This document shows, piece after piece, positions 1-40,360 of a stretch of 40,360 bases of DNA. The notes beneath the pieces were generated by a model. That model was not told where the DNA came from and made no database searches. It saw only the letters and a program-made list of their open reading frames with translations. Positions within the stretch are counted from its first letter, which is position 1, and every line of letters starts with the position of its first letter. The position numbers and the translations under genes were made by a program. The DNA is taken from contig CAKUHX010000001.1 in assembly GCA_934659475.1 (NCBI GenBank), positions 1 to 40,360 of the forward strand. The letters are read 5' to 3'. The stretch is from an uncultured Oscillospiraceae bacterium (GTDB lineage: Bacteria; Bacillota; Clostridia; Oscillospirales; Oscillospiraceae).

Positions 1-46
1 GATCGCCGCGCAGGTGGGCGATCACGGTCATATCAACGGACTGCAT
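1..46 (-). CDS. 5' end of a reverse-strand gene, product uncertain
   Basis: Only the first 15 codons are inside the window, reading MQSVDMTVIAHLRGD on the reverse strand. An AAGGAG ribosome binding site at 55-60, eight bases before the ATG at 44-46, supports a real start. The N-terminus resembles the opening of TrmO/TsaA tRNA methyltransferases (a short strand ending in 'IA.IR.D'), but 15 residues cannot settle this. The gene runs off the left edge and is divergent from the DUF2294-like gene. Confidence 0.5.
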   Translation of the reverse strand, partial: MQSVDMTVIAHLRGD

Positions 47-231
47 AGAGCCGCTCCTTCTTCCATCCCGTTCAAAACGGGAGGTGAAAAATTTCCTTCA
101 TTATACCACGGTTTTACAGGAAAGTGGGCAAAAATATAGGGGCATTGGGGTGAAAACTGAAAGGGAGAAGGGCTGCCCCGGGGCGTCTGGCGATCTACCC
201 AAAAATACTCAGGCAAGTCATAACATTTTTC

Positions 232-260
232 TTGCAATTTTGAAGGAGCTATGTTACAAT
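232..260 (+). promoter_or_regulatory. sigma-A promoter of the DUF2294-like gene
   Basis: TTGCAA at 232-237 and TACAAT at 255-260 are separated by 17 bases. Transcription would start near 267, giving a leader of about 37 bases before the start codon. Confidence 0.75.
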
Positions 261-303
261 ATGTTCACAAACCACTTTCTCGGTTTGAGGGGTGTGTCAT
301 CAC

Positions 304-678
304 ATGTTAATGGGAGAGTTCAAGCAGGAGGTCCTGCGCATCAACAACAAGGCCAATATGGAGGTCTTCAAGCAGGGGCTGCTGTCCCAGCGCATCGATG
401 TGTTCCGCAACGAGGTGGTCATCACCGCGAAAAACCGCCGGGTGAACGTTCTGGCCTATGACGCGCTGGACCGGCAGACCACCGAAATGATGGACCGCGC
501 CCTGATCGTGCGCCACAAGAAGATCTTCATTCAGATGATGCAGGACGAGCTGGGCGTGAAGGTCCTCTCCCACCTGAAGGATTACGACCCTGAGCTGGAG
601 ATCTCCGCCAGCGTATCCATCTTTGAAAAGAACATCGAAGAGCTGCTGCCGGAGCTGACCCTCCGCCGGACCGACTGA
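304..678 (+). CDS. DUF2294 (MpsC-like) family protein
   Basis: This is a 124-residue cytoplasmic protein without signal peptide or membrane segments. Two strands around residues 30-48 (DVFRNEVVITAKNRRVNVLA), an alternating helix with a conserved E/R pattern, and a C-terminal 'GVKVLSHLKDYDPELEISASVSIFE' type segment match the general pattern of DUF2294, a family now linked to MpsC of a proposed membrane-potential-generating system. The function of this member is unknown. ATG 304 is chosen over GTG 292 because the GAGGGG at 287-292 lies 11 bases before it; ATG 310 is also possible. The gene is monocistronic, with its own promoter and a terminator at 803-855. The family call is from memory of the pattern and is moderate. 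Confidence 0.6.
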   Translation: MLMGEFKQEVLRINNKANMEVFKQGLLSQRIDVFRNEVVITAKNRRVNVLAYDALDRQTTEMMDRALIVRHKKIFIQMMQDELGVKVLSHLKDYDPELEISASVSIFEKNIEELLPELTLRRTD

Positions 679-695
679 GGCGGAGACAACTGAAT

Positions 696-803
696 ATGTG
701 GGCGAGCACAGAGTTCTGCACTTTTTGCGAGGGGGGACGCGGATGGAGATCCCGTCAGCCGATCCCGGCGCAGAAGGACGGACCCTATGAAAGCTGTAAT
801 TGA
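696..803 (+). CDS. possible 35-residue small protein
   Basis: An ATG at 696 is preceded by GGAG at 683-686 with nine bases between, and opens a 35-codon frame rich in Cys, Gly and Arg (a CTFC motif near residue 8-11 and ESC near the C-terminus). The TGA lies exactly at the base of the terminator stem. No family is recognised. It may be a real small protein translated from the tail of the DUF2294 mRNA or simply a chance frame in G-rich leader or trailer RNA. Confidence 0.25.
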   Translation: MWASTEFCTFCEGGRGWRSRQPIPAQKDGPYESCN

Positions 804-855
804 CCGCAAAACAAAGAGAAAAGGGATGCCTTTCTCTGTTGTTTTGCGGTTTTTT
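803..855 (+). terminator. strong intrinsic terminator
   Basis: The stem ACCGCAAAACAA pairs with TTGTTTTGCGGT, extended by AGAGAAA/TTTCTCT around a small loop, and runs into TTTTTT. It ends the transcript of the DUF2294-like gene. Confidence 0.85.
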
Positions 856-966
856 GCGCCCTCCGCCCCCAAAAATGTCTGTATGCGTGGCCCCCTCACG
901 CGGATAGAAAATATGTCAATGGGAAGCAAGCCCGAACGATCGTGAAAAAGGAGAAGTGAACCGACT

Positions 967-1971
967 ATGGCAAAGGTAAAGGATGTCCTTCAGGCCCTTG
1001 ACGACCTGACCAACGGCCGCTGCGTCAAAAGCCCCGCCGACTGGGCCTCCGGCAAGAATCCCTGGGTGGTCATCAAGTCCTCCAACATCCCCGGAAAGAG
1101 CTGCATGGAGCTGCCCGGCCTGGTGTGGGGCGACCCGGAGATGGAGGTCAAGAAGATCGCCATCTGCATGACCATGACCGAGAGCGTGATCGAGCTGGCC
1201 GCCGCCACCGGCGTGGACGCCATCATCGCCCACCACCCCGCCTGCGATGCCTCCAACTCCGGCGGCGTTCTGATGAAGACCTATCTGGGCCTTTATGACC
1301 TGGCCTTCTTCGAGCTGCACGAGGCTCTCCACGGGACCCACCCCGGCATCCCCTGGATGCACGGCCACAAGCCCTACTTCACCAGCGTGACCTACGGCGG
1401 CATCCCCGGCAACGTGGTCAACGTGGGCAATGCGCTGCCCGAGGTAAAGACCGTGGGCGACCTGCTGGACCGCCTGAACGCCCTGATCGACGCCGACATG
1501 GACGCCCACATGCTGTCCGTGGAGCGCTGTGAGCGGGGCTGTGACAAGATCGAAGAGACCGCGGTGGCCGCCAACGCCCGCATTTTGGTGGGCAAGCGGG
1601 AGGACCCCGTGACCAAGATCATCCACATGCACCCCCACTGCGGCTTCAACACCCAGCATCTGGAGCAGCTGGTGAAGGACAACCCCGGTGTGGACACCCT
1701 GGTGGCCTCCATCAGCCGCGTGTACCCCGGCCATCCCCTGGTGGCCAAGGCGGAGGAGCTGGGTCTGAGCTTCCTGTGCGGCAACTCCCACGCTCTGGAG
1801 ATCTTTGAAAATGGCGTGCCCCTGGCCTACGCCCTGCGCAACCACCTGCCCGGCGTGGAGGTCGTCATCTTCCGCGAGCGGCAGACCGCCATCCCCCTGG
1901 ATGAGGTGGGCTCCGCCGAGATCCGCGCCTACGGCGCCGACATCGCCAAAAACTATCTGCATAGAAAGTAA
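967..1971 (+). CDS. NIF3-like dinuclear metal protein
   Basis: This is a 334-residue cytoplasmic protein. The segment DAIIAHHPACD (about residues 84-93) has the paired histidines that bind metal in the NIF3/YbgI family, and a C-terminal GNSHALE segment (about residue 270) matches the family's second His-x-x-Glu metal site. A further His-rich stretch, LHEALHGTHPG (about 117-127), lies where the family usually has its bridging Asp, so the metal site may be modified. NIF3 proteins are widespread but their reaction is mostly unsettled (often labelled GTP cyclohydrolase 1 type 2-like). The start has AAGGAG at 948-953. It is followed after 112 bases by a nucleoside-recognition membrane protein, and both use strongly biased, high-expression codons, which suggests they work together. 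Confidence 0.7.
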   Translation: MAKVKDVLQALDDLTNGRCVKSPADWASGKNPWVVIKSSNIPGKSCMELPGLVWGDPEMEVKKIAICMTMTESVIELAAATGVDAIIAHHPACDASNSGGVLMKTYLGLYDLAFFELHEALHGTHPGIPWMHGHKPYFTSVTYGGIPGNVVNVGNALPEVKTVGDLLDRLNALIDADMDAHMLSVERCERGCDKIEETAVAANARILVGKREDPVTKIIHMHPHCGFNTQHLEQLVKDNPGVDTLVASISRVYPGHPLVAKAEELGLSFLCGNSHALEIFENGVPLAYALRNHLPGVEVVIFRERQTAIPLDEVGSAEIRAYGADIAKNYLHRK

Positions 1972-2010
1972 GATCCGTACATCTGTCACCGGACGTATCG
2001 GCGGGGACGT

Positions 2011-2033
2011 CCGTCCATTCTGGGTATGGACGG
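2011..2033 (+). other. hairpin between the NIF3-like gene and the gate protein
   Basis: CCGTCCAT at 2011-2018 pairs perfectly with ATGGACGG at 2026-2033 around a seven-base loop. There is no T-run, so it is more likely an mRNA processing or stability structure than a terminator. It suggests the two genes are co-transcribed. Confidence 0.4.
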
Positions 2034-2083
2034 CCGGCCCGCGCCGTGAAATAAACCGTCATTTATAAATGGGAGGTATAACA

Positions 2084-3226
2084 ATGGAAGAAAAAAAGAC
2101 CCCTGTGGTAGAGTCTGCGGAGGACCGTAAAAAGTGGAGACCCATTGAATACGTCGGTCTGATCGTATTTATCCTGTTCATGGTGTGTGTGTTCGTTGCC
2201 CATGAGCAATTCTCCGGCGCATTCTCCGCCATGTTCGCAAAGTCCTACAAGATGTTCGAGTTCTATCTGTTCGGCGGCTCTATGCTGGGCGCCACCATCG
2301 TGGTCTCCATCATGACCGGCCGTATCCTGGAGCGCCTGGGCTTTACCGACGCCCTGATGCGTATCTTCCTGCCCATCATGAAGTATCTGAAGATCAATGC
2401 CGCTGTCTGCGTGGGCATCATCTACAATATCCTGGGCGACGTGAACGCCGCCGGCAAGATCGCCGGCCCCGTGGTCATGAAGGCCGGCTGCACCCGCGAC
2501 GAGCAGAAGATCGCCATCGCCACCCTGACCAACGCCCCCGCCTCCTTCTCCATCATGGTGCTGGGCATCATCGCCCTGTCCACCGCCGGCATCAACCCCT
2601 TCCCCGTTATGATCGTGGGCGTGTTCCTGCCCATCTTCATCGTGCCCGCCTTCCTGCGTCTGTTCTGGCGTGACACCAAGGCCGCCGACATCAAGGACCT
2701 GCCCCGCTTCACCCCCAATACCGGCCTGATGGACCTGATCTTTGGCTCCGCCCGCGAGGGTGTGTCCACCGTGCTGACCCTGATCCTGCCCGCCGGCTGC
2801 GCCGTGTACGCCATCATCGGCCTGCTGGAGTATCTGGGCATCTGGCAGTACATCCTCAGCGCCTGCTCCACCGCCCTGCAGTTCATGAGCATCGAGCCCA
2901 CCACCGGTATGCAGACCATCACCGTGGCCGGCACTCTGGCCGCCAAGACCCTGGGCCAGATGGTCTCCGAGGTCACCGCCGAGGGCACCGCCGGCGCCCT
3001 GTACGGGATGCTGGCCGACCCCGCCGTGAAGAAGATGATCGTGGGCTCCTACGTTCTGGCCAACTCCTCCTGGCCCATCCAGGTGCCTCTGGGCCAGATC
3101 CCCGCTGTGTGGTCCGGCGTTGTGGACCTGAGCACCGGCGAGATCATCAAGTGCGCTACCATCGGCTGCGTCATCCGTGTCGTGTATGCCTGTCTGGTGG
3201 CCAACCTGTTCGGCCTGTTCTTCTAA
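2084..3226 (+). CDS. nucleoside-recognition (gate) domain membrane protein
   Basis: This is a 380-residue integral membrane protein. A charged cytoplasmic N-terminus (residues 1-20) is followed by a first membrane helix at about 24-42 and several more. A central 'GDVNAAGKIAGPVV...NAPASFSIMVLG' stretch and a second half with 'GSAREGVSTVLTLILPAG' resemble the two-fold gate domains of the spore maturation SpmA/B, YjiH and nucleoside-recognition families. The substrate is unknown; the domain name does not prove nucleoside transport. ATG 2084 is chosen over the upstream ATG 2069 because a GGGAGG at 2071-2076 is placed ideally for it. Codon use is extremely biased to C-ending codons, suggesting high expression. 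It is followed by a terminator at 3268-3305. Confidence 0.7.
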   Translation: MEEKKTPVVESAEDRKKWRPIEYVGLIVFILFMVCVFVAHEQFSGAFSAMFAKSYKMFEFYLFGGSMLGATIVVSIMTGRILERLGFTDALMRIFLPIMKYLKINAAVCVGIIYNILGDVNAAGKIAGPVVMKAGCTRDEQKIAIATLTNAPASFSIMVLGIIALSTAGINPFPVMIVGVFLPIFIVPAFLRLFWRDTKAADIKDLPRFTPNTGLMDLIFGSAREGVSTVLTLILPAGCAVYAIIGLLEYLGIWQYILSACSTALQFMSIEPTTGMQTITVAGTLAAKTLGQMVSEVTAEGTAGALYGMLADPAVKKMIVGSYVLANSSWPIQVPLGQIPAVWSGVVDLSTGEIIKCATIGCVIRVVYACLVANLFGLFF

Positions 3227-3267
3227 GCCTGGTCTGCCTCACACAGACTTTAAGTTTACGACCTGCG

Positions 3268-3305
3268 CAGCCGCGCCCCTCCCCGGGGGCGCGGCTGTGT
3301 TTTTT
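3268..3305 (+). terminator. intrinsic terminator
   Basis: CAGCCGCGCCCC pairs with GGGGCGCGGCTG and is followed by TGTTTTTT. It separates the gate-protein transcript from the next permease gene. Confidence 0.85.
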
Positions 3306-3573
3306 AGGGGAACGGATCTTTATGCCGTCTTTTCACTTTATTTATAGCTTTAAGAGGGGAAAACGGGAAAGTTTTTCTGAAATTTGGTCAAAAGTGGGAA
3401 AATGTCTGGACAATCGACAGCTTGTCCCAATTTTTTCAAAACAATTCCATTTACGTCACCTAAACGGAACAAATTCGCTTCAAAGTGTCCACTTTTCACG
3501 GAGAAATGCAGGAGAAAAGCTTGGATCTGACGGGATAGCATGTACAAAATGTCGACTTTTGCATGGAGGGGTC
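3306..3573. other. AT-richer non-coding stretch upstream of the permease promoter
   Basis: No gene is supported here. The stretch is much AT-richer than the flanking genes. It contains imperfect inverted repeats: GGACAA ... TTGTCC near 3408-3427 and AAGTG-TC-CACTT near 3482-3493. These may be regulator sites for the downstream permease, or remnants. Confidence 0.5.
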
Positions 3574-3602
3574 TTGCACTGCGTTCATAGATAGTTTACA
3601 AT
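3574..3602 (+). promoter_or_regulatory. sigma-A promoter of the permease gene
   Basis: TTGCAC at 3574-3579 and TACAAT at 3597-3602 are separated by 17 bases. The predicted start (about 3609) falls inside the 12-bp palindrome at 3607-3618. Confidence 0.75.
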
Positions 3603-3606
3603 CATA

Positions 3607-3618
3607 ACACTGCAGTGT
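3607..3618. promoter_or_regulatory. palindromic candidate operator
   Basis: ACACTGCAGTGT is a perfect 12-bp palindrome starting five bases after the -10 element, overlapping the expected transcription start. This is a typical repressor position. Outer bases (ATA ... TAGTTAT) add partial symmetry. The regulator is not identified in this window. Confidence 0.55.
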
Positions 3619-3667
3619 AGTTATCCGTATCAATTGGCCATTCCGGCCCGAAAAAGGAGAGTGTATC

Positions 3668-5071
3668 ATGATGTTGACCCCCCTGCATTTCATTTATCTG
3701 GCGGTCATCGTAGCCGTCATCGTTCTGATGATCATGAAGCACGACGTGGTCGCCCCCTGTATCCTGGGCATTTTCGTCATCGGGATCGGGTTCAGCGGCA
3801 GCGTGATCGGCGGCGCGCAGGCTGTGTTCAACAGCATGCTGTACGCCATGGGCGATCTGGGTGACATCATGCTGGTCATCGCCCTGATGGTGGCCATGCT
3901 GAGATCCCTGGAGGCCATGGGCGCCGACCAGATGATGATCGCCCCCGCGGCCAAGCTGCTGAAAACTCCCCGTATCGCTTTCTGGGTCATTGCCGCCATC
4001 ATGTATGTGTGCGCGTCCTTCTTCTGGCCCACTCCCGCCACCGCTCTGGTGGGCACCATCCTGATCCCCGTGGCGCTGAAGGCCGGCCTGGCCCCCATGA
4101 TGGCCTGCATCGCCATGAACCTGGCTGGTCACGGTATGGCTCTGTCCGGCGACCTGGTGCTCCAGGGCGCCCCCAAGCTGTCCGCCACCGCCGCCAACGT
4201 TGACATCACCGAAGTGCTGAAGTGGGGCGGCATCCTGGCCACCATCGCCGGTATCATTGCCCTTGTTCTGGCCTTCATCAAATATCAGAAGGAGATCGTC
4301 TCCGGCGTTCAGGTGGACGCTGACCACGCGGTGGCCAAGGCTGCCGCCGCCATGGATGAGAAGAAGGAGCGCCCCGGCTATGCCAAGTTCTTCGCCATCC
4401 TGGTGCCCGTGGTGTACATCGCCATCCTGATCCGCATCCTGGCCGGCGCCTTCTCCGAGAGCGTGTCCGCCATCTTCGGCGGCGATGCCACCGCCCTGCT
4501 GGGCGGCTCCGCTGCCATCATCCTGCTGCTGGCCTGCACCGTCCACCACAAGAAGAGCGCGCTGGAGGAGCTGGCTGGCTGCATCCGCGCCGGTTTCCTG
4601 TTCTCCATTAAGATCTTCGCCGTGGTGATCCCCATCGCCGCCTTCTTCTTCCTGGGCAACCCCGAGGCTGCCCCCTCCATCCTGGGCGAGGGCGCCCCTG
4701 GCTTCCTGTTTGAGCTGGGCCAGGCTCTGGGCGATGTGCTGCCCATGAACCGCGTGGTCCTGGCCATCGGTATCGCCCTGATCGGCGGCATCACCGGTCT
4801 GGACGGCTCCGGCTTCTCCGGTGTGCCTCTGGTGGCCGCTCTGGCCGCCGCGTTGGGCGGCCCCGCCGGCTACAACGTGGCTCTGCTGGCCGCTCTGGGC
4901 CAGGTGGCCGCCATCTGGGTCGGCGGCGGCACTCTGAGCGCCTGGGCCTTCGGCGCTGTGGCGTCCGCCGGCGTGGCCGGGGTCGAGCCCGCCGACCTGG
5001 TGCGCAAGAACTTTGTGCCCGTTATGACCGCCCTGGGCGTGATCACCATCATCACCATCGTGCTGATGTGA
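3668..5071 (+). CDS. ion-transporter-type (IT superfamily-like) permease
   Basis: This is a 467-residue protein with about 11-12 hydrophobic helices and no signal peptide. Helix 1 begins at about residue 6. Two related halves are visible, each with a Gly/Pro-rich re-entrant region: FFWPTPATALVGT (about 119-131) and a second near GLDGSGFSGVPLVAALAAA (about 378-396), followed by a long Ala/Gly helix. A charged cytoplasmic linker (about 213-238, KKERPGY) separates the halves. This layout fits organic-anion or cation/H+ type permeases of the IT group, but the substrate cannot be told. ATG 3668 has AAGGAG at 3654-3659, eight bases upstream. Promoter, candidate operator and terminator make it a separate unit. 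Codon bias matches the flanking genes. Confidence 0.6.
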   Translation: MMLTPLHFIYLAVIVAVIVLMIMKHDVVAPCILGIFVIGIGFSGSVIGGAQAVFNSMLYAMGDLGDIMLVIALMVAMLRSLEAMGADQMMIAPAAKLLKTPRIAFWVIAAIMYVCASFFWPTPATALVGTILIPVALKAGLAPMMACIAMNLAGHGMALSGDLVLQGAPKLSATAANVDITEVLKWGGILATIAGIIALVLAFIKYQKEIVSGVQVDADHAVAKAAAAMDEKKERPGYAKFFAILVPVVYIAILIRILAGAFSESVSAIFGGDATALLGGSAAIILLLACTVHHKKSALEELAGCIRAGFLFSIKIFAVVIPIAAFFFLGNPEAAPSILGEGAPGFLFELGQALGDVLPMNRVVLAIGIALIGGITGLDGSGFSGVPLVAALAAALGGPAGYNVALLAALGQVAAIWVGGGTLSAWAFGAVASAGVAGVEPADLVRKNFVPVMTALGVITIITIVLM

Positions 5072-5092
5072 CCGGGCCCGCAAAACAGCTGC

Positions 5093-5131
5093 AAAGTCCG
5101 CCCGCCGAGTTTATCGGCGGGCGGACTTTTT
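5093..5131 (+). terminator. strong intrinsic terminator
   Basis: AAAGTCCGCCCGCCGA pairs with TCGGCGGGCGGACTTT around GTTTA and ends in a T-run. Confidence 0.9.
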
Positions 5132-5174
5132 GAAGGACCGCCGTCTTTTCACTACGGCGTGAAGGACCGCCGTC
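5131..5174 (+). repeat. 15-bp direct repeat
   Basis: TGAAGGACCGCCGTC occurs at 5131-5145 and 5160-5174, a 29-base period, immediately after the terminator. It may be paired binding sites or a slippage product. Confidence 0.6.
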
Positions 5175-5517
5175 ATCCCAATTTCCACTTTCAGTTAAAA
5201 AAAGGACGATTTTGTCCTAAGCGGCGCAAAAATGCGGAAATTTAGTACACTGTGTCCACCGACACTTTATACCGTTTTCGTTCCTAACTGTACCCTTTTG
5301 AAGCAATGCCCGCAAATTCCTTGCATTTCAGGTGGTTTTCTGATACTGTTGTTTTGCCACAAGGAGCAAAGCGGCCGTCCCTGTATTTTTGTGAAAAAGG
5401 GGGGAGCGGACCGCCGCCCGGCACGGCGAGGGGGCCGCGGGACCGGGGGGAGCTCCGCAGCGAGAGGGTGGGGAAGCCCTTTCCACTTCCCCAAATTTTG
5501 AAAGAAGGGTGAAGAAC
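5175..5517. other. long leader upstream of the GidA-like flavoprotein
   Basis: No gene is supported. The first half is AT-rich and contains AGGAC-N6-GTCCT near 5205-5220 and an ACACTGTGT site near 5247-5255 that resembles the ACACTGCAGTGT operator of the permease. The second half is GC-rich, with a short hairpin (GGGGAAG/CTTCCCC, about 5470-5492) just before the ribosome binding site. No convincing -35/-10 pair was found. Confidence 0.5.
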
Positions 5518-6801
5518 ATGAAAGTTGTTATCGTAGGCGGAGGTTGGGCCGGTTCCGGCGCCGCTATGGCCGCCAAGAACGCCGGCGCGGACGAGGTCGT
5601 GGTGCTGGAGCGCACCGATATGCTGCTGGGCACCGGTCTGGTGGGCGGCATCATGCGCAACAACGGCCGCTTTACCGCCACTGAGGAAGCCATCGCCATG
5701 GGCGCCAACGAGATCTTCGAGACCATCGACGCCCACTGCCGCCATAAGAACATCAATTTCCCCGGCCATGAGCACGCCAGCCTGTATGACATCGCCCTGA
5801 TCGAGACCGCGATCCGCACCATGCTGATCAACAAGGGCGTCGAGGTCAAGCTGCAGGCCCGCATGAAGGACGTGAAGATGGACGGCCAGAAGATCGCCGC
5901 CGTGGTGCTGACCGACGGCGAGGAGGTCACCGGCGATGTGTTCCTGGACTGCACCGGCACCGCCGGCCCCATGGGCAACTGCGGCAAGTACGGCAACGGC
6001 TGCGCCTGCTGCGTGCTGCGCTGCCCCTCCTTCGGCGGCCGCGTCAGCCTGGTGGGTCAGGCCGGCATCGAGGAGAAGATGGGCAAGAAGGGCGACGGCT
6101 CCATCGGCGCCATGAGCGGCTCCTGCAAGCTGCTGAAGGAGTCTCTGGCCCCCGAGATCGTCAAGACCCTGAACGAGACCGGCGTTGCCATCATCCCCAT
6201 CCCCGCGCATCTGCGCAAGGGCGAGGGCATCCTGGCCACCAAGGCCTGCCAGCAGTACGCCCTGAAGGAGTTTGCCGAGAATATCATCCTGCTGGATACC
6301 GGCCACGCCAAGCTGATGACCCCCTACTACCCCCTGGCCATGCTGCACCAGGTCCCCGGCTTCGAGAACGCCCGCTTCGAGGACCCCTATGCCGGCGGCA
6401 AGGGCAACTCCATGCGTTACATGGCGCTGGCGCCCCACACCAACGACCTGAAGGTCACCGGGCTGGACAACGTGTTCTGCGGCGGTGAGAAGGCCGGCCT
6501 GCTGGTGGGCCATACTGAGGCTATCGTCACCGGCACTCTGGCTGGACACAATGCCGTGCGGTACCTGCTGGGCAAGGAACTGCTGGTCCTGCCCACCGAT
6601 CTGGCCATCGGCGACGCCATCACCTATGTGAACGCCGCCATGCAGACCGAGGAGGGCCTGTGCAAGAAGTACACCTTCTCCGGCTCTGTCTATTTCAACC
6701 GTATGAAGGAGCTGGGCCTGTACACCACCGACATCGCCGCCATCAAGGCGAAGGTGGAGAAGGACGGCCTGACCGGCATCTTCTCCAAGAAGCTGGCCTG
6801 A
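5518..6801 (+). CDS. GidA-like FAD-dependent oxidoreductase with Cys cluster
   Basis: This is a 427-residue soluble flavoprotein. The N-terminus has a beta strand followed by GGGWAGSGAA (7-16), the Rossmann FAD-binding motif, and an acidic ER at the end of the second strand (31-32). Around 145-175 lie five cysteines (155, 162, 164, 165, 169), then PSFGGR; this region recalls the GidA/TrmFO superfamily but is far denser in Cys and could bind an iron-sulfur cluster. The C-terminal part has the second FAD-contacting 'GLDNVFCGGEKAGLLVGHTEA' type element near residue 319. It lacks the tRNA-binding C-terminal domain of MnmG. ATG 5518 is preferred to GTG 5509 because AAGGGTG (5505-5511) precedes it. 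Codon bias matches the two membrane genes, and the gene ends in its own strong terminator. Substrate unknown. Confidence 0.65.
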   Translation: MKVVIVGGGWAGSGAAMAAKNAGADEVVVLERTDMLLGTGLVGGIMRNNGRFTATEEAIAMGANEIFETIDAHCRHKNINFPGHEHASLYDIALIETAIRTMLINKGVEVKLQARMKDVKMDGQKIAAVVLTDGEEVTGDVFLDCTGTAGPMGNCGKYGNGCACCVLRCPSFGGRVSLVGQAGIEEKMGKKGDGSIGAMSGSCKLLKESLAPEIVKTLNETGVAIIPIPAHLRKGEGILATKACQQYALKEFAENIILLDTGHAKLMTPYYPLAMLHQVPGFENARFEDPYAGGKGNSMRYMALAPHTNDLKVTGLDNVFCGGEKAGLLVGHTEAIVTGTLAGHNAVRYLLGKELLVLPTDLAIGDAITYVNAAMQTEEGLCKKYTFSGSVYFNRMKELGLYTTDIAAIKAKVEKDGLTGIFSKKLA

Positions 6802-6814
6802 GCGCTCAGACTGA

Positions 6815-6851
6815 AAAACCCTGCCCCGGCCTGTGGCCGGGGCAGGGTTTT
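6815..6851. terminator. bidirectional intrinsic terminator
   Basis: AAAACCCTGCCCCGGCC pairs with GGCCGGGGCAGGGTTTT around TGT. It lies between convergent genes and has an A/T flank in both directions, so it can serve both the flavoprotein and the reverse-strand deaminase gene. Confidence 0.9.
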
Positions 6852-6854
6852 GTG

Positions 6855-7337
6855 TTATACCTTTGTGGGCAGAGAGTCGTCCTCCCGGATCCAGTCCTCC
6901 ACGTGGACCACGGAGTAGTCCTTTTCCGTGTTGCGGATGACCACCCGGTCGATGCCGGCGTTGATGATCAGCCGGCGGCACATGGAGCAGGAGGTGGCAT
7001 CGTGGAGCAGCTCGCCGCTTTTGGCCTCCCGCCCCGCCAGATAGAGGGTAGAGCCCAGGGTGTCCCGCCGGGCGGCGGAGATGATGGCGTTGGCCTCGGC
7101 GTGGACGGAACGGCACAGCTCGTACCGCTCGCCGCTGGGGATGTTCATGGCCTCCCGGGTGCAGTAGCCCAGATCCATGCAGTTCTTCCGGCCCCGGGGG
7201 GCGCCGTTGTACCCGGTGGAGACGATCTCGTCGTTTTTTACGATGATGGCGCCGTAGCACCGGCGCAGGCAGGTGGAGCGTTCCAGCACGGTCTCAGCAA
7301 TATCCAGATAGTAGTTTTCCTTGTCGATGCGCTTCAT
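6855..7337 (-). CDS. deoxycytidylate deaminase-family protein (ComEB-like)
   Basis: This is a 160-residue zinc-dependent deaminase. HAE at 79-81 supplies the zinc His and catalytic Glu, and CSMC at 117-120 gives the two zinc cysteines. In most relatives the residue before the first Cys is Pro, here it is Ser. An internal Cys-rich stretch (23, 27, 53, 59) is typical of the dCMP deaminase group, which makes dUMP for thymidylate synthesis; other cytidine-type substrates are possible. The ATG at 7335-7337 is preceded by GGGGG and a perfect TATAAT promoter. It is monocistronic and convergent with the flavoprotein gene. Confidence 0.8.
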   Translation of the reverse strand: MKRIDKENYYLDIAETVLERSTCLRRCYGAIIVKNDEIVSTGYNGAPRGRKNCMDLGYCTREAMNIPSGERYELCRSVHAEANAIISAARRDTLGSTLYLAGREAKSGELLHDATSCSMCRRLIINAGIDRVVIRNTEKDYSVVHVEDWIREDDSLPTKV

Positions 7338-7361
7338 GGACAGGCCCCCTTTTATGGGGTG

Positions 7362-7390
7362 ATTATACCTTACTTCTCCGGCCCGCGCAA
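7362..7390 (-). promoter_or_regulatory. sigma-A promoter of the deaminase gene
   Basis: On the reverse strand, TTGCGC (7385-7390) and TATAAT (7362-7367) are spaced by 17 bases. The leader is about 20 bases. Confidence 0.8.
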
Positions 7391-7454
7391 GGAAAAATGA
7401 CGGGAAAGGGGCTGCGGGCAGGGGACAATTTACATTTTGTTTACGTTTCACTCC

Positions 7455-7483
7455 TTGACGCGGACAAAAGTGAGAATTAAAAT
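7455..7483 (+). promoter_or_regulatory. sigma-A promoter of the zinc-ribbon membrane gene
   Basis: TTGACG (7455-7460) and TAAAAT (7478-7483) are separated by 17 bases. Confidence 0.75.
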
Positions 7484-7580
7484 AAACGTATTCATACAAG
7501 GAGGCGCCGTTTGCGCGCCTTCTGACCATTTTTGCCCAAACCGCGGAGCTGCGGCCCGGGCGGAAAGGAAGGTGACCGGC

Positions 7581-7976
7581 GTGATCCGGAACGCGTTGCA
7601 GAGATTTATGTATGGGCGGTATGGGAACGACCAGCTGAACGCGGTGCTGATCGCGCTGTCTCTGGCGCTGTATGCGCTGTTTATGGCGGCCCGCTGGCCT
7701 GTGCTGTATCTGGTCAGCTGGGTCATGATGCTGGCGGCCCTGCTGCGCTGCCTGTCCCGGAACTATGACCGCCGCCGGGCGGAGAACGGGAAGTTTCAGG
7801 CGCTGGTGCGGCCGGCGGTCAGCTGGTATCGTCTGCGGCGCACCATCCGCCGGGACAAGGAGCACTGCTATTTCAAGTGTCCCAACTGCGGGCAGCAGCT
7901 GCGGGTGCCCCGGGGCAAGGGCCGGATCACCGTGACCTGCCGGGGCTGCGGGGCCAGCTTTGAAGAAAAAAGTTGA
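7581..7976 (+). CDS. small membrane protein with C-terminal zinc ribbon
   Basis: This is a 131-residue protein starting at GTG 7581, chosen because AAGGAAGG (7565-7573) lies just upstream; longer upstream reading gives no sensible protein. Residues about 20-60 form two hydrophobic helices. A basic segment (about 63-95) is followed by a zinc ribbon with CPNC and CRGC pairs near the C-terminus. This layout (two helices, then a cytoplasmic zinc ribbon) is frequent in clostridia as an uncharacterised family. It has its own promoter and a strong terminator. Function unknown. Confidence 0.75.
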   Translation: MIRNALQRFMYGRYGNDQLNAVLIALSLALYALFMAARWPVLYLVSWVMMLAALLRCLSRNYDRRRAENGKFQALVRPAVSWYRLRRTIRRDKEHCYFKCPNCGQQLRVPRGKGRITVTCRGCGASFEEKS

Positions 7977-7985
7977 AGACGCCAG

Positions 7986-8015
7986 GGGGCCGGACAAAAG
8001 TCCGGCCCCTTTTTT
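7986..8015 (+). terminator. intrinsic terminator
   Basis: GGGGCCGGAC pairs with GTCCGGCCCC around AAAA, followed by TTTTTT. Confidence 0.9.
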
Positions 8016-8081
8016 GTGGGGAGTGGGTATTTGATCCCCACCCCCAACTCTCAATTAGGAGTTTTCTTTCTCCCAAAATTC

Positions 8082-8090
8082 TGCTATACT
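8082..8090 (+). promoter_or_regulatory. extended -10 promoter of the FAD oxidoreductase gene
   Basis: TGC-TATACT is an extended -10 element. The -35 region 17 bases upstream (TTTTCT) is weak, as usual for extended -10 promoters. Confidence 0.65.
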
Positions 8091-8149
8091 ATACACTGAT
8101 ATTGTATGTCCCGGGGCCTGCGCCCGACGGGACAAGAAGGAGTTGCGTT

Positions 8150-9538
8150 ATGAGCGCCAAATACGACGTTATCATCCTGGGCTGCGGCGAGGCAGGCATC
8201 TTCGCCGCCTATGAGCTGGCCCATTCCGCCCCCGGACTGAAGGTGCTGGCCGTGGACCAGGGCGCCGACATCTATCACCGCAGCTGCCCCATTGTGGCGG
8301 GCAAGGTGAAGGAGTGCATCCACTGCCCCGTGTGCCACACCATGTGCGGCTTCGGCGGAGCAGGGGCCTTTTCCGACGGCAAGTTCAACTCCACCACCCA
8401 GTTTGGCGGCTGGCTCACCGATTTTATCGATGAAAAGACCGTCATGGAGCTGATCGCCTATGTGGACTCCATCAATGTGGCCCACGGGGCCACGGAGGAG
8501 TGGTTCTCCACCAGCAGCCCGGAGGCCAAGGCGCTGGAGCGCCGGGCGCTGGGCTACGATCTGCACCTGCTGCAGGCCCGGTGCAAGCACCTGGGCACCG
8601 AGAATAACCTGCGCATCCTCACCAACATCTATGAGGGGCTGAAGGACAAGCTGGAGTTCCGGTTCAACACCGAGGTGGAGACCATCTCCGCCGATCCCGA
8701 GGGCTACCGCCTGACTCTGAAGAAGGGGGACGACCTGGTGTGCAGATACCTGCTGGCCGCCCCCGGCCGCAGCGGGGCGGAGTGGTTCTCCAACCAGTGC
8801 AAGGCGCTGGGCCTTCAGCTGCTGAACAATCAGGTGGACGTGGGCGTGCGGGTGGAGCTGCCCGCCACCGTGTTCGAGCACATCACCGACGTGGTGTACG
8901 AGTCCAAGTTCGTCTACCGCACCAAGCGGTACGGCGACTCCGTGCGTACCTTCTGCATGAACCCCTACGGCCACGTGGTGGCGGAGAATGTGGAGGGCAT
9001 CAACACCGTGAACGGCCACTCCTATGCCGACCCCGCCCTGCGCAGCGAGAATACCAACTTCGCCCTGCTGGTAAGCAACCGCTTTACCCAGCCCTTTAAC
9101 GAGCCCTACCGCTACGGCAAGCACATCGCCTCCCTGTCCAACATGCTGGCCGGGGGCGTGCTGGTGCAGCGCTTCGGCGACCTGGTGGGCGGCCGGCGCT
9201 CCAACGACCACCGCATGAGCAAGTCCTTCGTCAAGCCCACCCTCACCGCCGCCGTGCCCGGCGACCTGTCCCTGACCCTGCCCAAGCGGCAGCTGGACGA
9301 CATCATCGAGATGATCTATCAGCTGGACAAGATCGCCCCGGGCACCGCCAACGACGATACCCTGCTGTACGGCGCCGAGGTGAAGTTCTACTCCGCCCGC
9401 CTGCAGCTGACCCAGGAACTGGAGACCGCCCTGCCCAACTTCTTCGCCGCCGGCGACGGCGCGGGCGTCACCCGCGGCCTGGCGCAAGCGGGTGCCTCCG
9501 GAGTTCAGGCGGCCAGAGCTATTATCAAGCGGATGTAA
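8150..9538 (+). CDS. uncharacterised FAD-dependent dehydrogenase (COG2509-like)
   Basis: This is a 462-residue cytoplasmic flavoprotein. The strand-turn-helix GCGEAGIFAA (11-20) binds the ADP part of FAD. A Cys-rich segment (46, 56, 59, 62, 66) leads into GFGGAGAFSDGK, a stretch characteristic of the COG2509 family. A late AAGDGAGVTRGLAQAGASG segment is the second FAD contact. These proteins are widespread in anaerobes and of unknown substrate. ATG 8150 has AAGAAGGAG directly upstream; a longer in-frame reading to 7973 crosses the upstream terminator and is rejected. The last 36 bases of the gene, encoding the C-terminal VQAARAIIKRM and stop, are repeated with divergence at 9651-9686. Confidence 0.8.
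   Translation: MSAKYDVIILGCGEAGIFAAYELAHSAPGLKVLAVDQGADIYHRSCPIVAGKVKECIHCPVCHTMCGFGGAGAFSDGKFNSTTQFGGWLTDFIDEKTVMELIAYVDSINVAHGATEEWFSTSSPEAKALERRALGYDLHLLQARCKHLGTENNLRILTNIYEGLKDKLEFRFNTEVETISADPEGYRLTLKKGDDLVCRYLLAAPGRSGAEWFSNQCKALGLQLLNNQVDVGVRVELPATVFEHITDVVYESKFVYRTKRYGDSVRTFCMNPYGHVVAENVEGINTVNGHSYADPALRSENTNFALLVSNRFTQPFNEPYRYGKHIASLSNMLAGGVLVQRFGDLVGGRRSNDHRMSKSFVKPTLTAAVPGDLSLTLPKRQLDDIIEMIYQLDKIAPGTANDDTLLYGAEVKFYSARLQLTQELETALPNFFAAGDGAGVTRGLAQAGASGVQAARAIIKRM
9503..9538 (+). repeat. gene-end repeat, copy 1 (in gene)
   Basis: This is the 3' end of the FAD dehydrogenase gene including TAA. It matches 9651-9686 codon for codon; differences lie almost only at third positions, plus aga/cgg for Arg. 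Confidence 0.8.
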
Positions 9539-9650
9539 GACCAAAGTCTGGCCCAGCGAAGCGGGCAGACTTTGGAGAGGACGAGCAACGCAGCGCAGCG
9601 GAGATCCGCCGATCAGGCGGATGGAGCGCAGCGCAGTTTGCGAGGACGAG
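9539..9650. repeat. hairpin-chain element between the duplicated gene ends
   Basis: This 112-base insert holds CCAAAGTCTG/CAGACTTTGG (10-bp stem around GCCCAGCGAAGCGGG) and ATCCGCC/GGCGGAT around GATCA, flanked by GCGCAGCG blocks. GAGGACGAG occurs at both sides of the second structure. It codes for nothing recognisable and has no T-run, so it is not a simple terminator. Confidence 0.65.
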
Positions 9651-9686
9651 GTACAGGCGGCGCGGGCCATCATCAAGCGGATGTAG
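9651..9686 (+). repeat. gene-end repeat, copy 2 (downstream)
   Basis: It would encode the same VQAARAIIKRM end followed by TAG, but no open frame of the gene reaches it. Similarity continues for about 24 bases past the stop (CCA.AG.CTG...CCC.GCGAA.CG in both copies). Confidence 0.75.
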
Positions 9687-9869
9687 ATCCAGAGCCTGCC
9701 CGGCGAAACGCATGGCATCCTGCACGGCGGACTGCCGGAGCAGGGGCAGAGGGCGGCGCAACGGCCGGTTCCGGAAACGGTTTCCCCCGATTTTTGACGC
9801 GGTGTATGCGCATCGGACTGCATACGCGCAACCGGGGACAAAAAGTGCGCCGCCCCCGCCGCACAGGGG

Positions 9870-9899
9870 TTTTCCACATTATCCACCGAGTTATCCACA
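9870..9899 (+). promoter_or_regulatory. cluster of DnaA-box-like sites
   Basis: TTTTCCACA (9870-9878), TTATCCACC (9879-9887) and the perfect consensus TTATCCACA (9891-9899) lie in the same orientation. Such boxes bind DnaA. Here they may regulate mnmE or mark an origin-related region; no AT-rich unwinding element or dnaA gene is visible. Confidence 0.55.
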
Positions 9900-9913
9900 C
9901 TGTGTTATGGAAA

Positions 9914-9950
9914 CCGGGGAGAGGTGAAATATGCATTTTTTCTCCCCCGG
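9914..9950 (+). other. hairpin in the mnmE leader
   Basis: CCGGGGAGA (9914-9922) can pair with TCTCCCCCGG (9941-9950). The loop contains the AGGTG and ATG of a possible upstream frame (9931-10065). Confidence 0.4.
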
Positions 9951-10065
9951 AGCCATGTCAAGTCTTTGTAAAACGAAAAAACCAACAAACTTATTTTCTT
10001 GCAGGAAGCTGCGCCCGGTCTGCCGTTTTCCGGGCGGAAAGGAGCACTATGGGACCTGCCGCTGA
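9931..10065 (+). CDS. possible 44-residue upstream frame overlapping mnmE
   Basis: ATG 9931 has GAGAGGTG five bases upstream, a good ribosome binding site, and opens a 44-codon frame that ends 14 bases inside mnmE in another frame. The peptide is basic and Cys-containing, with no recognised family. It may be a leader peptide coupled to mnmE translation, or chance. Confidence 0.25.
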   Translation: MHFFSPGAMSSLCKTKKPTNLFSCRKLRPVCRFPGGKEHYGTCR

Positions 10066-11431
10066 TACCATCGCCGCCATCTCCACGCCGCCCATCCCGG
10101 CGGCCATCGGCATCCTGCGCCTGTCCGGCCCACGGGCGGCGCAGATCGCCGCGGTGTGCTTCAAACCCCTGGGGCGCAAGGGATTGCTGGAGCACCGCCC
10201 CCATGAGCTGGTGTACGGTGACCTGCTGGATACGGAGGGGGCGGTCATCGACCGGGTGCTGTGCACCTTCTCCTTGGCCCCCCACAGCTACACCGGGGAG
10301 GACACGGCGGAGATCCACTGCCACGGCGCCCCCATGGTGCTGCAGCTGGGGCTGGAGGCCCTGTTTGCCGCCGGGGCCCGGCAGGCTCAGCGGGGGGAGT
10401 TCACCCGCCGGGCCTTTCTCAACGGAAAGCTGGATCTGGCCCAGACGGAGGCGGTGGGCGACCTGCTGGAGGCGGACAGCCGTCAGGCGGCCCGGAACGC
10501 GGCGGGGCAGCTCAACGGCGCCCTGTCCCGGCGGATCGGGGCGGTCTACTCCGCCCTGCTGGATGTGATGGCCCACTTCCACGCGGTGCTGGACTACCCC
10601 GACGAGGACATCGACCCCTTTACCGCCCGGCAGCTGGGGGAGAGCCTGGCCGCCCAGCGGACGGCCCTGGAGCAGCTGGCCGCCAGCTGGCACCGGGGGC
10701 AGCTGGTGAAGAACGGCGTCCCCTGTGCCATCGTGGGCCGGCCCAACGCGGGCAAGTCCTCCCTGCTCAACGCCCTGGTGGGCTATGAAAGGGCCATCGT
10801 CACCAATATCCCCGGCACCACCCGGGACACGGTGGAGGAGCGGGCGGAGCTGGGGGGCGTGACCCTGCGGCTGATCGACACCGCCGGCCTGCGCCGATCC
10901 GACGATCCCATCGAGCAGCTGGGGGTGGAGCGCAGCCGGAAGGCCATGGAGGAGGCGGAGTTGATCCTGCTGGTGGCCGACGGCGCGGCGGAGTGGACCC
11001 GGGAGGATAGCGAGCTGGCCCGGACCGTGGCGGACACGGGCAAGCCGTGGGTCCTCGTCTGGTCAAAGGCGGATCTGGAAAAGCGGGCCGCGGCGGCAGA
11101 TATGTCCGGTGCGGACGCGCCTCCGGCGGTGGAGGTCAGCGCAAAGACCGGCCAGGGGCTGGACCGGCTGGCCGCGGCGGTGGGAGCGCTGTTCCCCCGG
11201 GGACAGGAGGAGTACGGCCAGCTGCTGACCAACGCCCGCCAGGCCGAGGCCGCGGGGCGGGCCCTGGCCGCCGTCATCCGGGCCCAGGAGGCTCTGGAGA
11301 GCGGCGTCACCCCCGATGCCATGCTCGCCGATGTGGAGGACGCCCTGTCCGCCCTGGGGGAGCTCACCGGCCAGAGCGTGCGGGAGGACATCACCGACCG
11401 CATCTTTCAGCGGTTCTGCGTGGGGAAATAA
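10049..11431 (+). CDS. mnmE: tRNA modification GTPase MnmE
   Basis: With MnmG, MnmE forms the carboxymethylaminomethyl (or aminomethyl) group at U34 of certain tRNAs. This copy is 460 residues, normal length. The N-terminal folate-binding domain starts DTIAAISTPP; the G domain has the P-loop GRPNAGKSS at 230-238, the GTTRDT switch region, DTAGL at 277 and a (W)SKAD-type G4; the C-terminus ends CVGK, the variant of the conserved C-x-G-K whose Cys is needed for activity. ATG 10049 has AAAGGAG just upstream. mnmE usually lies next to mnmG; here mnmG is about 22 kb downstream. Confidence 0.97.
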   Translation: MGPAADTIAAISTPPIPAAIGILRLSGPRAAQIAAVCFKPLGRKGLLEHRPHELVYGDLLDTEGAVIDRVLCTFSLAPHSYTGEDTAEIHCHGAPMVLQLGLEALFAAGARQAQRGEFTRRAFLNGKLDLAQTEAVGDLLEADSRQAARNAAGQLNGALSRRIGAVYSALLDVMAHFHAVLDYPDEDIDPFTARQLGESLAAQRTALEQLAASWHRGQLVKNGVPCAIVGRPNAGKSSLLNALVGYERAIVTNIPGTTRDTVEERAELGGVTLRLIDTAGLRRSDDPIEQLGVERSRKAMEEAELILLVADGAAEWTREDSELARTVADTGKPWVLVWSKADLEKRAAAADMSGADAPPAVEVSAKTGQGLDRLAAAVGALFPRGQEEYGQLLTNARQAEAAGRALAAVIRAQEALESGVTPDAMLADVEDALSALGELTGQSVREDITDRIFQRFCVGK

Positions 11432-11437
11432 AGAAAA

Positions 11438-11526
11438 CTCCCAATTCTTTTCTGTGTTCCCCGCCCCGCAGGGGCGGGGAACACATGGGCTTCGATGGGC
11501 GAGAGAACACAAAATAAAATTGGGAG
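11438..11526. repeat. inverted-repeat element with internal perfect hairpin
   Basis: The ends CTCCCAATTCTTTTCTGTGTTC (11438-11459, split here as CTCCCAATT + TTTTCTGTGTTC) and the reverse complement of 11505-11526 agree at 19 of 22 positions. Inside is a perfect 15-bp stem (11453-11467 with 11471-11485) with the loop GCA. No T-run follows. It looks like a non-autonomous mobile palindrome rather than a terminator, although it may also slow transcription between mnmE and ymdB. Confidence 0.6.
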
Positions 11527-11551
11527 AAAGAAGATTTCAGGAGGAACGATC

Positions 11552-12331
11552 ATGGAACTGCGGGTACTGGCCGTGGGAGATATTGTGGGCGAGGGGGGAC
11601 AGGACATCCTGCGCCGCCGCCTTCGGGAGCTGTGCAGCAGATCGGACATCCACTTCACTGTGGTCAACGGCGAAAACGCCTCCGGCGTGGGCATCACCCC
11701 CGCCCAGGCCCGGGGGATGCTGGACGCCGGGGCGGATGTGATCACGCTGGGCAACCACACCTGGAACCGCATCCAGATCGGGGACTTTCTGGACAAGAGC
11801 AGCAGCATCCTCCGTCCGGCCAACTATGCCGGCCGGGTGCCCGGCCGGGGCTATGGCATCTATCAGTGCCGGGGGGTGACCGTGGGGGTGATCAACCTCA
11901 TGGGCCGGGTGGACCTGAACCCCAATTTGGACAGCCCCTTCAAGCTGGCCAATACCATTCTGCGCCAGCTGGAGGGCTGCGACGTGATCCTGCTGGACTT
12001 CCACGCCGAGGCCACCAGCGAGAAGGGGGCCATGGCCTGGTATCTGGACGGCAAGGTGCAGGCGGTGTGGGGCACCCACACCCATGTGCCCACCGCCGAC
12101 TGCCAGGTGCTGCCCCGGGGCACCGGCTTCGTCACCGACCTGGGCATGACCGGCCCCAGCCGCTCGGTGCTGGGCATCAAGCCGGAGAACTCCATCAACC
12201 TGTTCCTGGGGGGACTGCCCCGGCGGTATGAGGAGGCGGAGGGGCCCTGTAAGCTCAACGCCTGCCTGTTCGTCATCGACACGGAGAAGAAGCGCTGCCT
12301 GCGGGTGGAGCGGGTGGACGTGCAGGAGTAA
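11552..12331 (+). CDS. YmdB-family metallophosphoesterase
   Basis: This is a 259-residue cytoplasmic phosphodiesterase of the TIGR00282/YmdB family, which in Bacillus acts on cyclic nucleotides and affects biofilm and motility decisions. Metal-binding motifs are all present in order: GDIVG near the N-terminus, NGENASG, GNHTWNR, DFHAEATSEK and GTHTHVPTAD. The start has AGGAGG at 11539-11544, seven bases before ATG. It follows mnmE after a repeat element and may be part of its transcript. Confidence 0.9.
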   Translation: MELRVLAVGDIVGEGGQDILRRRLRELCSRSDIHFTVVNGENASGVGITPAQARGMLDAGADVITLGNHTWNRIQIGDFLDKSSSILRPANYAGRVPGRGYGIYQCRGVTVGVINLMGRVDLNPNLDSPFKLANTILRQLEGCDVILLDFHAEATSEKGAMAWYLDGKVQAVWGTHTHVPTADCQVLPRGTGFVTDLGMTGPSRSVLGIKPENSINLFLGGLPRRYEEAEGPCKLNACLFVIDTEKKRCLRVERVDVQE

Positions 12332-12356
12332 AGATCAAGATCCCACCCCCACGCCC

Positions 12357-12388
12357 CCGTAGGGGCGTCCCTATGTGGCCGCCCGAAC
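12357..12388 (+). repeat. TAGGGGCG-type intergenic repeat
   Basis: The sequence CGTAGGGGCG ... GGCCGCCCG is an interrupted palindrome of the same kind as those at 28311, 28492 and 28552. It directly abuts the inverted-repeat element at 12389. Confidence 0.55.
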
Positions 12389-12514
12389 AAGGCCCCCTTG
12401 TGAAAGGGGGCTGTCGCCGCCGCAAGGCGGTGACTGGGGGATCCCGTCTGCGATGACTTTTCGTTAAGGATCCCCCCGGCGCTTTGCGCCACCCCCCTTT
12501 GGCAAGGGGGGCTT
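12389..12514. repeat. MITE-like element with hairpin arms
   Basis: Left arm: AAGGCCCCCTTGTGAAAGGGGGC, then CGCCGCCGCAAGGCGG, then GGGGGATC. The right arm is its approximate inverse: GATCCCCCC, GGCGCTTTGCGCC, CCCCCTTTGGCAAGGGGGGCTT (each given in pieces). Ends AAGGCCCCC and GGGGGGCTT form terminal inverted repeats. No coding capacity. It fills most of the ymdB-YhaO gap. Confidence 0.65.
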
Positions 12515-12583
12515 TGAGACGTAAGGGACTGTCACGACCCCATCCATCAAACACCCCACATCCCTCGCCAAGGAGGAACCATT

Positions 12584-13666
12584 ATGCTGAAGATCATCCA
12601 CGCCGCAGACTTTCATCTGGACAGCCCCTTCTCCGGCCTGACGCCGGCGGGGGCTGTTCAGCGCCGCAGGGAGCAGCGGCAGCTGCTGGAGCGGCTGAGC
12701 GCCCTGGTCCAGGCCCGGGGGGCCGACCTGGTGCTGCTGTCCGGCGACCTGCTGGACGGGGACCGCGTGTACCGGGAGACGGTCCAGGCCCTGACCGCCG
12801 CCCTGGGGGCCATGCCCTGTCCCGTGTTCCTGGCCCCGGGCAACCACGACTTTTACAGCGGGGACAGCGCCTATGCCGCTGTGGACTGGCCGGACAACGT
12901 CCACCTGTTCACCGGCGGGGAGATGGAGGCCGTGCCCCTGCCGGAGCTGAACTGCACGGTATATGGCCGGGCCTTTCTGGCCCCCCACGAGGAGGGCTCC
13001 CCCCTGTCCGGCTTCCGGGCGGAGGGGGACGGCCTGCGGCTGGGGGTGCTCCACGGGGAGGTGGGCACCGACGGGGGCTACGCCCCCATGACGGAGGAGG
13101 AGATCGCCGCCAGCGGCCTGCACTATCTGGCCCTGGGCCATATCCACCAGTGCAGCGGCCTGAAACGGGCGGGGGATACCTTCTGGGCCTACCCCGGCTG
13201 TCCCGAGGGCCGGGGCTTTGACGAGACGGGGGACAAGGGCGTGTTGTACGGTGAGCTGGAGCCCGGCGCCTGCCGGGTGGAGTTCGTCCCCCTGTGCGCC
13301 CGGCGGTATCAGGAGCTGACGGCGGATGTGACCGGCATCGATCCCGCCGCTGCCCTGCGGGCGATCCTGACGGAGGAGCACCGCCGGGACGTGTGCCGGG
13401 TGACCCTGACGGGGGAGCGGGGGGAGGAGAGCCTGGACCTGCCCGCCCTGGAGGGGGAGCTGGCCGACCTGTGCTTTGGCCTGACCCTGCGGGACCGCAC
13501 CCGGGTGAGCCGGGACCTGTGGGCCCGGGGGGAGGACGACGGCCTTGTGGGCCTGTTCCTGCAGGAGATGAAGGCCCGGCTGGCCCAGGAGCCGGACAAT
13601 GAGCTGCTGCCCCAGGCGGTGCGCTTCGGCATGGCGGCGCTGGAGGGATGGGAGGAGATCACATGA
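12584..13666 (+). CDS. YhaO/SbcD-like DNA repair exonuclease subunit
   Basis: This is a 360-residue Mre11-type phosphoesterase. Metal motifs appear in the usual order: ADFHLDSPF at about 8-16, LSGDLLDG, PGNHDF, a histidine in LHGEVG and GHIHQ. The remaining C-terminal part is a capping and partner-binding domain. Start ATG 12584 has AAGGAGG upstream. Its TGA overlaps the ATG of the next gene (ATGA at 13663), which codes for the SMC-like ATPase partner, so the two are translationally coupled and probably form a nuclease-ATPase complex acting on DNA ends. Confidence 0.88.
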   Translation: MLKIIHAADFHLDSPFSGLTPAGAVQRRREQRQLLERLSALVQARGADLVLLSGDLLDGDRVYRETVQALTAALGAMPCPVFLAPGNHDFYSGDSAYAAVDWPDNVHLFTGGEMEAVPLPELNCTVYGRAFLAPHEEGSPLSGFRAEGDGLRLGVLHGEVGTDGGYAPMTEEEIAASGLHYLALGHIHQCSGLKRAGDTFWAYPGCPEGRGFDETGDKGVLYGELEPGACRVEFVPLCARRYQELTADVTGIDPAAALRAILTEEHRRDVCRVTLTGERGEESLDLPALEGELADLCFGLTLRDRTRVSRDLWARGEDDGLVGLFLQEMKARLAQEPDNELLPQAVRFGMAALEGWEEIT

Positions 13667-15915
13667 GGATCCTGTCTATGGCGGCCACCTTCGGCGGCCT
13701 GGAAAAGCGCGTTCTGGCCCCCGGGGAGGGGCTGAATGTGATCGCTGCCCCCAACGAGGGGGGCAAGTCCACCTGGTGCGCCTTTTTGAAGGCCATGCTC
13801 TACGGGATCGATACCCGGGACCGGGACAAGAAGGGCTATCTGGCGGACAAAAACCGGTATCAGCCCTGGTCGGGCGCCCCCATGGAGGGGGAACTGCGTC
13901 TGGAGTGGCAGGGGCGGGAGGTCACCATCCGCCGGGGCCCCCGGGGGAGCGTCCCCTTCGGGGCCTTTTCCGCCGTATACACCGCCTCCGGCGAGGCGGT
14001 GCCCGGCCTGACTGCCGCCAACTGCGGCCAGCTGCTCACCGGTGTGGGGCGGGAGGTATATGAGCGCTCCGCCTTCATCGGCCAGGGGGGCTCCCTTGCG
14101 GTCACTGCCGCACCGGAGCTGGAAAAACGGATCGCCGCCCTGGTCACCGGGGGGCGGGAGGACGTGTCCTTTGCCCAGACAGAGCAGCGCCTGCGGGAGA
14201 TGCGCAACCGCCGCCGGGTGAACCGCAGCGTGGGCCGCATCCCGGAGCTGGAGAGCGAACTGGCCCGGCTGGAGGAGCAGCTGGCGGCCATGAGGGAGAT
14301 CTCTGCCCAGGGGGTGGGGCTGTCCGCCCGCCGCCGGGCCCTGGAGCAGGAGAAGGAGCGGCTGGAGGGGGAGCGGCAGCTCCACCGGCGGCTGGCCCAG
14401 CAGGAGTTGGACCGCCGCTACGCCCAGGCGGAGGACGAACTGCTCGCTGCCCGGGAGAGACTGACCGCTCTGGAGCGGGAGCTCACCCGCTTCGGCCCCC
14501 AGCCGGAGGAGGAGGTGCTGCTCCGGGCCCAGGGGCAGCTCTCCTTCCTGAAAGTGCTGGACGACCAGATCGCCGCGGGGAAGGAGGAGCTGAAGGGGGC
14601 CCAGGAGGACTATGTGCAGGCGCAGATCGCCCTGCAGGGCGGTCCCTTCTCCGGACGGACCGCCCGGGAGGCGGAGGAACTGGCCCAGAGCGCCCTGAAA
14701 AGCCGGGAGCAGCAGCTGGCGCAGGCGGAAGAACTGAAGAAGCGTGCGGGACTGCTGACGGCGCTGGCCCTGCTGGGTCTGGCCGGGGCGGGGGCCTGCT
14801 GGGCCCTGGCGGCGGGGACGGTGCGGCTGGCCGCCTGTGGGGGCCTTGTGCTGCTGGCCGGTGTGCTGCTGGCCCTGTCCGCCCGCAGCCGGGCGGGAGG
14901 AAAGACCGCTGCCGTCCGGGGACAGGAGGAGATGGCCCGCCTGGGGGCGGAGGATGAGGACGCCCTGAACGCCCTGTTGGCCAGCTACCGGCGGCGCTGG
15001 GAGCGGGCGGAGGAGGCCAATGGCCGCTGCGCCCAGACCCGGGGCCAGGTGAATGACCAGCTGGCCCGCCGGGAGAACACATACAATGACCTGATGGACT
15101 TCGTCCACACCTTTGCCCCGGAGGTGAGCACTCTGAACGGCTGCTCCGCCGCCCTGTCCCGGGCCCTGAAGCTGGGCCACGGGCTGGCTATGGCCCGGCA
15201 GCAGGTGGACGAGCGGCAGCTGCGGCTGAACGACCTGCTGGCCCAGGGGGGCAGGCGGGAGACCGGCGGAGGACAGCTCCCCGCCCCCGCCCGCAGCCGG
15301 GAGGAGACCGATCTGGCTCTGGCGGACGCTGCCCGGCAGCTGGAGCAGACCGACCGGCAGCTGAACCAGATCTTGGGCCGGCAGAAGGCCTTGGGCGACC
15401 CCGCAGAGCTGGAGGCCCGGCGGGAACAGGTGCAGCGGGAGCTGGAGCGGAAGGGGCGGGAGCTCCAGGCCATCGACCTGGCGCTGGAGGCCCTGACCCG
15501 GGCCAACGCCCGCCTGCGGGAGCGGTTCAGCCCGGAGCTGGACCGCAGGGCTGGAGCGTATCTGGAGCAGCTGACCGGGGGAAGATATGACCGCCTGACC
15601 CTCACCCGGGAGATGGAGGGGGCGGCTGCCCGGACGGGAGATCCCCTGACCCGGGACGCCCTGTATCTGTCCCGGGGGGCCGCCGACCAGCTGTATCTGG
15701 CGGTACGCCTGGCGGTGTGCGGCCTGTGCCTGCCCCAGCGCCCCCCCATCGTGCTGGACGACGCCCTGTCCGACTTTGACGACGGCCGGACGCGGCTGGC
15801 CCTGGATCTGCTGCGCCAGCTGGCGCAGGGGCAGCAGGTGCTGCTGTTCACCTGCCACAGCCGGGAGAAGGAGCTGCTGGAGGGGGCCGGGGACGTGACC
15901 TTTCTGGCTCTGTAA
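13663..15915 (+). CDS. YhaN-like SMC/Rad50-type ATPase with membrane hairpin
   Basis: This is a 750-residue ABC-type ATPase. The N-terminal half has the Walker A PNEGGKST at 30-37; long coiled coils rich in Glu, Arg and Leu occupy about 185-355 and 430-650; the C-terminal half has a signature-like 'LSRGAADQLYLAVRLA' and Walker B IVLDDALSDFDD, then a switch histidine (TCHSREKE). Between the coils, at about 363-410, lie two hydrophobic helices that could form a membrane hairpin, as in Bacillus YhaN. It is coupled by ATGA overlap to the YhaO-like nuclease gene. Likely role: membrane-tethered DNA-end processing with that nuclease. Confidence 0.85.
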   Translation: MRILSMAATFGGLEKRVLAPGEGLNVIAAPNEGGKSTWCAFLKAMLYGIDTRDRDKKGYLADKNRYQPWSGAPMEGELRLEWQGREVTIRRGPRGSVPFGAFSAVYTASGEAVPGLTAANCGQLLTGVGREVYERSAFIGQGGSLAVTAAPELEKRIAALVTGGREDVSFAQTEQRLREMRNRRRVNRSVGRIPELESELARLEEQLAAMREISAQGVGLSARRRALEQEKERLEGERQLHRRLAQQELDRRYAQAEDELLAARERLTALERELTRFGPQPEEEVLLRAQGQLSFLKVLDDQIAAGKEELKGAQEDYVQAQIALQGGPFSGRTAREAEELAQSALKSREQQLAQAEELKKRAGLLTALALLGLAGAGACWALAAGTVRLAACGGLVLLAGVLLALSARSRAGGKTAAVRGQEEMARLGAEDEDALNALLASYRRRWERAEEANGRCAQTRGQVNDQLARRENTYNDLMDFVHTFAPEVSTLNGCSAALSRALKLGHGLAMARQQVDERQLRLNDLLAQGGRRETGGGQLPAPARSREETDLALADAARQLEQTDRQLNQILGRQKALGDPAELEARREQVQRELERKGRELQAIDLALEALTRANARLRERFSPELDRRAGAYLEQLTGGRYDRLTLTREMEGAAARTGDPLTRDALYLSRGAADQLYLAVRLAVCGLCLPQRPPIVLDDALSDFDDGRTRLALDLLRQLAQGQQVLLFTCHSREKELLEGAGDVTFLAL

Positions 15916-15925
15916 GGCTTTGGGG

Positions 15926-15954
15926 TTGCGATCCGGGACAAGAGCGGGTATAAT
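15926..15954 (+). promoter_or_regulatory. sigma-A promoter of lepB
   Basis: TTGCGA (15926-15931) and the perfect TATAAT (15949-15954) are separated by 17 bases. It lies right after the YhaN-like stop codon. Confidence 0.85.
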
Positions 15955-15988
15955 CAGAACACAAAACAGATGGAAGGGGGACGCGCCC

Positions 15989-16576
15989 ATGGAAGAGACG
16001 GAGCGGCCCGAGGGCCGCGGGGCGGCCAAAGAGAAAGAGGAGAAGGGCACTGAGCTGTTCTATATGCTCCAGAGCCTGGTGATCGCCGTTTCGGCGATGA
16101 TCCTGCTGTTCACCTTCGTGGTGCGGGTGAACCAGGTGAAGGGGCACTCCATGGACAACACCCTGCAGCCCCAGGAGCTGCTGCTGGTGTGGCACCTGGG
16201 CTATACCCCCAAGGCGGGGGACATCGTCATCGTCAACCGCCCCAATGTGGACATTTTGGAGGGGGAGGCCATCGTCAAGCGGGTGATCGCCGTGGGCGGC
16301 CAGACCGTGGACATCGACTACGGCGCCGGGATCGTCTATGTGGACGGGGTTGCCCTGGACGAGCCCTATATCAAGGAGACCATGTATCTGCCCGGCAGCC
16401 CCTATATGCAGCAGACCCACTTCGACATCCCGGAGGGGTCGGTCTTCGTCATGGGGGACAACCGGAACAACTCCACCGACAGCCGGAACGAGGCCGTGGG
16501 CCCCGTGGAGGAGCGGTTCATCCTGGGCCACGCGGTGCTGGGCCTGTGGCCCCTGTCCAAGCTGGGAGCGCTGTAA
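15989..16576 (+). CDS. lepB: signal peptidase I
   Basis: This is a 195-residue membrane serine-lysine protease that removes signal peptides from exported proteins. A charged N-terminus (1-20) precedes one membrane helix (about 24-46). The catalytic Ser54 lies in GHSMDNT and the general-base Lys97 in IVKRVIAVGG; box E is GDNRNNSTDSR. Length and single anchor fit Gram-positive type I enzymes. ATG 15989 has GGAAGGGGG eight bases upstream. It is transcribed alone, between its promoter at 15926 and a terminator at 16594. Confidence 0.95.
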   Translation: MEETERPEGRGAAKEKEEKGTELFYMLQSLVIAVSAMILLFTFVVRVNQVKGHSMDNTLQPQELLLVWHLGYTPKAGDIVIVNRPNVDILEGEAIVKRVIAVGGQTVDIDYGAGIVYVDGVALDEPYIKETMYLPGSPYMQQTHFDIPEGSVFVMGDNRNNSTDSRNEAVGPVEERFILGHAVLGLWPLSKLGAL

Positions 16577-16593
16577 CAGACGAACAAAATGCG

Positions 16594-16631
16594 GCCGCCG
16601 CAACGGTGAGATATTGCGGCGGTTGCTTTTT
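16594..16631 (+). terminator. intrinsic terminator of lepB
   Basis: CCGCCGCAA pairs with TTGCGGCGG, followed by TTGCTTTTT. The downstream T-run also supplies the -35 element (TTGCTT) of the next promoter. Confidence 0.75.
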
Positions 16632-16651
16632 GCCCAAGTATGGTGTAAAAT
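16623..16651 (+). promoter_or_regulatory. sigma-A promoter of the zinc-ribbon gene
   Basis: TTGCTT (16623-16628) and TAAAAT (16646-16651) are separated by 17 bases. The -35 is inside the tail of the preceding terminator. Confidence 0.7.
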
Positions 16652-16694
16652 AAAGTGTTTCAAATTGCCTGACGGCTTGAAAGGAGCGCTTTTC

Positions 16695-17090
16695 ATGGAA
16701 GATCGGGTCAAGGAACTGATGGACCGCATCCGGGGCACGGCCTCGGCCTGTGCCGACGCCTGCGCCGATACGGCCCGGGTGGCCGGGCGGAAGGCGGGGC
16801 AGATCGTGGACGTGGCCAAGCTGAACGTGCAGCTGTTCGACCTGAACGGCGAACTGAACGACGTGCTGCGCCAGCTGGGACAGGTCATGTACAGCGCCCA
16901 CAGGGGAGAGAGCGGGGGGGACGAGAGCATCCCCGACCTGCTGGCCCGGGCAGACGAGCTGAACGAGAAGATCGACGGCACGAAGGAGCGGGTGGCCGCC
17001 CTGCGCCAGAGCCGGACCTGTCCCGCCTGCGGCGCCGTGTGCGCCCGGGAGGACAAATTCTGCCGCGCCTGCGGCCATCCCCTGGACTGA
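16695..17090 (+). CDS. zinc-ribbon protein with helical N-terminus
   Basis: This is a 131-residue soluble protein. Residues 1-105 are predicted mostly helical with Ala/Leu/Glu/Arg heptad-like spacing, and the last 25 residues form a zinc ribbon with CPAC and CRAC pairs. Such proteins are common in clostridia next to division or envelope genes and are uncharacterised. AAGGAG at 16681-16686 supports ATG 16695. No terminator separates it from spoVB, so read-through into that gene is likely. Confidence 0.75.
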   Translation: MEDRVKELMDRIRGTASACADACADTARVAGRKAGQIVDVAKLNVQLFDLNGELNDVLRQLGQVMYSAHRGESGGDESIPDLLARADELNEKIDGTKERVAALRQSRTCPACGAVCAREDKFCRACGHPLD

Positions 17091-17175
17091 ACCGGCATAG
17101 GACCGGCGGCGGGCGCATATAGCAGAGCAGGCGGGCCTGCCCCGCCTGTCCCGCCGGCCGGGAGAGAAACCAGAC

Positions 17176-17198
17176 CCCCGGCGGCCGCCGGCCGCCGG
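17176..17198 (+). other. GC-only self-complementary tract before spoVB
   Basis: The tract GGCGGCCGCCGGCCGCCGG (within 17178-17197) is almost wholly self-complementary and could form a very stable hairpin just upstream of the AAGGAGG site. It may limit spoVB translation or stop read-through. Confidence 0.4.
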
Positions 17199-17215
17199 AC
17201 CCAAGGAGGACGACC

Positions 17216-19006
17216 ATGTCCCAACGCGGAGAACAGAAGCAGAATACCTTTTTTGGCGGCGCGGCCATTCTGGCCGTTGGCATTCTGGTGGTCAAGCTCA
17301 TCGGGATGTTCTACAAGATCCCCCTGGTCAACATCATCGGCGCCCAGGGCAACTCCGACTTTTCCAACGCGTATAATATCTACGCCGTATTACTGACGGT
17401 ATCCACCGCCGGTCTGCCGGTGGCGGTGTCCAAGCTGGTGAGCGAGGCCAACGCTCTGGACTGCCGCAATCAGGTGCGCAGCATCTTCCGCACCTCTATG
17501 GTGCTGTTCCTGAGCCTGGGGGTCCTGTCCTTCCTGCTGATGTACTTCAGGGCGGACTGGCTGGCCGGGCTGATGCACGACACCAAGGCCGCCGCCGGCA
17601 TCCGGGCCCTGGCCCCCGCCGTGGTGTGCGTGGGCTGCCTGGCGGCCTTCCGGGGCTATACCCAGGGCCACCAGAACATGGCGCCCACCTCCGTCTCCCA
17701 GATCATCGAGGCCATGTGCAAGCTGGTGGTGGGTCTGGCCCTGGCCTGGTGGCTGATCCAGGCGGGGCAGCCCGACTATGTGGCCGCCGCCGGGGCCATC
17801 ACCGGCGTCACCGTGGGCACGGTGGCCGCTCTGGCCTATATGCTGATCATGTACGCCCTGTCCCGCTCCCGGGAGACGGGCCGGGCGGACGACCGCCCGG
17901 ACTCCATGGGGGCCATCATGGGGGACATCCTGCGCATCGCCGTGCCCATCACCCTGTCCGCCTCTATGGTGGGCATCGTCACGGTGATCGACTCCTCTCT
18001 GGTGCAGGGGCAGCTCCAGCGCGCCCTGCTGGAGACCCCGGCCTGCTGGGACCTGTACCGGGAGTTCATCGACTTCGCCCCCCTGCAGGCCGCCCTGGGC
18101 GGCTGGAAGGCCGTTCTGGACGAGGGGCAGCAGGTCACCATGTCCCTGCTGAAGGAGCAGGCGGAGCAGAACGTCACCGCCGCCCTGACCCTGCGGGAGA
18201 CCCTGGAGGGGGTCAGCCGTACCCTGTACGGCAACTACTCCGGCGCGCTGAACATCTACAACCTGCCCACCTCCCTGATGGCGGCCATCACCGCATCGGT
18301 GATCCCGGCGGTGTCCGGGGCGCTGGCCCGGCGGGACCGGCGGCAGGCCGCCAAAGTCACCGGCTCCGCCCTGCGCATCACCGCCCTGCTGGCCTTCCCC
18401 ATGGGGGTGGGGCTGTGCGTGCTGGGCAGACCGATCATGCAGCTGCTGTACCCCGCCCTGAGCAGCCAGCTGGCCGGCCCTCTGCTGTCCACCCTGGGCA
18501 TCGCCACGGTATCCGTGTGCATGATGCTGGTGTGCAACGCTGTGCTCCAGGCCCACGGGTTCATCAACCTGCCCGTGCTGGTGATGCTGGCCGGCGGCGG
18601 GCTGAAGATCGTGACCAACTACAACCTTGTGGTGCGCCCCGGCGTGGGCATCTATGGCGCCCCCGCGGGGAATATCCTGTGCTTCACCCTGTGTCTGGTG
18701 CTGGATCTGATCGTCATCGCCCGGGTGATCCCCCGCCGCCCCGCCTATCTGCCCATCTTCCTCAAGCCCGCGGTGTCCGCTGGGGTGATGGGGCTGGCCG
18801 CCTGGGCGGTGAACGGCCTGCTGACCAAGCTGCTGACCCGCGGCGAGGCCTTGAGCCGCGCCGCCTGCGCCATCACGGTGTTTGTCCCCATCTTAGCGGC
18901 CATGTGCGTGTATCTGGTGATGGCCGTGGCGCTGAGGGCCATCTCCCGGGACGACCTGGCCCTGATGCCCAAGGGCGATAAGCTGGCCCGCCTGCTGCGG
19001 CTGTAA
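17216..19006 (+). CDS. SpoVB-type MOP flippase
   Basis: This is a 596-residue polytopic membrane protein with about 14 helices. The start (KQNTFFGGAAILAVGILVVKLIGMFYKIP, in pieces) is diagnostic of the SpoVB/YtgP/YabM group of polysaccharide or lipid-linked precursor exporters in the MOP superfamily; 'IGAQGNSDFSNAYNIY' follows. Members export cell-wall or spore-cortex precursors. The copy is longer than usual because of a soluble stretch of about 80 residues (about 268-345) between the two halves. AAGGAGG at 17203-17209 supports the start. With mazG, HU and rqcP downstream it reproduces the Bacillus yabM-yabN-yabO order. Confidence 0.88.
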   Translation: MSQRGEQKQNTFFGGAAILAVGILVVKLIGMFYKIPLVNIIGAQGNSDFSNAYNIYAVLLTVSTAGLPVAVSKLVSEANALDCRNQVRSIFRTSMVLFLSLGVLSFLLMYFRADWLAGLMHDTKAAAGIRALAPAVVCVGCLAAFRGYTQGHQNMAPTSVSQIIEAMCKLVVGLALAWWLIQAGQPDYVAAAGAITGVTVGTVAALAYMLIMYALSRSRETGRADDRPDSMGAIMGDILRIAVPITLSASMVGIVTVIDSSLVQGQLQRALLETPACWDLYREFIDFAPLQAALGGWKAVLDEGQQVTMSLLKEQAEQNVTAALTLRETLEGVSRTLYGNYSGALNIYNLPTSLMAAITASVIPAVSGALARRDRRQAAKVTGSALRITALLAFPMGVGLCVLGRPIMQLLYPALSSQLAGPLLSTLGIATVSVCMMLVCNAVLQAHGFINLPVLVMLAGGGLKIVTNYNLVVRPGVGIYGAPAGNILCFTLCLVLDLIVIARVIPRRPAYLPIFLKPAVSAGVMGLAAWAVNGLLTKLLTRGEALSRAACAITVFVPILAAMCVYLVMAVALRAISRDDLALMPKGDKLARLLRL

Positions 19007-19014
19007 GGCGGAAG

Positions 19015-19050
19015 GGCTTTTGTGGTATTTCCACAATTTTGTCCTGAAAA
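19015..19050 (+). terminator. possible weak terminator after spoVB
   Basis: AGGGCTTTTGTGG can pair with CCACAA and, further out, AAAAGCCT, giving a nested AT-rich hairpin with TTTTG. Weak and uncertain. Confidence 0.35.
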
Positions 19051-19090
19051 GCCTGTTTCATAAAAAATACCTTGCAGAGGGAACGAAACT

Positions 19091-19882
19091 GTGGTAAATT
19101 TTCAAAAGAAAGAGCATTATAATGTGGAGGATCTGCGGCGGCTCATGGCCCTGCTGCGGCAGCCGGACGGCTGCCCCTGGGACCGGGCGCAGACCCACGC
19201 GTCCATCCGCGCCAATATGCTGGAGGAGGCCTATGAGGCCGCCGACGCCATCGACCGGAACGCCCCCGAGGATCTGAAGGAAGAACTGGGGGACGTGCTG
19301 CTGCAGGTGGTGTTCCACGCCCGCATGGAGGAGGAGGCCGGCCGCTTCGATCTGGACGACGTGGCCGATGGCATCTGCAAAAAGCTCATCTTCCGTCACC
19401 CCTTCCTGTTTGAGCAGGAGCAGGGGCAGGACGCCGGCGGCGCCCTGACCACTTGGGAGGAGCGCAAGCGCTTGGAGAAGGGCCAGCACTCCCCGGGAGA
19501 GGCTATGGAGTCTGTGGCCCGGGCCCTGCCCGCCCTGACAAGGGCGGAGAAGATCCAGGGCAAGGCCGCCCGGGCGGGCTTCGACTGGCCGGACATCGGC
19601 CCGGCCATGGACAAGGTGGGCGAGGAGCTGGACGAGCTGCGCCAGGCGGTGGACACCGGCACCAACGTGGAGGAGGAGCTGGGCGACCTGCTGTTCGCCG
19701 CCGCCAAGGTGGGCCGGTTCGCAGGGGTGGACCCGGAACTGGCCCTGCAGGGGGCCTGCGACAAGTTCATCCGCCGCTTCCGCGGGGTGGAGCGCCTGAC
19801 CGGGGACAAGCCTCTTGAGGGCCGGCCCATAGAGGAACTGAACGACCTCTGGCGGCAGGCCAAGGAGCATGAGGACTTATAA
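19091..19882 (+). CDS. mazG: MazG nucleoside triphosphate pyrophosphohydrolase
   Basis: This is a 263-residue protein with two tandem all-alpha MazG modules, which hydrolyse (d)NTPs to monophosphates and cleanse damaged nucleotides. The first half has the LRQPDGCPWDRAQTHAS opening, EEAYEAADAI and EELGDVLLQVVFHA metal-binding EExxE/ExxD pairs; the second repeats EELDELRQAV and EEELGDLLFAA. The KRLEKG-type linker is also present. The gene starts with GTG 19091, preceded by GAGGGAA; no better ATG is found. It sits between spoVB and the HU gene. Confidence 0.93.
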   Translation: MVNFQKKEHYNVEDLRRLMALLRQPDGCPWDRAQTHASIRANMLEEAYEAADAIDRNAPEDLKEELGDVLLQVVFHARMEEEAGRFDLDDVADGICKKLIFRHPFLFEQEQGQDAGGALTTWEERKRLEKGQHSPGEAMESVARALPALTRAEKIQGKAARAGFDWPDIGPAMDKVGEELDELRQAVDTGTNVEEELGDLLFAAAKVGRFAGVDPELALQGACDKFIRRFRGVERLTGDKPLEGRPIEELNDLWRQAKEHEDL

Positions 19883-19934
19883 GCCGCATGCGGCTTTAAG
19901 TATAAACAAAAGCGATCAGGGCGGCTTAGAGCCG
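19883..19934 (+). other. two small hairpins in the HU leader
   Basis: AAGCCGCATGCGGCTT (about 19881-19896) is a perfect palindrome and CGGCT-TAG-AGCCG (19922-19934) a short hairpin. A TATAAA lies between them at 19901-19906, but no good -35 was found. They may be a weak mazG terminator and a leader structure for HU. Confidence 0.35.
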
Positions 19935-19961
19935 TTACAAATTCGTAGGAGGAAGTAGAGT

Positions 19962-20237
19962 ATGAATAAAACTGAGCTGATCAATGCCGTGGCCGAGAAG
20001 ACCGAGCTTTCCAAGAAGGACGCCGACGCCGCCGTTTCCGCTGTGTTCGAGGCCGTTACCGAGGCTCTGGCCCGGGAGGAGAAGGTCCAGCTGGTGGGCT
20101 TTGGCGCGTTCGAGGTCAAGACCCGTGCTGAGCGCGTGGGCCGCAACCCCAAGAGCGGCGACACCATTAAGATCCCCGCCTCCAAGACCCCTGTGTTCAA
20201 GGCCGGCAAGGCCCTGAAGGACGCTGTGGCCAAGTAA
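19962..20237 (+). CDS. hup: HU family DNA-binding protein
   Basis: This 91-residue protein bends and compacts DNA as a dimer. It begins [20 protein letters not shown] (20 residues) as typical HU, has the GFGAFEVK turn, the DNA-binding arm [18 protein letters not shown] (residues about 55-72) and ends [18 protein letters not shown] at about 19948-19953 supports the start. Codon use is strongly biased, as expected for an abundant protein. It ends in a strong terminator. Confidence 0.97.
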
Positions 20238-20255
20238 GATCGCTGATAAGCCGAT

Positions 20256-20288
20256 AAAAAGGGGCGCTGCACCGCAGCGCCCCTTTTT
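20256..20288 (+). terminator. intrinsic terminator after HU
   Basis: AAAAAGGGGCGCTGC pairs with GCAGCGCCCCTTTTT around ACC. Read-through or an unseen promoter must feed rqcP, whose start is only 22 bases further on. Confidence 0.9.
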
Positions 20289-20309
20289 ACGACAGAAATG
20301 GAGCATACA

Positions 20310-20552
20310 ATGAGATTGGACAAGTGGCTGAAGGTCTCCCGCCTGATCAAGCGGCGCACCGTGGCCAACGAGGCCTGTGACAACGCCCGGGTCACCGCCA
20401 ACGGCCGGCCGGTCAAGGCCAGCTATGACGTGAAGGAGGGCGATGTGCTGGAGCTGAGTTTCGGCCAGCGCACCGTGAAGGTAGAGGTGCTGGTGGTGGC
20501 GGACAACGTGGGCAAGAACGACGCCGCGGCCATGTATCAGGAGATCCTGTAA
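20310..20552 (+). CDS. rqcP: ribosome quality control S4-domain protein RqcP
   Basis: This is an 80-residue S4 RNA-binding protein (YabO/Hsp15-like), beginning MRLDKWLKVSRLIKRRTVAN as in Bacillus RqcP. RqcP helps RqcH add Ala tails to stalled nascent chains on 50S subunits. ATG 20310 is preferred over ATG 20298 because the first ATGGAG itself supplies the GGAG ribosome binding site and family members start at MRLDK. It follows HU as in the Bacillus yab region; the next gene begins right at its stop. Confidence 0.92.
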   Translation: MRLDKWLKVSRLIKRRTVANEACDNARVTANGRPVKASYDVKEGDVLELSFGQRTVKVEVLVVADNVGKNDAAAMYQEIL

Positions 20553-21593
20553 GTGGGACGGAGACTGACGGCCCTGGCCCTGCTGTGCGCCCTGCTGGCG
20601 GGGTGCGCCCCCGGAAAGCAGGAGACGCAGCCCCTGTCGGCCACCGTGCTGGCCATGGATACGGTGATGACCCTGACCCTGTACCCCGTTGAGGGGGAAG
20701 ACGGACAGGCCGCCATGGACGGCCTGCGGCAGACGCTGGAGCAGCTGGACGCCGCCCTGACCGCCGGCGAGGGGGGTGAGGCCGCCGCTCTGAACGCCGC
20801 GGGGGGGGAGTGGATAGCGGTGCCCCAGTCCGGGGCGCTGCTGGCCCAAACGCTGGAGCTGGCCCGGCTGACCGGCGGGACCTTGGATCCCACGGCCTAC
20901 GCCGCGGTAAAGGCCTGGGGCTTTGCGGACGGAAACTATACCGTTCCCACCCGGGAGGAGCTGGAGCAGCTGATGGCCGCCATCGACTACACCCAGGTGG
21001 AGGTCAGCGGGGACGGCAGCCAGGCCCGCCTGGCTCCGGGGCAGCAGCTGGACTTCGGCGCCACGGCCAAGGGCTGGGCCGGAGATCTGCTGCGGCAGCA
21101 GCTGGAGCAGGAGGGGATCGCCTCCGCCCTGCTGGATCTGGGGCAGAGCTCCATCGCTGCCGTGGGGACAAAGCCTGACGGCTCCCCCTGGCGCATCGCC
21201 GTACAGGATCCCGCCGGAGACAACGGAGACTATGTGGGCATTCTGGAGCTGAGCGGCCGCTCTATGGGCACCTCCGGCAGCTACCAGCGGTATTTTGAGC
21301 AGGACGGCGTGCGCTACTGCCATATCATCGACCCGGCGACTGCCTCCCCCGCGCGCAGCGGGCTGGCGGGGGTGACGGTGGTGGCCGACTCCTGCCTGCT
21401 GTGCGACGGGCTGTCCACCGCCCTGTTCGTCATGGGGCTGGAGGACGGTATTCAGTTCTGGCGGGAGAACAGTTCGCTGGGATTCGACGTTATTTTTATC
21501 ACAGACGCCGGGGAGATCTTTGTCACCTCCGGACTGAAGGACAGCTTTTCTCTGGCTGACGGGGAGGAGCGGGAAGTGCAGGTGCTGGAATGA
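20553..21593 (+). CDS. ApbE-like FAD:protein FMN transferase (lipoprotein)
   Basis: This is a 346-residue exported lipoprotein: a short signal peptide ends in LLAGC, with lipidated Cys18. ApbE enzymes attach FMN to Thr of extracytoplasmic redox proteins. Family elements are present: MDTVMTLTLY near residue 35, DFGATAKGWAGD for FAD binding, SMGTSGSYQRYFEQDG, HIIDP(A)TA and the metal-binding CDGLSTALFVMG near the C-terminus. The gene starts with GTG directly after the rqcP stop, with GGAG in the end of rqcP, so it is coupled. It overlaps the next gene by ATGA. No FMN-binding partner gene is in the window. Confidence 0.9.
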   Translation: MGRRLTALALLCALLAGCAPGKQETQPLSATVLAMDTVMTLTLYPVEGEDGQAAMDGLRQTLEQLDAALTAGEGGEAAALNAAGGEWIAVPQSGALLAQTLELARLTGGTLDPTAYAAVKAWGFADGNYTVPTREELEQLMAAIDYTQVEVSGDGSQARLAPGQQLDFGATAKGWAGDLLRQQLEQEGIASALLDLGQSSIAAVGTKPDGSPWRIAVQDPAGDNGDYVGILELSGRSMGTSGSYQRYFEQDGVRYCHIIDPATASPARSGLAGVTVVADSCLLCDGLSTALFVMGLEDGIQFWRENSSLGFDVIFITDAGEIFVTSGLKDSFSLADGEEREVQVLE

Positions 21594-21964
21594 GCCGGAG
21601 CGCAAAGGGGATCGCGGCCCTTCTTGTCCTGCTGCTGGCGGGCTCGGCGGCCTTTCTGCTGCTGCGGCCCAAGGGAGAGGGGCAGGTGGCCCGCATCACC
21701 CTGAACGGCAAGGTGGTGCAGGAGATCGACCTGAGCCGGGTGGAGCAGCCCTATACCCTGACTCTGGAGGGCCCCGGGGGCTTTTCCAACACGATCACCG
21801 TAGAAAAGGGGCGGATCTGCGTGTCGAAGGCCGGGTGTCCCGACCAGATCTGCGTCCATCAGGGGTATATCTCCGACGGGACGACCCCCATTGTGTGCCT
21901 GCCCAACAGGCTGATCATCGAGATCACGGGAGGGGGGAGCGGCCTTGACGCAGCGGCGGGCTGA
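21590..21964 (+). CDS. NusG domain II-containing exported protein
   Basis: This is a 124-residue protein with a basic N-terminus, one hydrophobic helix (about 7-25, signal anchor) and an extracytoplasmic beta domain containing VARITLNGKVVQEIDL, then SKAGCPDQICVHQGYIS and IVCLPNRLIIEI. This C-x-D-x-x-C-V pattern is the hallmark of NusG domain II proteins found next to ApbE and Gx transporters in anaerobes. Function unproven; a role in delivering or reducing a cofactor outside the cell is inferred. It overlaps both neighbours. Confidence 0.85.
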   Translation: MSRSAKGIAALLVLLLAGSAAFLLLRPKGEGQVARITLNGKVVQEIDLSRVEQPYTLTLEGPGGFSNTITVEKGRICVSKAGCPDQICVHQGYISDGTTPIVCLPNRLIIEITGGGSGLDAAAG

Positions 21965-22490
21965 CGGCCCACATCGGGTGGTGCGGCTGGCCCTGCTCAC
22001 CGCCATCGCCCTGACCATCTTCATGGCGGAGGCCCAGCTGCCTCCGCTGGTGCCCATTCAGGGGGTGAAGCTGGGGCTGGCCAACATCGTCACGGTGTAC
22101 GCCGTGTTCGTGCTGGGCCCGGGGGACGCCCTGATGATCCTGTCCGCCCGGATATTTCTGGGGGCGGTGTTTTCCGGCCAGATGATGACCCTGCTGTACT
22201 CCGCCGGGGGCGGCCTGCTGGCCTGGGCGGTGATGGCGGTGCTGAGCCGCTTTTTGACGGTGAAGCAGCTGTGGCTGGCCAGCCCCGTGGCGGCGATGTT
22301 CCACAATCTGGGGCAGCTGCTGGTGGCGGCGGGGGTGATGAAAAGCTGGACGGTGATGGCCTTTCTGCCCTGGCTGCTGATCTCCGGGGTGATCGGTGGC
22401 CTGTTTACCGGCCTGTGCGCCCAATTTCTGATCGGGCGTCTGGATATTATTTCCCGGGGAAGGGGCCCGGACCAAAAGAAAGAGCTCTGA
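21945..22490 (+). CDS. Gx transporter family membrane protein
   Basis: This is a 181-residue integral membrane protein with about five helices, of the PF07456 family (once called heptaprenyl diphosphate synthase component I, now Gx transporter). The signature ALTIFMAEAQLPPLVPIQGVKLGLANIV appears at about residues 22-49, and a GAVFSGQMMTLLYSAGGGLLAW stretch follows (pieces). The start is TTG 21945, inside the end of the preceding gene, with GGAGGGGGGAG just upstream. Together with ApbE and NusG-II genes it suggests flavin or quinone-precursor handling at the membrane. Confidence 0.82.
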   Translation: MTQRRADGPHRVVRLALLTAIALTIFMAEAQLPPLVPIQGVKLGLANIVTVYAVFVLGPGDALMILSARIFLGAVFSGQMMTLLYSAGGGLLAWAVMAVLSRFLTVKQLWLASPVAAMFHNLGQLLVAAGVMKSWTVMAFLPWLLISGVIGGLFTGLCAQFLIGRLDIISRGRGPDQKKEL

Positions 22491-22499
22491 ACAGAGAAG

Positions 22500-22534
22500 G
22501 GGCGCGGCGGCCGGTATGACCGGCCGCCGCGCCC
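22500..22534 (+). terminator. GC-rich hairpin ending the apbE operon
   Basis: GGGCGCGGCGGCCGG pairs with CCGGCCGCCGCGCCC around TATGA. The following T-run is poor (GCGTTTG), so it may act as a terminator or as an mRNA end-protector between convergent genes. Confidence 0.6.
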
Positions 22535-22609
22535 GCGTTTGTCACAAAAAGTCGAAGTACCGAAACAATATCTTGATGCCGCCGCCCATATCTTTGCACT
22601 GCCTGAAGG

Positions 22610-23365
22610 TCACTGATCCCACAGGGACTTCCAGTTGTATTGGTTGGGGCTGATGGCGTCGACGGTGAACAGGGGCTGGGTGTAGCCGCCCCCCTTGCCG
22701 TCGTCAAAGACGGCGGACAGGGTGATGGGGGTGCTCCAGATGTAGATCTTGTCCAGCCCCCGGTGCCAGATGGAGCCCCCCTGAAGCTGCATCTCCTCCG
22801 CCCAGACGTTCCCCTCCTGATCCGCCGCCTGAAGGGTGACCTTCAGGTCGGGCACCATCTGGGCGGCGGTGAGAGTGACGGCCAGAGTGCAGGCGGTCTC
22901 TGCGCTGTCCCAGTTGATGCAGCGGAACTCCGCCGCTGCCACCAGCGGGGCGTTGGGGTCCAGAGCGGTGATCACCGCCCCCTGCTGCTCCAGCCGGGTC
23001 AGGCGCTGATCGGCCTGCCGAAGCTGGGCGGTGGTAGATCCGGTCAGGAGCAGGCACAGACACAGCAGAACGGCCAGAAGAGTGTTCCAGCGGCTGCTTT
23101 TTACCGGGGTGATGACGATCTGGGGTGTGGGACTGTCCGCTGCTGTCTCTGACGGGGCGGCGGCGGGGGACTCTACCCCCAGCAGATCGTTGAGGGTGAC
23201 GGAGAACAGCTTACTCATGGCGATGAGCTTATCCACATCGGGCACGGCGCCGTCCATCTCCCACCGGGACACCGCCTGCCGGGACACGCCCAGCCGGGTG
23301 CCCAGCTCCTCTTGAGAGAGGTTCTGCTGTTTGCGCAGCTCCTGGATGCGTTGGCCTAAGGTCAT
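22610..23365 (-). CDS. XRE-type regulator with membrane helix and outer domain
   Basis: This is a 251-residue protein. Residues about 1-62 are a helix-turn-helix of the XRE family (LSQEELGTRLGVSRQAVSRWE, in pieces) with the following 'PDVDKLIAMSKLFSVTLNDLL'. A Pro/Ala/Ser linker leads to one membrane helix (about 92-110) and then a 140-residue extracytoplasmic domain rich in beta strands, starting with a short coiled-coil-like LRQADQRLTRLEQQ. Such one-component regulators couple an outside signal to DNA binding. AGGAGGATCC supports the ATG at 23363-23365. It lies beside the ApbE module (convergent) and downstream of the GH13 gene on the same strand; the target is unknown. Confidence 0.85.
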   Translation of the reverse strand: MTLGQRIQELRKQQNLSQEELGTRLGVSRQAVSRWEMDGAVPDVDKLIAMSKLFSVTLNDLLGVESPAAAPSETAADSPTPQIVITPVKSSRWNTLLAVLLCLCLLLTGSTTAQLRQADQRLTRLEQQGAVITALDPNAPLVAAAEFRCINWDSAETACTLAVTLTAAQMVPDLKVTLQAADQEGNVWAEEMQLQGGSIWHRGLDKIYIWSTPITLSAVFDDGKGGGYTQPLFTVDAISPNQYNWKSLWDQ

Positions 23366-23414
23366 GGGGGATCCTCCTCACTAAAACGTTGTTTGTTGTG
23401 TCCCCAGCATAGCA

Positions 23415-23447
23415 AAAATGGACGCCTGTGTCTACCAGGCGTCCATT
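23415..23447 (-). terminator. terminator overlapping the GH13 stop codon
   Basis: On the reverse strand, AATGGACGCCTGG pairs with CCAGGCGTCCATT-like sequence (AGGCGTCCATT) and is followed by TTTTGC. The stop codon TAG (23432-23434) lies in the loop, so the last codons of the enzyme form the 5' arm. Confidence 0.7.
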
Positions 23448-25336
23448 CCTTTTTGTCGATCAGCGGTTGCACCCATTGGGGCGCAAGGGGTTTCAGACCT
23501 TAAAAGCACGGCGGCGGAGCGGGGCGGAAGGGTGAGGGCATAGCCCTCCTCCCCCTCCTCCACGGTGGAGTCCCCCAGCAGAGGGGTCGCGGGGAAGTTC
23601 AGCAGGCAGGTCTGCGGCTGCTCCCCAGCGTTGCAGGCGCACAGGAGGGCCTCCTTTTCGTCGGAGCGGGAGAACACCAGCAGGTCGCCGGAATAGAACA
23701 AATATTCGATACCTCCGATTTGAAGGGCGTTATGCTCCCGGCGCAGGCGGCCCAGAGCGGCGTACCAGTCCAGAAGCTCTTTGTCCTCGTGCCCCCAGGG
23801 GTAGGTGCGGCGGTTGAAGGGGTCCTCGAAGCCCTCCACCCCCGCTTCGTCCCCGTAGTACACCGTGGGGGAGCCGGGGAAGCAGAACAGCAGAGCGGTC
23901 CCCGCCTTCAGCAGATCTTTGCCCCGGCGGCGCTGTTCTTCATTCAGGCGGAGATCCGCCCGCCACTGGCGGGACTGCTCCGTACAGGGGGAGCCCATGG
24001 CCAGCAGGGTGAGAGCCCGGGGGGTGTCGTGGGTGCCCAGAGAGTTCATGGCGGAGAAGAAGGCGGAGGGGGGATAGTTCTCCCGCAGGGTCTCCATGGC
24101 GGCCACGAACTGCTCCGCTCCCTGGCCCAGCAGGAAATTCAGGGCGGCGGTGCGGAAGGGGTAGTTCATCAGTCCATCGCAGTGGCCACCCAAAATGTGT
24201 TTCCGGCGCACGCCGTAGGCGATCTTGGTGGAGCCGTCCTCCCACACCTCGCCGATGACCACGGCGGAGGGCTTCTCATCCCGGGCGGCCCGGTGGATGC
24301 CCGCCACAAAGTCGTCGGGCACCTCGTCGGCCACGTCCAGCCGCCAGCCGTCGGCCCCCGCCCGCAGCCACCGGCGGATGACGGAGTCCTTGTCCCCAAA
24401 GATGAACTGGCGGTAGGCGGGGTCGTGGGCGTTGAAGGCGGGCAGGGTGCGGATGCCCCACCAGCTGTCGTACCGGTCGGGCCAGTGGGTAAAGCGGAAC
24501 CAGCTGCGGTAGGGGGAGTCGGGATCACGGCTGGCTCCGCCGGGGCCGTAAAAGCCGTCGCCGTTGAAGTAGCGGCTGACAAAGCCCGCGTGGTTGAACA
24601 CCCCGTCCAGCATCACCCGGATGCCCCGGCGGTGGGCCTGCTCACACAGGCGGCGGAAGTCCTGCTCCGTGCCCAGCATGGGGTCGATGTTCCCGTAGTC
24701 GGCGGTGCCGTAGCGGTGGTTCTCGGCGGCCTCGAAAATGGGGTTGAAGTAGATGGTGTCCACCCCCAGCCCCTTCAGGTAGTCCAGCTTCTCCGTCACC
24801 CCGGTCAGGTCGCCGCCGAAGAAGTCGCAGTTGCGGATCTGGCCCTGTTCGTCCGGCTGCCACTGGGGGCAGTCGTCCCAGTCCTGATGGACGGTGCGCC
24901 CCCCCACCATGCCGGCGGGATCGGGGATGTGGGAGCGGCAGAAACGGTCGGGAAAAATTTGATAGGTCACCCCCCGGCCGAACCAGTCGGGCACGATTTC
25001 GGAGTTGTCATATACCGTAAGCTGATAGGGGCCCAGCTCCAGAGGGTCGACACCGAAGCGCTCCACCCGGAAGGAGTACCACACCAGCCCCGGTCCGCCG
25101 GCGGGCAGAAGGGCGGTATACAGGTCACGGCCCTCCTCCAGCCCAGACCACTCCATGGGGACGGTGAGGGTGTAGTCCCCGTCCATCTCGTACCGGGCGG
25201 TGAGGGTGCAGCGGGACGTCCCCTCGGCCCGGCGGGGCCGTAGGGTCAGGCGCACCTGTGTGTCCATGGGGACGGCCCCATAGGGGGACTTATACCGCCC
25301 GTCCCGGGAGTGGAAGATATCTTGTGTCCCTGACAT
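23432..25336 (-). CDS. GH13 neopullulanase/cyclomaltodextrinase-like enzyme
   Basis: This is a 634-residue alpha-glucan hydrolase without a signal peptide, so probably cytoplasmic. The N-terminal ~125 residues form a beta-rich domain like the CBM34 of neopullulanases. The catalytic barrel has GVTYQIFPDRF, DYLKGLGVDTIYFNPIFEA, VMLDGVFNHAG, WRLDVADEVPD (nucleophile Asp), VVIGEVWED (acid Glu) and LGTHDTPR (third Asp). A short C-terminal beta domain follows. It would split imported maltodextrins, cyclodextrins or pullulan fragments. ATG 25336 has AGGAGGTG seven bases upstream; an extension to 25366 has no ribosome binding site. No sugar transporter is adjacent. Confidence 0.92.
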   Translation of the reverse strand: MSGTQDIFHSRDGRYKSPYGAVPMDTQVRLTLRPRRAEGTSRCTLTARYEMDGDYTLTVPMEWSGLEEGRDLYTALLPAGGPGLVWYSFRVERFGVDPLELGPYQLTVYDNSEIVPDWFGRGVTYQIFPDRFCRSHIPDPAGMVGGRTVHQDWDDCPQWQPDEQGQIRNCDFFGGDLTGVTEKLDYLKGLGVDTIYFNPIFEAAENHRYGTADYGNIDPMLGTEQDFRRLCEQAHRRGIRVMLDGVFNHAGFVSRYFNGDGFYGPGGASRDPDSPYRSWFRFTHWPDRYDSWWGIRTLPAFNAHDPAYRQFIFGDKDSVIRRWLRAGADGWRLDVADEVPDDFVAGIHRAARDEKPSAVVIGEVWEDGSTKIAYGVRRKHILGGHCDGLMNYPFRTAALNFLLGQGAEQFVAAMETLRENYPPSAFFSAMNSLGTHDTPRALTLLAMGSPCTEQSRQWRADLRLNEEQRRRGKDLLKAGTALLFCFPGSPTVYYGDEAGVEGFEDPFNRRTYPWGHEDKELLDWYAALGRLRREHNALQIGGIEYLFYSGDLLVFSRSDEKEALLCACNAGEQPQTCLLNFPATPLLGDSTVEEGEEGYALTLPPRSAAVLLRSETPCAPMGATADRQKGMDAW

Positions 25337-25355
25337 GGGGAGCACCTCCTGCCTT

Positions 25356-25513
25356 GGCAATGTCATTCAGTTAAGAGAAACCTGTCATTCCGAGGCAGTG
25401 ACCGATGTCACTGCCGTGGGAATCCGTATTTAAAACGTCAGAGAGAACGGATTGCCGCGCCAGTCTGCGGACTGGCTCGCAATGACAAAGCCCTTAACTA
25501 AATGGCATTGCCT
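25356..25513. repeat. MITE-like element with 20-bp inverted ends
   Basis: GGCAATGTCATTCAGTTAAG at the left (about 25356-25375) and the reverse complement of CTTAACTAAATGGCATTGCC at the right agree at 18 of 20 positions. Inside lies a second palindromic unit (25383-25487) with ends TGTCATTCCGAGG and CTCGCAATGACA, and inner blocks GGCAGTGACC...GGAATCCG and CGGATTGCC...GACTGGC. It has no gene and no T-run. It separates hemZ from the GH13 gene. Confidence 0.65.
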
Positions 25514-25532
25514 GCCGTAGTTTGCGCGGAGC

Positions 25533-27002
25533 TCATCCCCGGTAGAAGTCCAGAATGTCCTCTTTCTGGGATAGGACTTTGGGGTAAAGCTCCAGATAGT
25601 CGTGGGGATACTTGGGGTTGGGCAGACGGAGGATGCGGCCGTCCCGGCCCACCAGCTTGGTCACGCCGCCGCCCCCGGCGGAGACGACACTCTGCAGCTC
25701 CTCCATCATGATGATGTTGTAGATGCTCTCCTTTCCCGGCAGGGACCAGCCCACGTTCTCCAGAGCGCCGGACATGTACTTCTGCCGGTACAGGTAATAG
25801 GGGGCGTAGCCTGCCCCCCGCAGGGTGTCCAGAGAGTAGTCCAGCATCCGGGCCACCTCCTCCCCCGGGGGCAGGGTGCCCCCCTGGTCCCGGGTCATGA
25901 GGGCGGAGCCCTTCTTCAGGGCCAGGGTGTGGACGGTGATGTTCTCCGCCCCCAGCGCCAGCACACCGTCCAGAGAGCGGCGGAAGCCCTCCTCGCTGTC
26001 CCGGGGCAGGCCGGCGATCAGGTCGGCGTTGATGCAGTCAAAGCCTTCCGCCCGGGCCATGGCGAAGGCGTCGAAGATGGCCTTCGCGTCGTGCCTGCGG
26101 CCGATGGCGGCCAGCACATCGTCCTCCAGCGTCTGGGGGTTGATGGAGATGCGGCCGATGCCGTGGCGGGTGAGCACCCGCAGCTTCTCCGGGGTGATGG
26201 TGTCCGGCCGCCCGGCCTCTACCGTATATTCCGCGCACTGCCCCAGGGGCAGGACCTGCTCCATGCGGGTCAGCACCCGATCCAGCTGCTCCGGGCTCAG
26301 GGTGGTGGGGGTGCCGCCCCCCATGTACAGGGAGTGGACGGTCAGTCCCGTCCGGGCCAGAGTCTCGCCGGTGGCGTCCAGCTCCCGCAGCAGGGCCTCT
26401 ACATAGGCGGGGAGCAGCTTCAGGGCCTTGTGGACATCGGCGGAGACGAAGGAGCAGTAGGCGCACCGGGTGGGGCAGAAGGGGATGCCCACATAGAGGG
26501 ACACTTGGTCGTCCCGCAGGCCGCGGCTGACGGCCAGGCTGGCCTGGGCGCAGTCAAGGGCCAGCTGGGCCCGGCGGGGGGAGATGTAGTAGTCGCGGGT
26601 GAGGGCGTCCAGCACCTGTTCGGGACTGTCCCCCTCCCGCAAAAAGGCGGTGGGCAGCTTGACCGGGCGCACCCCGGCCAGCATCCCCCAGGGGGGATCT
26701 GCGGGCAGCACCTGCCGGGCGGCCAGATAGAAACACCGGCCCACCCCGTGGCGGCGCTGGCCCTCCCGCTGAAACTCGCTGCCGGACAGGGGGACCTCCA
26801 GGCCGTGCTCCCCCCGCCGCCCGCCCCGGCCCAGGGCGATGCGGATGCGGCACAGATCTTCCTCCTCGGTCAGGGAGATGTCGGCCCAGCTGTCGTCCTC
26901 CGGGGCGATGGGCCCGTAGACGGGCTTCTCCCCGGGAAAGAGGTCAAGCATGCTCTGCTCCACAGTGTATTTCTCCTGGTGGCCGTGAAAATTCAGCTTC
27001 AT
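25533..27002 (-). CDS. hemZ: coproporphyrinogen dehydrogenase-like radical SAM protein HemZ
   Basis: This is a 489-residue radical SAM enzyme of the HemN/HemZ group. The N-terminal ~160 residues form the domain specific to HemZ. The cluster motif CPTRCAYCSF (C-x3-C-x2-C) is followed by MGGGTPTTL, a GxIxINPQT stretch (GRISINPQTL) and GLPRDSEEGF, all typical. Members are annotated as oxygen-independent coproporphyrinogen III dehydrogenase, but in clostridia without full haem synthesis their role is uncertain. ATG 27002 has AAAGGA upstream; the longer reading to 27059 runs through a palindromic repeat and is rejected. It is downstream of relA-dtd-MBL on the reverse strand. Confidence 0.88.
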   Translation of the reverse strand: MKLNFHGHQEKYTVEQSMLDLFPGEKPVYGPIAPEDDSWADISLTEEEDLCRIRIALGRGGRRGEHGLEVPLSGSEFQREGQRRHGVGRCFYLAARQVLPADPPWGMLAGVRPVKLPTAFLREGDSPEQVLDALTRDYYISPRRAQLALDCAQASLAVSRGLRDDQVSLYVGIPFCPTRCAYCSFVSADVHKALKLLPAYVEALLRELDATGETLARTGLTVHSLYMGGGTPTTLSPEQLDRVLTRMEQVLPLGQCAEYTVEAGRPDTITPEKLRVLTRHGIGRISINPQTLEDDVLAAIGRRHDAKAIFDAFAMARAEGFDCINADLIAGLPRDSEEGFRRSLDGVLALGAENITVHTLALKKGSALMTRDQGGTLPPGEEVARMLDYSLDTLRGAGYAPYYLYRQKYMSGALENVGWSLPGKESIYNIIMMEELQSVVSAGGGGVTKLVGRDGRILRLPNPKYPHDYLELYPKVLSQKEDILDFYRG

Positions 27003-27030
27003 AGGCGTCCGTCCTTTTGTAGGGGTGTTT

Positions 27031-27060
27031 TTATGCTCCCGCCCTCGGGGCGGGAGCATG
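27031..27060. repeat. REP-like palindrome upstream of hemZ
   Basis: ATGCTCCCGCCC and GGGCGGGAGCAT form a 12-bp perfect stem around TCG. It lacks a T-run on the reverse strand, so it is not a terminator. The core recalls those at 11453-11485 and 38783-38799. Confidence 0.65.
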
Positions 27061-27074
27061 GGGCCGCGCGGGGA

Positions 27075-27692
27075 TCAGCCCTGGCGCAGGGCCTCCTGCA
27101 TAAAGGGGTTGAGCTGGCGCTCCCGCTCCAGAGTGGAGGTCACGTCGTGGCCGGGGCACACGTGGTAGTCTCCCTCCAGACGGCCCAGCCGGGCCAGAGA
27201 GGACATGATCTCCTCATAGCTGCCCCCGGCCAGGTCGGTGCGGCCGCAGGAGCCGGCGAACAGGGTGTCTCCGGTGAACAGCACGTCCTCCACCAGCAGG
27301 GTCACGCTGCCCTTGGAGTGCCCCGGGGTGTGCAGCACATGGATGGTCAGGCCGCCCAGGGGGAGGGTGTCCCCCTCGTCATAGAAGTTCAGCTCCTTCA
27401 CCTGGCCGGCCAGAGGGAACAGGCGGCTGCCTGCGCCGTTGGCATCGGCGGCGTGGATATAGATCTTCGCACCGGGCAGGGCCCTGTGCAGGGCGGGCAC
27501 GGCGGTGGTGTGGTCATAGTGCCCGTGGGTCAGCAGGATGTACTCCACATCCATATGGTCGGCCTTTACCTGCTCCAGAATGCGGTCGGCCTCATCGCCG
27601 GGGTCGATCACCGCAGCCTTGCCCGTCTGCTCGTCCTCCAGCAGATAGCAGTTGGTGCCGATGGGGCCCACCTGCATGCGCTTTACCTTCAT
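27075..27692 (-). CDS. MBL-fold hydrolase (glyoxalase II-like)
   Basis: This is a 205-residue metallo-beta-lactamase-fold protein of the YqgX/GloB-like group. The N-terminus MQVGPIGTNCYLLEDE is typical; the metal motif THGHYDH, the HTPGHSKGS His, the FTGDTLFAGS Asp and the PGHD His are all present. It may hydrolyse thioesters such as S-lactoylglutathione-like substrates; the natural substrate is unknown. GGAGG precedes the ATG. It lies between dtd and hemZ in a same-strand run with recJ and relA. Confidence 0.88.
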   Translation of the reverse strand: MKVKRMQVGPIGTNCYLLEDEQTGKAAVIDPGDEADRILEQVKADHMDVEYILLTHGHYDHTTAVPALHRALPGAKIYIHAADANGAGSRLFPLAGQVKELNFYDEGDTLPLGGLTIHVLHTPGHSKGSVTLLVEDVLFTGDTLFAGSCGRTDLAGGSYEEIMSSLARLGRLEGDYHVCPGHDVTSTLERERQLNPFMQEALRQG

Positions 27693-27727
27693 GGTTTTTC
27701 CTCCTTCCGCGCTGCGCAGGGGCAGCG

Positions 27728-28162
27728 TTACAGATCAAACAGAATGGTCACAGGCCCGTCGTTCACCGACTCCACCTGCATGTCTGCGCCGAACTGGCCG
27801 TGCTCCACGGTGAAGCCCCGGGCACGGCAGCGGTCCATGAACCGCTCATACAGGGGGATGGCCAGATCGGGCTTGGCCGCCCCGGAGAAGCCCGGGCGGC
27901 GGCTGGAGGTGTCGGCATACAGGGTGAATTGGGACACCACCAGGATGGAGCCGCCCACCTGCTCCAGGTTCAAGTTCATTTTTTCGTTTTCATCTTCAAA
28001 GATGCGGAGATTGCAGATCTTCTCCGCCAGCTTGTCACACACGGCCTCGGTGTCCTCCGGGCCCACGCCCAGCAGGATCAGATAGCCCCGGCCGATCTGG
28101 CCGTTGACCTTGCTGCCGATGGTGACGCTGGCGGAGGCGACCCGGGTGACAACAGCACGCAT
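27728..28162 (-). CDS. dtd: D-aminoacyl-tRNA deacylase
   Basis: This is a 144-residue enzyme that removes D-amino acids (and Gly mischarged on tRNA-Ala) from tRNA. The conserved active-site segments SQFTLYAD (family SQFTLYG/AD) and NDGPVT near the C-terminus are intact, and the N-terminus MRAVVTRV fits the family. It is normal length. It follows relA on the reverse strand as in Bacillus, but a 434-base repeat-filled gap separates them, so they may no longer share one transcript. Confidence 0.95.
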   Translation of the reverse strand: MRAVVTRVASASVTIGSKVNGQIGRGYLILLGVGPEDTEAVCDKLAEKICNLRIFEDENEKMNLNLEQVGGSILVVSQFTLYADTSSRRPGFSGAAKPDLAIPLYERFMDRCRARGFTVEHGQFGADMQVESVNDGPVTILFDL

Positions 28163-28596
28163 AGGGTTTGACCTCCAAAGATTTGATACCCGCCCAAACC
28201 CACCCTTTTAGATGAGTGGGGGCAAGGCCCCCACACCCCCATAGAGCGGCCTTTGGCCGCCTGAAAGCCTCCCTCGTCAGAGGGAGCCAAAGCCGCGCGG
28301 CTTGTGACAATGTAGGGCCCGATGCCCTCATCGGGCCGCCGTTAGGATCTATGGGGCCGGATGAGGGGCTGATTTGCGGCGCGCCGGGTCGTCGCGCCCT
28401 ACACACACGGTGGATAGAACATTCCATAGGGCAAGGGCTTTGCCCTTGCCGATAGGACAGCGGCCCCTACAAGAAACAACAAACATTACACGCCGTAGGG
28501 GCGGATATCATCCGCCCGTCGTATAGGTTTGAGAAACGTAACATTAGGGCCTGTAGGGGTGGATGTCCTCATCCGCCCGCGATTTTATGCCGCACA
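28163..28596. repeat. repeat nest between relA and dtd
   Basis: No gene is supported. The stretch holds: GTGGGGG/CCCCCAC (28216-28234); GCGGCC-TTT-GGCCGC (28246-28260); a MITE-arm-like AAGCCTCCCTCGTC...GGGAGCC (28265-28291); the TGTAGGGCCCGATG...CATCGGGC repeat (28311-28337); its inverted relative ending GCGCCCTACA (to 28412); GGGCAAGGGCTTTGCCCTTGCC (28429-28450); CGTAGGGGCGGAT...ATCCGCCCG (28493-28518); and TGTAGGGGTGGAT...ATCCGCCCG (28552-28579). They appear to be several insertions stacked in one spot. Confidence 0.7.
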
Positions 28597-30831
28597 CTAC
28601 TTCCCTGAGCTCCGGGCCACATAATAAACGCCCTGGATGTTGTTCAGCTTGTTGATGACGCCGTTGAGCTCCTTCAGGTCCTTGACCTCCACCACAAGGT
28701 TGACAGCGGCGTGGCCGTCAGGCAGGGAGCGGGCGGACAGGGAGCTCACCTTCACCTGGGCCGAGGACAGGGCCATGGCCAGATCCAGGGTCAGGCCGCT
28801 GCGATCCTTGGCGGACAGCTCCAGGGCCGTCTTATAGGTAGGCAGGCTCTCCTCCGCCCAGGTGACGTTGATCCAGCGGTCGGCCTCCTCCGGTTTGCTC
28901 TGACTGATGGCCACATTGGGGCAGTCCCGCCGGTGGACGGACACGCCGTAGCCCCGGGTGATGAAGCCGATCACCGGGTCGCCGGGGACAGGGGTGCAGC
29001 ACTTGGCGAACTTTACCATGCAGTTGCCCAGCCCCTCTACGATGATGCCGGAGTCGGAGTGACGCGGCCGGGTGGGGCCGGTAGGGGGGGACTGGGTGGA
29101 GCCGGGGACGATGACGCTGTCCTCCAGGGCCTTTCCCGCGGCGGCGGCCTTCTCCGCCTTCAACCGGCCCAGGCGCAGCAGCTCGTCCTGGATCTTGCTG
29201 ACGGTCTTGACGGCGGTGGTGCCCCCGTAGCCGATGGAGGCGTACAGCTCGTCCAGGGAGTTGAAACGCACCTTGTGCAGGATATGGGGCAGCACGTCCT
29301 CGGCGGTGATGGCGGCCAGAGAGAGCTTGGCGTGCTTCAGCTCCGACTCAAAGGCCGCACGGCCGGTGGCGATGTTCTCCTCCCGCCGCTCCTTCTTGAA
29401 CCACTGGCGGATCTTGTTGCGGGCCTCGTTGGACTTGCAGATGTTCAGCCAGTCCCGGCTGGGGCCCTTGGCGGACTTGGAGGTGATCACCTCCACGATC
29501 TCACCGTTCTCCAGCTGATAGTCGAAGGGCACCATGCGCCCGTTCACCCGGGCGCCGATCATGTGGTTGCCCACGGCGGAGTGGATGTTATAGGCGAAGT
29601 CGATGGGGGTGGCCCCGGCGGGCAGGCTCTTCACGTCGCCGTTGGGGGTGAACACGAACACCTCGTCGGCGAACAGGTCCACCTTCAGGGTGCGGACGAA
29701 CTCCTCGGCGTCGGTGTCCTGCTGGCTCTCCAGCAGCTTGCGCACCCACTCGAACTGGGACTCGGTGCCCAGCTTGGCGTTTGCCATGCCCTGCTTGTAC
29801 TTCCAGTGGGCGGCCACGCCGTATTCCGCCGTTTGGTGCATGGCCCAGGTGCGGATCTGCACCTCGAAGGGGATGCCCTCCCGGCCGATGACCGTGGTGT
29901 GCAGGGACTGGTACAGGTTGGGCTTGGGGGTGCTGATGTAGTCCTTGAACCGGCCCAGCACCGGGGTGAACATATCGTGGATGCAGCCCAGCACGTTGTA
30001 GCAGGCGGGGATGTCGTCCACGATGACCCGGAAGGCGTACAGGTCGAAGATCTCGTCCAGGGTCTTGTTCTGGGTGTACATCTTGCGGTAGATGGAGTAG
30101 ATATGCTTCACCCGGCCATAGACGGTACAGTGGATGCCCTCCTCGTCCATGCGCTGCTGGATGCGGTGCTGCACGCTGGCCAGGAACTCCTCATGGGCGG
30201 AGGAGCGCTCGGCCAGCTGCTTTTCGATCTCCTTATAGCCCACGGGGTCCAGATAGCGCAGGGACAGGTCCTCCAGTTCCCACTTCAGCTTCTGCATACC
30301 TAAGCGGTGGGCGATGGGGGCGTAGATCTCCATGGTCTCCAGAGACTTCTCCCGCTGTTTCCGGGGGGACTGGTACTCCATGGTGCGCATATTGTGCAGC
30401 CGGTCGCAGATCTTGATGAGGATCACCCGGATGTCATGGGACATGGCCATGAGCATCTTCCGCAGGTTCTCCATCTGCTCCTCTTCCTTAGAGACATACT
30501 GCATCCGGGTCAGCTTGGTGACCCCTTCCACCAGTTCGGCCACGGTGGGGCCGAACTTCTTGGCGATGTCCTCATGGGTGGCGGGGGTGTCCTCGATACA
30601 GTCGTGGAGCAGGGCGGCGATCACGCTGTCTGTGTCCAGCCCCAGGTCGGCCACGATGTCGGCCACCGCCAGGGGGTGGATGATATAGGGCTCGCCGCTC
30701 TTCCTCAGCTGGCCGTGATGCTCGGCGTCGGCAAAGGTAAAGGCGTCATACAGCCGCTGGGTGTCCAGATTCGGCGTATAGGCGGCCACCTTTTTTTCCA
30801 GCGCGTGGTAGCGCTCTAAGATGGGATCCAT
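28597..30831 (-). CDS. relA: bifunctional (p)ppGpp synthetase/hydrolase
   Basis: This is a 744-residue Rel protein controlling the stringent response. The hydrolase domain has His52 and HD at 76-77 (LLHDCIEDT), so it should be active. The synthetase domain contains DLYAFRVIVDD, the YKDYI-like RFKDYISTPKPNLYQSLHTT substrate region (pieces) and EVQIRTWAMHQTAEYG. TGS (VFTPNGDVKSLPAGATPIDFAY, in pieces) and zinc-finger and C-terminal ACT regions follow, normal for ribosome-bound long Rel. The ATG lies 17 bases after the recJ stop, so recJ and relA are one operon; the apt gene found between them in Bacillus is missing. Confidence 0.97.
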   Translation of the reverse strand: MDPILERYHALEKKVAAYTPNLDTQRLYDAFTFADAEHHGQLRKSGEPYIIHPLAVADIVADLGLDTDSVIAALLHDCIEDTPATHEDIAKKFGPTVAELVEGVTKLTRMQYVSKEEEQMENLRKMLMAMSHDIRVILIKICDRLHNMRTMEYQSPRKQREKSLETMEIYAPIAHRLGMQKLKWELEDLSLRYLDPVGYKEIEKQLAERSSAHEEFLASVQHRIQQRMDEEGIHCTVYGRVKHIYSIYRKMYTQNKTLDEIFDLYAFRVIVDDIPACYNVLGCIHDMFTPVLGRFKDYISTPKPNLYQSLHTTVIGREGIPFEVQIRTWAMHQTAEYGVAAHWKYKQGMANAKLGTESQFEWVRKLLESQQDTDAEEFVRTLKVDLFADEVFVFTPNGDVKSLPAGATPIDFAYNIHSAVGNHMIGARVNGRMVPFDYQLENGEIVEVITSKSAKGPSRDWLNICKSNEARNKIRQWFKKERREENIATGRAAFESELKHAKLSLAAITAEDVLPHILHKVRFNSLDELYASIGYGGTTAVKTVSKIQDELLRLGRLKAEKAAAAGKALEDSVIVPGSTQSPPTGPTRPRHSDSGIIVEGLGNCMVKFAKCCTPVPGDPVIGFITRGYGVSVHRRDCPNVAISQSKPEEADRWINVTWAEESLPTYKTALELSAKDRSGLTLDLAMALSSAQVKVSSLSARSLPDGHAAVNLVVEVKDLKELNGVINKLNNIQGVYYVARSSGK

Positions 30832-30848
30832 GGGATACCTCCGAACTC

Positions 30849-32909
30849 TTACTGTTCTGTAAAGCGGCGCAGGCGGACAAGGATCGCGGATCCCTCAAGA
30901 TCCACCTTATGCTCCACCTGGCGCAGGGTGATGGACAGCTGTTCCCCGCCGTCCAGGTCGATCAGGCCGCGCTCCTCCATCACCTTCAGGCAGATGAAGG
31001 TGCGGGCGGGCATCTCCGGCTGGCCGGAGATCCTGGCCACCCCCCGGGCGATGCGCTCGGGGCTGTCCTGAATGACGCCGCAGCGGGCGGACTGCCGCTC
31101 CAGCCACCGCCACAGGGCCACGAAATCCGTCCGCCGGGGCAGAAGGGGACGGCTCTCCTCGGGGGAGAGCTCCTCTCCCCGGAAATACTTCTCCACCGCA
31201 AGGCGCTCCTGCTGGGCCCGGGAGGGGGCGGTGCGGAGATCCAGCACCTGGAGCTGTGCCGAACGCTGCCCCCGGAACTCGTTGATCTGGGGGTAGAAGG
31301 CCACGTCCACCCGGCAGTCGGGGGTCAGGTGCAGCTGCCCGCCGTCGGCGGAGAAGAAGATGGCGTCCAGGGGGACGCCCCGGCTCTCCAGCCGCAGCTT
31401 CAGATGCCGCCCCCGGCCCACCTGATTCATAGACTGCACCAGCGCCCCCTTTACCACCAGGACCGGCCGGGGGTTGCCCGTGCCGCAGGGCTCCAGAAGG
31501 TCCAGAGCCTGGATGTTCTCCACGGTCAGCAGGTCGGAGGTCACGGCGGCGTCCGCCCGCAGTACAGAGAGGGGGACGGTCCCCTTCAGCTGCCCGGCCA
31601 CCGCCCGGCGCAGGCTCTGGGCCAGGGCGGGGATGTTCTCCTCCCGCACGGTGAAGCCGGCGGCCAGGGCATGGCCGCCGAAGCCCTCCAGAAGGGGGGC
31701 GCAGTCAGACAGAGCTTGGAACAGGTTCACCCCGCCGTAGGAGCGGCAGGAGCCCTTGCCCATGCCCCGGTCCAGGCAGATCATAAAGCAGGGCATGCAC
31801 AGCTTCTCGCTCAGGCGGGAGGCCACGATGCCCACCACCCCCTGGTGCCAGCCGCTGTCCGCCAGCACAGTCACCCCCTGCTGGGGGTGCTGCTCCAGCC
31901 GGCGGGTGCAGTCCTGATAAATATCCAGTTCGATGTTCTGCCGCTCCCGGTTCAGGTCGCACAGGGTCTGGGCCAGCCGGGCAGCCCGGTCCGGGTCGTC
32001 GGTGAGCAGCAGCTCCACCGCCAGCATGGCCTGACCCATGCGGCCGGCGGCGTTGATCCGGGGGGCCAGAGTGTATCCCACTGAGACGGAGGTGAGGGGC
32101 TTGCCTTCCAGTCCGGCCTCCCGCAGCAGGGCGGCCAGCCCCAGACGGCGGGGGTGCTCCAGCAGCTTCAGGCCCAGGCGGACCAAACTGCGGTTCTCGC
32201 CGGTCATCTCCATCACGTCGGCGATGGTGCCGATGGCCGCCAGGTCGGCGTATTCCTGCAGCACGGCCTCCGCCTGCTCCGGCCCGGCCACGGCCATGGC
32301 CAGCTTCAGGGCCACGCCCACCCCCGCCAGCTCCTTGAAGGGGCTGGGGCAGTCGAGGCGGCAGGGGTCCACCACGGCGCAGGCCGGGGGCAGGTCGTCC
32401 TTGCACTCATGGTGGTCGGTGATGACCACGTCCACCCCCAGGGAGCGGGCCAGCTCCGTCTCCTCCACGGCGGTGATGCCGCAGTCCACGGTGATGATCA
32501 GGGACACCCCCTGCCCGGCCAGCAGGGACACGGCCTCCCGGTTCAGGCCATAGCCCTCATCCAGGCGGCTGGGGATGTAGGGGGTGACGGGCACCCCCCG
32601 CCGGACAAGGAGATCGGTGAGCAGGCAGGTGGAGGTGATGCCGTCCACGTCGTAGTCCCCGTAGACCGCTACCTTTTCGCCCCGCTCCATAGCCAGGCGC
32701 ACCCGCTGGACGGCCTTGTCCATGTCCCGGATGAGAAGGGGGTCGCTGAGTTGGCGGGGGGGCGGGAACAGCAGCTGTCGGGCCTGCTCCGCCGTGTCCA
32801 CCCCCCGGGCTGACAGCACGGCCGCCAGCAGGGGGGATACCCCGGCCTGCTCCAGGGCGGCCCGGCCCGCGGGGTCGGAGGTGGCCACGCTCCATGCCTG
32901 ATATTTCAT
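30849..32909 (-). CDS. recJ: single-stranded-DNA-specific exonuclease RecJ
   Basis: This is a 686-residue 5'-3' exonuclease of the DHH family used in recombination and mismatch repair. Motifs are complete: YGDYDVDGIT (motif I), TVDCGI, VVITDHHE (the DHH box) and the later GGHALAAGFT of the DHHA1 domain; the OB-fold and a C-terminal Firmicutes-type extension follow. Expression comes from an extended -10 promoter just upstream. relA is 17 bases downstream. Confidence 0.96.
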   Translation of the reverse strand: MKYQAWSVATSDPAGRAALEQAGVSPLLAAVLSARGVDTAEQARQLLFPPPRQLSDPLLIRDMDKAVQRVRLAMERGEKVAVYGDYDVDGITSTCLLTDLLVRRGVPVTPYIPSRLDEGYGLNREAVSLLAGQGVSLIITVDCGITAVEETELARSLGVDVVITDHHECKDDLPPACAVVDPCRLDCPSPFKELAGVGVALKLAMAVAGPEQAEAVLQEYADLAAIGTIADVMEMTGENRSLVRLGLKLLEHPRRLGLAALLREAGLEGKPLTSVSVGYTLAPRINAAGRMGQAMLAVELLLTDDPDRAARLAQTLCDLNRERQNIELDIYQDCTRRLEQHPQQGVTVLADSGWHQGVVGIVASRLSEKLCMPCFMICLDRGMGKGSCRSYGGVNLFQALSDCAPLLEGFGGHALAAGFTVREENIPALAQSLRRAVAGQLKGTVPLSVLRADAAVTSDLLTVENIQALDLLEPCGTGNPRPVLVVKGALVQSMNQVGRGRHLKLRLESRGVPLDAIFFSADGGQLHLTPDCRVDVAFYPQINEFRGQRSAQLQVLDLRTAPSRAQQERLAVEKYFRGEELSPEESRPLLPRRTDFVALWRWLERQSARCGVIQDSPERIARGVARISGQPEMPARTFICLKVMEERGLIDLDGGEQLSITLRQVEHKVDLEGSAILVRLRRFTEQ

Positions 32910-32961
32910 TGTGTCCCCTCCCTTCCGGCTGCATATGGCAGAAAATGCAATATCACTCTTT

Positions 32962-32991
32962 AGTATAGCACAAAAAGGAGATGGGATTCAA
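32962..32991 (-). promoter_or_regulatory. sigma-A promoter of recJ-relA
   Basis: On the reverse strand, TTGAAT (32986-32991) and TATACT (32962-32967) are spaced by 18 bases, and TGC before the -10 makes it an extended -10 promoter. Confidence 0.7.
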
Positions 32992-33022
32992 GATGAAATG
33001 GGGGCCGGAGGGGGCGAAAGTC

Positions 33023-33051
33023 TTGCGGGGATGGGGGAAAAGTGGTAAAAT
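33023..33051 (+). promoter_or_regulatory. sigma-A promoter of mnmG
   Basis: TTGCGG (33023-33028) and TAAAAT (33046-33051) are separated by 17 bases. The leader to the true mnmG start is now about 440 bases because of two inserted repeats. Confidence 0.7.
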
Positions 33052-33094
33052 ACAAAATTATTGTGGAGCGCGGGAGCGTGTCTGCACCGGCTCT

Positions 33095-33229
33095 AAGCCT
33101 CCCTCTGACGAGGGAGGTGGCAAAACCGAAGGTTTTGACGGAGGGAGAGACAAAAGGTGCAGCTCCCGGAGAAATTCTCTCCCTCAGTCAGCCTGACGGC
33201 TGACAGCTCCCTCGTCAGAGGGAGCCATC
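33095..33229. repeat. MITE-like element in the mnmG leader
   Basis: Ends AAGCCTCCCTCTGACG (left) and CGTCAGAGGGAGCCAT (right) are inverted repeats. Each arm holds its own hairpins: CCTCCCTC/GAGGGAGG and AAAACC-GAAGG-TTTT at the left, TCAGCC-TGAC-GGCTGA at the right. Inner GGGAGAGA and TCTCTCCC also pair. No coding capacity. Confidence 0.7.
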
Positions 33230-33297
33230 TGACCGTGGGAGATGCGCGGAAACGCACCTGACGATATGTATGAGCTGTGATTTGGAGCAGAAAACAT

Positions 33298-33352
33298 TAT
33301 GAGAGAATACGACGCAGGACGATTTGATATTGCGGTCATTGGGGCCGGCCAC
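33298..33352 (+). repeat. duplicate of the mnmG 5' end (copy 1)
   Basis: These 55 bases, from one base before ATG through codon 18, are identical to 33498-33552. The frame from this ATG (33299) leaves the mnmG sequence at 33353 and stops at TAA 33391, giving a 30-residue dead-end peptide. GGAG lies near 33284, so this copy keeps the original leader. Confidence 0.9.
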
Positions 33353-33391
33353 CCAGGGCCCCGGCGAAGCCGGGACGCGCTTTGCGCGTAA
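33299..33391 (+). pseudogene. truncated mnmG start fragment
   Basis: An ATG with the original mnmG upstream sequence gives 18 MnmG residues, including the beginning of the FAD motif (VIGAGH), then 12 unrelated Arg/Pro-rich residues and TAA. It is a remnant of duplication, perhaps translated but not functional. Confidence 0.75.
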
Positions 33392-33497
33392 AATTGATTT
33401 GAAAAATCAATTTGCGGAGGGACGATCCATTCGTCCCGAGCATTTTGAAAATCCCCGGGTACCCGCGCGGCCGGAGAGAAGAGGTTTGGGATCTGAG
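33353..33497. repeat. hairpin-chain element between the duplicated mnmG starts
   Basis: This 145-base insert is a series of palindromes: CCCGGCGAAGCCGGG, GCGC-TTT-GCGC, AAATTGATTT-GAA-AAATCAATTT, GGGACGA-TCCAT-TCGTCCC and CCCGGGTACCCG-like GC blocks. It has no gene, but its end supplies the present upstream region of mnmG (GGAGAGAAGAGG at 33473-33484). Confidence 0.75.
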
Positions 33498-33498
33498 T

Positions 33499-35409
33499 AT
33501 GAGAGAATACGACGCAGGACGATTTGATATTGCGGTCATTGGGGCCGGCCACGCGGGCATCGAGGCGGCCCTCGCCGCCGCCCGTCTGGGTCTGCGCACC
33601 CTGTGCTTCACTGTAAATCTGGACGCGGTGGGCAACATGCCCTGCAACCCCGCCATCGGCGGCACGGGGAAGGGCCATCTGGTGCGGGAGCTGGACGCCC
33701 TTGGGGGCGAGATGGGCCGGGCCGCTGACAGAGCCTGCATCCAGTACCGGATGCTCAACCGGGGCAAGGGTCCGGCGGTGTGGTCCCTGCGGGCCCAGGC
33801 CGACCGGCGGGAGTATCAGAAGGTGATGAAGCATACCCTGGAGCGGCAGGAGGACCTGTGGGTGAAGCAGGCGGAGATCGTGGCCGTGCGCACGGAGCAC
33901 GGGGCGGTGTCCGCCGTGGTCACCCACACTGGGGCGGTGTACCGCGTGAAGGCCGCCGTGATCGCCACGGGCACCTATCTTGGGGGGCGCACCATCATCG
34001 GCGACGTGGTGCGCCAGTCCGGGCCGGACGGCCTGATGGCCGCCCTGCCCCTGACCCGGTGCCTGGTGGATCTGGGGCTGTCCATCCGCCGGTTCAAGAC
34101 AGGTACGCCCCCCCGGGTGAACGCCCGCAGCGTAGACTTTTCCAAAATGGAGATCCAGCGGGGGGAGGAGGACGGCCTGTGCTTTTCCCTTCACACCCGG
34201 ACTCCGCCGGAGAACCGGGCGGTGTGCTACCTGACCTATACCAACGAGGCCACCCACCGTATCATCCGGGACAACCTCAGCCGCTCCCCCCTGTACGACG
34301 GCACCATCCAGGGGGTGGGCCCCCGGTACTGCCCGTCTATCGAGACCAAGGTGGAGCGCTTTCCGGAAAAGGAGCGCCACCAGTTGTTCATCGAGCCCAT
34401 GGGCTTGGATACAGAGGAGCTGTACATCCAGGGCTTCTCCTCCTCCCTGCCCGAGGAGGTGCAGGTGGAGATGCTGCACACCATCCCCGGCCTGGAGCAT
34501 GCGGAGATGACCCGGGCGGCCTATGCCATCGAGTACGACTGCGTGGACCCCACCCAGCTGCTGCCCACCCTGGAGACTAAGGCAATTTCCGGCCTGTACG
34601 GAGCGGGGCAGTTCAACGGCTCCTCCGGCTACGAGGAGGCGGCGGTGCAGGGCTTTGTGGCCGGGGTGAACGCCGCCCGGAAGATCAGGGGCCAGTCGCC
34701 CTTTATTCTTCGCCGGGACCAGGGGTATATCGGTGTGCTCATCGACGACCTGGTGACCAAGGGCACCAACGAGCCCTACCGCATGATGACCAGCCGGACG
34801 GAGTATCGCCTGCTCCACCGGCAGGACAACGCCGACCGGCGGCTGGTGCCCATCGGGTATGAGCTGGGCCTGGTCAGCCGGGAGGAATATGAGGGGGTAC
34901 AGGCCAAATACGCCGCTGTGGAGCGGGAGCAGAAGCGCTTGGAACACGCCGGCGCGGCCCCGGGGGCGGCGCTGTCCGCCCTGCTGGCCGCCCATGGGCA
35001 GCCGGAGGCCCCCAACGGGGTGCGGCTGGCCGACCTGCTGCGCCGCCCGGGGGTGACCTATGAGGAGTTGGCCCCTCTGGATCCGGAGCGGCCGGAGCTG
35101 ACGGCGGAGCAGCGCCAGGGGGTGGAGATCGCCGTGAAGTATGACGGCTACATCCAGCGCCAGCTGCGGCAGGTGGAGGAGATGCGCCGTCTGGAGGACT
35201 ATCCTATGCCCGGAGGCATAGACTACCACGCCATCACCGGCCTGCGGCTGGAGGCCCGGCAGAAGCTGGCCCAGATCCGCCCCCTGAACCTGGGCCAGGC
35301 CGGGCGGGTGTCCGGCGTGTCCCCGGCGGATGTGGCCGTTCTGATGGTATATTTGAAAATGGATCCGTCCCGCCAAAAAGCGGAGAAACACAGAGGAGAA
35401 GACCGATGA
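33499..35409 (+). CDS. mnmG: tRNA uridine-5-carboxymethylaminomethyl modification protein MnmG
   Basis: This 636-residue FAD protein, the partner of MnmE, modifies U34 of tRNA. FAD motif [14 protein letters not shown] is at about 10-23, [19 protein letters not shown] and IQYRMLN(R)[14 protein letters not shown] follow, with [10 protein letters not shown] and the C-terminal [17 protein letters not shown] tRNA-binding helices. Length is normal, so the gene is intact. Start ATG 33499 is now preceded by inserted sequence; its best ribosome binding site (AAGAGG, 33479-33484) is 14 bases away, longer than ideal, and an in-frame TTG at 33412 after a stop at 33400 could add 29 residues. The stop overlaps the next gene's ATG (ATGA). 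Confidence 0.95.
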
Positions 35410-36320
35410 AGCTGACCCGGGTAAAAGAAAACACCTATGTGCTGGAGGGGGAAGAGTTGATCCCCCTGTATCTGCTGGACAACGGGAAGTGCATCCTGCT
35501 GGACACCGGCCTTTTGGAGGAGCGGGAGGATCTGGAGAACACCCTGCTGGAGCACGGCCTGACCCCGGCGGCGGTGCTGTGTTCCCACGCCCATGTGGAC
35601 CACTGCGCCAGCAACCGCTACTTTCAGGAAAAATACGGCACGAAGGTGTGGCTCACGCCGGAGGAGGCCGGCCTCTGCCGCAGCCTGCTCAGCCTGAAAT
35701 GCTACTTCATCACCCTGCCGGTGGGGATGATCCGGGAGGACTCGGAGTGCCTGATCCACCAGCCGGACTGTTACTATCCTCCAGAGGACGGCCACTTCGA
35801 AGTGGAGGGCCGCACTTTCCGGGTGGTGCATACCCCGGGCCACTCCGTGGGCCACGTGAGCCTGATCACCCCGGACAACGTGTGCTACGCCGCCGACGCT
35901 GTGCTGTGCGGGGAGAAGCTGGGCGCCAAGCTGCCCTACGGCCTGTCCCTGAAAATGATGGTGGACAGCCGGGAAAAGCTGCCCGGCTTGGGCTGCGAGC
36001 TGTATATCGCGGCCCACCGGGGCATCTGCACCGGGGCGGAGATCGAAGAACTGGTGCGGCAGAACCAGCAGCTGGTGCTCAGCCGGGCCCAGGCGGTGAA
36101 GGATCTGCTGGACATGCCCCGGAACTTCTGCCAGGTGACAGAGCTGTTGGTGCAGAAGCTGGAGCTCCACTCCCACCGCCCCCGCCGCGGCCTGTACTAC
36201 GAGCGGAACGTCCACTTTCTGCTGGACTTCCTGCTGGACCTGGATCAGGTGGAGCTGACGGTGGAGTCCGGGGTGGTGTACTACCGCCGAAAGGACAGCG
36301 GGCCCGTCCATCTTGTGTGA
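35406..36320 (+). CDS. MBL-fold metallohydrolase
   Basis: This is a 304-residue metallo-beta-lactamase-fold protein. SHAHVDHC carries the HxHxDH metal motif, [11 protein letters not shown] and [11 protein letters not shown] the following ligands, and AAHRGICTG a late His. The C-terminal ~90 residues are helical, with a winged-helix-like end ([19 protein letters not shown]), as in the RNase Z-like/YflN-type group. Substrate unknown. It is translationally coupled to mnmG by an ATGA overlap. Confidence 0.85.
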
Positions 36321-36385
36321 GCCGCCGCCCACTGCCCCGATCCCCTGTGTTTTCAGAGAAAATGGGGAGAAAACGGGAAAATCCC

Positions 36386-36414
36386 TTGCAATTTTTCGGC
36401 GAATGTGGTATCAT
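36386..36414 (+). promoter_or_regulatory. sigma-A promoter of secG
   Basis: TTGCAA (36386-36391) and TATCAT (36409-36414) are separated by 17 bases. Confidence 0.8.
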
Positions 36415-36491
36415 CTTCTCTGCGTCCGGATCGGAACGGTCCGGTGAAATGAATTTTCGCCCCTGCGGGGGCTTTGAAAGGAACGAAAATT

Positions 36492-36722
36492 ATGCAGCTC
36501 GCTCTTACCATTATTCAAGTGGTCCTGTCCCTGATCCTGGTGGCCGTGGTCATGCTCCAGTCCGGCAAGTCTGCCGGCCTGTCCGGCGCCATTGCTGGCG
36601 GTGCAGACACCTTCCTGTCCAAGAATAAGGCCAAGAGCCTGGACGCCAAGCTTGCCCGGTGGACCAAGTGGGTGGCCATCGTCTGGGTGGTGCTCACGCT
36701 GGTACTGTGCCTGATGCACTGA
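36492..36722 (+). CDS. secG: preprotein translocase subunit SecG
   Basis: This is a 76-residue two-helix membrane subunit of the SecYEG channel. Helix 1 (about 3-22) is followed by the family signature LQSGKSAGLSGAIAGGADTFLSK (residues 22-44, in pieces) and helix 2 (about 55-75). AAAGGAACG before ATG 36492 fits as the ribosome binding site; the upstream ATG-like start is not needed. It stands alone between its own promoter and terminator; in many clostridia it is followed by rnr and smpB, which are not here. Confidence 0.95.
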   Translation: MQLALTIIQVVLSLILVAVVMLQSGKSAGLSGAIAGGADTFLSKNKAKSLDAKLARWTKWVAIVWVVLTLVLCLMH

Positions 36723-36734
36723 TCGTCGCTTTCA

Positions 36735-36768
36735 AAAGCCGGGACCGCATCGCGGTCCCGGCTTTTTG
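36735..36768 (+). terminator. intrinsic terminator after secG
   Basis: AAAAGCCGGGACCGC pairs with GCGGTCCCGGCTTTT around ATC, followed by TG. Confidence 0.9.
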
Positions 36769-36771
36769 CTG

Positions 36772-36800
36772 TAGACAAAGACGGCAGCCGCGGCTATAAT
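36772..36800 (+). promoter_or_regulatory. sigma-A promoter of the DEAD-box helicase gene
   Basis: TAGACA (36772-36777) and the perfect TATAAT (36795-36800) are separated by 17 bases. The leader to the start codon is about 143 bases. Confidence 0.85.
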
Positions 36801-36949
36801 AGAAAGGTAAACTGCAAAATGGGGAAGTGTTCCCCGCAGATCTGGGGCCGCGCCGGAGGAAAACGGCGTGGAGAAAAATTGGGTCGGCCTTGGATCTTTG
36901 CTGAACGTGCCCGGCCGCGCCGCCGGGAGAAGAAAAGGAGAAATACAGC

Positions 36950-38131
36950 ATGGATATCAACGGCCAGACCGTGAACGAAGAGATGAAGTACACCGACCTG
37001 CATCTGTCCGACGAGGTGATGCGGGCCATCGACAAGAAGGGCTATGTCCAGGCCACCCCGGTGCAGGCCGGGGCCATCCCCTACTTTATGGAGTGGAAGG
37101 ACGTCATCGCCAAGGCCCCCACGGGCACGGGCAAGACCTTTGCCTTCGGCATCCCCATGGTGGAGCACACCGACCCCGAGGGCAGCGAGGTCACCGGTCT
37201 TGTGCTGGCCCCCACCCGGGAGTTGGCCATCCAGATCCGGGACGAGCTGCGGGACCTGTGCGCCTTCAAGGAGGGGGTGCGGGTGGTCTGCCTATACGGC
37301 GGCCAGCCCATCGATAAGCAGATCACCCAGCTGAAGAAGGCCCCCCAGATCGTGGTAGCCACCCCCGGCCGCCTGATGGACCATGTAAAGCGCCGCACGG
37401 TGCGCCTGGATAAGGTGCAGACCGTGGTGCTGGACGAGGCCGACCGGATGCTGGACATGGGCTTTGTCCGGGATGTGACCCACATCCTGGATCTGATGCC
37501 CAAGCGGAAGAACCTGGGCATGTTCTCCGCCACCATCAGCCGGGAGGTGCTGGACATCTCCTGGGTATACCAGCGGGAACCGGTGGAGATCACCGTCCAG
37601 GCCGACCAGGAGAACAAGCCCGACATCGTCCAGTACCGCATGGAGGTAGACCGCAGCCGCAAGGCGGACACTCTGGCCCGCCTGCTGGACATGGGGGGCT
37701 ATGACCGGGTGATCGCCTTCTGCAACACCAAGAACATGACCGACCGGCTGGCGGGCCTGCTGCAGATGCGGGGCATCTCCTGCGAGGCGATCCACGGGGA
37801 CATCCAGCAGCGGGTGCGGGAAAAGACCCTGCAGAAGTTCCGGGACGGCCAGCTGCGGGTGCTGGCGGCCACCGATGTGGCCGCCCGGGGCCTGGACATC
37901 GACGACGTGGACGCGGTGTTCAACTTTGACATCCCGGAGCACAATGAGGACTACGTCCACCGCATCGGCCGCACCGGCCGGGCCAAGCGCCACGGCGCGG
38001 CTTTCTCTCTGGAGTCCACGGTCACCGAGAGCCTGCGCATGGACGACATCACCAAGAACACCGGCAACACCATCCGCCGGGTGTGCTTCAACGCCAACGG
38101 CGACCTGGTGGCCGCGGTGGAGAAAAAATAA
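36950..38131 (+). CDS. DEAD-box RNA helicase
   Basis: This is a 393-residue ATP-dependent RNA helicase. Conserved motifs are in order: Q motif region YVQATPVQAGAIP, motif I APTGTGKT, Ia APTRELA, Ib TPGRLMD, II DEAD within VVLDEADRMLDMGF, III SATI, IV IAFCNTK, V ATDVAARGLDID and VI HRIGRTGR. It stops shortly after the second RecA domain, lacking the long basic tail of CsdA/CshA types, so it is a minimal-core helicase. AAAGGAG lies before ATG 36950. The long leader may allow cold or autoregulatory control, as is common for such helicases. Confidence 0.95.
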   Translation: MDINGQTVNEEMKYTDLHLSDEVMRAIDKKGYVQATPVQAGAIPYFMEWKDVIAKAPTGTGKTFAFGIPMVEHTDPEGSEVTGLVLAPTRELAIQIRDELRDLCAFKEGVRVVCLYGGQPIDKQITQLKKAPQIVVATPGRLMDHVKRRTVRLDKVQTVVLDEADRMLDMGFVRDVTHILDLMPKRKNLGMFSATISREVLDISWVYQREPVEITVQADQENKPDIVQYRMEVDRSRKADTLARLLDMGGYDRVIAFCNTKNMTDRLAGLLQMRGISCEAIHGDIQQRVREKTLQKFRDGQLRVLAATDVAARGLDIDDVDAVFNFDIPEHNEDYVHRIGRTGRAKRHGAAFSLESTVTESLRMDDITKNTGNTIRRVCFNANGDLVAAVEKK

Positions 38132-38235
38132 GCGTTTTTTAATCTTCTCTTTATGTTATTTTTTCGCGGCCGGTGTATAGTAAGGACAACGAGACATTCC
38201 CCAAGGGGAGCGTGCATAGTAAGGAGGAATCGTTT

Positions 38236-38445
38236 ATGGACGGAAAGAAGCTGTATCGGCTGGATGGCCCGGACAAGAAGCTGCTGGGCGTGTGCGGAGG
38301 CTTTGCGGAGTATTTCGGCATCGACCCCACCATCGTCCGCGTGGTCTGGGTGCTGGCCTTTTTCCTGTGGGGCGTGGGCCTGCTGGCCTATCTGATCTGT
38401 GCCCTGATCATGCCCAAGAAGAGCGACATTTACGGCGAGTATTGA
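38236..38445 (+). CDS. PspC-domain membrane protein
   Basis: This 69-residue protein has the PspC pattern: KKLYRLDGPDKKLLGVCGGFAEYFGIDPTIVRVVWVL (residues about 4-40, in pieces) and a second hydrophobic segment WGVGLLAYLICALIMP. PspC proteins sense membrane or envelope stress. AAGGAGG at 38221-38227 supports ATG 38236 over the upstream ATG 38173. An ATAGTAAGGA direct repeat (38177 and 38216) lies in the leader; TATAGT at 38176 may be its -10. Confidence 0.9.
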   Translation: MDGKKLYRLDGPDKKLLGVCGGFAEYFGIDPTIVRVVWVLAFFLWGVGLLAYLICALIMPKKSDIYGEY

Positions 38446-38457
38446 GCCGCTGAAAAC

Positions 38458-38503
38458 AACCCCTGCTGAAGCGCCCGCCTGGACGCGGCGGCAGGGGTTT
38501 TTG
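38458..38503 (+). terminator. intrinsic terminator after the PspC gene
   Basis: AACCCCTGC (38458-38466) pairs with GCAGGGGTT and continues into a T-run; the loop has a minor GC stem. Confidence 0.8.
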
Positions 38504-38552
38504 TCTTTCGTATTTATAAAAAACACTGGAGAACAGAACTGGAGGTGCTGTT

Positions 38553-38777
38553 ATGAAAGGGAAATGTTTATCCGCCGTATTTGGTATCGCCGCCTTTGTT
38601 GCTGCCTATCTGGCCTGCTGCTACCTGATCCCCGGGTGGCGCATCAAGCTGGAGGCGGATACGCTGACCTACTTTTGGGCCAGCGTGACCCATATGGTCC
38701 TGCTGAAAAGCCTGATCTCGCTGGCTGTGGGCGGGGCGGTGTACGCCGCGGTCAGAAAGCTGATAAGAGACCGATGA
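38553..38777 (+). CDS. small membrane protein, unknown function
   Basis: This 74-residue protein has two hydrophobic helices (about 7-26 and 48-66) with a basic C-terminus (RKLIRDR). Ala/Cys-rich; no family recognised. GGAGGTG is seven to eight bases before ATG 38553. It is 48 bases upstream of the GNAT gene, with a REP-like palindrome between them. Confidence 0.7.
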   Translation: MKGKCLSAVFGIAAFVAAYLACCYLIPGWRIKLEADTLTYFWASVTHMVLLKSLISLAVGGAVYAAVRKLIRDR

Positions 38778-38782
38778 GTGCT

Positions 38783-38799
38783 TCCGCCCTGCGGGCGGG
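38783..38799. repeat. REP-like palindrome before the GNAT gene
   Basis: CCGCCC-TGC-GGGCGG with flanking T/A forms a compact hairpin similar in core to those at 11453-11485 and 27031-27060. It lies between two same-strand genes without a T-run. Confidence 0.5.
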
Positions 38800-38825
38800 A
38801 GAGAAGATCAAAGGAGAAGAACGCT

Positions 38826-39701
38826 ATGTGGAACATCCGCACCTCCGTGCCGGAGGATATACCCGCCCAGCGGCAGCTGTGGCAGCTGGCCTTCGGGGAC
38901 GAGGACGCCTATATCGACAACTTTTACCGCACTTACTACCGTCCGGAGCGGGTGATCGTGCTGGAGGAGGGGGGCGCGGTGCGCTCCATGTCCGCCTGGT
39001 TCGACACCGTGTTCCGCGTCCCCGGGCAGGGGGACTTCCGGGCGGCCTATCTCTACGCCGTGGCCACCCACCCCGACTGCCGGGGCCGGGGGATGTCCGG
39101 GGCGCTGCTGGCCTGGGCGGATGAGTATTTCAAAAGCCTGTCCATCCCCGCGGTGACCACTGTTCCGGCCCAGCCCTCCCTCCATGAGTTCTTCGGGGCC
39201 AACGGCTTCCGGGAGTGTTTTGTGCTGACCCAGCGGGAGCTGGTCCAGCTGCCTCCCCGGCGGGAGGATGTGGCCCTGCGTCCCCTGTCCCCAGAGGAGT
39301 ACGGCGCCCTGCGGGACCGGCTGCTGGAGCAGACGGGCCAGCCCTATATCCGCTACCCGGAGCAGGCACTGGCCTTCCAGGCGGGCTGCTGTGCTGTAGA
39401 CGGCGGCGGCCTGTACGGGGGCACCTGCCTGGAGGGGCCCTTCTGCCTGTGCGCCGAGGGGGCGGGGGAGGGCCGCATGGTGTGCAAAGAGCTGTTGGGC
39501 CCGCCGGAGGCCCGGGCTGCGGCGCTGTCCGCCCTGGGCGAACTGGCCTCCGGTGCCCGGTGGCAGCTGCGTACCCCCGTGGACCCGAAAAATGCCCCGG
39601 AAGATGAGAAAAAATTCGCTATGTTGAAGTGGAACGACTGGAAGACGTCTAAAAAATGGGACTGGTCGGCCACAGGCTATTTAGGATTGGCATTTGATTA
39701 A
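38826..39701 (+). CDS. GNAT acetyltransferase (Eis-like)
   Basis: This is a 291-residue protein. The N-terminal half is a GNAT fold with the acetyl-CoA site AVATHPDCRGRGMSGALL (about residues 80-97) and GANGFRE after it. The C-terminal half is a second, degenerate GNAT-like or SCP-like region, as in the Eis family that acetylates amines and aminoglycosides; the substrate here is unknown. ATG 38826 has AAAGGAG upstream; the longer reading from 38778 passes through the palindrome and is rejected. No clear terminator follows. Confidence 0.82.
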   Translation: MWNIRTSVPEDIPAQRQLWQLAFGDEDAYIDNFYRTYYRPERVIVLEEGGAVRSMSAWFDTVFRVPGQGDFRAAYLYAVATHPDCRGRGMSGALLAWADEYFKSLSIPAVTTVPAQPSLHEFFGANGFRECFVLTQRELVQLPPRREDVALRPLSPEEYGALRDRLLEQTGQPYIRYPEQALAFQAGCCAVDGGGLYGGTCLEGPFCLCAEGAGEGRMVCKELLGPPEARAAALSALGELASGARWQLRTPVDPKNAPEDEKKFAMLKWNDWKTSKKWDWSATGYLGLAFD

Positions 39702-39852
39702 CAAAGTATTGCAAAACACAATGGAAAAAATGGGATAAAAAGGAAACTGCTTGTGCATTTCGGACAATTTTAATGGGCGATCCTCTGTCGGAAATAACGG
39801 AAGTAACCCGCTTACAATTAAAAAACTGTAGAAGCTACAGTTAAAAACTTTA
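39702..39852. other. AT-rich gap before gdhA
   Basis: No gene is seen. It contains the perfect inverted repeat AACTGTAG-AAG-CTACAGTT at 39824-39842, 10 bases before the -35 of gdhA, a plausible regulator site. On the reverse strand the same repeat is followed by TTTTTT, but no reverse gene ends here. Confidence 0.5.
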
Positions 39853-39880
39853 TTTACTTATACTCCTTTTGTGATATTCT
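39853..39880 (+). promoter_or_regulatory. promoter of gdhA
   Basis: TTTACT (39853-39858) and TATTCT (39875-39880) are spaced by 16 bases, and TGA before the -10 gives an extended -10. The leader is about 90 bases. Confidence 0.6.
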
Positions 39881-39926
39881 ATAGACGAGGAAACAAGGAA
39901 ACATGCCCCCGCACCGTTTTCGGTGA

Positions 39927-40360
<434 letters not shown>

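Follow-up and report, generated by a model that had tools for sequence, protein, structure and literature searches.

The start of mnmG in the stretch of DNA analyzed here (40,360 nucleotides, hereafter the window) is duplicated around a chain of hairpins, and this arrangement appears to belong to a new family of hairpin elements that carry the ends of genes. The explanation we favor, with moderate confidence, is that the insert is a non-coding, horizontally exchanged, homing-like element, dedicated to its site, that supplies the gene with an end and displaces the native one. Besides its chain of hairpins, a unit (mostly 200-240 bp) holds a copy of a gene end and a short stretch antisense to its target, and each lineage of units is dedicated to a single gene end. 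Insertion would occur inside the coding region, roughly 10 to 35 codons away from the gene's end, such that the gene would read into the copy borne by the unit and remain functional, with the native end pushed to the far side, and units would move between strains and species through homing-like recombination. The gene end may be imported together with the unit (one clear case, below), the antisense segment may guide insertion, and the work would be done either by an enzyme supplied in trans or by host recombination.

A first-pass annotation of the locus had described a 55-bp duplication of mnmG around a hairpin insert, and its coordinates, its offset of 200 and the hairpin chain were all reproduced. 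Positions 33298-33352 (R1) and 33498-33552 (R2) are identical over exactly 55 bases, and extension by one base fails on both sides. This pair accounts for all 31 of the repeated 25-mers in the window, where no other direct repeat of 25 bases or more was found, and for 36 of the 38 repeated 20-mers. The locus is composed of the following features, all on the forward (+) strand:

33298..33352 (+): R1, the upstream copy of the mnmG 5' end, with an ATG at 33299 and 18 codons, in a dead-end frame
33353..33552 (+): the inserted unit, in which the hairpin chain is followed by the antisense segment, a new leader and R2
33360..33374 (+): left terminal hairpin, CCCGGC-GAA-GCCGGG, from folding; a similar hairpin is seen by eye in most alignment rows
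33369..33448 (+): conserved core, a covariance model match of 61.8 bits, the window being among the 30 training rows of the model
33391..33413 (+): hairpin 3 of the core, with perfect arms of 10 bp; its sequence is unlike that of the relatives, with pairing retained
33419..33437 (+): hairpin 4 of the core (GGGACGA/TCGTCCC), inside two more pairs
33462..33474 (+): X', a guide-like antisense copy of the insertion point, complementary to 33545-33557 at 12 of 13 positions
33475..33497 (+): leader of the intact mnmG, within the unit, as read from the sequence; AGAGG is the likely Shine-Dalgarno motif
33498..33552 (+): R2, a second mnmG 5' end, the same as R1 in sequence and continuous with the intact gene
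33499..35409 (+): intact mnmG (NCBIfam TIGR00136, 818 bits versus a cut-off of 525)
33545..33557 (+): X, the target segment across the right junction 33552|33553 and inverted-repeat partner of X'

The insertion point lies between mnmG codons 18 and 19 (GGCCAC|GCGGGC), identically in all seven of the occupied mnmG loci described below. The frame of R1 contains the 18 mnmG codons and then runs on to a stop at 33391, for a total of 30 aa, which bears out the original view that the upstream copy is dead, and we read R1 as the displaced native start of mnmG. The proposal of a different leader ahead of the intact gene also held, as the identity of the copies begins one base upstream of the ATG and the leaders differ beyond that point. 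We consider it somewhat probable that the unit at 33353-33552 provides mnmG with its new leader and its start. Plausibly, the absence of differences between the copies marks a recent event, with the limit that gene conversion between them would have the same effect. The hairpin chain (33353-33497, 145 bases) has a minimum free energy of -58.4 kcal/mol (z = -2.5, with 4 of 200 shuffles equally good), and its core at 33369..33448 was the sole covariance model match within the window at E <= 0.01. X' sits directly 3' of the chain, and X spans the end of R2 and the rest of mnmG. The first 90 residues of MnmG are 80-94% identical to those of 52 relatives, and a neighboring protein in the window, which we take to be of metallo-beta-lactamase type, has best relatives that are 56% identical and places the window near the Lawsonibacter/Pseudoflavonifractor/Flavonifractor group of the Oscillospiraceae. 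Two minor repeats were also observed in the window: a palindromic repeat of the CTCCCTCTGACGAGGGAG type at 33080-33230, between a recJ-like gene and mnmG, and, among the remaining 20-mer repeats listed, a 20-mer at 33207 that recurs at 28269.

The first-pass annotation had named the absence of the insert from elsewhere in related genomes as evidence against its reading; the search for it instead revealed a repeat family, further copies of which also have duplicated flanks. With the G002 insert as the query, matches were obtained in 8 of 11 related genomes (E <= 0.01), ranging from 2 to at least 40 per genome, the latter in G011, and the more diverged insert of the window itself gave matches in 4 of the 11. 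Among 30 aligned cores, 11 of the 18 predicted pairs show changes on both sides that keep the pair, two of these with compensatory changes in at least one third of the rows. The consensus fold of the whole unit contained no pairs beyond hairpins 3 and 4, which in our opinion is because the terminal hairpins, whose sequence varies from unit to unit, are too variable for alignment. When 150 sampled Oscillospiraceae genomes were searched with a covariance model of the core, 56 gave a match at E <= 1e-4. In a class-wide sample the core was detected in 5 of 391 genomes at E <= 1e-6 (11 candidates scored in each genome, under strict filters), and the element therefore looks restricted to the Oscillospiraceae and near kin. 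The copies analyzed were drawn from the best-scoring matches and not at random (the best 30 to 40 candidates per genome in the first-look search), and the sampled genomes are mostly drafts. Draft contigs were seen to end inside or beside elements (L018, L027 and other contigs of G011), because of which the copy numbers are probably underestimates.

A long direct repeat (score of at least 20 within 300 bases on each side of the core) flanks 89 of 139 distinct cores. In a control of 584 mismatched flank pairs, the 95th percentile of the score was 13, the 99th 45.5 and the maximum 252; 14 pairs scored 20 or more, several of which represent the same gene or neighboring copies. The 50 cores without a repeat at this threshold include some at terminators or contig ends. 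The second copy begins mostly 33-44 bases past the core, and in the 14 loci that were measured the copies, of 31-86 bp, are separated by a spacer of 105-221 bases. The repeats read as ends of genes, mostly 3' ends in sense to the core, but also some 5' ends in antisense; mnmG has its 5' end in sense orientation to the core. The genes beside the core are unrelated to one another and lie on either strand relative to it. When nine genes that end in R1 were compared with NCBIfam, six scored above the cut-off (UvrB, IF-2, EF-P, UvrA, dGTPase and phosphoglycerate mutase), a HinT-like HIT protein and a deoxyribonuclease IV-like protein fell below it, and L060 had no match. In five of these cases (UvrB, UvrA, IF-2, EF-P and phosphoglycerate mutase) the R1-terminated frame extends to the end of the profile or close to it. 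The names that we use for the remaining housekeeping target genes are presumptive. Units also occur in tandem, at spacings of about 190-245 bases and once of 339. At L051, L058, L065, L071, L074, L079 and L134 the cores lie between similar transcription terminators, sometimes in tandem; some of these terminator-flanked cores are, by eye, beside apparent tRNA genes, and the duplicated "gene end" is then seemingly the terminator. At the 3' end of infB in G002 (L248) no second copy of the gene end was found, and a 13-base tandem duplication was seen exactly at the insertion point used elsewhere, which is possibly a scar or a draft error.

The duplicated gene ends differ from one another in a manner that indicates selection on both. 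The sense frame was chosen by third-position GC, independently of the second copy, and 56 of 139 rows could be used, the other 83 being left out for want of a usable junction, open frame, GC3 or identity. Across these 56 loci, R1 and R2 differ by 187 synonymous and 37 non-synonymous codons, with 36, 29 and 191 substitutions at the first, second and third codon positions, respectively. One thousand neutral simulations with the same number of substitutions gave a mean of 25% synonymous changes and at most 32%, versus the 83% observed. One row, L086:1501, was kept although its frame is probably wrong, and it counts against the selection reading. Because the differences are so overwhelmingly synonymous, both copies have served as working gene ends, and the spare copy has therefore not been dead since insertion: either it was working until a recent displacement by import, or both ends are in use.

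Most units carry an antisense copy of their own target. In 59 of 86 units, a segment located before the core is the perfect complement, over at least 9 and up to 18 bases, of sequence around the start of the second copy, and 54 of the 59 span the junction, typically reaching from 6 bases before the start of the second copy to 7 or 8 bases after it. Such complements were rare in the controls, with 6 of 428 when the junction of another unit was substituted and 0 of 428 when the window of comparison was shifted upstream. A version of the test that admitted wobble pairs gave 48 of 67 units at a score of 9 or more, against a 95th percentile of 9.3 for the control. Among the 27 of 86 units with no antisense segment of at least 9 nt before the core, five are mnmG loci, and in all seven occupied mnmG sites an antisense segment (12 to 14 matching positions) was instead identified on the other side of the core, crossing the point where the unit ends. 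As the segment spans the insertion point on whichever side of the core it lies, it is in both arrangements complementary to the uninterrupted gene at that point. This complementarity, a feature of the sequence, suggests that the antisense segment may act as a guide, either as RNA or as single-stranded DNA. An unusual insertion mechanism, one of the alternatives raised for mnmG at the outset, is supported.

The mnmG site has been occupied repeatedly. A search of 12 related genomes with the start of mnmG identified the duplication and hairpin chain, at the same codon, in G001, G002 and G011. A further 40 mnmG starts were taken from a search of 150 genomes (the best 39 matches not yet sampled, plus G070), which brought the occupied sites to 7 of 53: the window, G001, G002, G011, G130, G051 and G068. 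The other 46, which are the empty sites that the first-pass annotation had advised looking for in relatives, are empty in the sense that the model had no match at E <= 0.05 in the ~500 bases upstream of the gene, and one of them has a weak match farther upstream. Since the architecture recurs at the same codon in six further genomes, an assembly artefact at mnmG is unlikely. In a tree of the next 240 bases of mnmG the occupied loci are scattered, with seven changes, three of them forced by well-supported branches in a bootstrap that is not yet settled. Close relatives of occupied genomes have empty sites (G140 for G001, G004 and G010 for G011, and G034 for G130), and in G001, G011 and G130 the leader ahead of R1 matches that of the empty relative, whereas the leader ahead of R2 differs. 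In two of the freshest mnmG cases, L197 and L200, few if any differences separate the copies, and the repeat takes in part of the leader; together with the window, these look like local duplication and not import, which counts against the import reading. A 3' end that by eye reads like that of mnmG is also a site, with tandem units, in L179 (G086:C6:666150-667300); the mnmG 5' site of the same genome, G086, is empty.

Elements are dedicated to sites. The 88 units examined fall into 49 sites when the mnmG loci are counted as one, and at 19 of these sites more than one genome has a unit. Because diverged orthologues may be split, 49 is an upper estimate; the number is 53 when the mnmG loci are counted apart. 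The mean likeness of elements was 0.80 for the same site across genomes (72 pairs), versus 0.70 for different sites within one genome (258 pairs) and 0.69 for different sites between genomes (3498 pairs). Similarly, for 40 of 58 units the closest element lay at the corresponding site of a different genome, for 3 at a different site of its own genome and for 15 in neither place. Cores are sometimes closer to each other than their host genes are; for infB in G140 and G099, for instance, the core likeness was 0.93 versus 84% for the gene.

The divergence of the end copies between genes with near-identical bodies points to exchange. In the HIT-domain gene, G004 and G010 differ at 1 of 120 positions in the body but at 8 of 75 in R1 and 5 of 75 in R2, and for another gene G011 and G010 differ at 1 of 120, 2 of 75 and 6 of 75, respectively. 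Other pairs show no such end divergence, for example L150/L304 (G011 versus G004), with 0 of 120 differences in the body and 1 of 75 and 3 of 75 in the ends. The clear case for the direction of import is infB of G011, in which the tail of R1 is, by eye, like the native end of G008, and R2 agrees with G010 and G004, the empty relatives closest to it (4 versus 12 differences of 86), with R2 again the closer in the tail (0 versus 8 of 16). Across ten occupied infB and HIT loci, the copy closer to the nearest empty relative was R2 in six, R1 in two and tied in two, a comparison that is suggestive, the direction of import being clear in G011 infB only. For this comparison L248, L250 and L272 were left out of the empty set (because of an indel, a partial second copy or occupation), and for the tandem HIT loci of G011 and G070 the first downstream copy alone was used.

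Several other explanations were weighed against these results. It is possible, but in our judgment unlikely, that the unit is often removed, by precise DNA excision or by antisense-guided RNA splicing, and that both ends are used in one lineage. Such removal would explain why selection acts on both copies and why the antisense segment pairs with the very sequence that removal restores, on both flanks of the joint; group I introns have an internal guide that pairs in this way. However, at 85 positions the core is short by the standards of group I and group II introns, no Rfam intron family was matched in the window or in nine loci with other copies, the terminator-flanked copies would hardly gain from splicing, and the diverged ends of near-identical genes indicate exchange. 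Plain transposition in the manner of a MITE, its one peculiarity being the exceptional length of the target duplication, seems to us slightly less likely again. The local, species-specific duplication in the window, L197 and L200 and the numerous copies per genome (at least 40 matches in G011) are what it would predict, but neutral decay of the spare copy was rejected, the elements cluster by site rather than by genome, and the antisense copy of the target is left unexplained. The same two observations, selection and the antisense segment, oppose a plain target duplication as the full account of mnmG.

We hold it improbable that the core is a conserved regulatory hairpin of untranslated regions in combination with a tandem duplication homogenised by gene conversion, despite the covariation of the hairpins and the frequent similarity of copies within a genome. 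Close relatives with nearly the same gene have empty sites, the core adjoins unrelated genes and lies on either strand relative to them, and the mnmG tree is the opposite of what unbroken vertical presence would produce. Replication slippage or an assembly artefact confined to mnmG would account for the perfect identity of the two copies there, but its probability is negligible, as it is refuted by the same arrangement in six more mnmG genomes and at 48 other sites. Simple slippage, one of the mechanisms originally suggested, is further contradicted by the purifying selection on both copies and by the antisense target copy in most units. As whole explanations, slippage, plain MITE insertion and pure gene conversion were rejected on the grounds of selection, the antisense segment, the grouping by site and the empty sites.

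The element was also compared with known systems and with the enzymes that serve them. IS200/IS605 elements recognise their cleavage site through short end sequences, guides of ~4 nt located 5' of a hairpin, that base-pair with it; the hairpins and the pairing of a guide with the target are shared with our element, whereas the guide length differs (9-18 here). No association with the Y1 transposase (PF01797) was found in the 150 genomes, 59 of which encode it (22 of 56 with the element versus 37 of 94 without, p = 1), and it was absent from 8 of 14 genomes picked as element-rich, these being mostly drafts in which absence is weak evidence. Reverse transcriptase (PF00078) likewise showed no association, being present in 20 of 56 genomes with the element versus 27 of 94 without (p = 0.47) and absent from 5 of the 14 element-rich genomes, and both enzymes were missing in 4 of these 14 drafts. 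OMEGA/HEARO guide RNAs, which function with IscB, IsrB or TnpB, are mobile and have a guide beside a hairpin scaffold. The latter arrangement is like that of the hairpin element, but there was no HEARO among the sub-threshold Rfam matches, and of 14 element-bearing genomes, 2 had a TnpB-type domain above the cut-off and 4 had one at E <= 0.001. These enzyme searches thus yielded no candidate for moving the element. Integrative elements restore a gene end upon insertion and produce att duplications. The element resembles them in the duplication of a gene end at both junctions, and differs in having no integrase and no genes, and in that one core family serves about 49 sites. With Rfam 15 there were no matches in the window at the gathering score; under relaxed settings there were two weak matches in 33000-33800 of the window, both outside the core, and seven sub-threshold matches (E <= 1) in nine loci with other copies, none of which covers the core.

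We know of no definition of MITEs, REPs or REPINs that includes selected, long duplications of gene ends, dedication to a site or an antisense copy of the target. A MITE has a short target duplication, in contrast to the 31-86 bp at the 14 loci measured here. What these repeats and other bacterial palindromic repeats share with the element is that they are short, non-coding, palindromic, multicopy and located at the edges of genes (PMC3116915, PMC2817692, PMC8266576). A close parallel in the arrangement of the gene is with mobile endonuclease ORFs of fungal mitochondria, which bring a foreign C-terminus and displace the native end, examples being atp6 of Allomyces macrogynus and atp6, atp9, cox2 and nad3 of Glomus sp. 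229456 (PMC3630166). The same endonuclease-ORF logic appears in PMC4019555, which cites Allomyces work of 1994. The fungal order of a gene with an inserted C-terminal end, a mobile element and a displaced native end is the one that we propose for the bacterial units, and for the fungal elements horizontal transfer has been proposed, with all of the differences between one atp6 end and that of a relative being synonymous (PMC3630166). The fungal elements encode a LAGLIDADG or GIY-YIG endonuclease, whereas the hairpin element has no ORF of its own; the frames that cross the 145-base spacer of the window all run through from outside. Unlike the fungal elements, the hairpin element also uses 5' ends, and in most units there is a segment antisense to the target. 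A search of open-licence PMC papers found no earlier account of an element of this kind.

In a bolder reading, which we advance tentatively and rate at somewhat less than even, the unit may be a natural, guide-programmed "home-and-rescue" element. The hairpin chain would be a guide scaffold whose antisense segment leads an enzyme to the end of one needed gene, the synonymously different gene end that the unit brings would spare the host, and an imprecise deletion could hardly lose the element. Housekeeping gene ends that are occupied and yet functional by way of a second end recall the trick on which engineered rescue drives are designed. That an element with no ORF has a copy antisense to its target suggests a guided insertion or removal system in common gut bacteria. 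For annotation, a short pseudo-end or false start at such a site is not necessarily the product of misassembly, and trees are possibly chimeric close to the ends of genes.

In a blastn comparison with phage and plasmid records, the insert had no match at E <= 0.01. By exact pattern, a copy of the element was found in a contig of a viral collection, IMGVR_UViG_3300010163_000993 (L316 8641-8677). There the element lies directly before what we take to be a portal-like gene, presumably among phage-like genes, and it is possible that this phage contig represents a vehicle for the element.
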